From positions 248,001-312,000 of the forward strand of contig NZ_PJCF01000001.1 in NCBI RefSeq assembly GCF_002835935.1: DNA of 64,000 nucleotides, in the 5' to 3' direction. Shown here one piece after another: positions 1 through 64,000 of this stretch (its first letter is position 1; the number at the start of each line of letters is the position of its first letter). Origin of the DNA: Paraglaciecola sp. MB-3u-78 (GTDB taxonomy: Bacteria > Pseudomonadota > Gammaproteobacteria > Enterobacterales > Alteromonadaceae). Position numbers and translations under genes: made by a program. The notes beneath the pieces were generated by a model. The model did not search any database, was not told the origin of the DNA, and saw only the letters and a list, made by a program, of their open reading frames with translations.

Positions 1-251
1 TTTATTTAAAGAAGGCCGGGGAAAAGACCCTTGCAGGTACCCCGACTAACTTGCTCACGTTAGGAGTTGGAGCAAACTCAGTACTGACTACGTCTCTATA
101 TTCTTCAAATAATACAAACCCAGCCTTATAAATAGCGCCCTCCCTGGCCTATCACAGCAACATTCCTTGGTTACTTTTTAGGGCACAGCCCCAGGCGGCC
201 TCTCATTTCCTACCCTCTTAATACTATAATCTTGATTTTCTATTCACTCAT

Positions 252-866
252 TCACCCGGTAACTGCAAAGCAGCTTGTGAACGCTAATTCATTTGCCCTA
301 ACACTGTGATGCTGGATTGTAGAATCAATCTGCCAGCGGGTTAACTCTGCCGCTTCTAAGGCAAAATACGTGTCACAAATACGACATCTTGCCGCTAAAA
401 CATTGTCAGAAATATGATTTGAATTTCTGATGGCCGATTAAAAAAAATTGTATTCCGCACCTAAATCCGCCCACTGATTATCCATTATTGGGATAGCTTG
501 CCAGAGTGTAACCATCGCTGCTGATGCTTCAGATTCAGTCAGCACAGATGTATCTGCCCCAAAAACTCCAAATGCACCCTAGCCTTCAGCTCTCTCAACA
601 TTCACACTAATAATGTGAGCAGCGTTCGCCGCTACCCAGAATGTGATAAAAAGGCACTATTCAATATGTTCACACCACCAAATTATGATATCGAAGCAAC
701 TCGGCTAATTTCGTTCTTCAGTGCGGTGACTTCTTTTTACAATATAACCCAGTCTGAAGACGAATTAATGCCATTTTGCGATTGCACTGCCAACATTCAA
801 ATTCGATGTAAACAACTGACGAGTGGCATTTAACGACGACACATTGGTACTAACAAATAACCGCAT
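252..866 (-). pseudogene. Decayed flagellin gene
   Basis: Reading the minus strand from the ATG at 864-866 gives [18 protein letters not shown], nearly the start of the intact flagellin at 1323-2150, and a Shine-Dalgarno (ggagaaaaaa) is still in place. Towards the other end the C-terminal flagellin signature (TVLGQ...RSQAALQL) is readable, but with an in-frame TAG just before it. The stretch is about 615 bp against 828 bp for the intact copy, so sequence has been lost from the middle, and the pieces lie in different frames. It is the relic of a third flagellin in a tandem array. It cannot make a filament protein, though it could recombine with its neighbours. Certain as a relic; the exact ends are approximate. 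Confidence 0.85.
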
Positions 867-1322
867 TTTTTTCTCCTAACCATGCACCGACTTATATTTT
901 TATGATTAATGTCAGTAATATTCTAATGATGTTAAAATTTAAACTGACATGTAAATTGCTTAACTGGCACGCCACATGCTTAATTTGAATTACTAACTGG
1001 TACCCTGGTTAGCATTTTTGTTAAATGTTAGAAGCATATAAAACAAATACAAAAAAGTGTGAGCTTATGCTCAAGCTGACAGACAGAATTGATGGCCTAA
1101 ACCTCAATACCTCACTACCTCCTGGCGTCTATTTTGTCTGTTGGCGATTTAACAAATAAACCTCTCTGAATTTATTAAAAACAAAAAATGTTTAAATATC
1201 ATCCAAAACATTGATAATTAACAATATTACACCTATCAATCGGTTGCATTCTGCCCCCGTAATTGAACAACAATATTGCACCTATTTATCTATATCTTAT
1301 CTCTATCCTATCTCTCTAGTTA
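867..1322. other. Intergenic stretch between decayed and intact flagellins
   Basis: I see no gene here. The DNA is AT-rich. A short near-repeat (caatatt-a/g-cacctat) occurs twice, near 1222 and 1270, downstream of the flagellin at 1323. No convincing hairpin terminator was found for that gene. Confidence 0.4.
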
Positions 1323-2150
1323 TTACCCTTGTAATAACTGCAATGCGGCTTGCGGACGTTGATTGGCTTGGCCTAATACAGTAACACTGGCTTGTTGAAT
1401 GATCTGCCAGCGGGTTAATTCTGCCGTTTCGACGGCAAAATCAGTGTCACGTATACGACTTCTTGCCGCCGATACGTTTTCAGAAATATTACTCAGATTT
1501 CTGATCGTCGATTGAAAACGGTTTTGTAGTGCACCTAAATCCGCCCGCTGAGCATCAACGATTGAGATAGCCTCTGTTATAGATGCCATGGTTGACGATG
1601 CTTGTGATTCAGTGAGTACCGATACATCTGCCAAATTTAATCCAGATGCACCAAATCCACCACTACGTTCAACATTGACACTAATCGTTTGCCCTGCGTT
1701 AGCACCCACCAAAAATGCGGATGAAAATGTACCACGCAACACATTCACACCACCAAATTGGGTTGTGGATGCAATACGACTCATTTCATTTTTCAATGCC
1801 GTCACTTCTTTTTGCAATGCAACCCTGTCTGAAGACGAGTTGATTCCGTTTTGTGATTGCACCGCTAAAACACGTATTCTTTGTAAAGCAGAGGTTGTTT
1901 CGGCGAGTGCACCTTCGATGGTTTGCGACAAAGAAATCCCATCGTTAGCATTTCTAACTGCCTGATCTAAACCAAGAATTTGTGTAGTAAGACGATTGGA
2001 TATTTGCAAACCTGCGGCATCGTCCTTCGCACTATTGATGCGAAAACCAGATGACAAGCGTTCAAATGCGGTATTTAAATTATTTTGCGATGTAATCAAC
2101 TGACGAGTTGCATTCAACGACGACACATTCGTGTTAACGAATAAGCTCAT
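1323..2150 (-). CDS. Flagellin (filament subunit)
   Basis: A 275-residue flagellin, exported through the flagellar type III apparatus and polymerised into the filament outside the cell. The conserved N-terminal D0/D1 helix begins [18 protein letters not shown], and the C-terminal D0/D1 block (residues about 200-275) contains [20 protein letters not shown] and ends [12 protein letters not shown]. The central variable domain is very short, as in many marine Alteromonadales. It is about as long as the neighbouring flagellin (2567-3391), so this is a tandem duplication. At the usual AELTRNQ position it has AELTRWQ, a Trp where the neighbour has Asn. A good ribosome site (taggaga) precedes the ATG and a FliA-type promoter lies about 150 bp upstream. 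The family assignment is certain; which filament segment it builds is unknown. Confidence 0.97.
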
Positions 2151-2299
2151 TTTAAATCTCCTAACGATTTTTTTGTAAACACCATCCGACTATTATTATT
2201 AATTGTCTTGATGGTTGCAGAGCGTTGCTTTTATTTTTATTTAGCTTCTGCAAAGACGCTCGCTTATATTTTTATTAGATGCGTAACGTCTATGTTCAT

Positions 2300-2327
2300 G
2301 TATCGTGCTTTGATGAAAAATTCTTTA
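2300..2327 (-). promoter_or_regulatory. FliA (sigma-28) promoter for flagellin
   Basis: On the minus strand TAAAGAAT is followed after 11 bp by GCACGATA, close to the sigma-28 consensus (TAAAGTTT, 11 bp, GCCGATAA). It lies about 150 bp before the flagellin start at 2150, as expected of a late flagellar promoter. The -10 half is imperfect. Confidence 0.6.
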
Positions 2328-2381
2328 GGAGAAAAATAAACTACTTTTTTAATTCTATATATTTCAGTTAGTTAGGCAACG

Positions 2382-2406
2382 AAAAAAGCCGGAAAAATTT
2401 CCGGCT
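2382..2406 (-). terminator. Rho-independent terminator after the second flagellin
   Basis: On the minus strand a perfect hairpin (AGCCGGAAA/TTTCCGGCT arms) is followed by a run of T. It sits about 160 bp after the stop of the flagellin at 2567-3391, so that gene is likely a monocistron. Confidence 0.85.
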
Positions 2407-2566
2407 GTGGCTCTTTCATTAGGAGAGAGTAAGCGAAACGCTCAACTGCTCGGTTCTTATCAACCCAGTGCACTACCCCTTGGCTTCTAAGCCCTAAACG
2501 GAAGAAGGGTCTCGAAACCTAGGCTAATCGAAGGTTAGTCTGAATAAACAGCTAACCCAGCAAAGA

Positions 2567-3391
2567 TTAACCTAGTAAAGATAGAGCCGCTTGTGGACGC
2601 TGATTAGCCTGGCTTAATACGGTCAAACTCGCCTGCTGAAGAATCTGGTTACGCGTTAACTCAGCTGTTTCAGATGCAAAATCAGTATCTCTGATCCGAC
2701 TTCTGGCACCTGCAACATTTTCAGAAATATTTGTCAGGTTACGGATAGTCGATTGGAAACGGTTTTGCAAGGCACCTAAATCGGCACGCACACCACCCAC
2801 AGCAGATATCGCAGCTGTAACAGTCGTAAGAGCAGTAGAAGCACCATCAACAGTAGAAACATCTGTTGCTGCGATACCTAAACCTGATGAACCGTACCCA
2901 CTTGTGCGGGATAAGTTCACTGAAATATTCTGACCACCATTAGCGCCTACCAGGAATTTTGCTGAAAAACTTCCTTTTAAAATATCTATGTCGCCAAATT
3001 GTGAATCAGCTGCAATACGGCTGACTTCATTTTTTAGTGCGGTGACTTCTTTCTGCAACGCGGTACGGTCAGCAGATGAGTTGATACCATTTTGGGATTG
3101 TACTGCAAGGGTACGGATACGCTGCAGTGACGAAGTCACTTCACCTAACGCGCCTTCAGCCGTTTGCACCAATGAAATCGCATCATTAGCGTTACGTGCT
3201 GCTTGGTTAAGGCCTTGCACTTGAGTTGTTAATCTGTCAGAAATCTGCAAACCAGCAGAATCGTCAGCCGCACTGTTAATACGGAAGCCTGAAGACAAAC
3301 GTTCAAAAGATGTACTTAAAGACTGCGCTGAATCGAACAAATTACGCTGTGCGTTCAACGATGAAACATTGGTATTTACGAATAAACCCAT
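2567..3391 (-). CDS. Flagellin (filament subunit)
   Basis: A 274-residue flagellin. The N-terminal block is [18 protein letters not shown] followed by [20 protein letters not shown]; the C-terminal block is [20 protein letters not shown] then TAELTRNQILQQASLTVL, ending RPQAALSLLG. The variable middle (residues about 140-200) is short and Gly/Ser-rich. It is a close paralogue of the flagellin at 1323-2150 and keeps the canonical Asn-Gln in the C-terminal helix. An almost ideal FliA promoter lies 140 bp upstream and a strong terminator follows, so it is probably the major, independently transcribed flagellin. FlgL and FlgK, the junction proteins it assembles onto, are encoded just upstream. Confidence 0.97.
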   Translation of the reverse strand: MGLFVNTNVSSLNAQRNLFDSAQSLSTSFERLSSGFRINSAADDSAGLQISDRLTTQVQGLNQAARNANDAISLVQTAEGALGEVTSSLQRIRTLAVQSQNGINSSADRTALQKEVTALKNEVSRIAADSQFGDIDILKGSFSAKFLVGANGGQNISVNLSRTSGYGSSGLGIAATDVSTVDGASTALTTVTAAISAVGGVRADLGALQNRFQSTIRNLTNISENVAGARSRIRDTDFASETAELTRNQILQQASLTVLSQANQRPQAALSLLG

Positions 3392-3528
3392 GGTTTTTCT
3401 CCTACACTCTCAGTCCAGACTATGCTGGCGACCGAATAATTATAATAATTACTCAGCTGGTTAAATAACACTAATAGAGTAACGATTTTGTATTTAAAAA
3501 ATCATTACTACTGGCTCTCTCGAAAATG

Positions 3529-3555
3529 GTATCGGCCCATTTGAAATTCCCTTTA
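3529..3555 (-). promoter_or_regulatory. FliA (sigma-28) promoter for flagellin
   Basis: On the minus strand TAAAGGGA, an 11-bp spacer and GCCGATAC match the sigma-28 consensus at nearly every position. The predicted start point leaves an untranslated leader of about 130 bp before the flagellin at 2567-3391. Confidence 0.85.
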
Positions 3556-3582
3556 ACATGAATTTGCCTTTTTTTTAATAAG

Positions 3583-3598
3583 CGGCAAACGTTTGCCG
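3583..3598. promoter_or_regulatory. Perfect 16-bp palindrome, candidate operator
   Basis: CGGCAAACGTTTGCCG is its own reverse complement. It lies between the FliA promoter of the flagellin (leftward) and the start of the sialidase-like gene at 3660 (rightward). No T run follows on either strand in the right place for a terminator, so a binding site for a dimeric regulator is more likely. The regulator is unknown. Confidence 0.45.
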
Positions 3599-3659
3599 TC
3601 TTTGCATTTAGTTTTCACTTGAGTTTCAATGGGTTAAATTAGATAAAAAAGATTATAAA

Positions 3660-4640
3660 ATGCAATTTAATTGGTTAAAAAAAATTGGTAGCAAAGCTGA
3701 ACATAATGCATTTGTAGATTTATGTGAGTTTAATCAAACATTACTTTGCTGTTATAGAGAAGCAGAAAATCATATTAGTGCTGAGGGTCGAATCTGCATT
3801 CTCACCCTCGATAAAATGGGCAACGTTTGCACTGTCAATCGACTCCAGATGACGAATGTCGATCTTCGTGATCCCAAATTAAGCATTACCCCAGATGGCC
3901 AGTTATTACTTATCGCCTATGCGAGGGAGACGGATCAAAACAATCGCACTTTGTCTGCAAGAAATCTATGTTGGGTGTCTCAAACTGGCAATAGCTGGTC
4001 ATCCCATCGAGAGTTTGCTGATCGAGGATGGTGGTGTTGGCGAGTCAGGTGGCATAAAGATCAAGCTTATGGCTTCGCTTACAACAGAAATCAAAATGCC
4101 ATTCATTTATACTCTGGCGATCCTAGGCGCAGCTTTCATCGCCACCAGCCCAACGCACTTAGCTTGCAAAAACATAATAAAGGTTACCCTAATGAGAGTG
4201 ATTTGTTGTTTGATAACGACAAAGCCTATGCAATTGTCAGGAGAGATGCAGATAGCTATTCAGCTCAACTTGGTCACAGTACATTTCCTTATAAAAAATG
4301 GGTTTGGATAGATTTAGGACGTTATATTGGTGGCCCAGTCATGTTGCGCCTAGATGATAATTTTGCGTTTGTAGCAGGTAGAATAGTCAAACATGGGCGA
4401 CTTGTAACAGGGTTACTCAAGATGAATTTATCGAATGGAAATTTACAAGAATTGCTGATTTTGCCCTCAGCTGGCGACAACAGTTATCCGGGCTTAGTTT
4501 TGAAAAAAAGAGTATTGGAAAAGGGTACATTGGAAGAAGACACGCTTTACGTCAGTTATTATTCATCACATGAGGACAACAAAAGCTGTGTGTATTTAGC
4601 TGAGATCAATCTAAATTCATTGATTAATAATAAAGTATAG
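3660..4640 (+). CDS. Sialidase-like beta-propeller protein
   Basis: A 326-residue protein resembling the sialidase/BNR-repeat superfamily seen in uncharacterised exo-alpha-sialidase-like proteins. Blade-like segments include DPKLSITPDGQLLLI (about 71), WRVRWHKDQAYGFAY (about 127), PNESDLLFDND (about 177), GGPVMLRLDDNFAFVAGR (about 226) and SYPGLV with LYVSYYSSHE near the C-terminus. No signal peptide is visible, so it probably acts in the cytoplasm. It is encoded opposite to and between a flagellin and flgL, with its stop only six bases from that of flgL. The position invites a role on flagellin glycans, but that is inference; a sugar hydrolase of unrelated function is equally possible. There is no clear Shine-Dalgarno before the ATG. 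Confidence 0.6.
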   Translation: MQFNWLKKIGSKAEHNAFVDLCEFNQTLLCCYREAENHISAEGRICILTLDKMGNVCTVNRLQMTNVDLRDPKLSITPDGQLLLIAYARETDQNNRTLSARNLCWVSQTGNSWSSHREFADRGWWCWRVRWHKDQAYGFAYNRNQNAIHLYSGDPRRSFHRHQPNALSLQKHNKGYPNESDLLFDNDKAYAIVRRDADSYSAQLGHSTFPYKKWVWIDLGRYIGGPVMLRLDDNFAFVAGRIVKHGRLVTGLLKMNLSNGNLQELLILPSAGDNSYPGLVLKKRVLEKGTLEEDTLYVSYYSSHEDNKSCVYLAEINLNSLINNKV

Positions 4641-4646
4641 ATAGGC

Positions 4647-5870
4647 CTAGATGAAATCAAACAATGAAGTACCTGTTACCCGAGCAAAAGTGGCTTGGGC
4701 TGCCTGTAAAGCAGTTTCTTGACGGCTGAGTTCTGACACTGCCACGGCGTAATCTACATCTTCGATATTCGAACGAGCCGATTTGTTAGCAATTTCTAGG
4801 TCTAAGTTTGAAGCCAATACAGAATCAGCAACGTTGCCTCGGCCACCAATTTCAGAGATAGCATTGGCCATGCTAGTTAGTGAATTGTCTACACCAACCA
4901 GTGCATCTGATAAAGCCTCGTCAAGGCCTCCCTCACTAATATTTGGATTATTTAACGAATTAACGAAGTCGTTGAGTGTTTCAGCTATATTTTTCTTTTC
5001 TGGTTTCTCTAACTGAAAGTTAACTGTGTTACCTGTAGTACCAGCAATATTAAACTCTAAACCTTTATACAAAAATGCGCTACCACTTGAAAAGTCAATC
5101 GTATCTAAAAGAGCTCCAGACCCTACATTGGTTATTTGCGCTTGGGTCGCCGAAATAATTCTCACTTCAAATTCGTTGTTGGCTGGGTTGACTGCATCAT
5201 AACTATTTTTATGAAACTTATCGAAGGCACTTTGCACTTTTACCTCTAACGATGCAGATGTTGCCCCTAGAGAGCCAGTGATAGTAGATTTTAATCGAGC
5301 TAATACGTCTTCAAATACATCCTGTCCCGAGTTATTAATTTGTAAACTAATGGTATCCGACACCTTAATTTTATTCTCGCCTCCGTCTCCTTCAAAATTA
5401 TATTTGTTACCTGTTGCACTCGCATTTAAACTGAATGCTGGTGATGCAGACTGAAACCCAGCAAAAATATATTCTCCGGCAGGATTGCGGCTATTCATTA
5501 AATCAAAGACTTGATCACGAATTTGGCCCACTTCTATCGCAATCGCTTTTCTGTCTCCAGTACTGATAATGCCATTGCCCGATTGGACCATTAATACTCG
5601 AGCACGGTTAATCGCATTATTTACACTGCTTAAAACGGTTTCTTCTTGCTCCAAACTATTGGTCAATAAATTAGTATTCTTTTTATACTGAGCGATTAAA
5701 TCAATTTCTTCGGTTAACCTTATAACCTGCGCTGCTCCAACAGGATCATCAGACGGACGCAAGAGTTTTTTGCCTGAAGATAGTTGTTGTTGAATATCCG
5801 ACAAATCCGCTTGGTTATCTAATACAGATTGAATACTACGATCGTAAAGTTGCCCTGTGGAAATACGCAT
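4647..5870 (-). CDS. flgL: Flagellar hook-filament junction protein FlgL
   Basis: FlgL (407 residues) is the second hook-associated protein and joins the hook to the first flagellin subunits outside the cell. The N-terminus MRISTGQLYDRSIQSVLDNQ and the following LSSGKKLLRPSDDPVGAAQV are the flagellin-type D0/D1 helix typical of FlgL. The C-terminus (LSRQETALQAAQATFARV, then LFDFI) is the matching helix. The gene lies 13 bp after flgK in the same direction, as in the classical flg operon, and ends next to the oppositely oriented sialidase-like gene. Length is normal for marine gammaproteobacterial FlgL, which carry a larger central insert than Salmonella. Confidence 0.97.
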   Translation of the reverse strand: MRISTGQLYDRSIQSVLDNQADLSDIQQQLSSGKKLLRPSDDPVGAAQVIRLTEEIDLIAQYKKNTNLLTNSLEQEETVLSSVNNAINRARVLMVQSGNGIISTGDRKAIAIEVGQIRDQVFDLMNSRNPAGEYIFAGFQSASPAFSLNASATGNKYNFEGDGGENKIKVSDTISLQINNSGQDVFEDVLARLKSTITGSLGATSASLEVKVQSAFDKFHKNSYDAVNPANNEFEVRIISATQAQITNVGSGALLDTIDFSSGSAFLYKGLEFNIAGTTGNTVNFQLEKPEKKNIAETLNDFVNSLNNPNISEGGLDEALSDALVGVDNSLTSMANAISEIGGRGNVADSVLASNLDLEIANKSARSNIEDVDYAVAVSELSRQETALQAAQATFARVTGTSLFDFI

Positions 5871-5883
5871 ATTTTACCTTTAG

Positions 5884-8037
5884 TTATCGAACAACGGCTA
5901 AGATAGTATCAAACAAGTTTTGCGCAGTACTGAGCAAGCGCGCTGCTGCCGCATAAGATTGTTGATATCTGACCAAATTTGCGGCTTCTTCATCTAAGCT
6001 GACCCCCGAGACTGATTGAAACCAATCACTTGACTGAGATTTAAGCGCATCGGCAGCTTGCAATGCTATATCAGCACTGGCGGCTTGTTGTCCAATATCA
6101 CTCACAATATTAGCATAAGCCTCGTGAAAACTTGCCGGCGATCCAGAGCCACTATTGTTAACTAGCATACTATTTTTATTCTGTAAGTCTGCCATCGTTA
6201 ATCCATTTCGATTATCGTTCAGTCCGTCTGTGTTATAACCAATTGTGAAAGTATCACCCGCCTTAGGCTCGCCTTGTAACGACAACTCAAAGCCAGGATA
6301 ATCATCTAATGCACTAAAGGCAGCAGGCCACCCAGCGCTTCCTTCAGCTTGCGCCATTAAATTATTCAAATCGGTGACACTAGACACAGTAGTAATAGTG
6401 TTTCCGGCACTGTCTCTGACTTCATATTCATCATTTGCAGTAAAGAAGATCTGTACCGGGGCCCCTACACCACCTGCACCTGTTGGTGAACTACCTGGAC
6501 CATGTAAACCACCCGCCCCATCAAAGCCAGATGCTTTACTGTCAGTGAAGGTATTGTCTACAAAATTATTTGTCACCTTGATTGAGACAAGTTCGGCGTC
6601 ACCTAAATTACCAATATCTGTATCGAGCCGAATGGGTGAAGCTAATGCTAAATCCTCAGGGCGAGTCATTATAACCTCAATTTTATCAGCGGTATTTTTA
6701 GTCGGTTGGATTAAAAATTGATCACCTGGGGTATAAGTGGCACCACTGGAAAATTCCAACTCTACGCCACCTAGCATTTTAGTAAAGGTACCGGACTGTG
6801 CATCTGCTGTAGGATAATTCTGGGTGATGTCATTACCGTTTACATCTTTAATTATGGTGCCATCGGCATTCAGCGCAGTCACGGTTACATCTAACGTTGA
6901 TGGAGCGCCAGGCGTCACACTATTAATGGTCACTTGATAATCTGCACTGCTGATTTCACCCGCAGCACCGGCGGTAATTCGCCCTGTCACCACACTGGCA
7001 CCATTAGCATTATCGGGGTATTCAAGTCCCACAAACTCTGGAAGCGAAAATATTTCGCTACCCATTTGCTGATCCAGATCCATACCTTGACGGTTTTGGG
7101 TGTTAATCGACTCAGTCAGCGCTAGAGCTATTTGCCCTAACTCTCTGCGACTAATTTCTAATACATCATCTCGATAACGCAACAATCCACCAATTGCTCC
7201 TCCTAGCTCATTTTCATCAACATTTAAGACGGTAGGTTTGTCACGACTAGAAAGTTGTAATGACACATAGTTTAAATCCGCGTCGTTTTCTACCTCTAAA
7301 ACATTAAACGATCCATCTTGCAGAACCAGTGATTCTCCAGATGTTAAGTTAACCATCACTCGCCCGTCATTTCCGGAGCTTTGGCGGACTTCAATAGACA
7401 CTAAACTGGCTAATTCTAATATAGCACTGTCACGCTGGTTTTTTAATGTTCCAGGTTCATCATTTGGATTACTCGCTTGATTCACCACTATCGCGTCATT
7501 CAAATCAGCAATGGTTTGTACCAGTGAATTCACGGTCTTAACATTGGCACTAATTTCTAAATTCAGTTCTTCTTCTTTGTCTCGTAAGAAACCTGACACG
7601 GTTCCGATTTGGCCAACCAATGATTTTGCCTCACCAAGAACTAGTTGCCTACCAGCCAAACTTGTAGGGTCATCCGATGCCGTTTGTACAGCGCCAAAAA
7701 AACGACTCATACTGGCAGAGATGCTATTCGCTTCGCTGGCAAATACGTTATCTATCACCGCCGTTTTGTTATAAAAATTTTCATGTTCACTTTGCAATGT
7801 AGTGTCACGTTGTAATTGATTTTGTGCAAATACATTCAGAACTCGCTCAGTGGTAGACTGTCCGACTCCTCCAGTTAACTGGCTTTGAAAGTTAGTACGT
7901 TCGCGCACATAACCTTCGGTATTGACATTAGCAATATTATGACCAGCAGTGTTCAGCAATTGATTACTGGCATTCACCCCACTTTTAGCGATAGAAAATA
8001 AATCGGCAGTTCTGATATTATTATTACTGTAAATCAT
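5884..8037 (-). CDS. flgK: Flagellar hook-associated protein FlgK (HAP1)
   Basis: FlgK (717 residues) forms the first junction ring between hook and filament. The N-terminal region has the rod/hook signature LLNTAGHNIANVNTEGYVRE (about residues 27-46), and the C-terminus has SLDEEAANLVRYQQSYAAAARLLSTAQNLFDTIL-type FlgK sequence. The protein is longer than Salmonella FlgK (about 550) because of a large Gly/Asn/Thr-rich insert around residues 330-620, common in marine species. The start overlaps the flgJ stop (ATGA), indicating translational coupling in the flgJ-flgK-flgL unit. Confidence 0.97.
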   Translation of the reverse strand: MIYSNNNIRTADLFSIAKSGVNASNQLLNTAGHNIANVNTEGYVRERTNFQSQLTGGVGQSTTERVLNVFAQNQLQRDTTLQSEHENFYNKTAVIDNVFASEANSISASMSRFFGAVQTASDDPTSLAGRQLVLGEAKSLVGQIGTVSGFLRDKEEELNLEISANVKTVNSLVQTIADLNDAIVVNQASNPNDEPGTLKNQRDSAILELASLVSIEVRQSSGNDGRVMVNLTSGESLVLQDGSFNVLEVENDADLNYVSLQLSSRDKPTVLNVDENELGGAIGGLLRYRDDVLEISRRELGQIALALTESINTQNRQGMDLDQQMGSEIFSLPEFVGLEYPDNANGASVVTGRITAGAAGEISSADYQVTINSVTPGAPSTLDVTVTALNADGTIIKDVNGNDITQNYPTADAQSGTFTKMLGGVELEFSSGATYTPGDQFLIQPTKNTADKIEVIMTRPEDLALASPIRLDTDIGNLGDAELVSIKVTNNFVDNTFTDSKASGFDGAGGLHGPGSSPTGAGGVGAPVQIFFTANDEYEVRDSAGNTITTVSSVTDLNNLMAQAEGSAGWPAAFSALDDYPGFELSLQGEPKAGDTFTIGYNTDGLNDNRNGLTMADLQNKNSMLVNNSGSGSPASFHEAYANIVSDIGQQAASADIALQAADALKSQSSDWFQSVSGVSLDEEAANLVRYQQSYAAAARLLSTAQNLFDTILAVVR

Positions 8038-9017
8038 TTCTTCTCGCCCCTATCGCTGAATTTTTCTAGTGAATATTGTTTAAACTGTTCACCTTCAAAC
8101 ACAGCAATAACCTTATTTGCATAATCTGGATCAGTGGCATAACCCGCTTGTTGTAACTCTGAAAAGTAATCTTGTGGTGACTGGCTGTGCTTAACTGCGT
8201 CTTCATATCTCGAATTTTGTTTTACAAAACCGACGTAATCTTGCATCGAGTCGGCAAAGGAATCGTACATTCTAAAGGGCGCTTTTTTTGGAGCGGCAAC
8301 ACCTTTCTCAAATTCGATAGTATCGACCATCGCTCGGTCACCCTGCCAACGACGATCAGCTTTAATACCAAATAAATTGTGGGAGTTTTGCCCAGAGGTA
8401 TTGTGGATCATGTGCTGACCCCAGCCAGTTTCAATAGCGGCTTGCGCCAACAATGCCTTAGGATCAAGACCTAGCTGTTCAGCCGCCTGCTGAGCAGCAG
8501 GATAAAGCTGTTCGATAAAAGACTGTGCGTCTTCAAAAGCCGCCGTTTTAAAGGTTTGAAAGGTTTTTGTAGGCTGGTTACCCAAGACTCCTTCTTGGGC
8601 TTTTTGGGTACTAACGATGGTATTACGATTAATACTGGAAAGATTACCATCATTACGCAAGGCACCCGCAGGCATATATCCTTCACCCGTTTTACCGAGT
8701 TGGCGCACTATGATATCTGCCAGCCCAATACTGCCATTACTGGCTAAGTCACTGGCAATCTGTGTATCGTGCATATCGCGATAAAATTTAACTTGCTCAG
8801 AGTTAAATGGGCTATCTTTATCCGCCATCACGTCTTGTGCTTTACGCATCGACTTGAGCATCATTTGTACAAAGATAGCCTCAAATTGTTTGGCGGCTTC
8901 ATCTAAGGCTTTACTGTCACCACTTTGCGCAGCACGGCGCAACTCATCCAAACCTTTAATATCATTAGCATTTCTAGATAATTCAAGTGGGTTTTGAGTA
9001 ATAAGTGACTGATCCAT
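8034..9017 (-). CDS. flgJ: Rod assembly protein and peptidoglycan hydrolase FlgJ
   Basis: FlgJ (327 residues) opens the peptidoglycan in the periplasm so that the rod can pass and also caps the rod. The N-terminal rod-binding domain covers about residues 25-110 (AAKQFEAIFVQMMLKSMRKA). The C-terminal glucosaminidase domain covers about 165-315 and includes LLAQAAIETGWGQ, where Glu196 is the expected catalytic acid, and YATDPDYANKV near the end. This is the two-domain proteobacterial form. It lies 18 bp after flgI and overlaps flgK by four bases. Confidence 0.97.
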   Translation of the reverse strand: MDQSLITQNPLELSRNANDIKGLDELRRAAQSGDSKALDEAAKQFEAIFVQMMLKSMRKAQDVMADKDSPFNSEQVKFYRDMHDTQIASDLASNGSIGLADIIVRQLGKTGEGYMPAGALRNDGNLSSINRNTIVSTQKAQEGVLGNQPTKTFQTFKTAAFEDAQSFIEQLYPAAQQAAEQLGLDPKALLAQAAIETGWGQHMIHNTSGQNSHNLFGIKADRRWQGDRAMVDTIEFEKGVAAPKKAPFRMYDSFADSMQDYVGFVKQNSRYEDAVKHSQSPQDYFSELQQAGYATDPDYANKVIAVFEGEQFKQYSLEKFSDRGEKK

Positions 9018-9035
9018 AAGATTTCCTAGATAACC

Positions 9036-10148
9036 TTAAATAACGACCAGGTCGCCTTGTAAGGCGCCTGCTTCTCGTAATGCTTCTAAGATAGCCATTA
9101 AATCCCCTGGTGCTGCACCGACTTCATTCACCGCCCTGACCAACTCATCTAATGTGACGCCTGGATTAAAAGTAAACATACGCGTGTCATCTAGATTCAC
9201 GTCAATAATAGATTGAGTGGTTACCACTGTTTCACCATCCGCTAAAGCATTAGGCTGAGTAACAGTTTGGTTTTCAGCTATGGTGACTGTGAGTCCCCCA
9301 TGAGTAATAGCGGCAGGGAGAAGCCGCACATCTTGGCCTATCACTATGGTGCCAGTGCGACTGTTGATCACGACCTTTGCCGAGGCTTTAGCTGGGGTAA
9401 ATTCAAAGTTTTCTAAAGTGGCCAAAAAACCGACCCTTTCCCCAACACTTCTGGGCGCTGATACCCTGACCGATGCCGCGTCAATAGGTGTGGCAATGAC
9501 ATAACCTTTGTCGGGATCGGCCCCTAACCGAGCATTAATGGTATCGGCCAAAATTTTGGCAGTTGAAAAGTCAGGGTATTTTAAATTTAGTGTTAAAAAG
9601 TCACTTTCCATAAAACCACTAGGCACAGCACGCTCTACTAAGCCACCATTAGCAATACGTCCCACAGTGGGAGTATTTACCACTATTTTTGAACCATCAC
9701 CACCTTCTGCGCCAAAGCCACTCACCACTAAACTACCTTGGGCTATGACATAAACATTGCCGTCCAATCCTTTTAAGAACGTTTGAATCAATGTGCCTCC
9801 TTGCAAACTGGCTGCTGCACCAATAGATGAAACGGTGACGTCAATAGATTGCCCCGGTTTAATAAAAGGAGGCAGCAGTGCATGTACTGCAACCGCGGCG
9901 ACATTTTTAATTTTAGGTTTGACGTTGCTATCTAAACTGATACCAAAGTTCGATAACATGGTCCGAAAACTCTGCTCTGTGAAAGGGCTCTGTTCACCTG
10001 TTCCAGGTAAACCCACCACCAAACCATAACCCACTAATTGGTTACTTCTAACGCCCTGAACAGTGGCTAAGTCTTTTATTCTTTGGCCATAGGACATAGG
10101 CGACAACATCAAACTGATCACGATCATCAGGGTAATAAAAGATTTCAT
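9036..10148 (-). CDS. flgI: Flagellar P-ring protein FlgI
   Basis: FlgI forms the P ring around the rod in the peptidoglycan layer. The protein starts at the ATG giving [21 protein letters not shown], a Sec signal peptide; this start is preceded by GGAG six bases away and is preferred to a GTG 12 bp upstream. The mature part begins [20 protein letters not shown] and continues [16 protein letters not shown], a nearly invariant FlgI block, and the C-terminus [21 protein letters not shown] is equally typical. At about 370 residues the length is standard. It is the partner of FlgH, encoded 13 bp upstream. Confidence 0.97.
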
Positions 10149-10161
10149 ATAATTCTCCACG

Positions 10162-10860
10162 TTAAAACGGCCAATATTCAGATGAGAAAAAACCGCTTAA
10201 CCAGCCTTCCTTTTGTGCTCTATCAAAACTCCCCGTGCCGCTATATTGAATGCGGGCATTGGCAATTTTTGTTGACTCAATTTCATTAGTCGGGCTAACG
10301 TCATCAGGACGAACCACACCTGTTAAGCGAATGTATTCGTCACCATTGTTCAAGGTTAGCCATTTTTCACCTCTAACCAGTAAGTTTTGGTTAGCCAGTA
10401 CTTGGACCACTGTCACTGAAATAGCGCCAGTTAAGTTGTTACTTTGATTGGCTGAGGCATCGCCTGTAAAATCATTGCTTGCATCCATGCCTAACTGTAT
10501 TGATTCATTACCAATATTGAGCGCATTGCCACCTAAGCCTAGAATGGGGTTGACCGCGACACCGGTTGCTTTTGATGTGCTGTTACTCGCTGATTTAGTG
10601 GCTCGAGTGTTTTCTTGAAGGTTGACAGTAATAATGTCACCAACACGCCTAGCTTTGACATCCGAAAAAAGGTTATTAGCCATATCAGATTGAAAAATAG
10701 AACCATTTTCGACCACTTTTTGCCGCGGCATTTCGGGCCTAATAGGTGCATAAAACGGGTCATTCGGCAAAGGTTGATGACTAACAGTCGATTGACAACC
10801 ACCTAGCAACATTATACCTAGACACAGATATAATAGTTTGAGTAACGTAAGCTGCATCAT
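10162..10860 (-). CDS. flgH: Flagellar L-ring lipoprotein FlgH
   Basis: FlgH is the outer-membrane L-ring lipoprotein of the basal body. From the chosen ATG the protein begins [21 protein letters not shown] and the lipobox LLGGC supplies the lipidated Cys at about residue 22. Family blocks include [40 protein letters not shown] and [14 protein letters not shown]. The frame stays open upstream to 10914, but those codons overlap the end of flgG and would precede the signal peptide, so the start at 10860 (16 bp after the flgG stop, after gagagtgaaa) is preferred. Confidence 0.96.
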
Positions 10861-10876
10861 CACTATTTCACTCTCA

Positions 10877-11665
10877 TTAAAGTTGCTGAATAACTTGACC
10901 CAACATTGAGTCAACGGCTGAAATAACTTTTGAGTTCATCTCGTACAAACGCTGACTTTCAATCAAGTTAACAAGCTCTTCTGTGACATTCACATTAGAA
11001 GTTTCAAGCGCCCCTTGCAATATAGTACCAATACCCTCTAAACCAGGTACCCCCTGAATTGGGGCGCCGCTGACAGCAGTTTCAACATATAAATTCTGCC
11101 CTGTTGGTTGCAAACCGGTGGGGTTAATGAAGTCGGATAAACTAATCTGCCCTAATACTTGAGGATCTGCTTGCCCTTTGATTGAAGCAGACACTTCACC
11201 ATCTTGAGAGATCGTTAATTGCTGCGCATCCTCAGGTACTGTGACCGTGGGTTGCAGCAAAAAACCAGCACCGGGCGTCACTATTTGCCCTTGATCATTA
11301 AGGGTGAATTGACCATTTCTTGTATAAGCAGTGCTACCGTCTGGCTGTAATATTTCAAAAAAACCTTTGCCTTGTACCATCATATCCAAAGAATTTTCAG
11401 TCGTAAGCATATTGCCTTGAGTGTGCGCTTTTTGTGTCGCGACCACTTTACTACCGGCGCCTAACATCAAGCCAGAAGGTAACTCTGTATCCGCTGAAGA
11501 TCGGCCACCCGGTTGATTAATATTTTGATAAAGTAAATCTTCGAAAATAGCACGGTCTTTTTTGAAACCCACTGTACTGGCGTTAGCCAAGTTATTGGAT
11601 ATGACTGCTACATCAGTCTGAGCGGCATCTAGGCCTGTTTTACTTATCCACAATGCAGGATGCAT
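10877..11665 (-). CDS. flgG: Distal rod protein FlgG
   Basis: FlgG (262 residues) builds the distal rod that passes through the P and L rings. Visible signatures are VAVISNNLANASTVGFKKDR near the N-terminus, LMLGAGSKVVATQKAHTQGN in the middle and LETSNVNVTEELVNLIESQR at the C-terminus. The length matches FlgG of other gammaproteobacteria exactly. It follows flgF by 74 bp with no obvious promoter between them. Export is through the flagellar type III route, as there is no Sec signal. Confidence 0.98.
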   Translation of the reverse strand: MHPALWISKTGLDAAQTDVAVISNNLANASTVGFKKDRAIFEDLLYQNINQPGGRSSADTELPSGLMLGAGSKVVATQKAHTQGNMLTTENSLDMMVQGKGFFEILQPDGSTAYTRNGQFTLNDQGQIVTPGAGFLLQPTVTVPEDAQQLTISQDGEVSASIKGQADPQVLGQISLSDFINPTGLQPTGQNLYVETAVSGAPIQGVPGLEGIGTILQGALETSNVNVTEELVNLIESQRLYEMNSKVISAVDSMLGQVIQQL

Positions 11666-11739
11666 AGATTGTCTCCTAAAATTTTGGTGGTTAGCGTATT
11701 TTGCTAACGGTTGTCATAATCAGCTGCGCCAAAACTACC

Positions 11740-12483
11740 TTAGATAATGCGCAACAATTGATTACCACGGGTATCTAGTTCTTTTGCTTGTTTCATCAAC
11801 TTAATTTGCATTTCATAATGTCGTTGCAAATTGATCATATTGACCATTTCTTCCACAGGGTTGACATTACTGCCTTCAAGCACACCATTGCGGATACTGA
11901 CCAAGGCATCTTCTTCGGCTTGTTCACCACTTTTTAATCGAAACAGACCATCTGTTCCCCGCTCCATGTCGCGTACATTTGGGTTCACTAACTTAAGACG
12001 ACCTACCTCTTCCAACACTGTTTCGGGTGCACCTTGAGGTCGAACTGAAAGGGTACCGTCATTCGCTATATTGATATTGGACAAAGGAACGGGCAGAAAT
12101 ACTGGACCAAAATCGCCAATAACGGTATTACCGTAGGAATCTTTAAGTTCGCCGTTTGAACCTAATTCAAAACTACCGTTTCGGCTGTAAGCTTCATTGC
12201 CTTGTTCATCTTGTACTGAAAACCAACCATCACCTTGTATCGCTAAATCTAGCTCGCGGCCAGTCTGGATCATGGCTCCACCCTCAAAATTGTTAACAGC
12301 ATTTTCTGTCATAGAAAATACTCGGGTAGGCAAACCTTCACCAAATGCTGGCATGGCACGGGCTTGTTCAAGCTGTGCTTTAAAGCCAGTGGTTTGTGCA
12401 TTGGCTAGATTATTGGCGCGCACAGATGCACCGAGTAAATCTTGTTTGGCGCCACTGGCGGCAATGTAAAGTAGTTTATCCAT
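11740..12483 (-). CDS. flgF: Proximal rod protein FlgF
   Basis: FlgF (247 residues) is a proximal rod subunit. It has the N-terminal signature (GAKQDLLGASVRANNLANAQ, then TTGFKAQLEQARAM), a central LDLAIQGDGWFSVQDEQGNE and the C-terminal VLEGSNVNPVEEMVNMINLQ block shared by rod proteins. A sigma-54 promoter is readable about 40 bp upstream, so flgF probably starts a second transcription unit (flgF-flgG-flgH-flgI-flgJ-flgK-flgL). Confidence 0.98.
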   Translation of the reverse strand: MDKLLYIAASGAKQDLLGASVRANNLANAQTTGFKAQLEQARAMPAFGEGLPTRVFSMTENAVNNFEGGAMIQTGRELDLAIQGDGWFSVQDEQGNEAYSRNGSFELGSNGELKDSYGNTVIGDFGPVFLPVPLSNINIANDGTLSVRPQGAPETVLEEVGRLKLVNPNVRDMERGTDGLFRLKSGEQAEEDALVSIRNGVLEGSNVNPVEEMVNMINLQRHYEMQIKLMKQAKELDTRGNQLLRII

Positions 12484-12522
12484 GACAGAATCTTGACTTT
12501 GTTAGATTTTGATTAAGATAAA

Positions 12523-12538
12523 TGCAAATAAGATGCCA
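12523..12538 (-). promoter_or_regulatory. Sigma-54 promoter for flgF
   Basis: On the minus strand TGGCAT-N5-TTGCA matches the -24/-12 consensus, with the GG and GC at the required spacing. It lies about 40 bp before the flgF ATG, in the only sizeable gap (142 bp) of the flgB-flgL cluster. In polar-flagellate gammaproteobacteria such promoters answer to an FlrC-type activator, which is not in this window. Confidence 0.8.
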
Positions 12539-12625
12539 TCTAAGATTACTAAACTATGTGCGCCTCAGATATAAAAAAGGGCGGCTCGAAAGCAACCCAA
12601 TAAAGACTTAAATTTCAGTATGTTA

Positions 12626-13996
12626 TTAACGGATATTAAGTACTGTTTGATTTAACTGATTATTAATTTCCAAGGCTCTGGAGTTAGCTTGGAAGTTCCG
12701 CTGGGCAATAATTAGATCAATCAACTCAGTAGTGAGGTTAACATTTGCCTGTTCTAAGGCAGATGAGTTGATATCACCATAAGTACCTGTAGTGGCTTCA
12801 CCGGCTAAGGCCTCACCGGAATCAATACTTTCTTGCCACTGCGTGTTACTTTGCTGACTTAAGCCTTGATCATTTGCAAAACGCACTAAGCCCACTCGGA
12901 TAATTGGTTCAGATGTTCCATTTGAATAGGTTGCCCTTACAAGGCCGTCGCTGCCGATGTCAATACCAGTCAAGCGACCTACCGCCAAACCATCTTGCTC
13001 TAATGAAGTGACTTCAAATGCAGAGGCAAACTGAGTAGGTTCTCCGAGAGTTGTAGTTGATAAAGCATCCTGTAAGACAAAATTAGTTGTTATTGTCTGG
13101 GCACCATCAGAGCCATTAGATAATATACCGGGTCCCAATGGAGTTGATATGGCATCGCCTAATATTAACGGCGCGCCGGCTGAATCAAACATAGCTTGAA
13201 AATTACCACCGTTACTGAATTCTAGTCTGAAGGCGGGGACACCAGGAGGATTAAAAGTAGCTCCTGCTACATTTGTAGCGCCATTGGCACCATCTGCAAC
13301 AGGTTGACTATCTACATAGGTTACCCCTAGCCATTCATTTTCATTACCCGGAGTATTGTCCTTAATAAAGTAGTAGGTCTGTACATGACTATCCCCCAAA
13401 GAATCGTATATGGTGACAGACGTTGCAGCATTATAGGTTGTGGTATCTTCTGGGTTGAATAAACCAGGGTTAAGTGCTCCAGCAGAAGCAGGTAAGTTCA
13501 TAGTCAAACTTACTTCAGATGTCGCGGTGGGCGAGCCTGATGAATCAGGAATACTAACTGCCTCCATCGTACTTAACGCCACTGATGACGACGTGCCATC
13601 GGTATTAACTGGGAAACCTAGTAAATTGTCTCCGTTAGAATTAACCACAAAATTGTTTGAATCTAACTTAAACATTCCTGCACGAGTGTAAGAAAAATCT
13701 CGTGACTCTAATCCGGGCACGGTGGCAAAAAAACCATTGCCTGTGATGGCTAAGTCAAGTGAGTTATTAGTAAACTGCAAACTACCTTGAGAAAACTGCT
13801 GCGCCACTTCTTGAGCAATAACACCGTCACCAACCTTGGTTTTTCCACCCGCCAATAAAGATTGAGCATACACATCACCAAACTCTGCCCGAGACTCTTT
13901 AAAGCCCACTGTATTAACATTAGCAATGTTATTTGCTGTTGTATCTAAGTCTCTTTGTGCCGCTGATACGCCACTTAACGCTATATTAAAAGACAT
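12626..13996 (-). CDS. flgE: Flagellar hook protein FlgE
   Basis: FlgE (456 residues) polymerises into the hook, the universal joint of the flagellum. It begins MSFNIALSGVSAAQRDLDTT followed by ANNIANVNTVGFKESRAEF, carries LDLAITGNGFFATVPG, and ends with ALEQANVNLTTELIDLIIAQ and NFQANSRALEINNQLNQTVL, all diagnostic. The surface-exposed middle (about 150-350) is Asn/Ser/Gly-rich. The scaffold protein FlgD is encoded just upstream with a 15-bp gap. Confidence 0.98.
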   Translation of the reverse strand: MSFNIALSGVSAAQRDLDTTANNIANVNTVGFKESRAEFGDVYAQSLLAGGKTKVGDGVIAQEVAQQFSQGSLQFTNNSLDLAITGNGFFATVPGLESRDFSYTRAGMFKLDSNNFVVNSNGDNLLGFPVNTDGTSSSVALSTMEAVSIPDSSGSPTATSEVSLTMNLPASAGALNPGLFNPEDTTTYNAATSVTIYDSLGDSHVQTYYFIKDNTPGNENEWLGVTYVDSQPVADGANGATNVAGATFNPPGVPAFRLEFSNGGNFQAMFDSAGAPLILGDAISTPLGPGILSNGSDGAQTITTNFVLQDALSTTTLGEPTQFASAFEVTSLEQDGLAVGRLTGIDIGSDGLVRATYSNGTSEPIIRVGLVRFANDQGLSQQSNTQWQESIDSGEALAGEATTGTYGDINSSALEQANVNLTTELIDLIIAQRNFQANSRALEINNQLNQTVLNIR

Positions 13997-14011
13997 ACTT
14001 TGTTTCTCCTG

Positions 14012-14695
14012 TTAACCGCCAATTTGAATGACATCTTTAAGTGTGACACTCACATCGCCGTCCAAATTAAGAATAATACCTTGACTACTTGCAGCCAGAC
14101 TGACGCTGTCTACATGCCTGTTGATTGCTGTGGGAAGTACTACTGACTCCCCTGATACATTACCTTGTGCACGTACTACATAATTGCCAACCGGCATATT
14201 ATTGCCGTTTGCATCGGTTCCATCCCAATTAAATTCAATGTTACCTGCTGCTTGTGTACCTACATTGATTGACTTGATAATTTCACCGGTTTCGTTTTCG
14301 ATTGTTATTTCTAGCTCTTGAACGCTTTGGTCGGCGATAACCACACCAGACACATTCTGACCTTCTGCTGAGATATACCCGATATCACCTTGTAATAGTA
14401 CTTCTTGACCAATCAAACTAGATGCTTGCAATGCTTGATTGGACGTCATAGAGGTAGCAAAATCACTAAATTTGTCGTTAAGCTGTTCTATACCATCAGC
14501 CATAGTGAAACTGGTCATTTGTGCGACCATTTGATCGTTATCAACCGGCTTAGTTGGATCTTGGTTAGCTAACTGCTCAGTCAATAACGAGAAGAAGTCT
14601 TCTTGGCTCAGTTTTTGATTACTACCATCAGCCTCTTCAACCGTTTCAGGTTGCCAATAAAGTGAACTGTTTAAGCCATTAGTTACTGTATCCAC
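14012..14695 (-). CDS. flgD: Hook assembly scaffold FlgD
   Basis: FlgD (227 residues) caps the growing hook and controls FlgE polymerisation. The N-terminal half has the hook-cap signature LSQEDFFSLLTEQLANQDPT followed by KPVDNDQMVAQMTSFTMADG (residues about 29-68). The C-terminal half is the FlgD tudor/Ig-like region (FNWDGTDANGNNMPVGNYVV). Length is typical. It lies between flgC and flgE as in all flg operons. Confidence 0.97.
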   Translation of the reverse strand: MDTVTNGLNSSLYWQPETVEEADGSNQKLSQEDFFSLLTEQLANQDPTKPVDNDQMVAQMTSFTMADGIEQLNDKFSDFATSMTSNQALQASSLIGQEVLLQGDIGYISAEGQNVSGVVIADQSVQELEITIENETGEIIKSINVGTQAAGNIEFNWDGTDANGNNMPVGNYVVRAQGNVSGESVVLPTAINRHVDSVSLAASSQGIILNLDGDVSVTLKDVIQIGG

Positions 14696-14735
14696 AATTG
14701 TTCCTCTATATATGACTTGCTGTTGCTATTCATTA

Positions 14736-15158
14736 CTAGCTACCTTGACCGAGTCTTAGCACATTTCTAAAAATTCGTTTGGTGGTGTCTGCAATCTGTA
14801 CATTTGTTTCATAGGCTTTAGATGCGGACATCATATTCGCCATTTCCTCGACCACATTGACATTGGGTTTATAGATATAACCATTTTCGTCTGACATAGG
14901 ATGACCTGGGCTATATTCAATTTGTAACGGTTTAGCACTTTCAACGATCCCAAGCACTTTGACTCTGGAACCCACACCTTGTTGGTCAGATGCTTGACGT
15001 AATTCCGCTGCAAAAACAGGGTGCCGAGCTTTATAAGTCGCATCGTAGCTACTGCTAACACTGTTCGCATTTGCCACATTACTGGCTGTGGTATTCAAAC
15101 GTACACTTTGAGCACTCATACCTGTACTGGCGATGTCCATTACGTTAAATAAGCTCAT
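14736..15158 (-). CDS. flgC: Proximal rod protein FlgC
   Basis: FlgC (140 residues) is a proximal rod subunit. It starts MSLFNVMDIASTGMSAQSVR and continues LNTTASNVANANSVSSSYDA, the expected FlgC sequence, and ends with NVNVVEEMANMMSASKAYET plus NVQIADTTKRIFRNVLRLGQ. The start lies two bases after the flgB stop, which implies translational coupling. Confidence 0.98.
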   Translation of the reverse strand: MSLFNVMDIASTGMSAQSVRLNTTASNVANANSVSSSYDATYKARHPVFAAELRQASDQQGVGSRVKVLGIVESAKPLQIEYSPGHPMSDENGYIYKPNVNVVEEMANMMSASKAYETNVQIADTTKRIFRNVLRLGQGS

Positions 15159-15160
15159 TA

Positions 15161-15559
15161 TTACTGACCTCCACTCAAGGCTTTTTTCATGCCTTTGATT
15201 TTACCGTTAAGAAACTCCATACCGGCCTGATACCGAAGTCCATTGTCTAAGAATGTATTTCTTTCGATTTGCACATCGACCGTATTACCATCACCTGTGT
15301 CAGGTTGATTGGGGATACGGAACTGCAATTCACCAGAGCTTTGCATTGAACCTTTAATATGGTTGTCGTGGGTGCGAGTTAAATTATTACCACTGGATTG
15401 CTGTGCGCTTTTCATCGCCTTTTGAAAATCGATGTCTCTTGCCTTGTAACCAGGAGTGTTTGCATTTGCTAAGTTTCCAGCAAGCACTTCCATCCTGTCA
15501 GTTCGGACCTGCAGAGCTTTATGATGAAAACCCATCAATTTATCTAAGTTAATAGCCAT
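15161..15559 (-). CDS. flgB: Proximal rod protein FlgB
   Basis: FlgB (132 residues) is the innermost rod subunit. It has FHHKALQVRTDRMEVLAGNL followed by ANANTPGYKARDIDFQKAM, and the C-terminal block RYQAGMEFLNGKIKGMKKAL. It is the first gene of the flgB-flgL cluster, with a strong ribosome site (aggagaa) and a textbook sigma-54 promoter about 30 bp upstream. Confidence 0.98.
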   Translation of the reverse strand: MAINLDKLMGFHHKALQVRTDRMEVLAGNLANANTPGYKARDIDFQKAMKSAQQSSGNNLTRTHDNHIKGSMQSSGELQFRIPNQPDTGDGNTVDVQIERNTFLDNGLRYQAGMEFLNGKIKGMKKALSGGQ

Positions 15560-15587
15560 GTACTTCTCCTCTATATGCCTAGTTAAA

Positions 15588-15602
15588 GCAAAGGCTGTGC
15601 CA
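15588..15602 (-). promoter_or_regulatory. Sigma-54 promoter for flgB
   Basis: TGGCAC-N5-TTGCT on the minus strand is an essentially perfect -24/-12 element. Its position gives a short leader of about 15-20 bases before the flgB ATG. It separates the rod-hook operon from cheR, so cheV-cheR and flgB onward are probably distinct units. Confidence 0.9.
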
Positions 15603-15653
15603 TCGCAACAATATTATCTAGATTAGAATAGAGGTAGTGAACTAAGGTGAGGT

Positions 15654-16487
15654 TTACTGAGGTTTTATAAGGTAATAAAGGCCTGGATTACATCTGACCA
15701 TAGAAAATTTATCAGTCAATGCTGAGATAGATTCCGATGCGCCGAGGAATAATATGCCGTCATTTTGCAGGCAAGCGGCAATCTTTTGCAGTATTTGCTT
15801 TTTCACTTCAGGGGAGAAATAAATCAGTACATTACGACAAAAAATAATATCGAACTTACCAAGAGATGAGTAATTATCTAATAAGTTGATAGATCTAAAG
15901 TTGGTTAAGGATTTGACTTGTGATTTCAATCTCAGTTTACCGTTATCAGCAGGCTCAAAAAAATCCGCTTTGAATTGCTCTGGTAAACCACGAGAAATGG
16001 CCAACTGATCGTATTCTGCTGACCTGCATCGCTGCAACATCTCTTCGGATATATCAGTCCCAACAATCTCGACGCCAGCACGAAAGCTGTTTGCCTGGTG
16101 CTTTTTGAAGTTCAATATCGTCATAGCAATGGAGTAAGCTTCTTGACCCGACGAACAAGCAGCACTCCATACACGTAATGGTTTAGTTTTAAGGGAAAAC
16201 TGGCTAAGTATTGGACTTTCAAGCAACTTAAAGGGGTAATCATCCCTAAACCATAAGGTTTCATTCGTAGTCATGGCTTCAATTGCGGCAGTTTGATGTG
16301 CTCGATTGCCTTTAATTACGGAGTCTATATAAGCATTAATAGTCAAACAATTATAACGTTTGACTAAAGGCGCCAGCCTACTGCGAACTAAATACTGCTT
16401 ACTATCACCTAAAACTATGCCACAGGCTCGTTCTAAGAAATAACTAAAAGAGACATAATGATGCTCATCAAACTCTATATCCGTCAC
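15654..16487 (-). CDS. cheR: Chemotaxis protein methyltransferase CheR
   Basis: CheR (277 residues) methylates glutamates on chemoreceptors in the cytoplasm, using S-adenosylmethionine. The N-terminal helical domain (about 1-75) contains LERACGIVLGDSKQYLVRSR. The catalytic domain has TTNETLWFRDDYPF, the SAM-binding segment LRVWSAACSSGQEAYSIAMT, VGTDISEEML and FDIIFCRNVLIYFSPEVKKQ. All expected motifs are present and the length is standard. Its place between cheV and flgB is the usual arrangement in Vibrio, Shewanella and Alteromonas. Confidence 0.97.
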   Translation of the reverse strand: MTDIEFDEHHYVSFSYFLERACGIVLGDSKQYLVRSRLAPLVKRYNCLTINAYIDSVIKGNRAHQTAAIEAMTTNETLWFRDDYPFKLLESPILSQFSLKTKPLRVWSAACSSGQEAYSIAMTILNFKKHQANSFRAGVEIVGTDISEEMLQRCRSAEYDQLAISRGLPEQFKADFFEPADNGKLRLKSQVKSLTNFRSINLLDNYSSLGKFDIIFCRNVLIYFSPEVKKQILQKIAACLQNDGILFLGASESISALTDKFSMVRCNPGLYYLIKPQ

Positions 16488-16574
16488 TCAATACTCTCTA
16501 ACAACATATTTTTTTGCAATTCCGAAGGCAACATTTTGTTCTACGAGTTTAAACGACAACGCTCTAAGCGAGTA

Positions 16575-17498
16575 TTACTCGTTTCCAAACCACTTTTGGA
16601 CTGAGGTAGCCAATTCATCAGGGTGGAACTTGGCAATAAAATCGTCAGCCCCGACTTTTTCAATCATTGCCTGATTAAACACACCACTTAAAGACGTGTG
16701 CAAAATAACGTGAAGTTTTTTTAGCTCTGGGGTATTTCTTATCTCTGCAGTAAGTGTGTATCCGTCCATTTCAGGCATTTCGATATCAGATATCAATACC
16801 CCTACTTTGTCGGTTATATCACCTGTCTCTGCGGCAATTTCTTTTAACCTTTTTAAAGCTTCCAAACCATTTTTTGCTAATTCGATTTCTAGACCGAGTG
16901 AAGACAAGGCTTTTTTAACCTGATTTCGAGCGACAGAGGAGTCATCGGCAATAAAGATGATTTTTTCTTTTTTGTTCTCAACTTTTAAAGTACTGGCAAC
17001 ATCGGCACTCAAATCAGTGTTAACTGGTGAAATTTCATTTAATATTTTTTCAACATCCAAAATTTCTATTAACTCATCATCCATTTGAGTTACTGCGGTC
17101 AAGTAACTTGCACGACCACTACCTTTAGGCGGTGGCATAATAGACTGCCAGTTAGTGTTAATAATACGTTCAACCGATCCTACTAAAAATCCTTGAACCG
17201 AACTGTTGTATTCAGCAATGATAATAAAAGCGGTACTCAGGTCTTCAATCTTTTTGCCGCCAACTACCAAACTCATATCGATCACAGAAATAGTTTGTCC
17301 ACGAATATGAGCAATACCCCTGACTAACTTATTTAGTCTAGGAAGGGAGGTTAATGGTGGGCACTGCAAAACTTCGCGGACTTTAAATACGTTAATACCA
17401 AATCGTTGTCTTGTATTGAGTTTAAACAACAACAACTCTAATCTGTTTTCACCAACCAACTGAGTACGTTGATTGACCGAGTTCATAATTTCAGACAT
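16575..17498 (-). CDS. cheV: Chemotaxis coupling protein CheV
   Basis: CheV combines a CheW-like coupling domain (about residues 20-160, with FGINVFKVREVLQCPPLTSL, IAHIRGQTISVIDMSLVVGG and GFLVGSVERII) with a C-terminal receiver domain (about 175-305). The receiver has the acidic pair FIADDSSVA, the phosphoacceptor Asp in ISDIEMPEMDGYT and the Lys in DDFIAKF, so phosphorylation by CheA is expected. The ATG at 17498 has GGAG six bases upstream and is preferred to an upstream TTG. It precedes cheR by 87 bp. Confidence 0.96.
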   Translation of the reverse strand: MSEIMNSVNQRTQLVGENRLELLLFKLNTRQRFGINVFKVREVLQCPPLTSLPRLNKLVRGIAHIRGQTISVIDMSLVVGGKKIEDLSTAFIIIAEYNSSVQGFLVGSVERIINTNWQSIMPPPKGSGRASYLTAVTQMDDELIEILDVEKILNEISPVNTDLSADVASTLKVENKKEKIIFIADDSSVARNQVKKALSSLGLEIELAKNGLEALKRLKEIAAETGDITDKVGVLISDIEMPEMDGYTLTAEIRNTPELKKLHVILHTSLSGVFNQAMIEKVGADDFIAKFHPDELATSVQKWFGNE

Positions 17499-17729
17499 GT
17501 ACAACTCCAATACGAATTAAAAGCGGCGTAACTTTTGCTTATACCTTGCTTAAGTACAGTTAATCACAACCATGTTGCGAAGAACCGCAACAAATTGACA
17601 CTTATACGTAACTCATTAACTAAGCATAACAATAGTAACCTAAAAGATTTCTATTCTAGCGTCTAAATATTGACGCTTTATGCTTTCGTTAATATGCCCA
17701 TAGCATAGACAACTTAACAACAAGTGAAC

Positions 17730-18440
17730 ATGAATAAATTACATTATTATCAAGCATTAGCCAGACTGATCGCAATAATTCCTTGTATGTATACTGGTAT
17801 AACGGCGGCAGATGAAAATAATTTAACAAAACAGCAATTGATTAGCGAAGCAGAGCAATTTGTATTAAGTCAACTTGATCCTAATAGTAGTAAAACCATC
17901 GATGTAGAAGCGATGCCCATTGACAAGCGTGTTAAAATACCAATATGCACTGCTACTTTAATTTTTTCCTCGAGTCCAGAAGCGCTTAGCCAGTCAAATG
18001 TGACGGTAAAAGCCCAGTGTAGCGACAACGACTGGTATATGTTTATGGTGGTCAAAGCTACTGAAACACAACCGGTTGTTGTTATATCTAGCGCCGTCAG
18101 CCCGGGAACCTTATTAACCACTGATAACATTCGTGTGGTGAATATGAATAAAAAACGTTTAAGAAAAAGTACGTTTGCCGATATAGAAGATGTAGTAGGA
18201 GCCAGAATAAAACGTCGGGTTTCAGCAGGTAGACCCGTTGATCCGAATAACTTATGTTTTGTGTGCAAAGGCGACAGCGTAACTATTTCTGCAGGCAACC
18301 CCAGCATGCGTGTCAAAACCAGTGGTGTCGCGCTAGAAGACGGTAGAATGGGCGAAACCATTCAAGTGAAAAATAGACGTTCAAATAAAAAGATACATGC
18401 TCGAGTTTCCAGTACAGGACAAGTAGAAATTGGTATTTAA
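17730..18440 (+). CDS. flgA: P-ring chaperone FlgA
   Basis: FlgA is the periplasmic chaperone for P-ring assembly. A Sec signal peptide (MNKLHYYQALARLIAIIPCM, cleaved near TGITAA) is followed by the SAF-like domain. Recognisable blocks are VVISSAVSPGTLLTTDNIRV, AGRPVDPNNLCFVCKGDSVT and the end GRMGETIQVKNRRSNKKIHA plus RVSSTGQVEIGI. Length is normal. The ATG at 17730 is chosen over an in-frame GTG two codons earlier. It is divergent from cheV across a 230-bp gap and is followed by flgM. Confidence 0.95.
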   Translation: MNKLHYYQALARLIAIIPCMYTGITAADENNLTKQQLISEAEQFVLSQLDPNSSKTIDVEAMPIDKRVKIPICTATLIFSSSPEALSQSNVTVKAQCSDNDWYMFMVVKATETQPVVVISSAVSPGTLLTTDNIRVVNMNKKRLRKSTFADIEDVVGARIKRRVSAGRPVDPNNLCFVCKGDSVTISAGNPSMRVKTSGVALEDGRMGETIQVKNRRSNKKIHARVSSTGQVEIGI

Positions 18441-18503
18441 GCATATGCGCAAACGTCGGATAATAGTTTCCATTCATTTAGTGCTGAAAATTGTTTTTTT
18501 TGC

Positions 18504-18530
18504 TAAAGTATTGGGGAACGTGGCCGATAA
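18504..18530 (+). promoter_or_regulatory. FliA (sigma-28) promoter for flgM
   Basis: TAAAGTAT, an 11-bp spacer and GCCGATAA: the -10 is a perfect consensus match. It sits in the flgA-flgM gap, so flgM-flgN can be transcribed by the very sigma factor that FlgM inhibits. This is the classical feedback loop. Confidence 0.92.
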
Positions 18531-18567
18531 AGAAATAGAGGTTAAATTAAGGCAATGAGTATTCATT

Positions 18568-18903
18568 ATGTCAATTAACAACATAAATAACGGTAGCCCT
18601 AAAGCGGCGGTTGATAACCAGAAACTCAGTCAGCAACAGCAGGCTTTGAATAACGGTAATGCGCAACAATCAAATGCGCAAAAAGCAGCTACGATCGGTG
18701 TTCGTCAAGACTCAGTGTCATTGACGTCATCTGCACAACAACTTAGCCAAGTTCAGAAGAAAGGTGGAGAAGCACCTGTCAATCAAGAAAAGGTCGATAG
18801 ATTGAAAAAAGCGATTCAAAGTGGTGAATATCAGATAAATCCTGAATCACTTGCTCAGAAGATTTCAACATTAGAATCAGAATTATTTGGTACAAAAGCA
18901 TAA
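18568..18903 (+). CDS. flgM: Anti-sigma-28 factor FlgM
   Basis: FlgM (111 residues) binds and silences FliA until the hook is complete, when it is exported. The N-terminal half is Gln/Asn-rich and disordered. The C-terminal FliA-binding part has VSLTSSAQQL, VNQEKVDRLKKAIQSGEYQI and NPESLAQKI, which is the family signature. It has its own FliA promoter and may also be read from flgA. flgN follows within 40 bp. Confidence 0.95.
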   Translation: MSINNINNGSPKAAVDNQKLSQQQQALNNGNAQQSNAQKAATIGVRQDSVSLTSSAQQLSQVQKKGGEAPVNQEKVDRLKKAIQSGEYQINPESLAQKISTLESELFGTKA

Positions 18904-18944
18904 AGGCAGCATAATTGATGCTGTCCTTATCTTTGATAAATATT

Positions 18945-19373
18945 ATGTCTGAATTAAAAGAAGCCATTAAAAGTCAACATAAACTCTTACTAGAATTACA
19001 ACAAATTCTTGAAACAGAACTTCACCTCATCAGTAGCAGAGATGCTGAATCACTGATCAATATGCTAAAAACGAAAGAAGCACTGCTTGATTCTGTGCAA
19101 CAACAAGATACTCTTATTGCCAGCTTGTATACCAAATCGAGTCAAGAGCAAAAAGATGATGAAGAAGTGGTTAAGTTATTTAATCAAGCAAAAGAAATCG
19201 TTTCTCAATGCAAGTATCGCACTCAAATTAATCAAACAGCAGTAGAACAAGGCCAATTGCGTCTAGAACACCTACGCAACCTTTTATTAGAATCAAGAGC
19301 CAAAGAGTCCATGACTTACGATAAAAGTGGCCGTACTCGAGGTGGTAGTTCTGGTGGCGGGATCAGCGCTTAG
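18945..19373 (+). CDS. flgN: FlgK/FlgL export chaperone FlgN
   Basis: A FlgN-type cytoplasmic chaperone that escorts FlgK and FlgL to the export gate. The protein (about 142 residues from MSELKEAIKSQHKLLLELQQ) is almost entirely helical with heptad-like Leu spacing (ILETELHLISSRDAESLINM, LLDSVQQQDTLIASLY), as expected. An in-frame ATG at 18918, nine codons upstream, has AAAGG before it and cannot be excluded; the internal ATG was chosen because MSELKEAI resembles other FlgN starts. Assignment rests mainly on size, helicity and its place after flgM. Confidence 0.88.
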   Translation: MSELKEAIKSQHKLLLELQQILETELHLISSRDAESLINMLKTKEALLDSVQQQDTLIASLYTKSSQEQKDDEEVVKLFNQAKEIVSQCKYRTQINQTAVEQGQLRLEHLRNLLLESRAKESMTYDKSGRTRGGSSGGGISA

Positions 19374-19388
19374 ACTTCGAGTCTTCGA

Positions 19389-19448
19389 GCTACGGGCTAC
19401 GGGCTACGGGCTAGGGCTACGGGCTAGGGCTAGGGCTAGGGCTACGAG
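19389..19448. repeat. Short tandem repeat of GCTACGG and GCTAGG units
   Basis: Just after the flgN stop, units of 7 bp (GCTACGG) and 6 bp (GCTAGG) alternate in the order 7-7-7-6-7-6-6-6, ending GCTACGAG. It is non-coding and lies between the convergent flgN and flgP genes. The mixture of unit lengths suggests slippage plus single-base loss. No function is evident. Confidence 0.9.
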
Positions 19449-19557
19449 CAGAATAGTAAAAAGCAACTGCAAAAACCATCTACTTATTTAATACTTTTCA
19501 AATCTCTTTTGTAATCCTTAAGCTCGTCCCTCGAAGCTCGCCACTCTTAGCTGCTTC

Positions 19558-20049
19558 CTAATAATAATTAACTTTTTTAACGCGCTTAGGGCGTGCTGTA
19601 GACAGGTAAATATCGTTAACCAATTTAAAGTCTAATTCTAGCTCAGTGGCATAAGTATCATCCCCTACAGGATAACTCTTCACCACTTTTGCACCTCTAA
19701 TCACACCTTGTACTGAACTATCTAAGCGCGTGTTTTGTATGATTAAACTTTCCAAAGACTGACCACTATCGATCTTTTGACCATATACTTGCTCAGTCAA
19801 TTCTCGGTATGCATCTAGCTTGGAGGCTTTAAGTGCCATCAACATTCTACTAGACTCACTTACCCCTTTTTGATCTGAGATTGGCGCATAACCAACAGCC
19901 GAAATAACGGGATAGGTTTCAGGAGCAACGGTTTCCCACTCAACATGTTTATTGAACAAACCAGAACAGCCAGTCAAACATATACTTAACACTGCTGCAA
20001 AAGCGACATATCGGCTGCTTAGCTTATTAACACTTAGTATATTCACCAT
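19558..20049 (-). CDS. flgP: Flagellar outer-membrane lipoprotein FlgP (LPP20 family)
   Basis: A 163-residue lipoprotein with lipobox LTGC at about residues 25-28, followed by an LPP20-type domain (VISAVGYAPIS, RMLMALKASKLDAYRELTEQ, VYGQKIDSGQSLESLIIQNT). In Vibrio, FlgP makes the basal or H-ring-associated disc of sheathed polar flagella and stabilises rotation. Here it is divergent from flgT across about 200 bp. In Vibrio a flgO gene usually sits with them; I do not see one. The family call is secure; the exact orthology to FlgP is strong from context. Confidence 0.88.
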   Translation of the reverse strand: MVNILSVNKLSSRYVAFAAVLSICLTGCSGLFNKHVEWETVAPETYPVISAVGYAPISDQKGVSESSRMLMALKASKLDAYRELTEQVYGQKIDSGQSLESLIIQNTRLDSSVQGVIRGAKVVKSYPVGDDTYATELELDFKLVNDIYLSTARPKRVKKVNYY

Positions 20050-20256
20050 TTTCCAAACACCCTGCTATTCAATATATAAAGATCATAATACTCATTAGCA
20101 AAGCAATAACCATACCCAAAAAAATAACATTCTCATATAGGTATGATTTGTGCTTAGTTTTGTGCTTAGGTAAACATAATAGAAAATCAGTCTGAAATTT
20201 GACGATGTATTATCCCAAGATTCACTTTCCCCATGTTCATATTAGAAAGGCACGTT

Positions 20257-21414
20257 ATGCAAGTAGGTAGAATAATACAAATAAGTGCTGTTCTGATGTT
20301 ACTTATTAGCAGCCGCCCTGCACTGGCAATTTGGTTCGAAGCCACAGGTCAAGCCATTATCCAAAATGGTGAAAAGGAAGCGGCGCGCCAACAAGCGACT
20401 CAAGAAGCCATTAAACAAGCGCTGCTGTTCTCTGGTGCATCCGTAAAAAGTATCCAATCTCTTACTAATGGTTTGCTTGAAGACGACCGCCTTGAAATTC
20501 GTGCTTCAGGTGAAGTAAATAACATTGAGCTAATTGATGAAATTTACCACGACGACTATGTTACCGTTTCCATAAGAGCAGATATATTTCCACAAGAAGC
20601 TTTATGCTCAGCTTCAGACTACAAAAAAAATATTGTTACCACATGGTATAACATCAACAAACGGCAACAAGCTGCCGTCGGCAACCTTTATGATTTTGGA
20701 AAAGTGTTAGCTGAAAAGATACAAGAAGAAGCACAAAACTATTCAAAATATTCATTTATAAATCGTATTGAGCCTTACTATTTAAATCCAACAGATAAAG
20801 AAAAGAAAGCAACGGCATTTAACCTCGCAAGAAAAACGAATGCTCAATATGTGCTTTTTGGTGAAATAGAAGAATTTGCTGTAGAAACGTCAAAAGCCTC
20901 TGGATTAGCGTTTTGGAAAAGCGACCAAAGCAAGCGAAACCTTACACTGTCATTCTCGATGTATGATGGCAATTCTGGTGAAATGGTTTTCCAAGAAACA
21001 CAAAATATGTCCGCAATATGGAACTTTGATCCTTACACACCTATCGACAGCAATAGTCGCCAATTATGGGACTCATCGTTTGGCTCGGCGACCGAAAAGG
21101 TCATACAATCAGTGGTGCAATCAATAGATGAATCAGTGAGCTGTTTACCGGCATTTGGTCGGGTAATAAACGTTACAGGTGAGAGCCTAAGTATTAATAT
21201 TGGCAAACATAATGGCGTGAAACAAGGAGACAAATTGACCTTGTTTCAGGTTAATCAATTCTTCGATGCTCAAAACTTCCCACATCGACAATTTCAATTA
21301 CATCCGGAGGAAGTGGTAGTGAGACAAGTATTTGCTGAAACTTCCGTCGTCGCTTCAGTTACTGGTGCCCCTTTGGCTAATATTCAACCAAACGATTTTG
21401 TAGCACGAAGATAA
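20257..21414 (+). CDS. flgT: Flagellar H-ring protein FlgT
   Basis: A periplasmic protein of about 385 residues matching FlgT, which forms the H ring of fast polar flagella and supports stator assembly. A signal peptide (MQVGRIIQISAVLMLLISSR, cleaved after PALA) precedes the N-terminal domain IWFEATGQAIIQNGEKEAAR. A conserved ISIRADIF-like segment (VTVSIRADIFPQEALCSASD) follows, and the C-terminal domain has NIGKHNGVKQGDKLTLFQVN. The ATG at 20257 has GAAAGG six bases upstream and is preferred to the start 24 bp earlier. It is the last core flagellar gene before the tRNA. Confidence 0.92.
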   Translation: MQVGRIIQISAVLMLLISSRPALAIWFEATGQAIIQNGEKEAARQQATQEAIKQALLFSGASVKSIQSLTNGLLEDDRLEIRASGEVNNIELIDEIYHDDYVTVSIRADIFPQEALCSASDYKKNIVTTWYNINKRQQAAVGNLYDFGKVLAEKIQEEAQNYSKYSFINRIEPYYLNPTDKEKKATAFNLARKTNAQYVLFGEIEEFAVETSKASGLAFWKSDQSKRNLTLSFSMYDGNSGEMVFQETQNMSAIWNFDPYTPIDSNSRQLWDSSFGSATEKVIQSVVQSIDESVSCLPAFGRVINVTGESLSINIGKHNGVKQGDKLTLFQVNQFFDAQNFPHRQFQLHPEEVVVRQVFAETSVVASVTGAPLANIQPNDFVARR

Positions 21415-21488
21415 AAACATTAGAGGGTTTAAATCCCGTCTCGGCTAGTACATAATGCTCGCGCTTATCGCTAAGCACTGAACTCGTA

Positions 21489-21563
21489 GTCCCCGTAGTT
21501 TAATGGATAAAACAAGGCCCTCCTAAGGCTTAGATCTTGGTTCGATTCCAGGTGGGGACACCA
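21489..21563 (+). tRNA. tRNA-Arg (anticodon CCU)
   Basis: A 75-base cloverleaf with encoded CCA. The acceptor stem GTCCCCG pairs with TGGGGAC, the anticodon stem AGGCC/GGCTT encloses the loop CTCCTAA (anticodon CCT in DNA, decoding AGG), and the T arm is CTTGG-TTCGATT-CCAGG. Its 3' end is the left attachment site of the island that follows. The tRNA remains intact. Confidence 0.97.
21549..21563 (+). repeat. attL core of the integrative island
   Basis: CAGGTGGGGACACCA, the last 15 bases of tRNA-Arg, recurs exactly at 59312-59326 in the same orientation. This is the standard footprint of a tyrosine recombinase using a tRNA 3' end. Confidence 0.88.
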
Positions 21564-22082
21564 ATAGAAACACTAAGCTATTGATTTTATTAGAGTTTAT
21601 TAGGTAGTTTAAAGTTTTTTACACCTTTTTTTACACTGCATAATATATCACCAGCAAATTTAGTTGTCGACATGACGTTTTTTATTACTTTCAACAATCA
21701 ATGGTTGTGACTATATTGTTCAATCAAACGTAACTAACGTTTCCCAAGCGAATATGTATGGCAGCTAAAAAAGTTGATAGCATTTAGCATCCAAAAAAGA
21801 CGAATAAAGCCGACTAAATTCGTTTGTAACAAGCACTATGCCCTTGCCAATAGGCTATACACTTCATTTAACACTTAGAGTCTTATATTCAGTTATTCAT
21901 ACGAATACGACCAGTCTCTGTAGGTTATGGGCTTTACAAACCAACCTATGCTTTTTGCTGGATACGACTAAATTTAATGTGAGACAGGAGGCTGAGTTAT
22001 TAAGAGTGATTTGAGTAAGTCGCCGTGATAAAGCAGTCAGAGTGGGCCTGTAACTGGGCATGACGTTAAACTAGTTAATATT
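21564..22082. other. Island left end, non-coding
   Basis: I see no gene between the tRNA and the first recombinase. The one notable item is the integrase-type repeat at 21619-21638. Confidence 0.5.
21619..21638 (+). repeat. Left copy of 20-bp island-end repeat
   Basis: TTACACCTTTTTTTACACTG occurs here, 56 bp inside attL, and again at 59207-59226 near attR, directly before the integrase gene. Sequence and position suggest arm-type binding sites of the P4-like integrase. A further inverted copy-like motif (GTGTAAAAAAGG) follows the right copy. Confidence 0.75.
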
Positions 22083-23822
22083 TTAATCTTTGTAGTGGTT
22101 TTCAAGCCCCTCAACCACTCGTTTAAAATTTGGCAATTCATCTAACATTTTATCAAATACTCTATCTTTTAAATTTATCATTTTTTCAATTGATAAATCT
22201 TCATAGGCACGTGCATTTTCGCCAGGTCTTCTACCAGCAGCTTTCTCTTTTTGGGCGTTAGATGCGCCAACTTCTAATAATTGCATGTCCATCACGTCTC
22301 TTAGACGATGCTGAGTAAACTTCTTAGTCTTTTGTCTTATCTCTTTAGAGTCAGTTGAATCCAAATTGAACGCTGCGTGATCTGAAAGCAGTTTACTTTT
22401 CACTGCATTAAATTCTTTGTCAAAGTTACTCACTGCCTGACCCTTAATTTTGGGACTTTCGAATACATAAATAGCATCACCGCTTTTAGTTTTTGATTTT
22501 TTGAGATCGGATGCAAGGTTTGCTTTAAATGACCTCAATAGTCGCGACAATGATGAAGGGAAAGCCAGTCGAGCTAACCTTCCATTTTTATTCAAGTGGC
22601 TTGGCACCTCAACAATATTGTCTTCTAAATTCACCTGCTGCCATCTCATATGATTTGTAGCGGACTTTCTCGTAGAAACAAAAAATTGAAGTATAAGTGA
22701 CATACATAAATTGTGATCATTTCTATCGTAAGCTTGCCCAAGAAACATGTCGTAAATTTCTGCTGAGGGCATAGTTTTATCTGCCTCATCAGCATAACTT
22801 CGGTCTGACTTATTAACTAACTCTTGCACATCTATTTCAATGTTGGGAGAACCCTTGGCTAAAGAACAGGCTGCTTTAATAATTTTAACTATTTCATTTC
22901 TGTCAGATGGCATTCTTTGAGGGTTAGAAATATCAAGGTAATCTTTGGCAAATTGCTCATGACAATAAGTTGAAAGAAGTCGCTCACCTAATGCACCTGA
23001 AAAATACCGTTTTTGGTATCGTTTAATTTTAGATTGTGTAGCAATTCTTTGGTCCTCTGAATAGAATTTGAGTAATTCATTAAATGTGCGTATTTTTCGC
23101 TTTTGACCATCAAGTAGGTAACTTTTGTTGTTCCAAGGCCGTCCTCCCGCAAGACATACTCGAAAGCGTTCGTAAGCCTTCTTTATTGTCTTAACATCTG
23201 ATTCTTCTATGAGTATATCGTTATTAAAGTTCATCAGATCTAAACGCTGGCCACTCGCTTTAATTCTAAATATGACGACTAATGATTTTTTATTTCTCCG
23301 TAAATATAACCCTGGATAACCTGATATTGCTTTTGTCCCATCATTGTAATGGCAAAGGTAGTCCACTGTTAGTAAATCCTTTTTTCTCTCTGATACTTCA
23401 TTTAGAGAGGGCATTGCTACTGCGGGCAAGTCTACAACTGGGCTAGGTTCTACATTCGAAGGTAATGTATGGAGATCAGCACCACTTTTTATAGTCTTAG
23501 GTTTAACTAGTTCATACTCACTCGAATTACTGGCAATGGCTAACCTAGTGTTCTTTGATAAATTTATTTTATTCTGCGATATTTGAGCACTCATACTTTC
23601 CATAAATTTCGATGGCGCATCAGGGTGAAAGTAGGCATTGTCTGAAGCCAGAGCTTTGTAGCCCTGTAAATGCCCTGCGTCTAGCAATGCTAGAATTTCA
23701 GCCTCAGGAAGCCCTAACAGATGATGCATCTGTTGGACATCAAGAAACCTAGTATTTACGCAGATGTTCAAGGGCTTAATTTCTCTTAGTAGAAACAGTT
23801 CAAATGAGCCGCAGGGCGACAA
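22083..23822 (-). CDS. Tyrosine recombinase with N-terminal helix-turn-helix-like segment
   Basis: A large (up to 579 residues) site-specific recombinase at the tRNA end of the island, pointing towards the tRNA. The first 75 residues look like an excisionase/MerR-type DNA-binding helix (FLDVQQMHHLLGLPEAEILA, LLDAGHLQGYKAL). A SAM-like core-binding region lies at about 240-330 and the catalytic domain at about 370-545. Catalytic candidates are Arg385 (STRKSATNHMRW), His505 and Arg508 (HRLRD) and Tyr540 (NARAYEDL). The usual second His before the Tyr is not obvious (AAGRRPGE instead of an LGH motif). The longest frame starts at a TTG; a start a few codons later is possible. This is not the P4 type found at the right end, so it may belong to a different or nested element. 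Confidence 0.8.
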   Translation of the reverse strand: MSPCGSFELFLLREIKPLNICVNTRFLDVQQMHHLLGLPEAEILALLDAGHLQGYKALASDNAYFHPDAPSKFMESMSAQISQNKINLSKNTRLAIASNSSEYELVKPKTIKSGADLHTLPSNVEPSPVVDLPAVAMPSLNEVSERKKDLLTVDYLCHYNDGTKAISGYPGLYLRRNKKSLVVIFRIKASGQRLDLMNFNNDILIEESDVKTIKKAYERFRVCLAGGRPWNNKSYLLDGQKRKIRTFNELLKFYSEDQRIATQSKIKRYQKRYFSGALGERLLSTYCHEQFAKDYLDISNPQRMPSDRNEIVKIIKAACSLAKGSPNIEIDVQELVNKSDRSYADEADKTMPSAEIYDMFLGQAYDRNDHNLCMSLILQFFVSTRKSATNHMRWQQVNLEDNIVEVPSHLNKNGRLARLAFPSSLSRLLRSFKANLASDLKKSKTKSGDAIYVFESPKIKGQAVSNFDKEFNAVKSKLLSDHAAFNLDSTDSKEIRQKTKKFTQHRLRDVMDMQLLEVGASNAQKEKAAGRRPGENARAYEDLSIEKMINLKDRVFDKMLDELPNFKRVVEGLENHYKD

Positions 23823-24281
23823 TTCGATATTAAGTTAAACTAAAAAAAAACATAAAAAAACATCATGATTTGCGCTTTTAGAAAAAGAGTTTTTTCGCCC
23901 CTCATAAAGTAATGATAAATAGTGGTATTTTTTTAAAAAAATAATTTTAATAAATGCAGTTTTCAAAAATCCACAAAGAACATTCCGGCGATAATTAATA
24001 CAATTCACTGAGAGCAAGGCTATTCAATCAATAAATTGAAATAAAAGTGTCGTTAATATTTCTGTCCTAATTCAGTTGACCTCAATTCATAGCTAAGCTT
24101 GGGGACGTGAGAATTATTAACTTTCAGGCTCTATCGTGGGTAACTAAGGAACTTGAATTTCAAATATGATGGAGAATTGCATGGAGAGTTTGACGTTGCC
24201 GTCGAGTATTTCTGACTTGCTGGAAGATGGATAAACTAAGTTAGACATCATAAAATTACGGACTTCACCTTGCAGAATGAT
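23823..24281. other. AT-rich intergenic region
   Basis: Very AT-rich with poly-A/T runs near 23840-23960, and no convincing gene. A 22-codon open frame at about 24166 (beginning MMENCMESL) lacks support. Confidence 0.35.
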
Positions 24282-24315
24282 TGTGTCAATTAGTGAATAA
24301 TCACTTTTTGACACA
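24282..24315. promoter_or_regulatory. Operator-like 34-bp inverted repeat
   Basis: Two 15-bp arms (TGTGTCAATTAGTGA and TCACTTTTTGACACA) match in 13 of 15 positions around a 4-bp centre (ATAA). The right arm overlaps the -35 box (TTGACA, 24308-24313) of a promoter whose -10 is TACACT at 24331-24336 with 17-bp spacing. The gene downstream encodes a helix-turn-helix protein, so autorepression is a reasonable inference. Confidence 0.65.
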
Positions 24316-24336
24316 CAAAAACAGCCAACGTACACT
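24308..24336 (+). promoter_or_regulatory. Sigma-70 promoter for the HTH gene
   Basis: TTGACA, 17 bp, TACACT. The expected transcription start is about 25 bp before the ATG at 24367. It overlaps the inverted repeat at 24282-24315. Confidence 0.65.
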
Positions 24337-24366
24337 GGACTAACATATCAACTATAAGGTTCAAGA

Positions 24367-25140
24367 ATGCAACTCTCACTAGAAAGCTATATAAACACTA
24401 ATTTTGGTGGTAACAAATCTGCGTTTGCTCGACATATGCAGATAAACAGTCAGCAGGTTAGTAAATGGATTAAGAAAGATTGGATTGTAAATGAAAATAC
24501 ATTGTATTCTCCGAAGCGAGATATACCTCACTTTCTTATTGCGTTTAATGGTTTTGAGTCAACCTATCGATTCCCGCTTTACATAAAAGAAGACATAAGA
24601 AATGCTTGGATTGTTTTAAACATTCACAATGGAGCCGTCTACGCAGAAGATGGTCATTGTGAGATGTGGGATTCGGCCCCTAAATTAAAGCTGTACTTTG
24701 GTGTCTGCAAGGAATTGACCAACAAAGAGGTTCACAAAGTTATTGACGATCATTTACCAGTGTTTCAAGCAATTCTGAGCGGTAGTAGTATTGAAAATGT
24801 AAACGGAACTCTCTATGGCAGATTTACAAAAGATGCAGAAAGTTGGATGCATGAACTTGATGAAGATTTACTTCAAGTAGAAAGTGACGAATCACCCTAT
24901 ATTATTGATCACGTAGATGATTACCTTGAAAATGATCCGTTAGGCGAAGTGTTCAACGCCAGTTGTATTGAAGACGTGACCAAGCATATTGTGCTGAAAG
25001 TGGAAGAAAGCGGTTGCGAAATGTCAGATCTTTTGAGCGTATATTTGGAAAGCAGCATAATGGAATACTATGAATATTTATCTCAAAACGATGAAATATG
25101 TGAGGACATGCCTAGATGGTTTCTAGAATTAGTGGAGTAG
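24367..25140 (+). CDS. Helix-turn-helix protein, probable element regulator
   Basis: A 257-residue protein whose first 45 residues form a Cro-like helix-turn-helix (FGGNKSAFARHMQINSQQVS followed by KWIKKDW). The rest is acidic (many Asp/Glu between 175 and 250, DDYLENDPLG, EICEDMPRWF) and I do not recognise it. Small DNA-binding proteins of this build are common near the recombinase end of phages and islands. The operator-like palindrome in its promoter suggests that it represses itself. It is followed by a DNA stretch that was hit by an IS. Confidence 0.55.
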   Translation: MQLSLESYINTNFGGNKSAFARHMQINSQQVSKWIKKDWIVNENTLYSPKRDIPHFLIAFNGFESTYRFPLYIKEDIRNAWIVLNIHNGAVYAEDGHCEMWDSAPKLKLYFGVCKELTNKEVHKVIDDHLPVFQAILSGSSIENVNGTLYGRFTKDAESWMHELDEDLLQVESDESPYIIDHVDDYLENDPLGEVFNASCIEDVTKHIVLKVEESGCEMSDLLSVYLESSIMEYYEYLSQNDEICEDMPRWFLELVE

Positions 25141-25220
25141 ATGTAGGTGCTTTTGGCAATAGCTCTACACATCGCTCGATTCAGTTTTAAGTGTTTTGTA
25201 GTCCTCTTAACTGAAGTAGC

Positions 25221-25481
25221 TCAGATTTGACTTGAACTTTTATTTTTCATGTCTTTCGACATACCTCTATTATCTCGATAGAGGTACTCAATAAATCGAA
25301 AAAAAGTCCCTTCAATTTTTCTACCATTTGAGTCTAAAATTCCACCTAAATGCAAAGGGTTATTTCCGCCAAAAAAGGGGTTGGGTAAGTTGGTGTTGAA
25401 GTTTTCAGATCCAGCGTGAGAATTTTCGAAGTTGGTTAACCATGTTGTCCATTTTTGAGCATCGGCATTATTAAGTGCAAC
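25221..25481 (-). pseudogene. C-terminal fragment of an unknown protein
   Basis: Reading leftwards, an open frame of about 86 codons ends in TGA at 25221 and is closed upstream by another TGA at 25482. It has natural composition (WTTWLTNFENSHAGSENF, NPFFGGNNPLHLGG, FFRFIEYLYRDNRG) but no start codon. It looks like the tail of a gene whose front was lost. I do not recognise the family. Confidence 0.35.
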
Positions 25482-25526
25482 TCATGAATTGCCGAGATTA
25501 GCCTTACAGATCGTCTAATTATTTTA

Positions 25527-26500
25527 CATGCTTCTCCACTTTGCTCAGGCATGAACTAAACTGTATATGAAAATAAACAGTTTAAGGGAGTTCGAACATG
25601 AACACGCCAGAAGCCAGTTTTTTAACGTGGCAACAGCAATTCAGAACGAATAAAGATTGTCTCCAGTATCTGAAGGAAATGAAGTGGCCTAATGGGTTTA
25701 TGTGTCCTCAATGTGGTCACGACAATGGGATTGACCTTCACTGCCGAGAATTAACCGAATGCAGCCATTGTCATAAGCAAACATCGGTGATGTCAGGTAC
25801 TTTATTTCATGGTAGTCATCTACCGTTACTCAAATGGTTTTGGGCACTGTATTTTATAGGCTCAGACAAAGGCAGTATTTCAGCGTTAAGGCTAAGCAAG
25901 CTTATTGAAGTGAATTGGAAGACTGCTCGGCTTATGTTAACGAAAGTGAGAGCGGCTATGGGACACAGGGATAGCCTCTACCGATTGTCGGGCACAATAG
26001 AGTTAGATGATGCCTTTGTTGGCGGTAAGCACAAAGGCAAGCGTGGTCGTGGAGCAGAAGGGAAAACCCCCATTATCATAGCATGTGAAAACAAGCATAA
26101 AAAGGCAGGGTTTATCGCAATGAAAGCGGTTAAAAATGTGAATTTTAAAACAGTAAAAGAATTTGTATCACATCACCTTTTAGCTAATCAGCATGTCAGA
26201 ACGGATGCTTATCCTGCGTTAAATATTATAGATAAAACACAGCAACATGAGCCAAGAGTCACGCCAAGTGAAAAGGTAGACGAATGGTTGCCTTGGGTTC
26301 ATATCGCGATAGGTAATTTGAAAACGTTTTTGTTGGGCACGTTTCATGGCGTTACGGGTAATTACTTACAAGAATACTTGAATGAGTTTTGTTATCGGTA
26401 TAATCGCCGTTTTGTGGAAAAACAAATACCTAATCGATTGTTAAACTTGGCAATTATTCATACTCCTTTAAAATCAACCTGAGTTAAATGGAGAAGCATG
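25527..26500 (+). mobile_element. IS1595-family insertion sequence with 8-bp target duplication
   Basis: A complete 974-bp element. Terminal inverted repeats begin CATGCTTCTCCA at the left and match the right end (read inversely) in about 20 of 23 positions. The flanks carry a perfect 8-bp direct repeat, TTATTTTA (25519-25526 and 26501-26508). Eight-base duplications are the rule for IS1595. The intact repeats, duplication and transposase point to a recent insertion. Confidence 0.92.
25598..26482 (+). CDS. IS1595-family transposase
   Basis: A 294-residue transposase. The N-terminal zinc ribbon has Cys pairs CPQCGHDN and CSHCHKQT. The DDE-type catalytic core (ISXO2-like) begins around residue 125 (GTIELDDAFVGGKHKGKRGR) and includes VRTDAYPAL, followed by a His/Asn-containing block near IAIGNLKTFLLGTFHGV and the end LNEFCYRYNRRF. 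Length is usual for the family and the frame is intact. It fills the element at 25527-26500. Confidence 0.95.
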   Translation: MNTPEASFLTWQQQFRTNKDCLQYLKEMKWPNGFMCPQCGHDNGIDLHCRELTECSHCHKQTSVMSGTLFHGSHLPLLKWFWALYFIGSDKGSISALRLSKLIEVNWKTARLMLTKVRAAMGHRDSLYRLSGTIELDDAFVGGKHKGKRGRGAEGKTPIIIACENKHKKAGFIAMKAVKNVNFKTVKEFVSHHLLANQHVRTDAYPALNIIDKTQQHEPRVTPSEKVDEWLPWVHIAIGNLKTFLLGTFHGVTGNYLQEYLNEFCYRYNRRFVEKQIPNRLLNLAIIHTPLKST

Positions 26501-26588
26501 TTATTTTATTTTCAATCATTCGGATGTTTCACCAATAAAACTCTACATACCACTATTCACATTGCCTTATATCGAATAAACATATTTA

Positions 26589-27671
26589 TTAAAGATGGTT
26601 AACAAGGGTTAGTAGCTCATTTTTAATATCTGTAGATGACTGACTTAAATCTACTGTATAAAATCGTAATTTGTGTCCTTGGATCATTACCGACTCTCTA
26701 TGTTTTACACCCATAGATGGGTGTAAAAGCATCCCCTCGGTCTTTATAGACAGGGGATCAGATAATTGCTCCTGTGAACGCAGGTACGCAAACAGTTGAT
26801 ATATATAATCACTTTTATAGGACTCACCACCAAACTGGGCATTTTTTGTAATTGAAGTGAATTTTGTATCAATAATGACGCGACGCGACAAAGACAGATT
26901 CTCAAGCAAGATATCAAGTTTCATTCCAGGCATTAAATTAGCAATATTGCTTGTCATATCGTTCATCTGCCATGAAAGCTTTTTACCGGCTTTTACTGTC
27001 CACTGTGCATCTAGGTTTAGTGAATAGAATCCATAAACTGCTTTTTCGAAAAGCCTGCGCACCCAGTGGTCCTGTTTATCAGGACTGGGTAACCATTGAT
27101 TACCAACTGATTCATTCATCAAAGCTAAATTGAGCATAAGCTCAGCCGTTGCAATAACTTTTTTGTCTTCAAGCTCATGGCGTGAAAACCTATCGTCTAG
27201 TGGCCTATATGCACAAAAGTGCCCAACGGTTACCCCCTGCCCTACATAGTCCTCAAGTAACTTTTTAGCTTTGTTCTTTAAAATTGGACTTCGAACTACT
27301 TTTAGACTTTTGCTAAGTGCAAAAGCTACATATTGATTACGAGGAGTATTTATCGAAAGCTCTTCAAACCTACATGCAACTTTGCCTTGTAATAAAAGAC
27401 TTTTCCTAGTGGTTTCGAGTGTGTTAATTCGGCCTCTCACACGAGTTAAGTGCGCCTGAGTTTGCCGATAACCGTTAGATAATTGTCGTTTTAAACGGTG
27501 TAAAACCTGATTACACAAAACATCTGCAACCATATCTGCCAAGTGTTCATCTATGTCTTCGCTACCCACATATGCTTGCGCCTGATAACGAAATTCAGAC
27601 GCATACAACATGAGTAACCAAAGGTTTTGAAGCGGGATACCCTGACAGTTGTTTTCGGCTAACAAAGCCAT
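26589..27671 (-). CDS. mcrC: McrC-like nuclease subunit of a type IV restriction system
   Basis: A 360-residue McrC-family protein, which associates with the McrB GTPase to cut modified (methylated or similarly altered) foreign DNA. The N-terminal IPLQNLWLLMLYASEFRY and VRGRINTLETTRKS are typical. The PD-(D/E)xK nuclease site is visible as MKLDILLEN followed by RRVIIDTKFTS (Asp and the Asp-Thr-Lys motif). It starts four bases after the mcrB stop, so the two are coupled. It is the last gene of the defence cluster; an IS lies about 90 bp beyond its end. Confidence 0.88.
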   Translation of the reverse strand: MALLAENNCQGIPLQNLWLLMLYASEFRYQAQAYVGSEDIDEHLADMVADVLCNQVLHRLKRQLSNGYRQTQAHLTRVRGRINTLETTRKSLLLQGKVACRFEELSINTPRNQYVAFALSKSLKVVRSPILKNKAKKLLEDYVGQGVTVGHFCAYRPLDDRFSRHELEDKKVIATAELMLNLALMNESVGNQWLPSPDKQDHWVRRLFEKAVYGFYSLNLDAQWTVKAGKKLSWQMNDMTSNIANLMPGMKLDILLENLSLSRRVIIDTKFTSITKNAQFGGESYKSDYIYQLFAYLRSQEQLSDPLSIKTEGMLLHPSMGVKHRESVMIQGHKLRFYTVDLSQSSTDIKNELLTLVNHL

Positions 27672-27674
27672 GAT

Positions 27675-30053
27675 TTACATCACTCCCGTCATTTCTTGAA
27701 TATGTTTGTTAGCAGTATCAAGGTCGTCATACCAATATTCATGAAGTAATGGGGCTATTTCAGTTTGCAGCACTTGTTGATACCACTTTTTCTCATCCGC
27801 AACCTCATGTCCTTTAGCTGGCGTAAAAAAGCTATGCCCAATCTGGAATTGAGGTCCTAACCTACTATCATCAGCAATTGCCATATTTAACTTATTCATT
27901 TGTGTTTGAATAATGTTTAATGACTCCGAGCTAATTGATTTTTGATCCCTAACCCAATTTCGCCAGTTCTCACCGTATAGAGGCTTTAAATTCACAAAAG
28001 CAAATCGGCGACGTAAGGCCAAGTCAACTAATGCTAAAGATCTATCAGCAACATTCATGGTGCCAATGACGTAAAGGTTACTCGGAATATAAACAGGCTC
28101 ATCGTCTTCTGTTGTATAAGACAATTGCAAGGCTTCTTCGGGAGTACGTTTATCGGCTTCAAGTAAAGTCAGCATTTCGCCAAATATTTGGGCTGGATTC
28201 CCACGGTTAATTTCTTCAATAACGACTACAAACTTTTTAGCCGGATATTTTTGTGCTAAATGCACCCATTCAAGAAAAGGCCCGTCACATAAAGTTAACT
28301 GCCCATTTCCTGATGGTCGCCAACCTCTAATGAAATCTTCATAAGCTAAGTTAGGATGAAACTGAACCGCTTTGATTTGCGAAGGTTGCTTTTCACCTAT
28401 TAATGCCATTGCAAGTCGCTTGGCAAGCCAAGTTTTGCCAGTGCCTGGTGGGCCTTGCAAAATCATGTTTTTCTTATCGCGTAAGCTACGCAAAATGCTG
28501 TCTAAATCGGCAACATCTATAAAGCAACCATCGGCTTTTATATTTGAAAGGTCGTATGCTTCAATGCGTTTTTCAGCAACGATAACTTCTGGCTCATCTT
28601 CATTAGTATCATCGTAATACCCTAACCACTTGTATTGCCCAGCACTTATAAATTCTAGTTCACCCTCATCCCTTAATTGCTGGGTGGTGCTATCAATAGA
28701 CATATCTGGAGTGCTGTTGTCAGGAAACAACGTAGTAAATTCTTCTAAATAATTATCTTGGAATGCTTTACGTGAAAAGTCAGGACTTTGTTGTCTAAAG
28801 CACAAATCACGAATCCGCTCTAATACCAATGCTTTCCACGAGTTTGTGTTTGTGGCTTTTTTCGCTTTTTTGACATCATTTGAAAATGCATTTAACGATA
28901 GCTCAGGAAATGAATGCACAGGAAAAGTATCTTCACTAAAACGGATTACCAAATTTTCACGTACAGTTAGATACTCGTCTCCTGTGCAGGTTTTCTTTGG
29001 ACCAGTACATTCAGGCTTACAAGACAATTTTCCTAAATATTCCATAGACTGCGTTTCTAACGTAGGGAAAAACCATGGACGAATCCAAAACAAGCCCATT
29101 GTAATATTCCACCTAATCCCTTTTTGAGACGCTACGGCATTGTAAGCGCTGCAAAATACTTCAACATTCACACCTTCTTTATCATCTGCAAAATCCAGTG
29201 CAACCTTAAACAGTCGCCAAAGATTCTCTATATCATGCTCTCCTCTTCCATTGTCCTTACCCCAAAAGAACCATGACTTTTGATTGTTTAGCAATGGAAT
29301 TGCTTCAAAGGTTTCAGGAATAGCCACTTTAATATCGAAAAACTCTGCCATATCGGTTGCAATTAACCGCCTATTTTCGGCTGTTTGAGAGCGGTTAAAA
29401 ATTCCCATTAAAGTGAAAGGGTCTAATTCATCTAGCTCTTTGCCTTGCAAATAAGACAAATTATGTTTGTCAGCTAACTCTTTAACAAAGTTGACCAAGC
29501 TTTCCTGCTTATGCTCAAAATCAACAATTTTGGTCGCCATAGCTTCGTAAAAAGCGGTCCATTTAAATCGAATATCGTCTTCTGGAATATCACCAAAACG
29601 ATCGAGCCAAAATGGTGCGTTACGAAACTTATCAATATTTTGCTCTTTACCTTCAAACGCAAAAGCAATTAGATTATCTGTTTTCCAATCGCCAGGCTGA
29701 ATATGCCAGATGGTTTTCATATTAGTATAAAAATACCACTCACGTGGTTCGCTGAAAGGTGCTTGCCAATCAATATCCAATCGTTTTCCGTTTTTATAGT
29801 TTTTACGGACACAACCTATGACTTTAATTGCCATAGTCGAAACAACATTTCCACGGGTATTAAATGGCACACCAGATTTACGGGTATATGCAGCTTTTAT
29901 TGCAATTAAGTCACCAGATTTAATTGAGTTAACCTGTTCAACGTATTTATCGTCGTACCCGTTTTCCCAAATTCCTTGCTCAACAAATCGCTGAGTCTGG
30001 TCTTCATCATTCCAGCTAGCCCCTACAAACCAATATGACTGTATTGTTTCCAT
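27675..30053 (-). CDS. mcrB: McrB-like GTPase with modified-base-reading N-terminal domain
   Basis: A motor subunit of an McrBC-type system, about 792 residues. The N-terminal 150 residues (YWFVGASWNDEDQTQRFVEQ, VNSIKSGDLIAIKAAYT) resemble EVE/PUA-like domains that recognise modified bases. A Cys cluster (CKPECTGPKKTC) sits mid-protein. The AAA+ GTPase domain has Walker A MILQGPPGTGKTW (about 530), Walker B VVIEEINRGNPAQIFGEML (about 612), the McrB-type GTMNVADRSLALVD (about 664) and arginine finger ALRRRFAF. The ATG at 30053 has GGAG upstream and replaces a start 36 bp earlier. It is coupled to mcrC. Confidence 0.88.
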   Translation of the reverse strand: METIQSYWFVGASWNDEDQTQRFVEQGIWENGYDDKYVEQVNSIKSGDLIAIKAAYTRKSGVPFNTRGNVVSTMAIKVIGCVRKNYKNGKRLDIDWQAPFSEPREWYFYTNMKTIWHIQPGDWKTDNLIAFAFEGKEQNIDKFRNAPFWLDRFGDIPEDDIRFKWTAFYEAMATKIVDFEHKQESLVNFVKELADKHNLSYLQGKELDELDPFTLMGIFNRSQTAENRRLIATDMAEFFDIKVAIPETFEAIPLLNNQKSWFFWGKDNGRGEHDIENLWRLFKVALDFADDKEGVNVEVFCSAYNAVASQKGIRWNITMGLFWIRPWFFPTLETQSMEYLGKLSCKPECTGPKKTCTGDEYLTVRENLVIRFSEDTFPVHSFPELSLNAFSNDVKKAKKATNTNSWKALVLERIRDLCFRQQSPDFSRKAFQDNYLEEFTTLFPDNSTPDMSIDSTTQQLRDEGELEFISAGQYKWLGYYDDTNEDEPEVIVAEKRIEAYDLSNIKADGCFIDVADLDSILRSLRDKKNMILQGPPGTGKTWLAKRLAMALIGEKQPSQIKAVQFHPNLAYEDFIRGWRPSGNGQLTLCDGPFLEWVHLAQKYPAKKFVVVIEEINRGNPAQIFGEMLTLLEADKRTPEEALQLSYTTEDDEPVYIPSNLYVIGTMNVADRSLALVDLALRRRFAFVNLKPLYGENWRNWVRDQKSISSESLNIIQTQMNKLNMAIADDSRLGPQFQIGHSFFTPAKGHEVADEKKWYQQVLQTEIAPLLHEYWYDDLDTANKHIQEMTGVM

Positions 30054-30159
30054 TAATGTATCTCCATGTCGTTGAGTCTTGTTAATCATTAGCCATTATT
30101 TCTGGCTAGACTTACTACCCATATTTTTATAATTGATGACAATATTTCTAGTGCATTTA

Positions 30160-30777
30160 CTATGTTATTAAATCAGGCAAACAATCTTTGTGGCGGCGTT
30201 GAATGCGAGTAATGTCTTTAGTAATCGCTGGATTACCTGTAAGTATTGCAGCCATCATTGCGGTCATGGTTAATAAGCCGTTGGAAGATTTAATGATTTG
30301 CTCAATGAGTTGAATTGGGTAGCCACTACCGTGGCGTTGCATCGCGTGAATACCGCCATGCACATAAGAATTTAGGCCTTTCCACTGCACATCTCTAAAT
30401 TCTTTAAACATTAAAACAGCTTGTTCTGGTGCTTTACCCTCTAGTGCTTTGATCATTTCAGCATTATTAGGTTTTTGATCAGCGGATTGGGAGAGTTCAC
30501 TTAAGGTAGAAAACGTATTTTCTATCTTTTTATCGCTTGCTGCATAAAACAACCACACAGCCCTAGTTAATGATTCAAACTGAGAGCGCATAAGACATAT
30601 AGCCGAAGTGTAGTTTCCACACATCACTAATTGGCGCAGACTGATTGCATGTTCATGTGCAACCAAGCACATAATCCAACATGAAGTAACTCGCTTACTT
30701 TCTTCAGCAGGTCCATATTCAAATATTCGGCTAAATTCGCTATTCAGCCCTTCCGATTTTTCTAATAGTTCATCCAT
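30160..30777 (-). CDS. DUF6988/HEPN-like protein in the defence cluster
   Basis: A 205-residue all-helical protein. The segment ICLMRSQFESLTRAVWLFYA (about 67-86) and the downstream LNSYVHGGIHAMQRHGSGYP resemble the uncharacterised DUF5677/DUF6988 families, which have a HEPN-like build. The His of YVHGG and the earlier Arg could form an RNase-like pair, but no clean RxxxxH motif is present. It lies between the RT-nitrilase gene and mcrB, all in the same direction with gaps near 100 bp, so it is probably part of one of these systems. Function is unknown. Confidence 0.55.
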   Translation of the reverse strand: MDELLEKSEGLNSEFSRIFEYGPAEESKRVTSCWIMCLVAHEHAISLRQLVMCGNYTSAICLMRSQFESLTRAVWLFYAASDKKIENTFSTLSELSQSADQKPNNAEMIKALEGKAPEQAVLMFKEFRDVQWKGLNSYVHGGIHAMQRHGSGYPIQLIEQIIKSSNGLLTMTAMMAAILTGNPAITKDITRIQRRHKDCLPDLIT

Positions 30778-30873
30778 AATATTGATCTATTCACATTTTT
30801 GGGTGACTTGGCAATCAAGTATTTACCTATGTCATTTTTACTGATGTCCCAATAAATTCTAAAAACTATTGGA

Positions 30874-33800
30874 TTACCTACCTGCTGGTTTCGTCTTTAC
30901 AGATTTGTTACTCCGATAATTTGCACCTAAATCTCTGAAATCAAACATATTCATTTTAAAACTAGAAATGGAGACTTGCTGTGCGCCATGAACATGAGTA
31001 ATTAGCTTTTCGTGTCTCTCTTTGTAAGGAGCTTTTGCCACAGAACCACCAAACTCACCAGTGTTAACCAAAACAATATGCTGAAACATATGATAAAAAA
31101 GCGAGTCCACCATAGAATCAAATGTACTTACATCCATATTTAAAGAAGGAATCAAGTAGGCATTTGATTTACCCTTTAAATCAGCGTTCAATTTTATATC
31201 TGTTGAGTCGTAACATATAGAACCGGTTAATCGAAATCCTTGTTCATTTTCAAATGCAGGATGTACTAACTCTATGAACAATTGATAAGGCCGCCATGGT
31301 TTTATATGACCAGCCTCATCTTTCATCATATGTTCTTTACCTTGTAGGCGTTCAATAAAAGACCTTCCACTATGCTTTTTATTAGGAATTATCCACTTAG
31401 CGACATTATTAGGACCATCAATGTTAGGTAAATGAGTAAAGTTTATACCTGTAAATATTATTGCCCCAGTTTTATCTGAGAGCGTTTTAAGGATATGTAT
31501 ATCCCTAGAATTTACGGCTAACTCAGGCCAAATAATAAGATCTATCTTACCTTCCCTTTTAGACTCTACCGATTCATGGCTATATTTTTTATGGAGTATA
31601 AGTTCAGCAACAGAAGCAATATGTCGACTGTGTTTAGCTAAATATGCAGGCGTATCAAGCATCAAACCATGCTCTATAAAATCAGCTTTCTGTGGTAATA
31701 ACGACTGCACCATTATTACATCTAAGTCTCGCTTGTCTTTTTTCCAACCCAAACTTACTTTTTCTATATATCCAGGAATTCCTGACAGATGACAAAACAG
31801 TTCTTTCTGACTTTCAACTCGCTTTTCAATCAACTGTTTTAAAGATTTTAAATTCCAAATTTCAGGCCAATTTTCTTCGTATGAATGAGGCTCTAAACCA
31901 GGCCATTGGAGCAAATGGAATAACAAACTTGAAAGCCAACTGCTCATTGCAGCAATGTCACCATTCATAGCTTCGGGTGAATGCATCAGGCCAAATTGAC
32001 GCTTAACAAACCCCGATGAAACACCTACATATTTCGTTTTATTGTTCGGCTTAACATTAGATTCTGTCCAATCAACTGATCCAACAAGGCAGGAGCGCAC
32101 AAACATTCCAACATGGTACAAAGGTCGATGTTCATCGTTTATCCATGAAGGAGCACTAAAAAGAGGTGAAGCATCAGCCTTCAATTGAATATCTATATCC
32201 ACTGCCAAAGTTTGAATATTATCCCAGTCACTGCAAGCTAAAGTGCTTTCACTTAAATCTACAGGCGATGCAAAGTCATAATCAATTGTATTCAAGCATT
32301 TAGCCAGTAAAGCTAGAATCGCATTTTCGTGAGCTAATGGATTGTCCGGTCTTTTAATTACACCTAGTAGTGGATAAGCAGTATTTTTTCTACTTAAATC
32401 CCCTGCTACTGCGTTTAGATAAAATCCACCTTTATTAATAATTGCAGTTGATTGTTTTTGCCAATTTAACCCGCTACTTCGTGAATACGTTACAATTTTT
32501 TCGAACAGTTCTCTTGATTCGACAGCTAAGTTAATAAGCAGCTCATCCATATTCAGTCGAGACAATCCTTTAGTAGATTTCATATTAGCAACTTTACTAA
32601 AACTACTTACTTTCTTACTGACTTTCTCAAGAAAACTTGAAACCGCTCGAACAACTAAATTTTGGTCATGTGCTAACTGATAGGCCAACATCACAGAACT
32701 GACAAACTCAAGCACCGTCATATCATTTGCGATGACCCTATAACCTTTCATAAATTTGGTCAAAACATTGAAACTTTTATCTTCTTCTGATTCGTATGAC
32801 AACGGTGAATCATTTCTGACCAGTAAAAAAAATCTAGCTTGCTGTTTGGTATTCAATGAGTAACAACTTTCATTTTCGAGAATTTCTACTGCTAAACATT
32901 GCAAAAACTCGAAGTACCCCGCTGTATCCAAGCGAACAGGAAAGGCCCATTCTTCTTTTCTATGGATAATGGTCGCACTATGCCTAAAAATTTCACACAA
33001 AAAATACTCTGCCAAATATTTTTGCCTATCGTCATCTCGATTATGGATTAATCGAATTTGAGATACGATTGAATCAACAATTTTAACATCAGGAAATAAC
33101 TCTAAACCTTTTTTAAGTAATAAAGTCAGAGAGGGATCTTTAGACCAACATGCTATAAACTTTCGGGCCATCCGCTCTTGTATATAATCCCAATTTCCAG
33201 CAATTGCTTTGCCTGAGCCGTCTAATTCATGCGCATAGAAGCTCCTTTTTTGCCTTAATAACTTGTGAATTTTATTAGCCGCAAAACGAACTATAGTGTC
33301 TTCTCTAACATCATGATTAGGCGCTTCAACAAGGTATAATGGATTATTGCCTTCAGTATTTTCGGAACTGGAACGAAGGTAATCAGATAAATTAATTAAG
33401 CCTTCAAGATGACCAAGCTGCTCATCTATTTCCCTGTTTGAAATAGGGCCACTAACTTTTCCTTGAATAGCTTTTAATTTTGTTGATTTACCGCTACTTT
33501 TTGTACGGAATACTTCAACTTTAGTCTTACTATCATTAACTTCTAAATTGAGGCCTGCAATATGATCATTAACATATTTCTCGATTTCCGCCTTTAATTC
33601 AGTTTTTGATTTGGTCGATACAACAATCAGACGCATATCGTCAACATAGCGACAATAATCAACTAATCGGCAATTCTCTAAAATATCCGTACCAATGGCA
33701 GTGGCAAGATTTAAATCAAAATCCAACATATAAACGTTTGCTAAAAAACCACCTGCAACTAAACCTTGAGGAATGCCTAAAGGGATATCTTCATCACCTT

Positions 33801-34722
33801 TCATGTAAACTTTTTTGTAAAGTGTCTTGCTTTCAGCCTCCCATTTCCACTTTTCAAACTGTTCTAACAAATAATTGATAGATGGGTTTTGGTTTTCATC
33901 GTAATCATCAAATAATTCGACAATTTTTCGAGTCAAGGCATCTCGTTTGATTCGATCAAAAAAACGGCTTAAATCTAAATGAATTTCGTATACTATTTCT
34001 GAACTTACTTTTTCTTGTAGCGCCAAAAAGCCGAAATGCGATGGTCGCTCTAAAAACCTCTGATAATCAGTAAAATACTTACTGTAAACAGTGCTGTTAC
34101 CCCAAGAAAATTTAGCTTCGTCATCTTCGTAACGACAAAAAAGACGATTGCCATAACTAACAACTTTTTTACTGTGAACGAGTTCAAACTCTGTTGAACT
34201 ATCACCTTGCAACGTTTCAACTTTATTAGCTGTGCACATCATCAACGTAGTAAAATATGTTTGTTCTTTGATTGGTACATGGGCCAATGGGCGAAGAGGT
34301 GGAACTATTCTAAGTGGCTGCTGTTTATTATCATCAGTTGCGTTATTCTTGCCTGAAATTACAGGTTGCCAGCTTTGATTTAGTCCTTCCAAAGCATCAA
34401 CACTGAACTCCCAATCTAAAATACTTGTATCCCTATGTGGAAATTTAGAGACATCAATAAATTCCCAATCCGTCGATTTCGGTGCTGGTACAAGACGCAA
34501 ATCTGTAAGGCTATAACCTTTTGCAATTAACTCATTACTCCAAGAATCAAGGTTACTTCTGAGAGATAAAGTTGATTTGTCGAGTTCGAAAGTATCGGCA
34601 TACCAATTAGTAGAACGAATATACTGTTGAGACTTTTTCCAAGCCTGAGCCAATACTACAGAATCTGATAAGTAATCATCAGTTAATTTTAATTCGCGAT
34701 ACTTGTTATCAAGTAAACCCAT
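30874..34722 (-). CDS. drt1: Defence reverse transcriptase fused to nitrilase (DRT type 1, UG1)
   Basis: A 1282-residue fusion matching the architecture of DRT type 1 anti-phage proteins. The reverse transcriptase lies at about 140-430: EIHLDLSRFFDRI (Asp250), GIPQGLVAGGFLANVYMLDF (about 316) and the catalytic CRYVDDMRLIV (YVDD at 359-362). A long helical middle follows. The C-terminal nitrilase domain (about 1040-1260) keeps Glu1067 in IIWPELAV, Cys1170 in GSICYDSTD and candidate Lys residues in PNKKHS, so the Glu-Lys-Cys triad may be intact. The start is nine bases after the hsdS stop, so it is almost certainly co-transcribed with the type I restriction operon. Known family members protect against phages, and both domains are needed; the substrate is not settled. 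Confidence 0.9.
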   Translation of the reverse strand: MGLLDNKYRELKLTDDYLSDSVVLAQAWKKSQQYIRSTNWYADTFELDKSTLSLRSNLDSWSNELIAKGYSLTDLRLVPAPKSTDWEFIDVSKFPHRDTSILDWEFSVDALEGLNQSWQPVISGKNNATDDNKQQPLRIVPPLRPLAHVPIKEQTYFTTLMMCTANKVETLQGDSSTEFELVHSKKVVSYGNRLFCRYEDDEAKFSWGNSTVYSKYFTDYQRFLERPSHFGFLALQEKVSSEIVYEIHLDLSRFFDRIKRDALTRKIVELFDDYDENQNPSINYLLEQFEKWKWEAESKTLYKKVYMKGDEDIPLGIPQGLVAGGFLANVYMLDFDLNLATAIGTDILENCRLVDYCRYVDDMRLIVVSTKSKTELKAEIEKYVNDHIAGLNLEVNDSKTKVEVFRTKSSGKSTKLKAIQGKVSGPISNREIDEQLGHLEGLINLSDYLRSSSENTEGNNPLYLVEAPNHDVREDTIVRFAANKIHKLLRQKRSFYAHELDGSGKAIAGNWDYIQERMARKFIACWSKDPSLTLLLKKGLELFPDVKIVDSIVSQIRLIHNRDDDRQKYLAEYFLCEIFRHSATIIHRKEEWAFPVRLDTAGYFEFLQCLAVEILENESCYSLNTKQQARFFLLVRNDSPLSYESEEDKSFNVLTKFMKGYRVIANDMTVLEFVSSVMLAYQLAHDQNLVVRAVSSFLEKVSKKVSSFSKVANMKSTKGLSRLNMDELLINLAVESRELFEKIVTYSRSSGLNWQKQSTAIINKGGFYLNAVAGDLSRKNTAYPLLGVIKRPDNPLAHENAILALLAKCLNTIDYDFASPVDLSESTLACSDWDNIQTLAVDIDIQLKADASPLFSAPSWINDEHRPLYHVGMFVRSCLVGSVDWTESNVKPNNKTKYVGVSSGFVKRQFGLMHSPEAMNGDIAAMSSWLSSLLFHLLQWPGLEPHSYEENWPEIWNLKSLKQLIEKRVESQKELFCHLSGIPGYIEKVSLGWKKDKRDLDVIMVQSLLPQKADFIEHGLMLDTPAYLAKHSRHIASVAELILHKKYSHESVESKREGKIDLIIWPELAVNSRDIHILKTLSDKTGAIIFTGINFTHLPNIDGPNNVAKWIIPNKKHSGRSFIERLQGKEHMMKDEAGHIKPWRPYQLFIELVHPAFENEQGFRLTGSICYDSTDIKLNADLKGKSNAYLIPSLNMDVSTFDSMVDSLFYHMFQHIVLVNTGEFGGSVAKAPYKERHEKLITHVHGAQQVSISSFKMNMFDFRDLGANYRSNKSVKTKPAGR

Positions 34723-34731
34723 TTTATTTCC

Positions 34732-36522
34732 TTATAATGTTTGTTCCACAATGGCATCGGTGAGGTGAAGTTGGGTGATTTGGGCTTGTCTTAGATTGGC
34801 TTTAAGTGAGTCGCATAAGGTCATTAGCTCATCAACTTTGGCGACTATTCGATGTTGTTCAATTAGTGGGGGAACTGGCGTAATTTTCTTTTTTAAATCC
34901 CCCAGAAGTAGATTGTTTATCGCACTCCCTCCCGACTTTTTTAAAAAATTCCGCGTTTCAGACTGAAGAAACAAAGCAGCGTATCTATTATTGATATTTA
35001 ATTTTGCTACTTTGATTACAGCAACACTTTTTTGAAATGTAGTTTTTCTCGTAAATTGAATATCTTCCACTATTGCCATTTTTCCAACCGTAGCTCCAGT
35101 ATTTACCATACAGATATCACCATGTTCCAAATTAGTTCGTTGGTGAACCTCTGCAAATTCAGAAGATTCTATTTGCCTAGCATTGTCATACACTAACTTT
35201 CCGTTTTTAATGTCTTTTGCAGACAAGAAAAAGTAGCCAGAATTCTCCAAATTATTACAATCGCCGTGCTTTCCATCTGTTATTAATAAAGTAATATCTT
35301 GTAAACAACTAAATTCCCACCCATCAGGCAGTTCAAACGGTTTTTCTTCGTCTGTTATTGACGGAAGCGGCTTTTGTTTTTTGATTTTGCCGTCTTTGAT
35401 GAGTTGTTGTTTTTCGGTGGCGATGCGTTCTAGTAGTTTGGATGCGGGTTCGTCTTTGGGGTCTTGTTTGACGAGTTTGCCCATTACTGCGAGTTGTAGG
35501 ATAGTTTGTTTTAGTTGGTCGATGCTGGCTTGGGTGGTGAATAACACGTCGAAGTGTTGGCTAAGTCTTTGCCAGCTGTCGTTGAGTTCGTTGGCGTCTT
35601 TGGCATCGGTGAGGGTTGCCAGTAGCACTTCCACCAGTGTTTTATGGGCGTCGATACTGGATTCGGTTTGCGCTTCCAGCTGGTCACATAAAGCCATTAA
35701 CTCGTCGACTTTGGCGACGATACGGTGTTGTTCTTCCGTCGATGGTAAAGGTAGTTTACAATTTTTGTATTCTGTTTTATTAATTTTTGGTTGACCGGTT
35801 CCTGCGTTGACCAATTCGATATATCGCTTGTATACCGGTGATTGCGAATAATATAGAAAATAGCGTTTTGCTATTAATTTACTTAAAACAATCATGAACA
35901 TGTTAGGAGCTAATGTAGCTGGCATATCAATATTCGGAACTTCAAGTGTTGTTCCTACACCTGCCCCAACATTAGCAACAACAAACTCACCGCCTTCGAT
36001 AGAGGATTTTGATAAGAAATCAAACCCTTTTTTATCTGTATATTTAAAACTTCTTGAATCACTTAGTCCATGCCTTAAATCGGTTAAACGCACCAACAAA
36101 GCGTAGTTTTTCTCATCATAGTAGGTAACATTTTGTTTAAGAGTAGAGAAGCTACCATTGGCTTGAAAATCGGTAATGTAAGTTATGACCTCATCAAAAT
36201 AAACCGACTTCCAACTTTTAGGAATAGGGGGTAATTCAAATTTTTCTGTAATAGTTTTAAATTTTTGTAATCGGACATTTTTTTTATTATGAAAGTGCTC
36301 TTTTTCCGCTGCCATATTGTTTAAAATATCATCATGAACACAATAATTAATATCGTTTGGTACGAGCTTTCCACAAAATGCCAATTCCAAAATCAACTCA
36401 CGTAGCTTTTTAACGCCCACTAATTCCAGCTTTTTCGAACTACCCCGCCCCGCTGCGGATTTGGTTTTGATGGCTGAAGTCCAGATATCCAGATGTTCTG
36501 TGATTAAGTTTTCAACTGCCAT
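34732..36522 (-). CDS. hsdS: Type I restriction specificity subunit HsdS
   Basis: HsdS (596 residues) chooses the DNA sequence that the complex methylates or restricts. Two target recognition domains are visible, about 95-265 (PPIPKSWKSVYFDEVITYIT) and 400-550 (FELPDGWEFSCLQDITLLIT). Each is followed by the conserved helical spacer (EEQHRIVAKVDELMALCDQL and IEQHRIVAKVDELMTLCDSL). The two halves are diverged, so the recognition site should be bipartite and asymmetric. The start overlaps the hsdM stop (TAATG). Confidence 0.95.
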   Translation of the reverse strand: MAVENLITEHLDIWTSAIKTKSAAGRGSSKKLELVGVKKLRELILELAFCGKLVPNDINYCVHDDILNNMAAEKEHFHNKKNVRLQKFKTITEKFELPPIPKSWKSVYFDEVITYITDFQANGSFSTLKQNVTYYDEKNYALLVRLTDLRHGLSDSRSFKYTDKKGFDFLSKSSIEGGEFVVANVGAGVGTTLEVPNIDMPATLAPNMFMIVLSKLIAKRYFLYYSQSPVYKRYIELVNAGTGQPKINKTEYKNCKLPLPSTEEQHRIVAKVDELMALCDQLEAQTESSIDAHKTLVEVLLATLTDAKDANELNDSWQRLSQHFDVLFTTQASIDQLKQTILQLAVMGKLVKQDPKDEPASKLLERIATEKQQLIKDGKIKKQKPLPSITDEEKPFELPDGWEFSCLQDITLLITDGKHGDCNNLENSGYFFLSAKDIKNGKLVYDNARQIESSEFAEVHQRTNLEHGDICMVNTGATVGKMAIVEDIQFTRKTTFQKSVAVIKVAKLNINNRYAALFLQSETRNFLKKSGGSAINNLLLGDLKKKITPVPPLIEQHRIVAKVDELMTLCDSLKANLRQAQITQLHLTDAIVEQTL

Positions 36523-37988
36523 TATTTGACACCTGTACTTAGTGCATCGGCCAGTATGCCTTTAAGTTGGTCGCGCAGTTTTTGAATGTCTTGCTGCTGG
36601 CTTGCATATTGACTTAGTAGCTCTTGTGGATCGTGATTAATTTGCTCGCCCACATGGGGGTTTTTAATGTCGAGATTAAAGTTACGAGCAATGATGTCTT
36701 CAATACTCACCTGCCAGGCTTGTTCGGATTCTGTTCGGCTGGCAAAGCCGTCTTGCTCGTTGCCCCACCATGCGTTTTCGGTTTTGAATTCTTCAAACTT
36801 CATGGGTTTGGTTTTATTGTAGTTTTTTACGCCATCTGGGTATGGGTGTTCGTAAAACCAAATGTTTTTGGTTGGTGTGCCTTTGGTGAAAAACAGGATA
36901 TTGGTTTTTATGCCGGTATAGGGGGCAAACACACCATTGGGTAAACGTATGATGGTGTGTAAGTTACATTCCTCTAGCAGCATTTTTTTAATTTTGGTTT
37001 TTACGCCTTCACCAAACAAAGTGCCATCGGGCAATACCACAGCGGCACGTCCACCGTCTTTGAGCACTTCGATAATCAACTGCAAAAACAAATCGGCGGT
37101 TTCGCGGGTTTGCATGTCTGATGGGAAGTTTTTCTCGATGCCGTCTTCTTCGGTGCCACCAAATGGCGGATTGGTGGCGATAACATCAAAGGTGCTGTCC
37201 CACGAAGATAATGGCTTATTTAGGGTATTGCCGTGTTTAACCTGCACCGGCACTTCGATGCCGTGGAGCATCATGTTGGTGGTACAGAGTAAATGAGGTA
37301 ACTGCTTTTTTTCAACGCCGTGAATTTGAGTTTGCAGGGTTTGGTGATCGCTGCCGGTTTTTACATAATTGTCTTTAATGTGGTCGACAGAACAGGCCAA
37401 AAAGCCACCTGTGCCACAGGCGGGGTCAAACACTTGTTCGCCTAGTTTAGGGTCGAGACGATCGATTATAAAGCGGGTGACAGCCCGTGGAGTATAGAAC
37501 TCACCGGCGTTACCGGCGCTTTGTAAGTCACGTAAAATTTGTTCGTAGATATCACCAAAGAGGTGGCGCTCTTTTGAATCGCCAAAGTCCACTTCGTTAA
37601 GTTTGTTGATCACTTGGCGCAGCAGTGTGCCGTTTTTCATGTAATTGAAGGCATCACTGAAGGCTTCGCGCACCACAAAACCACGGGGATTTTTATCAAT
37701 AGGAGCAGTCAGGTTTTTGAGCTTGTCAAAAAGTTCGTCATTTACGAAATCCAGTAATTCATCACCGGTTATGCCTTCGGCATCACTTGCCCAGTTGCGC
37801 CATAAAAACTCTTCTGGGATGGGGGCGCGGTAGTTGTCTAGCTCAAGCTCAAGGTCTTCTTCTTGGGCATCGAATATCTTTAGAAATAATAACCATGACA
37901 TTTGGCCTAGGCGTTGTGCATCACCGTCTACGCCGGCGTCTTTGCGCATAATGTCTTGAATGGATTTAATTACGGAACTGACTGACAT
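36522..37988 (-). CDS. hsdM: Type I N6-adenine methyltransferase subunit HsdM
   Basis: HsdM (488 residues) transfers a methyl group from S-adenosylmethionine to the N6 of adenine in the site chosen by HsdS. The helical N-terminal domain (RLGQMSWLLFLKIFD) is followed by GEFYTPRAVTRFIIDRL, the SAM motif DPACGTGGF (188-196) and the catalytic NPPF (273-276). Everything expected is present. It is translationally coupled to hsdS and lies 40 bp after hsdR. Confidence 0.97.
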   Translation of the reverse strand: MSVSSVIKSIQDIMRKDAGVDGDAQRLGQMSWLLFLKIFDAQEEDLELELDNYRAPIPEEFLWRNWASDAEGITGDELLDFVNDELFDKLKNLTAPIDKNPRGFVVREAFSDAFNYMKNGTLLRQVINKLNEVDFGDSKERHLFGDIYEQILRDLQSAGNAGEFYTPRAVTRFIIDRLDPKLGEQVFDPACGTGGFLACSVDHIKDNYVKTGSDHQTLQTQIHGVEKKQLPHLLCTTNMMLHGIEVPVQVKHGNTLNKPLSSWDSTFDVIATNPPFGGTEEDGIEKNFPSDMQTRETADLFLQLIIEVLKDGGRAAVVLPDGTLFGEGVKTKIKKMLLEECNLHTIIRLPNGVFAPYTGIKTNILFFTKGTPTKNIWFYEHPYPDGVKNYNKTKPMKFEEFKTENAWWGNEQDGFASRTESEQAWQVSIEDIIARNFNLDIKNPHVGEQINHDPQELLSQYASQQQDIQKLRDQLKGILADALSTGVK

Positions 37989-38028
37989 CTTATAAAAGTC
38001 TCTTATTTTAGTGCTTAGGTGTTAGTGC

Positions 38029-40482
38029 TTAAGCGGATTTTTCCGGCAAAGGATTATATATAGCGGCCTCAAGCTCGGTAATGGCTTGGTCGTATTGTTG
38101 GCGGCCACCGAAGCCGTTTTTTAGAATTTCTTTAAACGAACCTATCTCAGTAAAAGGGTAAACCTTAATGGTTTGCAGGTTTTCTAATTCGCTCACACCG
38201 GCATCAGCGTATTTTTCTAGCAGGCTGTTTAATACGCTTTGTGCTTGCTCTGAATACTGGGTGAAGTAATTGCGCTTTTTGACGTTGTTTGCCCGTTCTT
38301 TACGGGTAAGGGCTGGTTGGTCAAATACTACGTGGCAGATCATATCAAAAGGGTCAAGATCTTTTCCGACTTCTTGCTCTAGTGCATCCCAGATAATGCC
38401 TTCGTCGGCCATTTCATCAATAATGCTTTGTTTGCGTTCGGCTTCGTTCCACTTGCGCACAAAGGCATCGAGGGTGGCGAATTGTTTGTTGAGGGTTTTG
38501 CGGGTGTAATCTTTAAAGGATTCGGTGACTAATTTGCCGTCGGTATCGTAATACTGCACACGCTCGGCAACTTTGAGCACTTTGACGCCTTTGACGTGAT
38601 ACTTATGGACTTTTTCTTCGTCTTGCCAGTCGCCACCCATTTCACCTTCGGGTAGATGGTTGCCATCGTCAAAAGCGGAGTCAGGGAAGTCTGCTGCATC
38701 ACTGCTTGAGTCTGTTTGTTGCTCGTTTTCCTCACCTTGCATCTTTTCATCAAAGTCAGACTCAGGATCGTTTATCTCTTCGGGTTTGCTCACAATGACT
38801 TTTTCGGGCACACCGTCGAATGCTTCATCGGCAAACAACTCGGTGGCTTTTTTGAAGTCTAATATGGTGAACCAAAGTTTGTTGTATTTGTCGTCGATAC
38901 GGGTGCCACGGCCAATGATTTGTTTAAATTTGGTCATGGATTGAATGGACTGATCGAGCACGACTAACTTGCAGGTTTTTGCATCGACGCCTGTAGACAT
39001 TAACTCAGATGTGGTGGCGATAACCGGATAGGCGCGTTTAGGGTTAATGAAGTTGTCGAGTTGCGCTTTGCCCAATTCATCATCACCGGTGATCTTCATC
39101 ACGTATTTTTCGTTTTTGGCGTATTGCTCGGGGTTACAGTTAATCAGTGCACGGCGCATACGATCTGCATGATCGATGTCGTTACAAAATACTATGGTCT
39201 TATCCATCTCACCTGTACGCTTTAGGTAGTTGGTGATGGTTTCGGCGACTAATTGTGTACGCTCATCGATGACCATAGTACGGTCAAAGTCTTTTTGGTT
39301 GTAGATGCGGTCGTCAATCAGATTGCCTTTTTTATCTACCTGTCCCTTGGTGGGTCGCCAGCCTTGTAAGTCTAGGTCAATGTCTACCCGCACCACTTTA
39401 TAGGGCGCTAGAAATCCGTCTTCGATGCCTTCTTTTAACGAATACATATAAGCGGGGTCACCAAAATAATCGGTGTTAGAGACTTCTTCGGTTTCTTTTG
39501 GAGTAGCGGTTAAACCAATTTGAGTGGCGGCACTGAAGTATTCGAGGATTTCACGCCAGGCGCTGTCATCGGCTGCACTGCCACGATGGCACTCGTCAAT
39601 GATGATTAAATCAAAGAAGTCAGGGTCGACTTGCTTGTACGCTTTTTGTGATTCTTCGGGGCCAGTTAATGCTTGATAGAGCGCAAGGTGAATTTCGTAG
39701 GCAGGATCAACATGACGGCCTTTGATTTTGGTCATAGCCTGGCCAAAGGGCTGAAAATCATTGATACGGGTTTGATCAATTAATACGTTTCGGTCGGCTA
39801 GAAATAGAATGCGTTTTTTAGCTTTAGCCTTCCATAATCGCCAGATAATTTGAAAGGCGGTATAGGTTTTACCGGTTCCGGTTGCCATTACTAGCAGCAC
39901 ACGGTTTTGCCCTTTTGATACGGCTTCCAGTGTTTTATTAATAGCTTGTATTTGGTAATAACGCGGCGCTTTACCGCTACCATCATCATAATAATCTTGA
40001 GTAATAATCGGCAGTTGCTGTGCGGTATAACCTTTATAGGCGCAAAACTTAACCCAAAGCTCTTGAGGGCTGGGGAATTCACCCAAGGTAATTATCCGTT
40101 CTCTTTGTTCTAGGTTTGTCTTGTCATGAAAATTAAAACCATCGCCATTAGAGGTAAAAACAAAAGGCACATCTAATAAACGGGCATAGTCCAACGCTTG
40201 TTGCATGCCACTGCCCTCACCAGCTTTGTTAGATTTGGCTTCAATGACAGCAAGGGGCATAGATGGCTTGTGATACAGCACGATATCAGCAGACTTAACC
40301 TTCATCCGTGCCGCAGCCATACCTCGCACCACTACTTTACCATCACGAAGTTTTACCTCCTGACGGATTTGGTACATATCATCCCAGCCCGCATCTTTAA
40401 TGGCAGGCATGATAAATTTGCTGATGATGTCGGTTTCGCTTAGCGCTTTTTTATTGATTGAACTCATACTGTATCTGCTCAT
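38029..40482 (-). CDS. hsdR: Type I restriction endonuclease subunit HsdR
   Basis: HsdR (817 residues) translocates and cuts DNA when joined to HsdM and HsdS. The N-terminal PD-(D/E)xK nuclease keeps Asp66 (SADIVLY) and Glu81-Ala-Lys83 (AVIEAKSNK). The helicase has Walker [15 protein letters not shown] (about 200), the DECH box [11 protein letters not shown] (about 294), GLTATP and QIIGRGTRI motifs, and a C-terminal helical region from about 680. All motors and nuclease residues look intact. It is the first gene of the minus-strand defence run; the gap of about 170 bp upstream should hold its promoter. Confidence 0.96.
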
Positions 40483-40620
40483 GTCCTTATTCCAAGTGAT
40501 GAGTTCTGACTAGTTACCACTCATTTACCAGTTTAAATGTCAGTTTGGTCAAGCATCAATGAAATTCCAACATAGCATTGGGGTAATAATTTGTCACTGC
40601 TTTTCAATATGTTAGAAATG

Positions 40621-40645
40621 AAAAAGCCAGCTTTGACAGCTGGCT
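40621..40645 (-). terminator. Rho-independent terminator
   Basis: On the minus strand AGCCAGC/GCTGGCT stem, 7-base loop and a T run, six bases after the stop of the small gene at 40651-40986. It isolates that gene from hsdR. Confidence 0.88.
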
Positions 40646-40650
40646 AAAGG

Positions 40651-40986
40651 TTATACGCACTTCAGCGCGGGTTGAGCGATCATTTCAAAAAACTCCTCAA
40701 TAGACATTTTAAAGAATGCATTGAATAGCTTCATGTTTTCTTGCTCCACTAGGTACTTTTTGATTTTTGCACGATGAGGCAGAATGTAGTGATATTCAAC
40801 CATCAAACACCAATGCTTTTTACAAGGATATACTTTATCCATGAGACTTTGAGTCATGACAATACACTCTGCTTGTTTACGCATATTTCTGTGCAAAACA
40901 ATTAGCTCGTTGGATGCCTCAAACAGCACAAAACATTCATTTTCATCATCGTAATTATCATATTGACTCAACACTTCATCTTTCAT
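40651..40986 (-). CDS. Small protein of unknown function
   Basis: A 111-residue protein, rich in Cys (five) and with an acidic N-terminus (LSQYDNYDDENECFVLFEAS). Segments such as KHWCLMVEYHYILPHRAKIK suggest a compact alpha/beta fold. I do not recognise it. The strong terminator directly after it and a purine-rich stretch (aaggacaaaa) before the ATG support a real, separately transcribed gene. It opens the series of small orphan genes that follows the defence cluster. Confidence 0.6.
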   Translation of the reverse strand: MKDEVLSQYDNYDDENECFVLFEASNELIVLHRNMRKQAECIVMTQSLMDKVYPCKKHWCLMVEYHYILPHRAKIKKYLVEQENMKLFNAFFKMSIEEFFEMIAQPALKCV

Positions 40987-41170
40987 TTTTTGTCCTTATT
41001 TAAGTTGACCTCAAACTTACTTAGGACTCCGAAATGGAAATTCAGTCGGTTCTCGTAACTTGGTTAAGTAAAAATCTATTATCCAATTCTCATCAAAATC
41101 GCGCCAAATTTCGCACGGCCTGCGCTTATCTAAATTTGAAGACATTTAACAATTCAAAAAGAGGTGAGAT

Positions 41171-41404
41171 ATGAAAAAAAATAAAGTTGACCACAAATTT
41201 ATATGGTTCTTAAAGCAATTTCTCTTAGATTTAGTAGAGACTTTGAAGTTGTTGTTTCTGTGTTTATTGGTGCTTGGATTTATCTTTGATATACCACATC
41301 AAAAACAAACTGGTTTGACCGACATGGATACACTTATGTTGTTGATTCTATTTGTTTGCTTGAAACTACTATTCATAACATTGAAGTTTGACGAGAAAAC
41401 ATAA
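41171..41404 (+). CDS. Small two-helix membrane protein
   Basis: 77 residues with a basic N-terminus (MKKNKVDHK) and two hydrophobic segments (LKLLFLCLLVLGFIF and LMLLILFVCLKLLFITL) separated by a short polar loop. GAGGTGA five bases before the ATG and a textbook terminator after the stop indicate a genuine monocistronic gene. Function unknown; inner-membrane location is likely. Confidence 0.65.
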   Translation: MKKNKVDHKFIWFLKQFLLDLVETLKLLFLCLLVLGFIFDIPHQKQTGLTDMDTLMLLILFVCLKLLFITLKFDEKT

Positions 41405-41416
41405 GAATTAACTTTT

Positions 41417-41441
41417 AGCGCTCATTAGAGCGCTTTTTTTT
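41417..41441 (+). terminator. Rho-independent terminator
   Basis: AGCGCTC-ATTA-GAGCGCT followed by eight T, 13 bases after the stop of the 41171-41404 gene. The stem is symmetrical, so weak activity in the other direction is possible. Confidence 0.9.
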
Positions 41442-41539
41442 GTTTTCTCATATAGATTGATAACTATTAGCAACACCTTCCTACTTTCCCCCCACACCCG
41501 ACTTACTTAAGAGTTCAATAATTAAAGAAGGTAAAATAC

Positions 41540-41779
41540 ATGAAAAATGAACAAGAAATATTCTTGAAAAAGCGGGAAGCAATTGTACATGCAGTCTCGA
41601 TTTTAAACGAAGCGGTAATGATTGAAGCTGAAAATAATGATCAGCACCAGTATAACTTTTTCACAAATAGAGAACATTTTGAAGATCAGATATTTTTTGC
41701 TTTTTGCGATGAGGTGGATAATCAATATCATCAAAAAGCGGCCAGAAAGTTTATTGATAAACTCTTTGACCGCGCATAA
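41540..41779 (+). CDS. Small protein of unknown function
   Basis: 79 residues, mostly helical and charged (KKREAIVHAVSILNEAVMIE, KAARKFIDKLFDRA). AGAAGG lies nine bases before the ATG. The next small gene follows in the same direction after 59 bp, and a shared terminator closes the pair. I do not recognise the family. Confidence 0.55.
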   Translation: MKNEQEIFLKKREAIVHAVSILNEAVMIEAENNDQHQYNFFTNREHFEDQIFFAFCDEVDNQYHQKAARKFIDKLFDRA

Positions 41780-41838
41780 TTTGCTGCTGTCGCTCTTACT
41801 TATTTTCGAAGCCATAAAAATATAATCGAGGATAAATA

Positions 41839-42255
41839 ATGAGCGACACAAACACAAAAAAGAGCCAGTTCTATAAAGTTTACTCTAGAAGCAGCAAAAG
41901 CCCCTGGAACGACCATAGGACGATTACTTGGTTAGCCCATGCACAAAAGACCGAAGATGGAGAAGTTATATTGGGGTATGAACGTTACATATACGTTCAC
42001 CTTGGATCGTCAGGCCAAATATGTGGAATTAGCATTAGTAAACAACTATTAGCGGAGAATAGCGAACAGTTTGATTCTAAATATCTCGAAGGTGGAAGTG
42101 TTGAAATGTATGCTTTTCTTCTACTGCACATAGAAGAAATATCTGTATTTTGTGAACTCTTCAGAGATGACTTTTTGAAAACGTTTCTTCTTCCGCCCGA
42201 CATTTATTTTAATGCGGCTGAGAAGTATTGGCTTGAGAAAATTTGTGATGCTTAA
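41839..42255 (+). CDS. Small protein of unknown function
   Basis: 138 residues beginning MSDTNTKKSQFYKVYSRSSK. It is an alpha/beta-like sequence with aromatic-rich segments (LGYERYIYVHLGSSGQICGI, FFLPPDIYF-like end). GAGGATAA lies just before the ATG, and a strong terminator follows. It probably forms an operon with the 79-residue gene upstream. Unknown function. Confidence 0.6.
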   Translation: MSDTNTKKSQFYKVYSRSSKSPWNDHRTITWLAHAQKTEDGEVILGYERYIYVHLGSSGQICGISISKQLLAENSEQFDSKYLEGGSVEMYAFLLLHIEEISVFCELFRDDFLKTFLLPPDIYFNAAEKYWLEKICDA

Positions 42256-42267
42256 CGGCAAATTTTG

Positions 42268-42292
42268 AGCGAACCGCAGGGTTCGCTTTTTT
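42268..42292 (+). terminator. Rho-independent terminator
   Basis: AGCGAACC-GCA-GGTTCGCT followed by T5, 12 bases after the stop of the 41839-42255 gene. Confidence 0.9.
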
Positions 42293-42316
42293 ATTGCGAA
42301 AATCAGTAGGGATGTT

Positions 42317-42505
42317 TCAAATATGAGATGTCCTTATATTTTTTATTTCACAATCTAATTTAGCTTTTGCCATTTCATATTGCTTTTGACATAAAGGGTC
42401 TTCAGGATGTTTTTGCCAAATCTGAAAAGCTTGCTCTACTTTGTTTGCCAAAAAACAAAAGTTGATTATTTCTGCCCATGGTGGAACCACGTCCTTGTTT
42501 TTCAC
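42317..42505 (-). CDS. Small protein of unknown function
   Basis: 62 residues (MKNKDVVPPWAEIINFCFLA, then VEQAFQIWQKHPEDPLCQKQ), helical with a tetratricopeptide-like feel, closing against the terminator of the opposite gene. No clear ribosome site. It may be real, but evidence is limited to composition. Confidence 0.4.
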   Translation of the reverse strand: MKNKDVVPPWAEIINFCFLANKVEQAFQIWQKHPEDPLCQKQYEMAKAKLDCEIKNIRTSHI

Positions 42506-42884
42506 TTTATTGATTCAAGTTAGTTGAACATTTTTTAACTATAATTTCATAGTTATCTAGTCGATGTTAGGGGTTGTTTGATAAGCACATATCAGCCACC
42601 TAAAGTTTTAATGATGAAGCGGGTTGAGTTGCTAAAAGATAATAATGATGACGAAGTGAAAAAAACGTAACGACAAGACTCATAGGCTCAAATAAATTAA
42701 CGATTACTATAATTCTCAGGAATGCTCTCATCGAAAGTCAGTTTTTCTGTGAATAAAAGCTTACTAACTCATTGCTTATTTTGAAGATTAGTGAATTTCA
42801 AGTGGGTAGAAGTTGAAGCGTCACTGATTACTCTGAGTCATTAACTGTTAGCTTATCATTCAAGAATCAGGGAGAGTAAAAGAT
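42506..42884. other. Intergenic region, mostly empty
   Basis: No confident gene. A 30-codon open frame from a TTG near 42579 (LISTYQPPKVLMMKRVELLK) may be a fragment. The start of the next gene has a good ribosome site (cagggagag). Confidence 0.3.
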
Positions 42885-43367
42885 ATGGCAGGACACCCTA
42901 AAGATAGAATTCGATTTACAACGGACAAGTCTCTTTTAAAGCTGGCAAGTGAGATCTCTTTAATCACGTCCCCAGACAGTATCGTGTTCTATGCAGAAGA
43001 CGAAGGTGCAAAACTGGCCAAACAGTTTGTGAGCAACAATTCAAAGTATAAAAGGCTCGACGAGATTGTAAATACAACAAAAGAAGGTCGGTTTCTATGG
43101 TCTTCAATTACAGTGCACAATCGACCGTGGTCTGATTTTGAGGAAATATGGTGGGAACTATCATGGAGACTAGCAAGAGCTGCAAAAGGAAAAGTCCACG
43201 TGTTCGGACCGACTAGACTTATAAAAGACCGTCCTTTAGCTGATTATAAACATAAATTTACTACCGGAGCCTATGCGAATACGGTTTTTGAAAAAGTAGA
43301 ATTACCCGAACTTGAACAGAACGAGAATGTTTCGGAAATATTCTATAACGGTCAATCTTTCAAATAA
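42885..43367 (+). CDS. Protein of unknown function
   Basis: 160 residues starting MAGHPKDRIRFTTDKSLLKL, preceded by GGGAGAG at good distance. It has an alpha/beta pattern (IVFYAEDEGAKLAKQFV, then KGKVHVFGPTRLIKDRPLAD) and a Trp-rich helix (WSDFEEIWWELSWRLARAAK). Several short segments suggest a domain for binding a small molecule or a toxin-like enzyme, but no catalytic motif is identifiable. It is a single gene with no partner in the same direction. Confidence 0.5.
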   Translation: MAGHPKDRIRFTTDKSLLKLASEISLITSPDSIVFYAEDEGAKLAKQFVSNNSKYKRLDEIVNTTKEGRFLWSSITVHNRPWSDFEEIWWELSWRLARAAKGKVHVFGPTRLIKDRPLADYKHKFTTGAYANTVFEKVELPELEQNENVSEIFYNGQSFK

Positions 43368-43535
43368 AAAGACCAATCTCAAAACGCTAAACAACAATGC
43401 GCGACAAAATCAATCCTTCGCGAGAAACGAATGATTAGTTAAATATTAATTTAAAGGAGTGCAAAATAAATTCAGCAACATAAAATCTTATCCTAATATT
43501 TAAACAGTTGAATAAATTTTTAATATACCTTTCAG

Positions 43536-43751
43536 GTGCAAGTTTCAAAGAGCGGAAAAATTATTTATCAATTTTTGACTTCTCTAAACAAAAAATTATT
43601 AATTCGGAAATGTAAGATTATATCTAAACATATCAAACTTTTACATGGGGAGTGGGAAATAGGAATAACGAATAAATGGTTCTTGAAGATAGAAAAACCC
43701 TCAAATAATTCAACTTACCAGATTAACTTTTTAGATGCACATAATTTGTAA
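43536..43751 (+). CDS. Possible small protein
   Basis: 71 codons, Lys/Ile-rich, with the start not well defined and no ribosome site. The second half (HGEWEIGITNKWFLKIEKPS) has natural-looking composition. It could be a fragment of a longer gene. Confidence 0.28.
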   Translation: MQVSKSGKIIYQFLTSLNKKLLIRKCKIISKHIKLLHGEWEIGITNKWFLKIEKPSNNSTYQINFLDAHNL

Positions 43752-43856
43752 TTGCGGAAGAAGAGCCGCCACTCCACATTCCGTTATGAGTGACTTTCAG
43801 AGTTATTCTCGCTTTATTATTTGCAAATGGCAGATTGAGTTCTGAGCTACTACACA

Positions 43857-44429
43857 TCAATCGATTACCCTAACCCTCCCCTTGTAACGCCAAATATCAG
43901 AACCTTCAGCAATTTCTTCGATACGTTTGGCTTCTTCTCTGTCTGGGGTGTAGGTGATGAGTAAATAGGTTTCCTGCTTTAAAAATTCATGCCTTCCGCT
44001 TTCGGTTTTTAAATCGTAATCAGTGGTAAGCGTGTTGTCGAAAAACATGTGTTTCGCCAAAATAGATTGCTTTGAGATGAGGTGACTTGGATGATTAATT
44101 TCACCAGTTGTTTTGGGTTTTAGTCTCCGCTGTAACGATTTAAAGTGTTGATTCAGTCTGCGGTGTAAATTCTTGGCTATGCCGACTTTCAGAGGCACGC
44201 CATCGAAGGTGTGAATTTGATAAAGTCCAGGCTCGTTTTGAATTTCACACAATCTCTCAAACGACAGGCTTAAGACATCGTAACTAAAGTCAAAGGCGAG
44301 TTTACCTTTTGGTATGATTTCGCCTTTGTACATCGGTAACCCTTCAAAACTAGTATACCCGAGCTTTCGTGCCTCCTTTTTTAATGCGTTGATAAACGCC
44401 TCATGAGAGTCAAAATCATCTCTTTTCAT
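43857..44429 (-). CDS. GIY-YIG-like nuclease domain protein
   Basis: About 190 residues. The middle (GLYQIHTFDGVPLKVGIAKN, LHRRLNQHFKSLQRRL) resembles the GIY-YIG fold: GLYQI for GIY, LKVGIA for YIG and the following Arg. The Tyr/Gly of the second motif is altered (LKVGIA), and the usual catalytic Glu is not obvious, so nuclease activity is uncertain. The N-terminus (MKRDDFDSHEAFINALKKEA, ARKLGYTSFEGLPMYKGEI) is a separate helical part. The ATG at 44429 has GAAGGG upstream and is preferred to a start ten codons earlier. Confidence 0.55.
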   Translation of the reverse strand: MKRDDFDSHEAFINALKKEARKLGYTSFEGLPMYKGEIIPKGKLAFDFSYDVLSLSFERLCEIQNEPGLYQIHTFDGVPLKVGIAKNLHRRLNQHFKSLQRRLKPKTTGEINHPSHLISKQSILAKHMFFDNTLTTDYDLKTESGRHEFLKQETYLLITYTPDREEAKRIEEIAEGSDIWRYKGRVRVID

Positions 44430-44529
44430 GTCAATCCCTTCATTTAAAAATATTGGCAAAACAAAGTTCTAATGTACTCACTTGTCTTGCCCCACTTTTC
44501 ATATTAGTAAATTAAAATTCATCCGAAAA

Positions 44530-45108
44530 TTAATTCGAATGATCGTCAATTCCAAAAGAGTCGCCATTGAAATGATCATTATCAAAAGGTGTGAAAGCAT
44601 CTAAATCACTATTGTCGACGCCATATGGATTGCCATCAACGTCAACAACGCCAACCATCGGTAACCCGTTAGCTGGGTTTATACTAGTACCGATATTGGT
44701 GTAACTAATACCCGTTATACTGAAATCACTTTCCTCATTATTAAAACTGGATACTTGCACAGTCGAATTTGCAGGATTGCCAAATCGGTAACTTGTAGAT
44801 ATATTTTTGCTTCTTCTTTTTTGCTTTTCAATTTGAATACTAGCGCTTTTAGATGCATTCCACGCTGAACCTCCAACATATGGGTAAGGTTTGGATTCGG
44901 CTGGTTGTTTGATGAATAAACCATAAAAGCTATATTTATACGTGAATATTGCAAACAAAGTACCAAATATAAAATTACTATTTATGAAGAACATCGCCGT
45001 GACAGATGCGAGTATTATTATTTTTAAAATAACTGCTGCAATGTGCTCAAAGCGTGAGGGTTTATTTGCCTGAATTTTTTTGTGTAGATTGCTGTAGTAG
45101 ATGTCCAT
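44530..45108 (-). CDS. Membrane protein with acidic C-terminal tail
   Basis: 192 residues with two membrane segments (IAAVILKIIILASVTAMFFI and FGTLFAIFTYKYSFYGLF) at residues about 22-68, a basic stretch and a low-complexity acidic tail. The motif SINPANGLPMVGVVDVDGNP followed by YGVD is striking, because this Asn-Pro-Ala-x-Gly-Leu-Pro-Met string looks like a conserved docking peptide. Function unknown. Confidence 0.5.
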   Translation of the reverse strand: MDIYYSNLHKKIQANKPSRFEHIAAVILKIIILASVTAMFFINSNFIFGTLFAIFTYKYSFYGLFIKQPAESKPYPYVGGSAWNASKSASIQIEKQKRRSKNISTSYRFGNPANSTVQVSSFNNEESDFSITGISYTNIGTSINPANGLPMVGVVDVDGNPYGVDNSDLDAFTPFDNDHFNGDSFGIDDHSN

Positions 45109-45537
45109 TTTTTATACCTCGATATTTAACGAACATCTTAATTTAATAATAAAAAACACGAAGTCAAAAGAAATTTTTACAAATTCCCCTAGCAGGTGAC
45201 TAATTAGTTTTAGTAGCTATAAGGAAGTTATTACGTAATAAAGCGTTCTCTAATTTGTGATATTCCAGCTGCTTTTTCGACATTTATTGTCGAGTAAATA
45301 TTGAGAATATGAGTCGTGCGGAGCGCATGGTGTATAGTTATCAGTGTGTCCAGAGAGATGGGTGCACTGGTAAACGTTCTTGATAAGTAATAGTAAAAGT
45401 CAGCACTTAACCAAAATCTTTCTTAATGATAGCGTTCAACTGACTTTGAACTAGAGTTATTTGCCATTCATAGTCATTTGAGTCATCTAAATTAAACACT
45501 CTAGGCAAAACTAAAAATCGTACTTTTAATATAAAGA
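45109..45537. other. Intergenic region with a possible C-terminal fragment
   Basis: No gene with a start. On the minus strand an open frame of about 50 codons (FLVLPRVFNLDDSNDYEWQI, ending KKDFG) runs through 45538-45418 in another frame from the membrane gene and lacks an ATG. It may be a relic. Confidence 0.3.
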
Positions 45538-46296
45538 CTATATCTTGGTTAGCGTTACCTCTTCAGCCGCATTAAAACTATCAGTTAGCCCCCGAAAAAA
45601 CCCTGTTATATCTTGAGAGGAACTTTTTATAACATCTTCATCCTTTCCCCGTCCCCACATCCCCCACCCAAAATACACTTCTGATGGTTCATTTGTGATG
45701 TCTTCATAATCAATAAGGATAAAGTTAACTGGGGTGACATCAATTGATCCTCCCTCAAAGCAGTAAGCTCTATAACTGCCTTTACTTTTTTCTTCTGAGA
45801 GCTTTTCTAGAATATTTAATTGACGGTGTTTTGTAGCAGGTGTTGAGTAATCATGAAATATTCCTCCTCTTTTAACAAATTTTACAATTTTATCAGCGAT
45901 CAGTTCGTCAGCTTCAACTGTATAAAATGAAATATTTGCGAAGTAAGTATTGGTGATTTGGCTTGCTACAGAAAATTTATCTGAAATAGTCTTAGACACT
46001 TTTGAGGCTTGCCCAATCTTGCACGTTACTTTTTGAGCCTCTTCTCGTTCCTTTTGAACAGCCTCATCAACTCGCTTTTCTATATCGTCATTAACTGTGC
46101 TGTTTATGGAAATTAAGATCAATAATATTGCTATAGTTGATGAGGTGAAAGCAAGAACGAGCACGTAGACCGCCTTTAGATCTGGCTCCTCAGGAGAAAT
46201 CAATTTAGGTGAATATTGAGAGATAAATATCAAAGCTATTGACACTAAAAGAAAAATAACAGGCCAATAACGCATAACAGATAGTGGAATTTTCAC
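45538..46296 (-). CDS. Inner-membrane protein with cytoplasmic domain
   Basis: About 250 residues with two N-terminal membrane helices (WPVIFLLVSIALIFISQ and VYVLVLAFTSSTIAILLILI), a charged coiled-coil stretch (DDIEKRVDEAVQKEREEAQK) and a soluble alpha/beta domain (FANISFYTVEADELIADKIV, EVYFGWGMWGRG). I do not recognise the domain; the two-helix-plus-domain layout is shared by several membrane effectors of defence systems, but that is analogy only. Confidence 0.5.
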   Translation of the reverse strand: MKIPLSVMRYWPVIFLLVSIALIFISQYSPKLISPEEPDLKAVYVLVLAFTSSTIAILLILISINSTVNDDIEKRVDEAVQKEREEAQKVTCKIGQASKVSKTISDKFSVASQITNTYFANISFYTVEADELIADKIVKFVKRGGIFHDYSTPATKHRQLNILEKLSEEKSKGSYRAYCFEGGSIDVTPVNFILIDYEDITNEPSEVYFGWGMWGRGKDEDVIKSSSQDITGFFRGLTDSFNAAEEVTLTKI

Positions 46297-46532
46297 GACG
46301 CCTCCTTGCTTTATGTATTTAATACTTGTTTAGTTTTAACTTGAATAGTAGACAAGAAACTCACCTAAGGCAAAACGAGCATTTTTGAATACAAACTCTC
46401 ATTCACACCGTTTAATTTGAGCCTCCAATTCGCTCTCAACCGTCCTTCGTATTGGTGATATAAGTTAAATCAGCCAAAGAGGCTTGTAAAATTAAGTCAG
46501 TTAGTTTGTGAACTACTTAATCTCATATATCA

Positions 46533-47465
46533 TCAACTATAAAATAGCTTTCGTAAATCATCACAATATTTTGTTCTGTAGACAATTGCATTTCGTAATA
46601 ACTCAGCATCAGATTCTGTCATCAGCGGCTGCCTGGCTTTCTTGTTGTAGCGGGTTGGCATGGTTTCGAGTAGCTCAATATTTGTGCGCTTAATATCTTC
46701 CAGAATTTCATGCTTTTGTGATGCAATAAATATCTTGTCGAACACTCCACTTTTGATGCCATTTAATTGTCTCAAGAGGATTTTTTCTTTGTATTGAGGA
46801 TTTTTATAGGCGTGCTCAACTTCCAGGGCGATGTTAATATCCCCCTCGTTAGTTGGTTGAGCTAACAAGCCATCAGCAATACGTATATTTGTTGTTGCTA
46901 AATGTCTTTTTAGTTCAACTTCTGTCATCAAACCTCTATATTGATAATAGTTTTCATCCTTTAGTGAGGTTTCATGTAAGAGCCTCAACATCAAAAACAC
47001 ATTTATTAAATCATGCATAATGTTGTTTTGATTAATTGCCATTTCAGGGTGTTTATAGCGCTTGAAAGGCACCGTGACTGACATGTGTTCTTCGGCCCAT
47101 TTCGCACCCTGCCTATCACAAATGTATACACATCCATCGACCGAGCGATGGGTGGCAATCCTTTGCAACAGTTTTTGTTTGACTAGCTTATTTAAATGCT
47201 CTTTAGCTTGGCGAAGTGAAATACTGTAAAGTTCTGACAGAATGGTAGGTGATACTAAGTTAAAACGAACGGCTATGAGTATCGTCATTTTCATTCTTGC
47301 CTTGCCAATTTCGACGTTATTTAATCCCGCTTCATACCACATAGAAATTGAGAGATACCGTTCAAAAATATCAGTATTAAAACCTGAGCTGGCTAAGTGT
47401 TTTTGAGTATCACTTTTGTTATTGAATTGAGTATTCCTGATTGTGTTACTTTGATTATTCATCAT
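46533..47465 (-). CDS. Winged-helix protein with nuclease-like C-terminal domain
   Basis: 310 residues. Residues about 55-125 form a winged helix (RFNLVSPTILSELYSISLRQ, AKEHLNKLVKQKLLQRIAT). The C-terminal half has RIADGLLAQPT followed by NIALEVEHAYKNPQYKEKIL, an Asp...Glu-x-Glu pattern like the PD-(D/E)xK fold seen in replication-relaxation (MobC-like) proteins of mobilisable elements. Beyond its start lies a 1-kb non-coding block full of inverted repeats, which would suit an origin of transfer. No relaxase is visible. Confidence 0.5.
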   Translation of the reverse strand: MMNNQSNTIRNTQFNNKSDTQKHLASSGFNTDIFERYLSISMWYEAGLNNVEIGKARMKMTILIAVRFNLVSPTILSELYSISLRQAKEHLNKLVKQKLLQRIATHRSVDGCVYICDRQGAKWAEEHMSVTVPFKRYKHPEMAINQNNIMHDLINVFLMLRLLHETSLKDENYYQYRGLMTEVELKRHLATTNIRIADGLLAQPTNEGDINIALEVEHAYKNPQYKEKILLRQLNGIKSGVFDKIFIASQKHEILEDIKRTNIELLETMPTRYNKKARQPLMTESDAELLRNAIVYRTKYCDDLRKLFYS

Positions 47466-47653
47466 ATATCCGTCTAAGTTTGTTCATGCGATACATTAGG
47501 TATGAGCGTATGATGCGAATAAATGAGGTTGATGAGCCTTGTAAGCTATCGGTTTAAGTGTCGCTTGACTATTCATTTTGTGACGACAGCAAATACCAGA
47601 GTAATACCGAGACTTAAAAGCGAATAAGGAAGATGCTTCGCAAATTCCTTAAC

Positions 47654-47943
47654 GGCTTGAAACGCCCGCCTGCTCTATTGTCACGTTCGTGACGAGCTGG
47701 CTAAACGAGTCTATCGACTCTAACGTTTCAAGCCTTACAGGCTCATACTCCGCTGCGCACGTACTATGCGCCAAATATGCCTTTCGACATAGACGTTTTT
47801 CAAACAGTCTATTTCAGCTTTTGCTGACGAAGTATTTTCTACCGAAAATGACAGGTTTAATGCAAAGTTGTGCCAACTTCACATCAAATTTTTGCTAAGG
47901 CAAAAACAATTTAGCGCATAGCACGTGCGTGCGTTTGAGCCTG
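47654..47943. repeat. Nested inverted repeats, candidate origin (oriT or similar)
   Basis: Three structures follow each other. GGCTTGAAACG (47654-47664) pairs with its complement at 47724-47734, and between them GTCACG-TT-CGTGAC (47680-47693) is a perfect hairpin. Then a long imperfect pair spans 47738-47776 and 47909-47943, including CGCACGTxCTATGCGCxAAAT-type arms that match in 19 of 21 positions. Such nested palindromes are typical of transfer origins, and the MobC-like gene starts about 190 bp away. Confidence 0.5.
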
Positions 47944-48263
47944 GCTTCACTGCTAAAAAATTTCATTTTTCATCAGTTACGCGGCTTATTAGTTTGTTTC
48001 ACAAACGCTCTTTTTGCACATTGTCATGCTGACAAGTGCTGATTGCTAGTCAGCAAAAAAGCAAAAGCTAGCATAATCCGCGTTATTGAAATAAAAATTT
48101 ATTTGTTAAATTGATTGTGCTTTAAAAATAAAAAAGAGGCATGCCAAAGGCCACGGCAAACATCTTTTTTTCAAGCAGGTACAAGTCAGCATCATTGCTC
48201 ATTCGCTGTAAATTAAGGTTACTCTGATTACACGCTGACACATGCCAACTTAATAACAAAACA

Positions 48264-48286
48264 GGAGAAAACAAAATATGATTTAG
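48264..48286 (+). other. Minigene: ribosome site followed by ATG-ATT-TAG
   Basis: A strong Shine-Dalgarno (AGGAG) is followed by ATG, one sense codon and TAG. Two-codon minigenes are known from phage lambda bar sites, where they drain peptidyl-tRNA. Here it may equally be a chance or decayed gene start. Confidence 0.3.
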
Positions 48287-48443
48287 TTTAGATAGCGAAT
48301 GAGCGAAGGGAAATCAAAAGACACAGTGCTGCCAAAATTATGTTTTGGTCGGCACTATCTCTTGTCTGTACGTTTAAAATAATTGTTGAATTTTGAAACT
48401 CAATCATTAATGTATTTTAAAAGAACAGCAATCATCAAACATT

Positions 48444-48695
48444 ATGAGTGAAAAGACAGCGATAAATATTGTACTTTTGATACTAACTATTATTAGCGTT
48501 TTCTGCTTATCAGCATTATTAGTCACTAATTTAGACAAGTTTGAAGATAAGAATAGTATCTTTGCTCTAATAAATATTGGAATTTTCTGGAAGATTTACC
48601 TAGGTATGAAGAGGTACTTCTTAGAAACTGATTTTGGGCGCATAGAACCTTCTGGTTTGAAGTTACTTGAGTTTTCGTTGTTTAGATTTTTTTAG
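48444..48695 (+). CDS. Small membrane protein
   Basis: 83 residues with one clear membrane helix (INIVLLILTIISVFCLSALL) and a second weaker one (SIFALINIGIFWKIYLG). No ribosome site stands out. It converges on and slightly overlaps another small membrane protein gene on the opposite strand. Confidence 0.4.
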   Translation: MSEKTAINIVLLILTIISVFCLSALLVTNLDKFEDKNSIFALINIGIFWKIYLGMKRYFLETDFGRIEPSGLKLLEFSLFRFF

Positions 48696-48867
48696 AATGG
48701 GATCGATTTAACGGTTCAATGACTGACTTGCTATAGCTGTTGACGAGCATGCGAGGTAAAAAACGGTAAGTAAGAATTACCATTAATGTTAGCAAAATAA
48801 TTGAAATTGAAAATAACAAAATGAGCAATACCTCGTAAAAATGGCTAAAAATTAACGTCTCATACAC
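48682..48867 (-). CDS. Small single-pass membrane protein
   Basis: 61 residues with one long hydrophobic segment (VLLILLFSISIILLTLMVIL) and a basic C-terminus (RSHSKKI). It resembles small hydrophobic peptides, some of which act as toxins, but nothing more supports this. It overlaps the 3' end of the converging gene by 14 bases. Confidence 0.38.
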   Translation of the reverse strand: MYETLIFSHFYEVLLILLFSISIILLTLMVILTYRFLPRMLVNSYSKSVIEPLNRSHSKKI

Positions 48868-49568
48868 CTTATATTAATCTAAAGTTTATGTCCTCGCTAC
48901 CAGGGATGGTGGCACCTCCACCATAGCCTTTTCCCTCTCTGTCAGACTACCTGTCCTTGAGTAAGTTAGGTTGATTTGATGCATCACAAGAAATCATCTT
49001 CAGAACATTAAGGACTGATTTTGGTTTCTTGGGAAACATGATGAGTGGTTCCCGTGAACATTCCTTGCTAATAAAAACTTAATTTGTTAACGGGTTCAGA
49101 AAAAGAACTTTTTGTTTTGCTCTGTCACCAATATTGGCATGGAGAGGAAGATACAATTCTCATGATAGGTCAATTAGTAAACGACAATTGCCCTATTGAT
49201 TTATGGCCGAATGGTAAAGCAGCTGAACAGAATAAAATAAATGGCTCTTTGGAGCCTAAAAGCGGTCAGTCGAGCGTTAAACCTGACGGTGAAGTTTGTG
49301 CCAATGCCCACCATTCGGAGTCACTTCAGTTAAACTGATTTTAGCATTACCAATGTAAGCGGACGATCAGTGTTTTCATGTTGTTTAAATTATTGGCATA
49401 TGAATTTGACGTTATATTTGTTGATCCATCTGGCTCCTTCGAGCGAAAAACGGACATTGGGGATATTGGGTTTTTGATTAACCTACCGCTCTAAAGGGGA
49501 AAATAAGTGAGGTACAAACAAAAAGCCAAATGTAATTTATCCGACTGGAAAACTCTTGTTAGGCTTTG

Positions 49569-49718
49569 TTATTCGTTTTTACCCAAGCCAAATAGTTTAC
49601 CGATAAAAACAGAAAACCAAACAATAATTACACCCATTATGACAACACCTAAAAAAGGAGCATTGGGGATTTTAAAAGAAAGTAATACCCCCAAAATAAT
49701 GCCTATTATCCAAACCAT
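49569..49718 (-). CDS. 49-residue membrane protein coupled to the upstream gene
   Basis: A short gene whose ATG follows the TAA of the gene at 49719-50123 without any gap (TAAATG), so translation is coupled. The product (MVWIIGIILGVLLSFKIPNA, then FLGVVIMGVIIVWFSVFIGK) has two membrane helices and a short basic tail ending GLGKNE. The natural composition and exact junction make it convincing despite its size. Just after its stop lies GCCTAACAAG, like the start of an integron attC site. Confidence 0.65.
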   Translation of the reverse strand: MVWIIGIILGVLLSFKIPNAPFLGVVIMGVIIVWFSVFIGKLFGLGKNE

Positions 49719-50123
49719 TTATTCCACCGTCCAGTCTGCTAAATATGTCACACCGTTATTAGCAAATAATATTTTTTTTACCGCTTGAACATTTGCCGAT
49801 TTTTCAATAACACCTGAATTTTCGAGTTGCTTTGCATATTCGGCTGTTTCCGAAAAAACATTTATAGGATTAGTCGCGCCAGGATAAATATCAACTTTCT
49901 TTTGATAAGCTCGCTCAACTACTTCTTGGCAAAGTTGAGCAACATAGTTTCGTCGTTTTAAAGCTAAATTAATAATTGAGGGCGATTGCTGACTTTGAAA
50001 AGGTGACTTTATCATTTTATCTAGCCAATCTGCTTGTCCTGCAATAGCCGAAATAAGGTGATCGTTTGTCATGGGTTTAGGATCATCAAAACCATGAGAA
50101 AAAATATTACTAAAAAATCCCAC
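49719..50123 (-). CDS. Small protein of unknown function, MGFFS-type
   Basis: 134 residues from a GTG start (GGAG seven bases upstream), beginning MGFFSNIFSHGFDDPKPMTN. The rest is helical (QADWLDKMIKSPFQ, LALKRRNYVAQLCQEVVERA). The N-terminus resembles that of the gene at 51899-52369 (MGFFSDLIDVT). It is followed without gap by the 49-residue membrane protein. About 35 bp upstream of it the minus strand reads GCGTTAGGC, like the end of an attC site, so this two-gene unit could be a gene cassette. Confidence 0.5.
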   Translation of the reverse strand: MGFFSNIFSHGFDDPKPMTNDHLISAIAGQADWLDKMIKSPFQSQQSPSIINLALKRRNYVAQLCQEVVERAYQKKVDIYPGATNPINVFSETAEYAKQLENSGVIEKSANVQAVKKILFANNGVTYLADWTVE

Positions 50124-50684
50124 ATTATACTCCTTGCTTAGTTGTGACGCATGAAAGCCTAACGCGGCTTAGTTCAACTAACTTATTATGTAGAAGCCTC
50201 AGAAACACCCAACGCCGACACATATTTACTTTTAGTAATTTGCCACACAAACGAAGAGTTAAAAAGCTTTTTGTGTACATTTTATACCATGTGATATGAA
50301 TATTACTGAGACCCCTGAGTAATATTCTCAATTTACCCGATGTATTACAGAAACATATATTTGACTATTGAATAACAGCGTTGTGGTTTAAAGGATTAAA
50401 TAAAGCGGCTACCGCGAATGACCGTAATTGGCACATTTGTGACGGTCAGCGAATGGCTCCAATGAGCGAATTGCGGTCATACGATTGAATTGAAAGCTAC
50501 TGACAAGAGATCGCTCATTGCGCTTATAGCGGATTTTGGTTTAATTATCAGATAATTTCCATAGCGGTCATTCATTGTTCAATTACCCTGACTTCATCGA
50601 TCTTTCGATGGCCGATCCTGAGCTATCCTCACAAATAATAGCTAAAAAATATAAAGATAATGAAATCAACGTCTCTGATCCCTT
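50124..50684. other. Intergenic region with dispersed repeat
   Basis: No gene with a start. A short open frame reading leftwards (FVWQITKSKYVSALGVSEAS, stop near 50190) looks like the tail of a lost gene. A 60-bp repeat copy lies at 50408-50475. Confidence 0.4.
50408..50475 (+). repeat. Dispersed intergenic repeat, copy A
   Basis: The string from GACCGTAATTGGCACATTTG to TGGCTCCAATGAGCGAATTG recurs with few changes at 52590-52645, and shorter parts recur near 57487 (GACCGCTAATGGCACAAAG) and at 49260-49320 and 62700-62760. It looks like a non-autonomous repeat family scattered through this accessory DNA. Confidence 0.6.
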
Positions 50685-50774
50685 CGAAGGCTGATTAATA
50701 AGATCCGGTGAGCGGAGACGTTCAAGTGCGGTTCTGTGAAAGCATGAGATGGCGGTTCCCTTGGGCTACTCGAC
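50685..50774 (+). mobile_element. 3' remnant of a group II intron (domains V-VI)
   Basis: The 90 bases closely match the last bases of the intact intron at 53415-55285: the end of its protein gene (GAAGGCTGA), the domain V string (CCGG...GAGCGGAGACGTTCA...CGGTTCTGTGA) and the terminal GGGCTACTCGAC. Everything upstream is missing. It ends one base into the codon after the YxDD position of the decayed reverse transcriptase that follows. Confidence 0.85.
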
Positions 50775-51410
50775 TTGTGTGCGCGTTTCAGTTTGCCAAC
50801 GATACTGAGCGATTTTACAGCTTGCTGCATAAACGGCTGAAGAAGTTAAAACTTGATACTGCGCCGAAAAGACTAGCCTGTTAAGGTTCAGTCGATTCTA
50901 TCCAAGTCGCAAGCGTCAGTTTGACTTCTTGGGTTTTGCGTTTTATTGGGGAGTTGATGTGAAAGGTAAGCCGAGATTACAGCGGCGAACTGCCAGCAAA
51001 AAGCAACACGACAGCCTAAGTGAATTATACCATTTCATTAAGGCTAAACGCTCGCAGAAGCTTGCGATTTGGCTGCCGCAATAGAAACGTAAACTGACAG
51101 GGTTTTGAAATCACTTCGGACTACCCGACAACAGCCGCAGTGTGAGAAAGCTGTAAACTATGTGCTGCATAGTCTCTACAAATGGATCAACCTGCGTAGT
51201 GGCCTTCGAAGTTACAACTGGAGTAATTTCACGAAGATGCTAGAGTATTTCCAAATACAGAGGTTAAGCGTTAGCAAAAGAGTGATCGATCTTGACTGGG
51301 TATTAAAGTGGACGTGATTTACACGGGTGAATATATAACTGAAGAGCCGGATGCGGTAATTCCGCACGTCCGGATCTGTGTGGGGTCGGCTCAGTAATAT
51401 CCCCTCTACC
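50775..51410 (+). pseudogene. Decayed group II intron with reverse transcriptase/maturase remnant
   Basis: Pieces in shifting frames match the second half of LtrA-type proteins: VCAFQFANDTERFYSLLHKR, then FYPSRKRQFDFLGFAFYWGV with KGKPRLQRRTASKKQ, then KAVNYVLHSLYKWINLRSGL with RSYNWSNFTKMLEYFQI. Stops and frameshifts separate them. After the protein part, a domain V-like hairpin (GAGCCGGATGCGGTAATTCC and GCACGTCCGGAT, from about 51343) and a tail to about 51410 mark the intron's 3' end. The front half, up to YxDD, is gone, replaced by the remnant of another intron. Confidence 0.75.
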
Positions 51411-51431
51411 ACGATTGCACGGGAGAAAAAT

Positions 51432-51860
51432 TTGGAGATATTCGATACTGAAGGTGATGGTTCTCAAGATGAAGCCACATTGTGGTCTTTGTCAAATGAA
51501 TTCCTTGAAGCTGCAATAGTTTTGAAAGATGCTCCCAAGACGAAAGTTAGTTTTAGTGTCGCCACATATTATTTGGTAGGCCATTCTGCGGAGCTATCAT
51601 TAAAAAGCTACCTGTTTAAGCAAGGATTGGCAGTGAATGACTTAAAAATGATCGGCCATAACTTAAGCAATCTAATTGATAAGGCGATGAATTACGGATT
51701 GAGTGATTTTGGTGAAATAAGAGCGCTTTCTGTCATATATAAAAACAAGGGTTTGGAGTATCTCCGACGAATAAAACAATCACTTCCACCAATTGAACAT
51801 CTTATTAATGAAGTTAAAAAACTACAAAGTCAGGTATTTAATAATATAGTTAGCTTTTGA
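51432..51860 (+). CDS. HEPN-like protein
   Basis: About 142 residues from a TTG start with GGGAG seven bases upstream; the open frame extends back into the intron remnant, which cannot be part of the protein. The core LSNEFLEAAIVLKDA, then YYLVGHSAELSLKSYLFKQG and the following MIGHNLSNLIDKAMNYGL resembles HEPN-type helical domains in which a nucleotide-binding or RNase function is common. No clear RxxxxH motif is visible. The intron remnant may have landed upstream of the gene and supplied its present leader. The next gene follows after 38 bp. Confidence 0.5.
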   Translation: MEIFDTEGDGSQDEATLWSLSNEFLEAAIVLKDAPKTKVSFSVATYYLVGHSAELSLKSYLFKQGLAVNDLKMIGHNLSNLIDKAMNYGLSDFGEIRALSVIYKNKGLEYLRRIKQSLPPIEHLINEVKKLQSQVFNNIVSF

Positions 51861-51898
51861 TGGGAAGGGTATTAATTTTGATTTTTAAGGAATGAGCT

Positions 51899-52369
51899 AT
51901 GGGTTTTTTTAGCGATCTTATTGATGTTACACCACATCGAACAATTGGCCAAAAGGCTAAAGAATATTGTATTAATTCATTAATGACAGATAATGAAACT
52001 AGATTGATCGACAAGTACAACATTGATAAAGAAAAATATATAAAGGTAAGAAATGTCTGCCAAATTTCAATGTTCATTGCAATGTTCCAGTTATTGGAGT
52101 CGGAAAATCCAAAGGCTCGATTTGGAATTGCTAACACCCACTTCCAACAACTTTACTGGGATTATTACCATAATTCCGGCGAGCAAACTGGATATGCGAT
52201 GTGGGACAGTCAATTAGAAGATTTTTGTTTTAACGTAACAGGACAGAACTTTTCTGAATTGAGTTTATTTGAACAAAATGAATTCCGAGAAATAGTTGAT
52301 AACTACCAAAGCGGAGTTATAGATTTTTTTAAAAAACATAATCGAAAACTTAGTGAACAAATTCAATAA
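51899..52369 (+). CDS. Small protein of unknown function, MGFFS-type
   Basis: 156 residues beginning MGFFSDLIDVTPHRTIGQKA, with AAGGAA upstream. The remainder is helical and rich in aromatic residues (HFQQLYWDYYHNSGEQTGYA). Its first residues resemble those of the gene at 49719-50123. It follows the HEPN-like gene in the same direction and is followed by a long hairpin that could be an attC site, so the pair may have arrived as a gene cassette. Confidence 0.5.
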   Translation: MGFFSDLIDVTPHRTIGQKAKEYCINSLMTDNETRLIDKYNIDKEKYIKVRNVCQISMFIAMFQLLESENPKARFGIANTHFQQLYWDYYHNSGEQTGYAMWDSQLEDFCFNVTGQNFSELSLFEQNEFREIVDNYQSGVIDFFKKHNRKLSEQIQ

Positions 52370-52398
52370 GCTTTGAAATCGCTACTGTTCTAAAGTGG

Positions 52399-52489
52399 GC
52401 ATAACCAAGTAATACAGTGGAGGGTTAAAAGTGTTGCTTCGATAGCGACTGCGCAAAGCTTTTAACCGCAACTGATTTCGGCGTTAACA
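52399..52489 (+). repeat. Long imperfect hairpin, attC-like
   Basis: Starting 30 bases after the preceding stop, arms at 52414-52431 and 52459-52476 pair nearly throughout (GGTTAAAAG with CTTTTAACC at the core). The outer ends GCATAAC and GTTAACA sit where integron core sites would be, but they do not fit RYYYAAC and GTTRRRY exactly. It may be an attC site, a terminator-like structure or another palindromic element. Confidence 0.35.
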
Positions 52490-52589
52490 ACCGTCCGCTT
52501 TTTTTCTTATCCAAAGATTAAATCGAAAGCTCGCTACGACCGCAATGGTACCAAACGAGATCCTCAAAACCAGTTTTATCGAGCCACTG

Positions 52590-52645
52590 CTATGACCGCT
52601 TATGGCACATTTGCGACGCTCAGCGAATGGCTCCAATGAGCGATC
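52590..52645 (+). repeat. Dispersed intergenic repeat, copy B
   Basis: TATGACCGCTTATGGCACAT through GCTCCAATGAGCGATC is about 85 per cent identical by eye to copy A at 50408-50475. Copies flank the region of small genes and intron remnants. Confidence 0.6.
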
Positions 52646-52762
52646 TCCGGACGTAGTGCACAAACATACCTTACGGAAAATTGACTGAGATAGCGGTCAG
52701 TCAGGTCGCCTGAGCATATAAGCTATTGATGTCATAAGCAGCCGTTGGGCTACACTCATACC

Positions 52763-55662
52763 ATGCTAAATACTAATGCTATTTTCAACCCAGCCTCTCT
52801 CGATAAAGCCTACGCATGGTTGTGTAAGCAGCGGGCTAATTTTCCTGCCAATGCCGATATCTGGCATCTGCGTTTTCATTGGCACACTTTACGGCAGGAA
52901 CTGCTGCAAACACTCAACAGGCAAGATTACACCTTACTGCCGCTCAGCGCGGTAACTAAGGCCGATGGTGAAAGTATTCACTTGTGGTCATCACAAGATG
53001 CGCTGGTATTAAAGATGTTAGCCATGGCCTTACCGGAGGCATTAGCATTATCCCCACTTTGTACCCATATCAAAGGCTATGGCGGATTAAAAGCTACCGT
53101 CAGTGCTCTGCAAGCAGCCCTGCCTGATTACACTTATGTCATGAAAACCGATGTGAAGGGCTACTATGAGTCCATTGACCATACGATATTGCTTAGGCAG
53201 CTTGATAAGGATATTGCTGACCCCTTTATCTGGCGCTTGTTAGTGCAATTTGTGAAACGCAGTGTTGAAAGAGGTGGTACGTTTAAGTCCATACACTGCG
53301 GTATATCCAGAGGCTGCCCCTTATCACCGGTTATCGCCGCGTATTACTTAAAGGGACTGGATGAGCAGATGGAAGGTGACTCTCGTTATTTTTATCGCCG
53401 TTATATGGATGACGGTGTGCCACGAAGGCGCAAAGAAGGACATTGTCCTTCATGCAGCTATGCTGCATAAAAGATGAGGGTTTGGCCCCTCGAAGCCGCC
53501 ATGCAGGTGGAGGCTTCAAACCACCGTAAGCTGCGTCGGTAAAGAGCCGGGGTGGTGAGCGTTACGGAAAAGGCAAGGCTCGATCTTGTCAGGTGAGTTT
53601 CAAGGAGACGAATGCAAATGAACCATTATTGAAGTGTCGAAAATGTAGGGACGAGTGTCAAAACCGAGGGGTCGTCGTTACCTCGGGATAAGTCTAGCGG
53701 AAACCTGATTATTGGCTAGGCGGCCTCCGGCATGAAGATGGCGTGAACTTGAAACAGGCTTTTATGTGGAACGTGGGAACCTGTCGCCCTGATGATAAGG
53801 GAGAAACACAAGTGGTAGCCCCATAAGTGTGAGAGTACCGATGCAGGGCACAGGGGCGGAGCGACCCGTAGTAGTGATGAAGCTTTTGTAATGAAAGTGG
53901 AGCGAAGGGGAAGCATCGATCAGCTTGAACTAAAGAAAACAACCGGAAACGGGAGGATTGGATTGAAACAAGCAAAGCCGTTTACTATTTCCAAACGACA
54001 AGTTTGGGAGGCATACAAACGGGTCAAGGCCAACAAAGGCGCTGCCGGAGTTGATCGCCAGACGATCGAAAAGTTTAATGGGGATTTGAAGAATAATCTT
54101 TATAAGCTCTGGAATCGTCTGTCGTCAGGCAGCTACTTTCCATCCGCCGTCATGCGGGTTGAAATACCCAAGGATGATGGACAGATGAGGCCTTTAGGGA
54201 TCCCTACAGTGACTGACCGCATTGCGCAGATGGTAGCCAAACAATTAATAGAGCCTGAGTTGGAACAGCATTTTCATTCAGACTCTTATGGTTACCGTCC
54301 AAAGAAATCGGCACATGATGCAGTGGGGCAAGCACGTAAGCGCTGCTGGAAAAGTGACTGGGTACTGGATCTTGATATCAAAGGCTTTTTCGATAATATC
54401 GATCATGAGCTGATGATGAGAGCAGTGCAAAAGCATGTGAAAGAAAAGTGGGTACTATTGTATATAGAGCGGTGGTTAAAAGCCCCGATTGAAATGCAAG
54501 ACGGCACACTGGAATTTCCGGAGAAAGGAACACCGCAAGGAGGCGTCGTTAGCCCCTTGTTGGCTAACCTTTTTCTCCATTATGCATTCGACCAATGGAT
54601 GGTTCGGGAATTCCCGAATGTTCCCTTTGAGCGCTATGCTGATGATGCAGTTTGCCATTGCAAGAGCCAGTCTCAAGCGCAGCAATTGAAGCAAAAGCTG
54701 GAAGCCAGAATGAAACAAGTGGGTTTAGAGCTTCATCCTAAAAAGACGAAAGTTGTCTATTGTAAAGATGATGACAGGCGAGGGGATTATGCAGAAGTCA
54801 GTTTTGATTTTCTGGGTTATACCTTTCGCTCTCGCCGTTCAAAGAATCGGTGGGGGAAACACTTTATTAATTTCACTCCGGCAATCAGCAACAAGGCTGC
54901 AAAAGCAATCCGGCACAAATCACGTGATTGGAACTGGCCATTACGAAGCGACAAAGCACTGGAAGATCTTGCCCGAATGTTCAATCCGATCATTCAAGGT
55001 TGGATCAACTATTATGGACGTTACTACAAGTCAGCGTTATACCCGACCCTTAAATGCTTAGATCGTCGTCTCATTATGTGGGCGACGCGAAAGTATAAAC
55101 GTTTACGCAATCATCGAAGACGAGCAGCGCAATGGTTAAATCGTATTGCGCATAAGCAACCTTGGTTGTTTGCTCACTGGCGATTGTTGTACGCGAAGGC
55201 TTGATTGATAAGAGCCGGATGAGCGGAGACGTTCACGTCCGGTTCTGTGAGAGCCTGAGGGGGCAGTTCCCTCGGGCTACTCGACTGATCATATTAGCCA
55301 AAACCCGCTGGCACTTACGCAAGGCCGTGAGAACAGTCAATCAGCACTTTAATCAATTAAAGGTAGCGCAAGCGCCGGATAAGACCTTTATTGGACGTAT
55401 TGCCAAGGGTTTCGACTTTTTGGGTTATCGATTTGGCCTGTCAGACTTAGCACTAGCAGAAAAAACGATAACTAACGCGGTAAATAAAGTACGTCAGCTT
55501 TATGAGCAAAAGCTAACGGCTCCCAAAAGAGCCGTTGCGCTTGATGACTATATTACCCGCTGGTTACGTTGGGTAAATGCGGGGATAGCTGAAAAGCCAA
55601 TTAAGATTGTTTCCGATATCGGGAATATGACAAACCCGCTAAACCCAACGATAACAATATAA
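52763..55662 (+). CDS. Group II-like reverse transcriptase gene split by a group II intron
   Basis: A reverse transcriptase of about 342 residues after removal of the intron: exon 1 is 52763-53414, exon 2 is 55286-55662. Exon 1 encodes LDKAYAWLCKQRANFP, MKTDVKGYYESIDH (motif A), GISRGCPLSPVIAAYYL and RRYMDD; exon 2 continues V-IILAKTRWHLRKAV, DKTFIGRIAKGFDFLGYRFG and the helical end YITRWLRWVNAGIAEKPI. The join restores the frame exactly, inside the codon after YMDD. The first-exon frame also opens at 52745. The last codons are antisense to the PEP-CTERM gene, so the original C-terminus may be lost. Such stand-alone enzymes are widespread in gammaproteobacteria; the job of this one is unknown. 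Confidence 0.75.
53673..53679 (+). promoter_or_regulatory. EBS1 candidate of the group II intron
   Basis: CGTCGTT in a loop closed by GAGG/CCTC. Its antiparallel partner is GATGACG, the last seven bases of exon 1, which encode the two catalytic Asp residues (GAT GAC) and the first base of the next codon. All seven positions pair when G-U is allowed. Confidence 0.65.
53891..55204 (+). CDS. ltrA: Group II intron reverse transcriptase/maturase
   Basis: The intron-encoded protein, 437 residues. The reverse transcriptase domain runs from about 30 to 300 and includes DLDIKGFFDNIDHELM, GTPQGGVVSPLLANLFLHYA and the catalytic RYADDAVCHC (YADD at 249-252). The maturase (GIIM) domain lies at about 340-410 (LEDLARMFNPIIQGWINYYG). 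It ends soon after, with no HNH endonuclease domain, so insertion would depend on replication forks or single-stranded DNA. It acts on its own intron RNA, helping splicing and reverse-splicing it into DNA. Confidence 0.96.
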   Translation: MKVERRGSIDQLELKKTTGNGRIGLKQAKPFTISKRQVWEAYKRVKANKGAAGVDRQTIEKFNGDLKNNLYKLWNRLSSGSYFPSAVMRVEIPKDDGQMRPLGIPTVTDRIAQMVAKQLIEPELEQHFHSDSYGYRPKKSAHDAVGQARKRCWKSDWVLDLDIKGFFDNIDHELMMRAVQKHVKEKWVLLYIERWLKAPIEMQDGTLEFPEKGTPQGGVVSPLLANLFLHYAFDQWMVREFPNVPFERYADDAVCHCKSQSQAQQLKQKLEARMKQVGLELHPKKTKVVYCKDDDRRGDYAEVSFDFLGYTFRSRRSKNRWGKHFINFTPAISNKAAKAIRHKSRDWNWPLRSDKALEDLARMFNPIIQGWINYYGRYYKSALYPTLKCLDRRLIMWATRKYKRLRNHRRRAAQWLNRIAHKQPWLFAHWRLLYAKA

Positions 55663-56320
55663 CAGTGCTGGGCGACGGGACCTGAACTGCGACGTGAGTC
55701 GCCTGATCTGATACGCCGTAATAATTCAATGTCAATGTTTGGTAAGCCCGTGCCCAGCCTATCCAATCGTTCGTAATTGAAGGGGAGTAACCTATATTCG
55801 ATATTTTATACTTGCCTCCTAGCGAATTAAAAATATCAATGCGGCCGTGGCTCGTAGTCCCGGTGAATACTAATGTGTTATTCGCGACTCCGTTTTCGTC
55901 ATGCGCTATAGGCGCGTCCAGACTGCCGCCCCATATCTCGTGCCCAGACATCGCTATAATATCGCCGATGGTATTAAACAGTGTGACCGCATCTGTGTTA
56001 TTTAACATCCCCGTATTCGCTATCGCATCAACCGCGTCCGTGCTTGCTAATGCTGTCCACGTTAACCCTAGGCCCCCCGTGACAGTGCCGGCCTGCGCTG
56101 CATCATAAACGAAACTATTGTATACATTAATATCCTTGGATGTAGCGTCACGTGTGGTGCTCGTAACAAAGAGAACCCTGTACTGGTCGCCGTCGTTGAG
56201 GGCAGCTATCGAGTCTATTAGAGTGGCTGATGCAGTACCTGAGATACTCAGTGCACCAACGCTCAGCATCACTGCGTATCTGTACGTTGTTAAAACTATT
56301 TTTAAAAATTTAAATTTCAT
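55601..56320 (-). CDS. PEP-CTERM sorted exported protein
   Basis: 239 residues. The N-terminal signal peptide (YAVMLSVGALSISGTASA) precedes an extracellular domain. The C-terminus is a PEP-CTERM sorting signal: VPSPSTVILLSLGLAGLSYS then RYRKQS, that is, a V-P-S-P motif in place of V-P-E-P, a hydrophobic helix and basic residues. Such proteins are processed by exosortase in EPS-producing marine bacteria. The exosortase is not in this window. Its stop is inside the last codons of the converging reverse transcriptase gene, an overlap of about 60 bp. Finding it inside the island is unusual, and it may have been carried in. Confidence 0.88.
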   Translation of the reverse strand: MKFKFLKIVLTTYRYAVMLSVGALSISGTASATLIDSIAALNDGDQYRVLFVTSTTRDATSKDINVYNSFVYDAAQAGTVTGGLGLTWTALASTDAVDAIANTGMLNNTDAVTLFNTIGDIIAMSGHEIWGGSLDAPIAHDENGVANNTLVFTGTTSHGRIDIFNSLGGKYKISNIGYSPSITNDWIGWARAYQTLTLNYYGVSDQATHVAVQVPSPSTVILLSLGLAGLSYSRYRKQS

Positions 56321-57623
56321 GTGTTATTCCTATTATCCACTTCCAAAATTAAAAGAGGCGATGCTAAAGTGAATCCTCACCTATACAGGCACTAGGCAAA
56401 AATTGAGCCGATTTTATAATACCTTTTAATTTCAGTTACTTAACATTCTATGATGTTTTAACTTGTAAATAATTATTTTGTAATTTTGTAAAAAAACTGA
56501 CAATAATATTTCGAAATGCCGCTATTAATCTCCTAAATATCAGCTTTACAAATACCGTCACATGAAAAAAAAGACATGATATTGAAGGAGGTGGGGGGTG
56601 ATTAAGTGTTGCACAAAGCTCAGCGCCCTTACCCTATAAGGCAGGCAGCAGAAAGCCTGCAGGCCATCTGGGTAACAATTTTGACATGGATAGGCGATAG
56701 CTAATGTGGCCATGCCGTAAGCAGGGACAAACCACTTTACAAAAGTGAGCACCTTCAGTATTCGACATGTGTAAAAAAAAGTGACACATTTTAATAGGTA
56801 AGCTGTTGATATGTATATAATATTTACCGGCCTGTTATTTATTCAGTGTTCCGATATTAAATAGCGTTAATCTCATAAAAAAATAATATTCGCTCAGCAA
56901 GTAAAAGCCCTTAAACATGCTGGTAAGTCTTTATAAATAACGGCTCAGTTATATTATTTAATCAATATCTCATCCCTATATAAATTATAAACTTGCTCTG
57001 CTTACCGATAAAAAACCACTTTATTAGCCAAAGAAATCACCCTTTATTGAGCAGTTAATTAACCGATAATGCCTCTAAAAAACGGAATTGAAATGTGAAA
57101 ATAAACCTGACACTTCACCGCCCGTATGAATTAATTAATTCTGAATTGAACGGATATTATGGATAAAGTCGACTTAACTTACTTATTTTTGCTCTGCGAC
57201 TTCGCGCCACTGGGAGAGAAATAAACCTGTTTGTTGTGCTTTATAACATTGAAGTGAGCATGGGTAGCAAACAGAGGCAGGCACATTGTTGAACAAGCGT
57301 TAATGATCCGTCCAATGACTGGTCTGGGACAGGACTTGGGGTTAAAAGGCGTTAAACCCTTGGATATTCTCATGCTCGCCATGACGGCATTTATTCACTG
57401 TCCGGTATCGAGAAAATTGATAAATGTTGAGGTAAGCCCCTAGCGTCTGGTTACTGTTAATGGGGATCGTTCACTGAATGACTCGGCTACGACCGCTAAT
57501 GGCACAAAGTTCTCCTTCAGGTTTAACGTTCGACTGTCTGCTATTAGGCTCAAAGGCGACTGTATGGCTTAGTCGAAATCTAATTTAAAGACCGTCGGAT
57601 TGAGTGAGGACTGATCCACTTAA
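56321..57623. other. Long non-coding region
   Basis: About 1.3 kb without a credible gene. An open frame without start at about 57287-57450 (PMTGLGQDLGLKGVKPLDIL, then MLAMTAFIHCPV) might be a relic of a transposase or membrane protein. Another piece of the dispersed repeat lies near 57487. Confidence 0.4.
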
Positions 57624-57830
57624 AAAAACTCATTTACATTCGTTTTATTAATCGGCTGTTTAGAACTAATAAGCATCATCGCTTACACCGCGCCTTTAGT
57701 GTTTTTACTAAATATTGTTTTTGATGTGCCAATCAATGAAACAATAACACCTAACTGGACTTGGCATGCTTTTGAGTATGGATTTGCACTTTTGCCTATC
57801 ATCATTAATAAGAATGAGTTTTATGATTGA
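57624..57830 (+). pseudogene. Remnant of a small membrane protein
   Basis: An open frame closed by TAA on the left and TGA at 57828 encodes a strongly hydrophobic sequence (FTFVLLIGCLELISIIAYTA, PLVFLLNIVFDVPINE, then WTWHAFEYGFALLPIIINKN). It has no ATG and no ribosome site. The composition is natural for a membrane protein, so it is probably a truncated gene. Confidence 0.4.
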
Positions 57831-57990
57831 TGATGATGTTTCTAGATCCTATCACCTGCAAAATCATTCTTTTTAGGGCAGCTTATTCAAAAATAGAAAA
57901 TTTATAGCCAGTCTAGCAACTGGCTAAATGCTGTTTAAAATAGGTCGCTATTAATTAAAACCCAACAACTGGCGCACTTAGCAGCCGGTA

Positions 57991-59202
57991 TTAAATCAAT
58001 TTAAAAAAAGAGTCGAATACACCATTTATAGCTTCACGCGCCTTTGAAACGTTAATCTGTGCATAAATTTGTGTATTTTTTATATCGGAATGACCAAGTG
58101 TTTTACTAATGATGTTTATATCCACTCCATTTAGGGCTTGCCAGGTGGCAAATGTGCGACGTAAATCATGCTGGCGTATTCTTAAGTTTCTGTCGCTAGA
58201 GTAAAGTCCAGCGCGTTTAATCACTTCTTTCCAGACGCTATCACCTCCCATAATATGCCCAGTTGCTGATTTTCTTGACGATGGAAAAACAAAATCACTA
58301 GCTCCACTATTTTCTATATACCTTCGATTCAAAATTGATAAAGCTTGTTCTGATAGCGGAAGATAGTAAGTTTGATTTGTCTTAGTTTTTATAGCAGGTA
58401 CGATCCATAGTGCTTCTTCGAATTGAACCTCACTCCATCGCATACTTTTAACATTAGAAATCCGTGCGCCTGTTAATAATGCTGTCATAAATAAATCGGT
58501 AAAGATGGGATGAGCAATTATCTGCAATTCTTTGACTAAACGTTTAGCTTCAGTTTTATTTAAATATCGTGTTCTATTAACCGAAGGCATTTTTTTAAGC
58601 GTCAGAGCAGGATTATATTCAAATGGAAAGTCCATTTCATAATCAAGGCAATAATTAAACATAGCCTTGAGTACCGTGACGCATTTATTATGAATTGCGT
58701 AGCCCTTTTGATTACCGATACCCTTCAAAATATTAGGTAATCTCTTTTTAGTCAGCTCACTAATATCGTCATTACCCAATATCGGCTTTAAGTGATTGGT
58801 ATAATTAATTTCAAGGGAATGCCTTCGATTACCTTTTCGCTGCTTAAAACTGAGGTGATTTTTAAAATAAGCATTAAAAGCGTCATCCACCGTATATTTA
58901 TCTTTATCAAAAGTGGAGGAAAAAACGCTGTTTGTGTTTTTCTTTTCCTGTATGCGGTGAAGATTAATTAGCTCTACCACCCTAGCTTTAGCATCATCTA
59001 GTCGGATATATTCCACATCACCAATTTTAATTTGTAACGGTTTTCCGCCGGCCTTGAATCTGGCATAAAACGTTTTTTTACCTCTAGGGGTAACTATCAC
59101 CTTCAGATTAGAATTTTTTCCATCCGAGTATGCCGTAGTTTTATTTTGAGGTTTCAGGTTAAGAATGCGCTTTTGAGTGAACGCAAATGTTGTACTAATC
59201 AT
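57991..59202 (-). CDS. int: P4-type tyrosine integrase of the island
   Basis: 403 residues with the order typical of tRNA-targeting integrases: an N-terminal DUF4102 arm-binding domain (about 10-85, TTAYSDGKNSNLKVIVTPRG), a SAM-like core-binding domain (about 105-190) and a catalytic domain. The catalytic residues are Arg247 (TGARISN), His345 and Arg348 (HDLRRTF), His371 (LGHSD) and the nucleophile Tyr380 (TQIYAQ). All are present. It lies 110 bp inside attR, and its promoter region contains the 20-bp end repeat at 59207-59226, so it may regulate its own expression. It is the likely enzyme for insertion at tRNA-Arg. Confidence 0.95.
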   Translation of the reverse strand: MISTTFAFTQKRILNLKPQNKTTAYSDGKNSNLKVIVTPRGKKTFYARFKAGGKPLQIKIGDVEYIRLDDAKARVVELINLHRIQEKKNTNSVFSSTFDKDKYTVDDAFNAYFKNHLSFKQRKGNRRHSLEINYTNHLKPILGNDDISELTKKRLPNILKGIGNQKGYAIHNKCVTVLKAMFNYCLDYEMDFPFEYNPALTLKKMPSVNRTRYLNKTEAKRLVKELQIIAHPIFTDLFMTALLTGARISNVKSMRWSEVQFEEALWIVPAIKTKTNQTYYLPLSEQALSILNRRYIENSGASDFVFPSSRKSATGHIMGGDSVWKEVIKRAGLYSSDRNLRIRQHDLRRTFATWQALNGVDINIISKTLGHSDIKNTQIYAQINVSKAREAINGVFDSFFKLI

Positions 59203-59206
59203 ATAA

Positions 59207-59226
59207 TTACACCTTTTTTTACACTG
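59207..59226 (+). repeat. Right copy of 20-bp island-end repeat
   Basis: Identical over 20 bases to 21619-21638, in the same orientation. It lies four bases before the integrase start, followed by an inverted relative (GTGTAAAAAAGG). The position suits an arm-type integrase binding site. Confidence 0.75.
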
Positions 59227-59311
59227 TTAGGGGGTGTAAAAAAGGGCATCTAAACCTTTAAAAAATACGCAATAAACGTCCCGCAAGGCTTAAACATGTT
59301 AGCTTGCATCG

Positions 59312-59326
59312 CAGGTGGGGACACCA
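59312..59326 (+). repeat. attR core of the integrative island
   Basis: CAGGTGGGGACACCA is an exact copy of the last 15 bases of tRNA-Arg(CCU). To its left the DNA keeps only faint tRNA resemblance (AAGGCTTA). The island spans from here back to 21549. Confidence 0.88.
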
Positions 59327-59545
59327 TTCAGTCATATCAGCATATACCCTCGTTAAGCTAAAACCATTCTAGACCAATGAAAACAAGACCTGCAGCCTTT
59401 TAATCTGAACACCTCACTTTAACCAAGATGACTCAAAATACCCCAAAATTACTCCCTGTTGTTGCACATGTGTTGCACAGAACATTTGAAAGTATGCTTT
59501 AATATCAGTATCTTAATAAAACATAACCGTTTTGGTGTTGCACAG

Positions 59546-59773
59546 ATGGCCGATAATAGATTTAAGTTTACCCTTAGACGTATAGAAAAAATTGAACCAT
59601 CGGCAAAGCGAGACCGCTATTACGATACAGAAAATGCCGGATTGATCCTGGAAGTACAGCCCTCAGGTAGAAAAGTATTTCGCACATTTAAACGAAACAG
59701 TACCAGCGGTAATCTCTATACCGTATCTAAAACACTCGGCCATAAAAGCAACACCACCACCCAAAAAATCTAC
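59546..59773 (+). pseudogene. Collapsed tyrosine recombinase (N- and C-terminal ends fused)
   Basis: The start MADNRFKFTLRRIEKIEPSA is an integrase N-terminal domain, running to about residue 54. It joins directly to LYTVSKTLGHKSNTTTQKIY, the C-terminal end with the last His and the nucleophile Tyr. The core-binding and most of the catalytic domain are missing, so it cannot be active. The frame continues to 59956, but beyond the Tyr it is antisense to the next remnant. Confidence 0.75.
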
Positions 59774-60323
59774 GCCCTAGCCGCTCAGCTTGGTTTATTG
59801 CCGCCTTCAAACACTGAAACGCCCCTTTCAGTGTTGAAAGGGCAAACTCGATTTGCAAGACTTGCAGCCATTGTTCAGCTAGGTTACCACTGCGAATTTC
59901 GCTTAATTCGCAAGAACCAATATGAGGAATTAATAAATTTTCGATTTGGAATGTGATGTTCCTCAATGTAGCTGATTTGGTATTAATCTGAGCCTGTCGA
60001 TATCGTAAATACCAATGAAGCAATTGACCGAGATCATCAAAACGCCTGCCACTGCAGCTTGTGTATTTTTCTGCATTTTTTTGGAGACTAATTTTGTTAG
60101 CCGCTCGCCTAGCCTCATCGATAGACATAACCGAATGAGGCCCTATTACTTTACTGGTGGTTATTCCATTTTCAGTCATTTAACAGTGAAACGAGCCCAC
60201 TAAAGCATTCCGTTTTGAGTAACGAAATAGTAATGTGGGGCAGCGAGTGTCCTTTAGCTGCACCCATTTATTCTGGTGTTTCAATACTTCTTTTTCAGTC
60301 AATACCACTCTGATGGTTTGCAT
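59774..60323 (-). pseudogene. Truncated tyrosine recombinase
   Basis: On the minus strand, MQTIRVVLTEKEVLKHQNKW then VQLKDTRCPTLLFRYSKR (60323-60183) is stopped by TAA and continues at once as MTENGITTSKVIGPHSVMSI, DEARRAANK and a core-binding domain (LLHWYLRYRQAQINTK, IENLLIPHIGSCELSEIRSG). It ends at about AERLG, where the opposite remnant begins. The catalytic domain is missing. It is a fourth integrase fragment around this tRNA hotspot. Confidence 0.65.
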
Positions 60324-60819
60324 ACTAATCCACCTTACCCAGCATGGATGTCAGGATACTTTTACTACATCGCAGCGTTATAAACCCCTTGCCATTCGGA
60401 TTATCTTCCCCTTAGTCAGGGTGACTCCGCTATCTTTTAAGCGGACGGGTTTGCCAGCTTCGCTGGGCAGACATGAAAAAAGCCACCTCAGATGAGATGG
60501 CTTTAGCATTAGTCAGTATGAAAAACGTCGGCAACGATGGGTCAAGGCTGGTATTGGAGCATGGATTACTACAGCCGAACTGGTAACGTTCCCACGTGCA
60601 TACTCATTACCGGCGGTCCCTAGTCCTTAACCTTCGCGTGTGTCTCTCGCAATTTGCCAAGAGACGCCGCACTGCTCGCATAACAATTAATATGGGTGTC
60701 AACAATACATCGCTTCTTAAACAACAAATCATTTTACATAATTAATATCTAAATTAACTTAATAAACAAAACATTATTAAAAAACAATTTATAACTATAA
60801 AAATAATGGCGGAATATTA
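60324..60819. other. Intergenic region with terminator
   Basis: No gene supported. It contains a terminator for the minus strand at 60475-60504, and some GC-richer DNA (60520-60690) that I could not assign. Confidence 0.4.
60475..60504 (-). terminator. Rho-independent terminator
   Basis: On the minus strand an 11-bp stem (AAAGCCATCTC with GAGGTGGCTTT, one mismatch), 4-base loop and a T run. It could end transcripts from the ice-binding-like gene, 315 bp upstream. Confidence 0.75.
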
Positions 60820-62253
60820 TTATGTATTACCTGATGGTATGTTGCCTACCGGAACACCGGCTCCTCCATACGTCTCGCCCATCACAGACATTTGCTCATA
60901 ACATTCGTGTTGTTCCGGTGCCGTCAGTTTCGTTTTTTCACCACCGTCTACGCTATATTGACGGTTGGTTCCATCACTTTTCTCGTAACTTACGTCTTTG
61001 CCGTCGTAGGGATTACCGCCTGGAGTTGAAGTGGTTGTAAACGTCACATTATTTTCCCCGTTCGCTGTTTTTGTTACAACTTTATAAGTTGTAACAACCT
61101 CTCCTTCCTCTTGTGTTTCGGAGGTTGTGAAAACAAGACTATCGGTGTCGACATCATTGAGTTCAAATTCTGACCAAACAGGGCAAACGGTGTTAACTGA
61201 AGCAAATGAGTAACCGTTGTTATCAATTCTAAAACCAGCCAAGCCTTCAGCATTAGTATCGCACGCAACAGGATCGGATGTGCCGTCCAACAATGCACCT
61301 ATACTGCCAACACTCACCGCACCAGTTGCATAAACATTTCCACAACTCACGTTTGAGGTGGCCGCGCCAAACGCGCCACCTACGAATGCGGTACCTATAA
61401 ACTCTGTGCCCGCACCCAGCGTGACTGCGGCGCCCACATTCCAGATGATAGTCGCGGTGTCGCCTTCAGGTACGTCAGTTACAAACACAGTGCCAGCGCC
61501 AACCGTCAGTGCCTCGCTAAGATTAATCACCCAAACGTGGTCCATGGGATCATCCGAAAAATTATCTGCGCTAAATTCAACAATCGAATTAGCGGCGATA
61601 CTGACCGCACTGCCCTGATGGACGCCAGGCTCTAAAGATACAAACCCTCCCATAGTCGTATACAAGGATTCTGGAGGATTTGTTGTTGAATTGTTGAGGG
61701 TTGATAAAGCGTCCTGTGCTACGCCTATCTGTGCGATGGCTGCTGCCATACTTGTAGCATTATGTATGTCTTCCAGCGCTGTGCTGTCCCTATTGGCATT
61801 AGCCCCTAACGCCCCTGGATAAGTAGAAGCACCCGCGCCCAATGTAATGGCTGCGCCAGCGTATACTTGATAAACGTCACCACCCGCGCCTACGGTAATA
61901 GCCGCTCCAGCGTGAACGTTTTGGGCATGAGCACTCGCCCCTATACCTGCGGCCGCGCCAGAAAAGATGTTTTTAACGGTAGATAGAGCGCCTGTAGTGA
62001 CCGCCGCGCCTGCATAGATGTGTTGAGTTTGGGTATTAAGCCCAGCACCGATAGTAACGGCCGCTTGAGCCGCGAGATTGCCGTCTATGACTGAGTCTGC
62101 GGCTATACTTATGGCCGCACCCGATATAGCAGCGTGGGATATCAACTGTGGCGAAAAGATTGTAACCGGTCCGCCTGCATCTTCAGCATTAGCTAAACCA
62201 GCGACAGACAAAGCCAAAGCGGTTAAGCATGTTTTTAACACTATGTTTTTCAT
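60820..62253 (-). CDS. Ice-binding-like secreted protein (DUF3494-type)
   Basis: 477 residues. A signal peptide (MKNIVLKTCLTALALSVAGL, cleaved near ANAED) precedes Ala/Gly-rich repeats at about 60-145 (AGAAVTTGALS, AGAAITVGAGG, AGAAITLGAGA). The region about 155-310 then matches the DUF3494 ice-binding fold: GFVSLEPGVHQ, VWVINLSEALTVGAGTVF, IIWNVGAAVTLGAGTEFIGT and NVYATGAVSVGS. A C-terminal extension of about 150 residues (two Cys, Thr-rich) is of unknown nature. Family members bind ice or carbohydrate and occur in polar and sea-ice bacteria. The repeat region may form a beta-helix; whether it binds ice cannot be told from sequence. Confidence 0.85.
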   Translation of the reverse strand: MKNIVLKTCLTALALSVAGLANAEDAGGPVTIFSPQLISHAAISGAAISIAADSVIDGNLAAQAAVTIGAGLNTQTQHIYAGAAVTTGALSTVKNIFSGAAAGIGASAHAQNVHAGAAITVGAGGDVYQVYAGAAITLGAGASTYPGALGANANRDSTALEDIHNATSMAAAIAQIGVAQDALSTLNNSTTNPPESLYTTMGGFVSLEPGVHQGSAVSIAANSIVEFSADNFSDDPMDHVWVINLSEALTVGAGTVFVTDVPEGDTATIIWNVGAAVTLGAGTEFIGTAFVGGAFGAATSNVSCGNVYATGAVSVGSIGALLDGTSDPVACDTNAEGLAGFRIDNNGYSFASVNTVCPVWSEFELNDVDTDSLVFTTSETQEEGEVVTTYKVVTKTANGENNVTFTTTSTPGGNPYDGKDVSYEKSDGTNRQYSVDGGEKTKLTAPEQHECYEQMSVMGETYGGAGVPVGNIPSGNT

Positions 62254-62939
62254 TTATTACTTCCTGTTAATGTAAAGTGAGAACCCCATCATGGGGTGAC
62301 TGTATTCCTGATGTAACAAGTACGTATTAATCAACGCTCATGATCATAGTGAATGAGCGTTGTTTTCCTGAAGAGGCAACAGCCTTTACCTTCATATTAG
62401 ATAAAATATATTGATGCTGAGCCTACTGAAGTGACAAGCAATAATCACCCCAGAAATATTTATTCAATATAATACAACGTGTTAGCTGAATTTTAATATT
62501 GCCAATATATGGCCGTGTAAAAAATCCTGACTAATCCATTTGGATTAAATTGTCATGTCGATTGCGCGTGCCATCCAAGGGCTCTGCCATCACTTGATTT
62601 GCCGTGGTGTGCTAATAATGCAGCGAAAGGGTGGCGTTTGATGGGATGTCAGCAATGATGATGACTGCCCGGTATTTGCTCGGTTGAGTCAGATATCATT
62701 TTACTGTTAACGGCTGCAATGAGTGAGCAGTCATACGCTTGAATGAAACCCGACTGACTCCAATTCGCCCATGGCCAGTCGCTATCCTCGACAATATGTT
62801 TCGTTGATGATTGAAATCAGAGATCGAACTGACAGGCGGCCATGTGCCAGAATTTGTCTTAGATAGCTTCAGGGCGTTTAGTGGTCATACTCTGGTCAAG
62901 TTGGCCTAATATTAGCAATTCATAAATGCTTTTGACCAT
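62254..62939. other. Intergenic region
   Basis: No gene with support. It holds the upstream region of the ice-binding-like gene and a stretch at 62700-62760 (GCAGTCATACGCTTGAATG) resembling the dispersed repeat at 50408. Confidence 0.4.
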
Positions 62940-63137
62940 TCAATCAATTGTTTTTAACTTGGCATAAGAAGAGGTAATTTGCGTTAACGGATCAGTGGAT
63001 TTGAGCGACGCCTTTTTAAAAGTTATCTCGAAGCGAATTGCGGTTAGTTTAACATTGCCTTCAAAAATTTGTAGACCGTTACCCATAGTCTCTGAATCAG
63101 AATGAATTTCTGTCGTTTGACCAACTGGTATTTGCAT
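62940..63137 (-). CDS. Small protein of unknown function
   Basis: 65 residues from the ATG at 63137, which has GGGGAG seven bases upstream (the frame opens 15 bp earlier). The sequence MQIPVGQTTEIHSDSETMGN and LQIFEGNVKLTAIRFEITFK resembles the beta-strand pattern of LptA/OstA-like domains (EGNVKLT), but it is too short for one. It may be a small soluble protein or a fragment. Confidence 0.5.
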   Translation of the reverse strand: MQIPVGQTTEIHSDSETMGNGLQIFEGNVKLTAIRFEITFKKASLKSTDPLTQITSSYAKLKTID

Positions 63138-63336
63138 TTCTGCACTCCCCAAATAGCGAGTTATATTTTTTTAGTCTCGATTTCAATTTTATCTGCGGTG
63201 ATTGAGAACTGTTTAATGCAAAATATTCTGTAACTATTCAGCCTCATGAAAATATATTTTGACGATCCCAGCGATCGTATTGACTGATCCCGCTAGGATG
63301 TCAGACTTGCCTTAATATCACTTTAGTTATTAACCA

Positions 63337-64000
63337 ATGAAGATTGACGGCATTGAAATCGACAGTGTGATCGATTCAACAAAAAAGTTGCTTACAGAGG
63401 ATAAATCAATTTCGCCGGCCTTAAGAGCGGCAATTGAATTGATCATGCTGGTTGTGTCTTTGCTTGCTAATCGATTAGGACTAAATAGCCAAAACAGCAG
63501 TAAACCACCCTCCACAGATTTTGATAGAAAGAAGAATTCAAGGACTAAATCTGACAATCCGGCCGGCGGCCAGAAAGGGCGGGAGGGTAAAACGCTGAGC
63601 CCGTTCGAAGAGCCCGATGTAGTCAAGGATATTCCCGTAAACAGGGCGCTATTGCCTCCTGGGAAGTATCGTGATGCTGGCGTCCAGTGTCGTCAAGTGG
63701 TTGACATAGAAATATCACGCATGGTCACCGAATACAGAGCGCAAATACTGCTCAACGAAACAGGCAAGAAATTCACAGCTGAGTTTCCACAAGGTGTTAA
63801 CAGTGCTATCCAATATGGCGATGGCATTAAAGCGCACGCGGTTTACCTGTCACAATATCAATTGCTGCCTTATAAACGTATTGAAGAGTATTTTTCCGAT
63901 CAACTCAATATTCCGATCAGTGCGGGAACCTTGTTTAACTTCAATCAAAAAGCGTCAGATTTAATTGAGCAAACAGGTGCCGCGGATCGGATCAAAGCCG
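63337..64000 (+). CDS. tnpC: IS66-family transposase (partial, runs off the window)
   Basis: The first 221 codons of an IS66-type TnpC. The N-terminal helical region contains LANRLGLNSQNSSKPPSTDF (about 49-68) and GGQKGREGKTLSPFEEPD, followed by the zinc-finger-like region and AVYLSQYQLLPYKRIEEYFS, NIPISAGTLFNFNQKA, all typical of the family. The frame is open to the window's end. No tnpA or tnpB gene precedes it, as in the tnpC-only subgroup. The left end of the element probably lies between 63180 and 63336. Confidence 0.92.
   Translation, partial: MKIDGIEIDSVIDSTKKLLTEDKSISPALRAAIELIMLVVSLLANRLGLNSQNSSKPPSTDFDRKKNSRTKSDNPAGGQKGREGKTLSPFEEPDVVKDIPVNRALLPPGKYRDAGVQCRQVVDIEISRMVTEYRAQILLNETGKKFTAEFPQGVNSAIQYGDGIKAHAVYLSQYQLLPYKRIEEYFSDQLNIPISAGTLFNFNQKASDLIEQTGAADRIKA

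Follow-up and report, generated by a model that had tools for sequence, protein, structure and literature searches.

A group II intron in the catalytic-motif codons of UG4 reverse transcriptase genes of Paraglaciecola, with relatives at the same position of other reverse transcriptases

In Paraglaciecola sp. MB-3u-78, a UG4-type reverse transcriptase (RT) gene is interrupted by a group II intron. The window, a stretch of 64,000 nucleotides (contig NZ_PJCF01000001.1, positions 248,001 to 312,000), contains the interrupted gene with the following features:

52763-53414, forward strand: 5' exon, UG4-type RT gene through the YMDD codons and one base of the codon after them (PADLOC RT_UG4, 290.7 bits)
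53402-53406, forward strand: IBS2, TATAT, the Tyr codon plus AT of the Met codon; pairs with EBS2 ATGTA, with one G-U
53408-53414, forward strand: IBS1, GATGACG, the Asp-Asp codons and one base; pairs with EBS1
53415-55285, forward strand: group II intron with GTGTG...GAC ends, 1871 bases (Rfam; identical full-length copies elsewhere in the genome)
53476-53594, forward strand: conserved core of domain I (Rfam RF01999, group-II-D1D4-2, 114 bits)
53643-53647, forward strand: EBS2, ATGTA (matched to exon positions -13 to -9 over 40 introns)
53664-53686, forward strand: EBS1 hairpin (fold -9.4 kcal/mol; counterpart hairpin in relatives)
53673-53679, forward strand: EBS1, CGTCGTT (matched to exon positions -6 to -1 over 40 introns)
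53891-55204, forward strand: intron-encoded protein with RT and maturase (X) domains, 437 aa counted from the first ATG
54635-54647, forward strand: the intron protein's own Tyr-Ala-Asp-Asp codons and one base, TATGCTGATGATG (mismatches its own EBS2; C at +1)
55210-55285, forward strand: domains V and VI (Rfam RF00029, 61.7 bits; fold z -6.75) with a single bulged A, the branch point, at 55279, six bases ahead of the intron's end
55286-55662, forward strand: 3' exon, remainder of the UG4 RT gene (PADLOC RT_UG4, 114.7 bits)

At the 5' boundary (53414/53415) the exon ...TATATGGATGACG is followed by intron sequence GTGTGCC..., and at the 3' boundary (55285/55286) the intron end ...GGGCTACTCGAC is followed by the exon TGATC.... 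Both ends agree with the group II rule (5' GUGYG, 3' AY), with GTGTG at 53415 and GAC running to 55285. The insertion point lies between bases 1 and 2 of the codon after YMDD, and excision of 53415-55285 leaves a single open frame, ...RRYMDD/VIILAKTRWHLRKAV.... In the RT_UG4 profile (307 positions), which PADLOC labels as DRT, the match of the 5' exon ends at position 209 and that of the 3' exon starts at 211. The boundaries and the in-frame RRYMDD join had been proposed in a preliminary description of this DNA and are correct to the base: the frame is open, and the junction is ungapped in all ten aligned UG4 pieces covering YMDD that a UG4 profile search provided (one locus of this genome and nine from relatives; L314 among them has only 28% identity, while L312, L313 and L318 are partial). 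As the interrupted gene (52763-55662) encodes a UG4 RT, the window locus is not a twintron, i.e. an intron within an intron; one of the relatives described below, L063, is. Most stretches homologous to the UG4 locus start at window position 52737. The idea that UG4 genes are integron cassettes was dropped, the boundary sequences, judged by eye, having no convincing attC site.

The intron-class model search proposed with the preliminary description recovered domain I and domains V-VI at the scores listed above, and domain I carries EBS1 and EBS2 sequences complementary to the 5' exon (RF01999; pairing and permutation test, see below). The encoded protein scores above the cut-off for Pfam PF00078 and PF08388 and for NCBIfam TIGR04416 (451.9 bits). 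Judged by these features, the element at 53415-55285 is a complete group II intron of the mobile type.

EBS1, CGTCGTT, pairs with IBS1, GATGACG, over seven bases, two of them G-U, and EBS2, ATGTA, pairs with TATAT of the Tyr-Met codons at exon positions -13 to -9. The EBS1 hairpin has six base pairs with CGTCGTT in its loop, and 16 of 200 shuffled sequences fold equally well. The guides were aligned over 41 introns, nearly all collected blind to their target (the exception is L238), and pairing was tested in the 40 with a full exon; L128, whose exon is cut, was omitted and L238 added. The match score with the intron's own exon was 5.28 against 2.88 for shuffled pairs with EBS1, and 3.56 against 1.75 with EBS2, and none of 10,000 shuffles reached either value. 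Own exons were also matched far better in the 28 introns at other sites taken alone. Pairing is free of mismatches for EBS1 in 32 of the 40 introns and for EBS2 in just 19. Within the YADD set alone (introns at YADD codons, described below), the difference between own and swapped pairings is not significant (529 and 824 of 10,000 shuffles), as expected with near-identical targets. Since the matching across relatives goes far beyond chance, the position of EBS1 at 53673-53679 and its seven-base pairing, as originally proposed, are supported, and a placement elsewhere in domain I, which had been raised as an objection, is not. With regard to EBS3-IBS3, the +1 base is T in all six YADD rows with a located 3' end; A53701 and A53735 tie as the best candidate columns for EBS3, each pairing in 15 of 19 introns.

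Seven readable UG4 copies, i.e. with the site legible on at least one side, are present in the genome. Five are occupied (the window copy W, C3, C8a, C6 and C56) and two are empty (C23 and C45b); an eighth, C8:84107-84748, ends at a contig end inside the YMDD codons. All five genomic copies of the intron occupy the YMDD site of UG4 genes, and two of them are broken, that in C6 being split by another element and that in C56 5'-truncated (97.8% identity over 555 bases). The introns of W, C3 and C8a show no difference in 1871 bases, while the UG4 exons around them differ by 7-14%, which suggests that the intron moved after the UG4 paralogs had diverged. In the 5' exon, W differs from C3, C8a and C6 by 13.5-14%, and the latter three differ among themselves by 5-9.5%. 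Between C3 and C6, the 3' exons show no difference over 300 bases and the 5' exons are 9.5% apart, suggesting recombination between UG4 copies. Hence, the intron would have entered already diverged UG4 paralogs at least three times, or recombination shifted it between paralogs. One of the empty copies, C45b, counts against a motif-targeting reading: it carries a stop and pairs with the window guides without a mismatch, yet it is unoccupied.

These copies bear on two other explanations. The broken introns of C6 and C56, and the fragmentary state of UG4 at several further places in the genome, would fit a dead passenger that has lost splicing and sits in genes that are simply broken. We regard this as unlikely, as the genome has full-length copies that are identical, retain all their domains and encode an intact protein, and the exons are open on both sides of the intron in W, C3 and C8a. 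Rather less likely still is a single chance insertion into UG4 that was multiplied by UG4 duplication and gene conversion, with the motif being incidental. The recombination sign in C3 and C6 speaks for it; against it, the identical introns of W, C8a and C3 are flanked by diverged exons on both sides, and relatives in other taxa lie at the same codon position of other RT genes, with matching guides.

Twelve such further loci, with 11 distinct introns, were found in Pseudomonadota, Bacillota and viral contigs (L063, L065, L066, L083, L134, L138, L181, L188, L213, L233, L234 and L238). In these cases the codons are YADD (once HADD), and the intron separates the first base of the next codon after DD from the other two. 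A site-blind pattern of the 5' part of the intron matched 41 viral-contig stretches and at least 118 genome-contig stretches; among the at least 159 places listed, a related protein follows at 35, of which six lie directly after YADD (once HADD), in the same phase as in the window. Two of the six are L134 (Paenibacillus pectinilyticus) and L188 (an Ectothiorhodospiraceae MAG). The other four are L213 (see below), L083 on a viral contig, with a 5' exon of only 46 residues, L181 in Bradyrhizobium frederickii, likewise with only 46 residues, and L138 in a Nitrosomonas MAG, where the protein is 88.5% identical over 209 residues and the 5' exon comprises 20 residues. At L213 only the start of the intron is present, without the EBS region, followed by other sequence and with a weak protein match (32%). 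Three of eight plasmid relatives are at YADD: L063 (B. elkanii), L065 (Vibrio parahaemolyticus pVPH2) and L066 (Sinorhizobium meliloti); the eight were picked by hand from 40 listed rows with the annotations in view and are a non-random sample. A protein search of viral contigs gave L233 and L234, both at YADD and with identical intron proteins.

A DD-biased pattern, run in 369 class genomes, matched six besides the intron's own; only L238 and L239 are of the same intron kind, and the four other matched genomes are without similarity to the intron. L238 is 87% identical to the first 368 bases of the intron and then reaches a contig end. L239 is a decayed piece (76% over 371 bases, no protein found) and was not counted among the YADD loci; it counts against the reading, following RFVDD codons in a frame with stops and having AGTGGTT in place of AGTCGTT. 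A guides-only scan of viral contigs matched 54 places, three of which have an intron protein behind them; all three are at [YH]ADD and were already among the known loci. In 398 phylum genomes, the guide pattern matched six besides the intron's own, and none of the six matches resembles the intron or its protein. No full-length near copy of the UG4-targeting intron was found in 294 other genomes (two candidates scored per genome), five of which have partial, more distant matches; the apparent targeting of UG4 is known from one genome only.

To characterise the hosts, the 5' exons of ten of the 12 loci were compared with profiles; L234, a copy of L233, and L138, with its 20 residues, were omitted. 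In all ten, the match to the NCBIfam group II RT profile ends at position 215, the end of YADD. This profile is also the best NCBIfam match for nine of the ten, two of which lie above the 300-bit cut-off despite being half proteins. The exception is L233, with a best match to a retron-type RT of the St85 type (110.9 bits, cut-off 235) and to PADLOC RT-Protease_XI. At L063 the interrupted RT belongs to a related intron (67% identity over 237 residues) that itself lies within another coding sequence. By these assignments, three broad kinds of RT are interrupted: UG4, group II RTs and a retron-like RT. The original suggestion that the intron recognises the catalytic motif shared by RTs of unrelated retroelements is thereby strengthened, with five UG4 copies and 12 loci in group II or retron-like RTs.

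The window contains a second, decayed case, with the following features:

50685-50774, forward strand: decayed 3' end, with stops, of another and related intron; 87% identity to the final 92 bases of the intron at 53415-55285
50775-50881, forward strand: RT sequence just after a YADD site, xVCAFQFANDTERFY..., resembling FVCAFQYSRDAERFY after RYADD in the RT at C2:258646 (L025)
51342-51415, forward strand: domain V-VI (Rfam RF00029, 40.6 bits, gathering score 40)

This arrangement suggests that the second intron had inserted into an RT sequence at its YADD site. The domain V-VI downstream probably belongs to the outer group II intron of the remnant.

A tree was made of 40 intron-encoded proteins; of the 35 protein-backed introns from the site-blind scan, the 28 with at least 200 aligned residues entered it. 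One 21-row part (support 80/93) holds every one of the 11 YADD rows, and none of the 19 rows outside it is at YADD. The site label needs five changes on the tree (shuffled mean 9.8; 0 of 500 shuffles as low), so the YADD introns do not form one clean clade, and YADD targeting may either be ancestral in the 21-row part, with several losses, or have arisen more than once. The preliminary description had named a location of most relatives at unrelated sites as evidence against its proposal. This does apply to the broad family, with 29 of the 40 rows at sites other than YADD; it does not apply to the intron's own part of the tree, where 11 of 21 are at YADD. Some kin occupy other conserved motifs. 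L061, L062 and L064 sit after ...WHLDE codons; at L062 the downstream exon matches the transposase DDE domain PF13610, while the 60 residues upstream match nothing. That YADD occupancy goes back to one ancient insertion, spread horizontally with its host gene and without repeated homing, would agree with the confinement of the YADD rows to one part of the tree, and it is nevertheless very improbable, because the hosts are different genes (UG4, group II RTs, retron-like RT) and that at L063 is itself related to the intron and inside other sequence.

The guides of the YADD introns can be read at the level of codons. Guides are present in 12 rows, counting the window, which represent 11 distinct introns. 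All 12 have N-GTCGTT as EBS1, and the EBS2 sequences are GCGTA (ten rows), GTGTA (L138) and ATGTA (the window intron). GTCGTT is the pairing partner of GAYGAY and GCGTA that of TAYGC. With G opposite the third bases of the Tyr and both Asp codons, either synonymous codon (C or T) would pair, and the fourfold degenerate third base of the Ala codon, at position -8, falls into the unpaired gap between the EBS1 and EBS2 pairings. The first EBS1 base fits position -1 in nine of the 12 rows (A with T, T with A, C with G). Mismatches at real targets, which count against such a reading, occur at -1 in L063, L065 and L181, at -13 in L083, and at -12 and -1 in C8a of this genome. Compared with its closest kin, the window intron has an EBS2, ATGTA, that suits Tyr-Met and an EBS1 first base, C, that suits the G of Val.

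To evaluate specificity within the genome, YxDD-type motifs with an RT-like context (loci L011-L051) were scored, comprising six UG4 sites and six others including the intron's own. Among the occupied UG4 sites, W, C3 and C6 pair fully with the window guides and C8a shows the mismatches at -12 and -1 given above; the empty site C23 has one at -1. All six non-UG4 motifs mismatch at an EBS2 position that separates Ala from Met, as ATGTA fits Tyr-Met and not Tyr-Ala. On its predicted pairing, the window copy is narrower in target than its kin.

Self-insertion had been described as possibly weakened by an additional G-U pair. A weakening is supported, and the barrier appears to be larger than was claimed: the intron's own YADD mismatches its own EBS2, and its +1 base is C instead of T. 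Among YADD-targeting relatives, each intron's own motif mismatches at -1, in all eight rows (seven distinct). A mismatch at -1 as a sufficient barrier was rejected, since three real targets share it. Each intron's own Asp-Asp codons are GATGAT in nine of nine YADD-targeting rows (eight distinct, window included); for introns located elsewhere the figure is seven of 22 (Fisher P 0.0008; P 6e-5 from the introns' own codon usage; both ignore relatedness). As relatedness is uncorrected, GATGAT is shared by the non-YADD rows L061, L062 and L064, and the real target of L138 is GATGAT too, we treat this bias as a lead. For the window intron, we infer that self-insertion is hindered by the poor match of its own RT motif.

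Taken together, the element very probably belongs to a lineage of mobile group II introns in which the exon-binding sequences pair with the codons for the catalytic motif of RTs, its mobility and splicing being read from sequence. The intron RNA and its own protein would reverse-splice into the motif codons in RT genes of other retroelements, and the inserted intron would be copied by its own RT. By splicing out of the mRNA, it would allow the interrupted RT to be made. EBS2 ATGTA and the first base C of EBS1 suit the YMDD-Val codons of UG4, and at least three diverged UG4 paralogs in this genome have received the intron. The poor match of its own RT motif would spare the intron itself. With kin at the same RT spot in several bacterial groups and guides that tolerate synonymous codons, it has the appearance of a parasite that specialises in other retroelements. 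Evenly balanced, in our judgement, is the further proposal that the guide reads a protein motif instead of one set DNA sequence and, with a G facing each twofold-degenerate base and a gap at the fourfold one, attacks the YADD of any RT family and codon usage, that self-protection comes from synonymous recoding to GATGAT and from the base after DD, and that UG4 specificity arose stepwise through the EBS2 sequences GCGTA, GTGTA and ATGTA.

The element is of a known kind, and its codon-aware choice of target is apparently unreported; a full-text literature search, with coverage mostly outside subscription papers, returned no description of group II introns targeting the RT catalytic motif. Ll.LtrB uses a conserved stretch of the relaxase gene family, and in this respect resembles the present intron; its target is a relaxase and not an RT, and it has no need to avoid its own gene. 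Inteins occupy catalytic motifs of essential enzymes and so share the use of conserved active-site codons as a durable target, but rely on protein splicing and a DNA endonuclease rather than on RNA guides. RmInt1, like the present intron, lives in other mobile elements; its target is an insertion sequence and not an RT motif. Ll.LtrB is described as a group II intron in a relaxase gene (PMC6003770), and RmInt1 and its relatives from Sinorhizobium, like the present intron, as group II introns that encode a protein with RT and maturase domains (PMC5894124).

In the literature covered, the nearest known systems are twintrons, with one intron placed at a conserved site of another. In Thermosynechococcus elongatus, TeI3 introns lie inside TeI4 introns, and the inner introns are identical while the outer ones have diverged, as in the present case; the site there is between the first two ATGs of one family's intron ORF, whereas here it is the YxDD of varied RTs (PMC2882425). 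Similarly, c-Ha.de.I1 is a group II intron that inserts in intron copies at a specific position; its hosts, however, are copies of the same intron, and the RT catalytic motif is unnamed in the available part of that paper (PMC3522654).

The finding bears on how group II introns choose durable targets: with a target that no retroelement can lose, the intron could follow RTs across phyla. Spliceosomal introns and many retroelements are presumed to descend from group II introns. The case would represent natural hyperparasitism, one retroelement exploiting others by means of a guide fitted to the degeneracy of the genetic code, and its rule of self-avoidance could be tested. There is also a bearing on RT-based phage defence, as the interrupted UG4 and retron-like genes are of kinds whose profiles PADLOC places with defence systems.

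The window also contains a decayed twintron, the parts of which lie as follows:

50685-50774, the 3' end of an intron related to the intron at 53415-55285, followed directly by the sequence that comes after YADD in another group II RT
51342-51415, domain V-VI, downstream of this remnant and its post-YADD RT sequence

Among the relatives, locus L063 on a Bradyrhizobium elkanii plasmid is a nest of three: one intron lies within the YADD codons of a related intron, and this host intron in turn splits a further reading frame, presumably that of a transposase. At locus L239 (G489:C90), the decayed 5' part of such an intron follows RFVDD codons in a frame that contains stops; its guides read GCGTA (EBS2) and AGTGGTT (EBS1). 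L239 is possibly a dead RT-motif insertion.

By sequence context, the peptide QTKKG-N/K-Q-Y/W is another recurrent target of the broader intron family, preceding four of its introns (L117, L163, L170 and L232, from Pseudomonadaceae and Zoogloea), with those of L185 and L212 inserted after QTRKGKQW. WHLDE codons precede the rhizobial relatives L061, L062 and L064, with the downstream exon of L062 matching a transposase DDE domain (PF13610).

In the own genome (G000), UG4-like sequence is found at 12 places, e.g. at 52737-55662 in the window and at L041, L043, L044 and L046, together with one tail on contig C56. The start base, corresponding to window position 52737, is common to seven of the nine other homologous UG4 stretches having a 5' part. 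The end of the window UG4 gene runs into a convergent gene (55601-56320) with a weak PEP-CTERM match, and by eye the tails of the other UG4 copies look alike to its own. The intron copy on contig C6 (L044) is split by an element of ~2 kb (G000:C6:121404-123388) inserted in the GTPQGG motif of the intron protein; this element carries a long ORF resembling, by eye, a serine recombinase and is flanked on both sides by a partly matching stretch of ~21 bases. Between the copies on C3 (L043) and C6, the UG4 3' exons are identical over 300 bases despite a 9.5% difference in the 5' exons, which suggests that the intron may be where UG4 genes recombine with one another.
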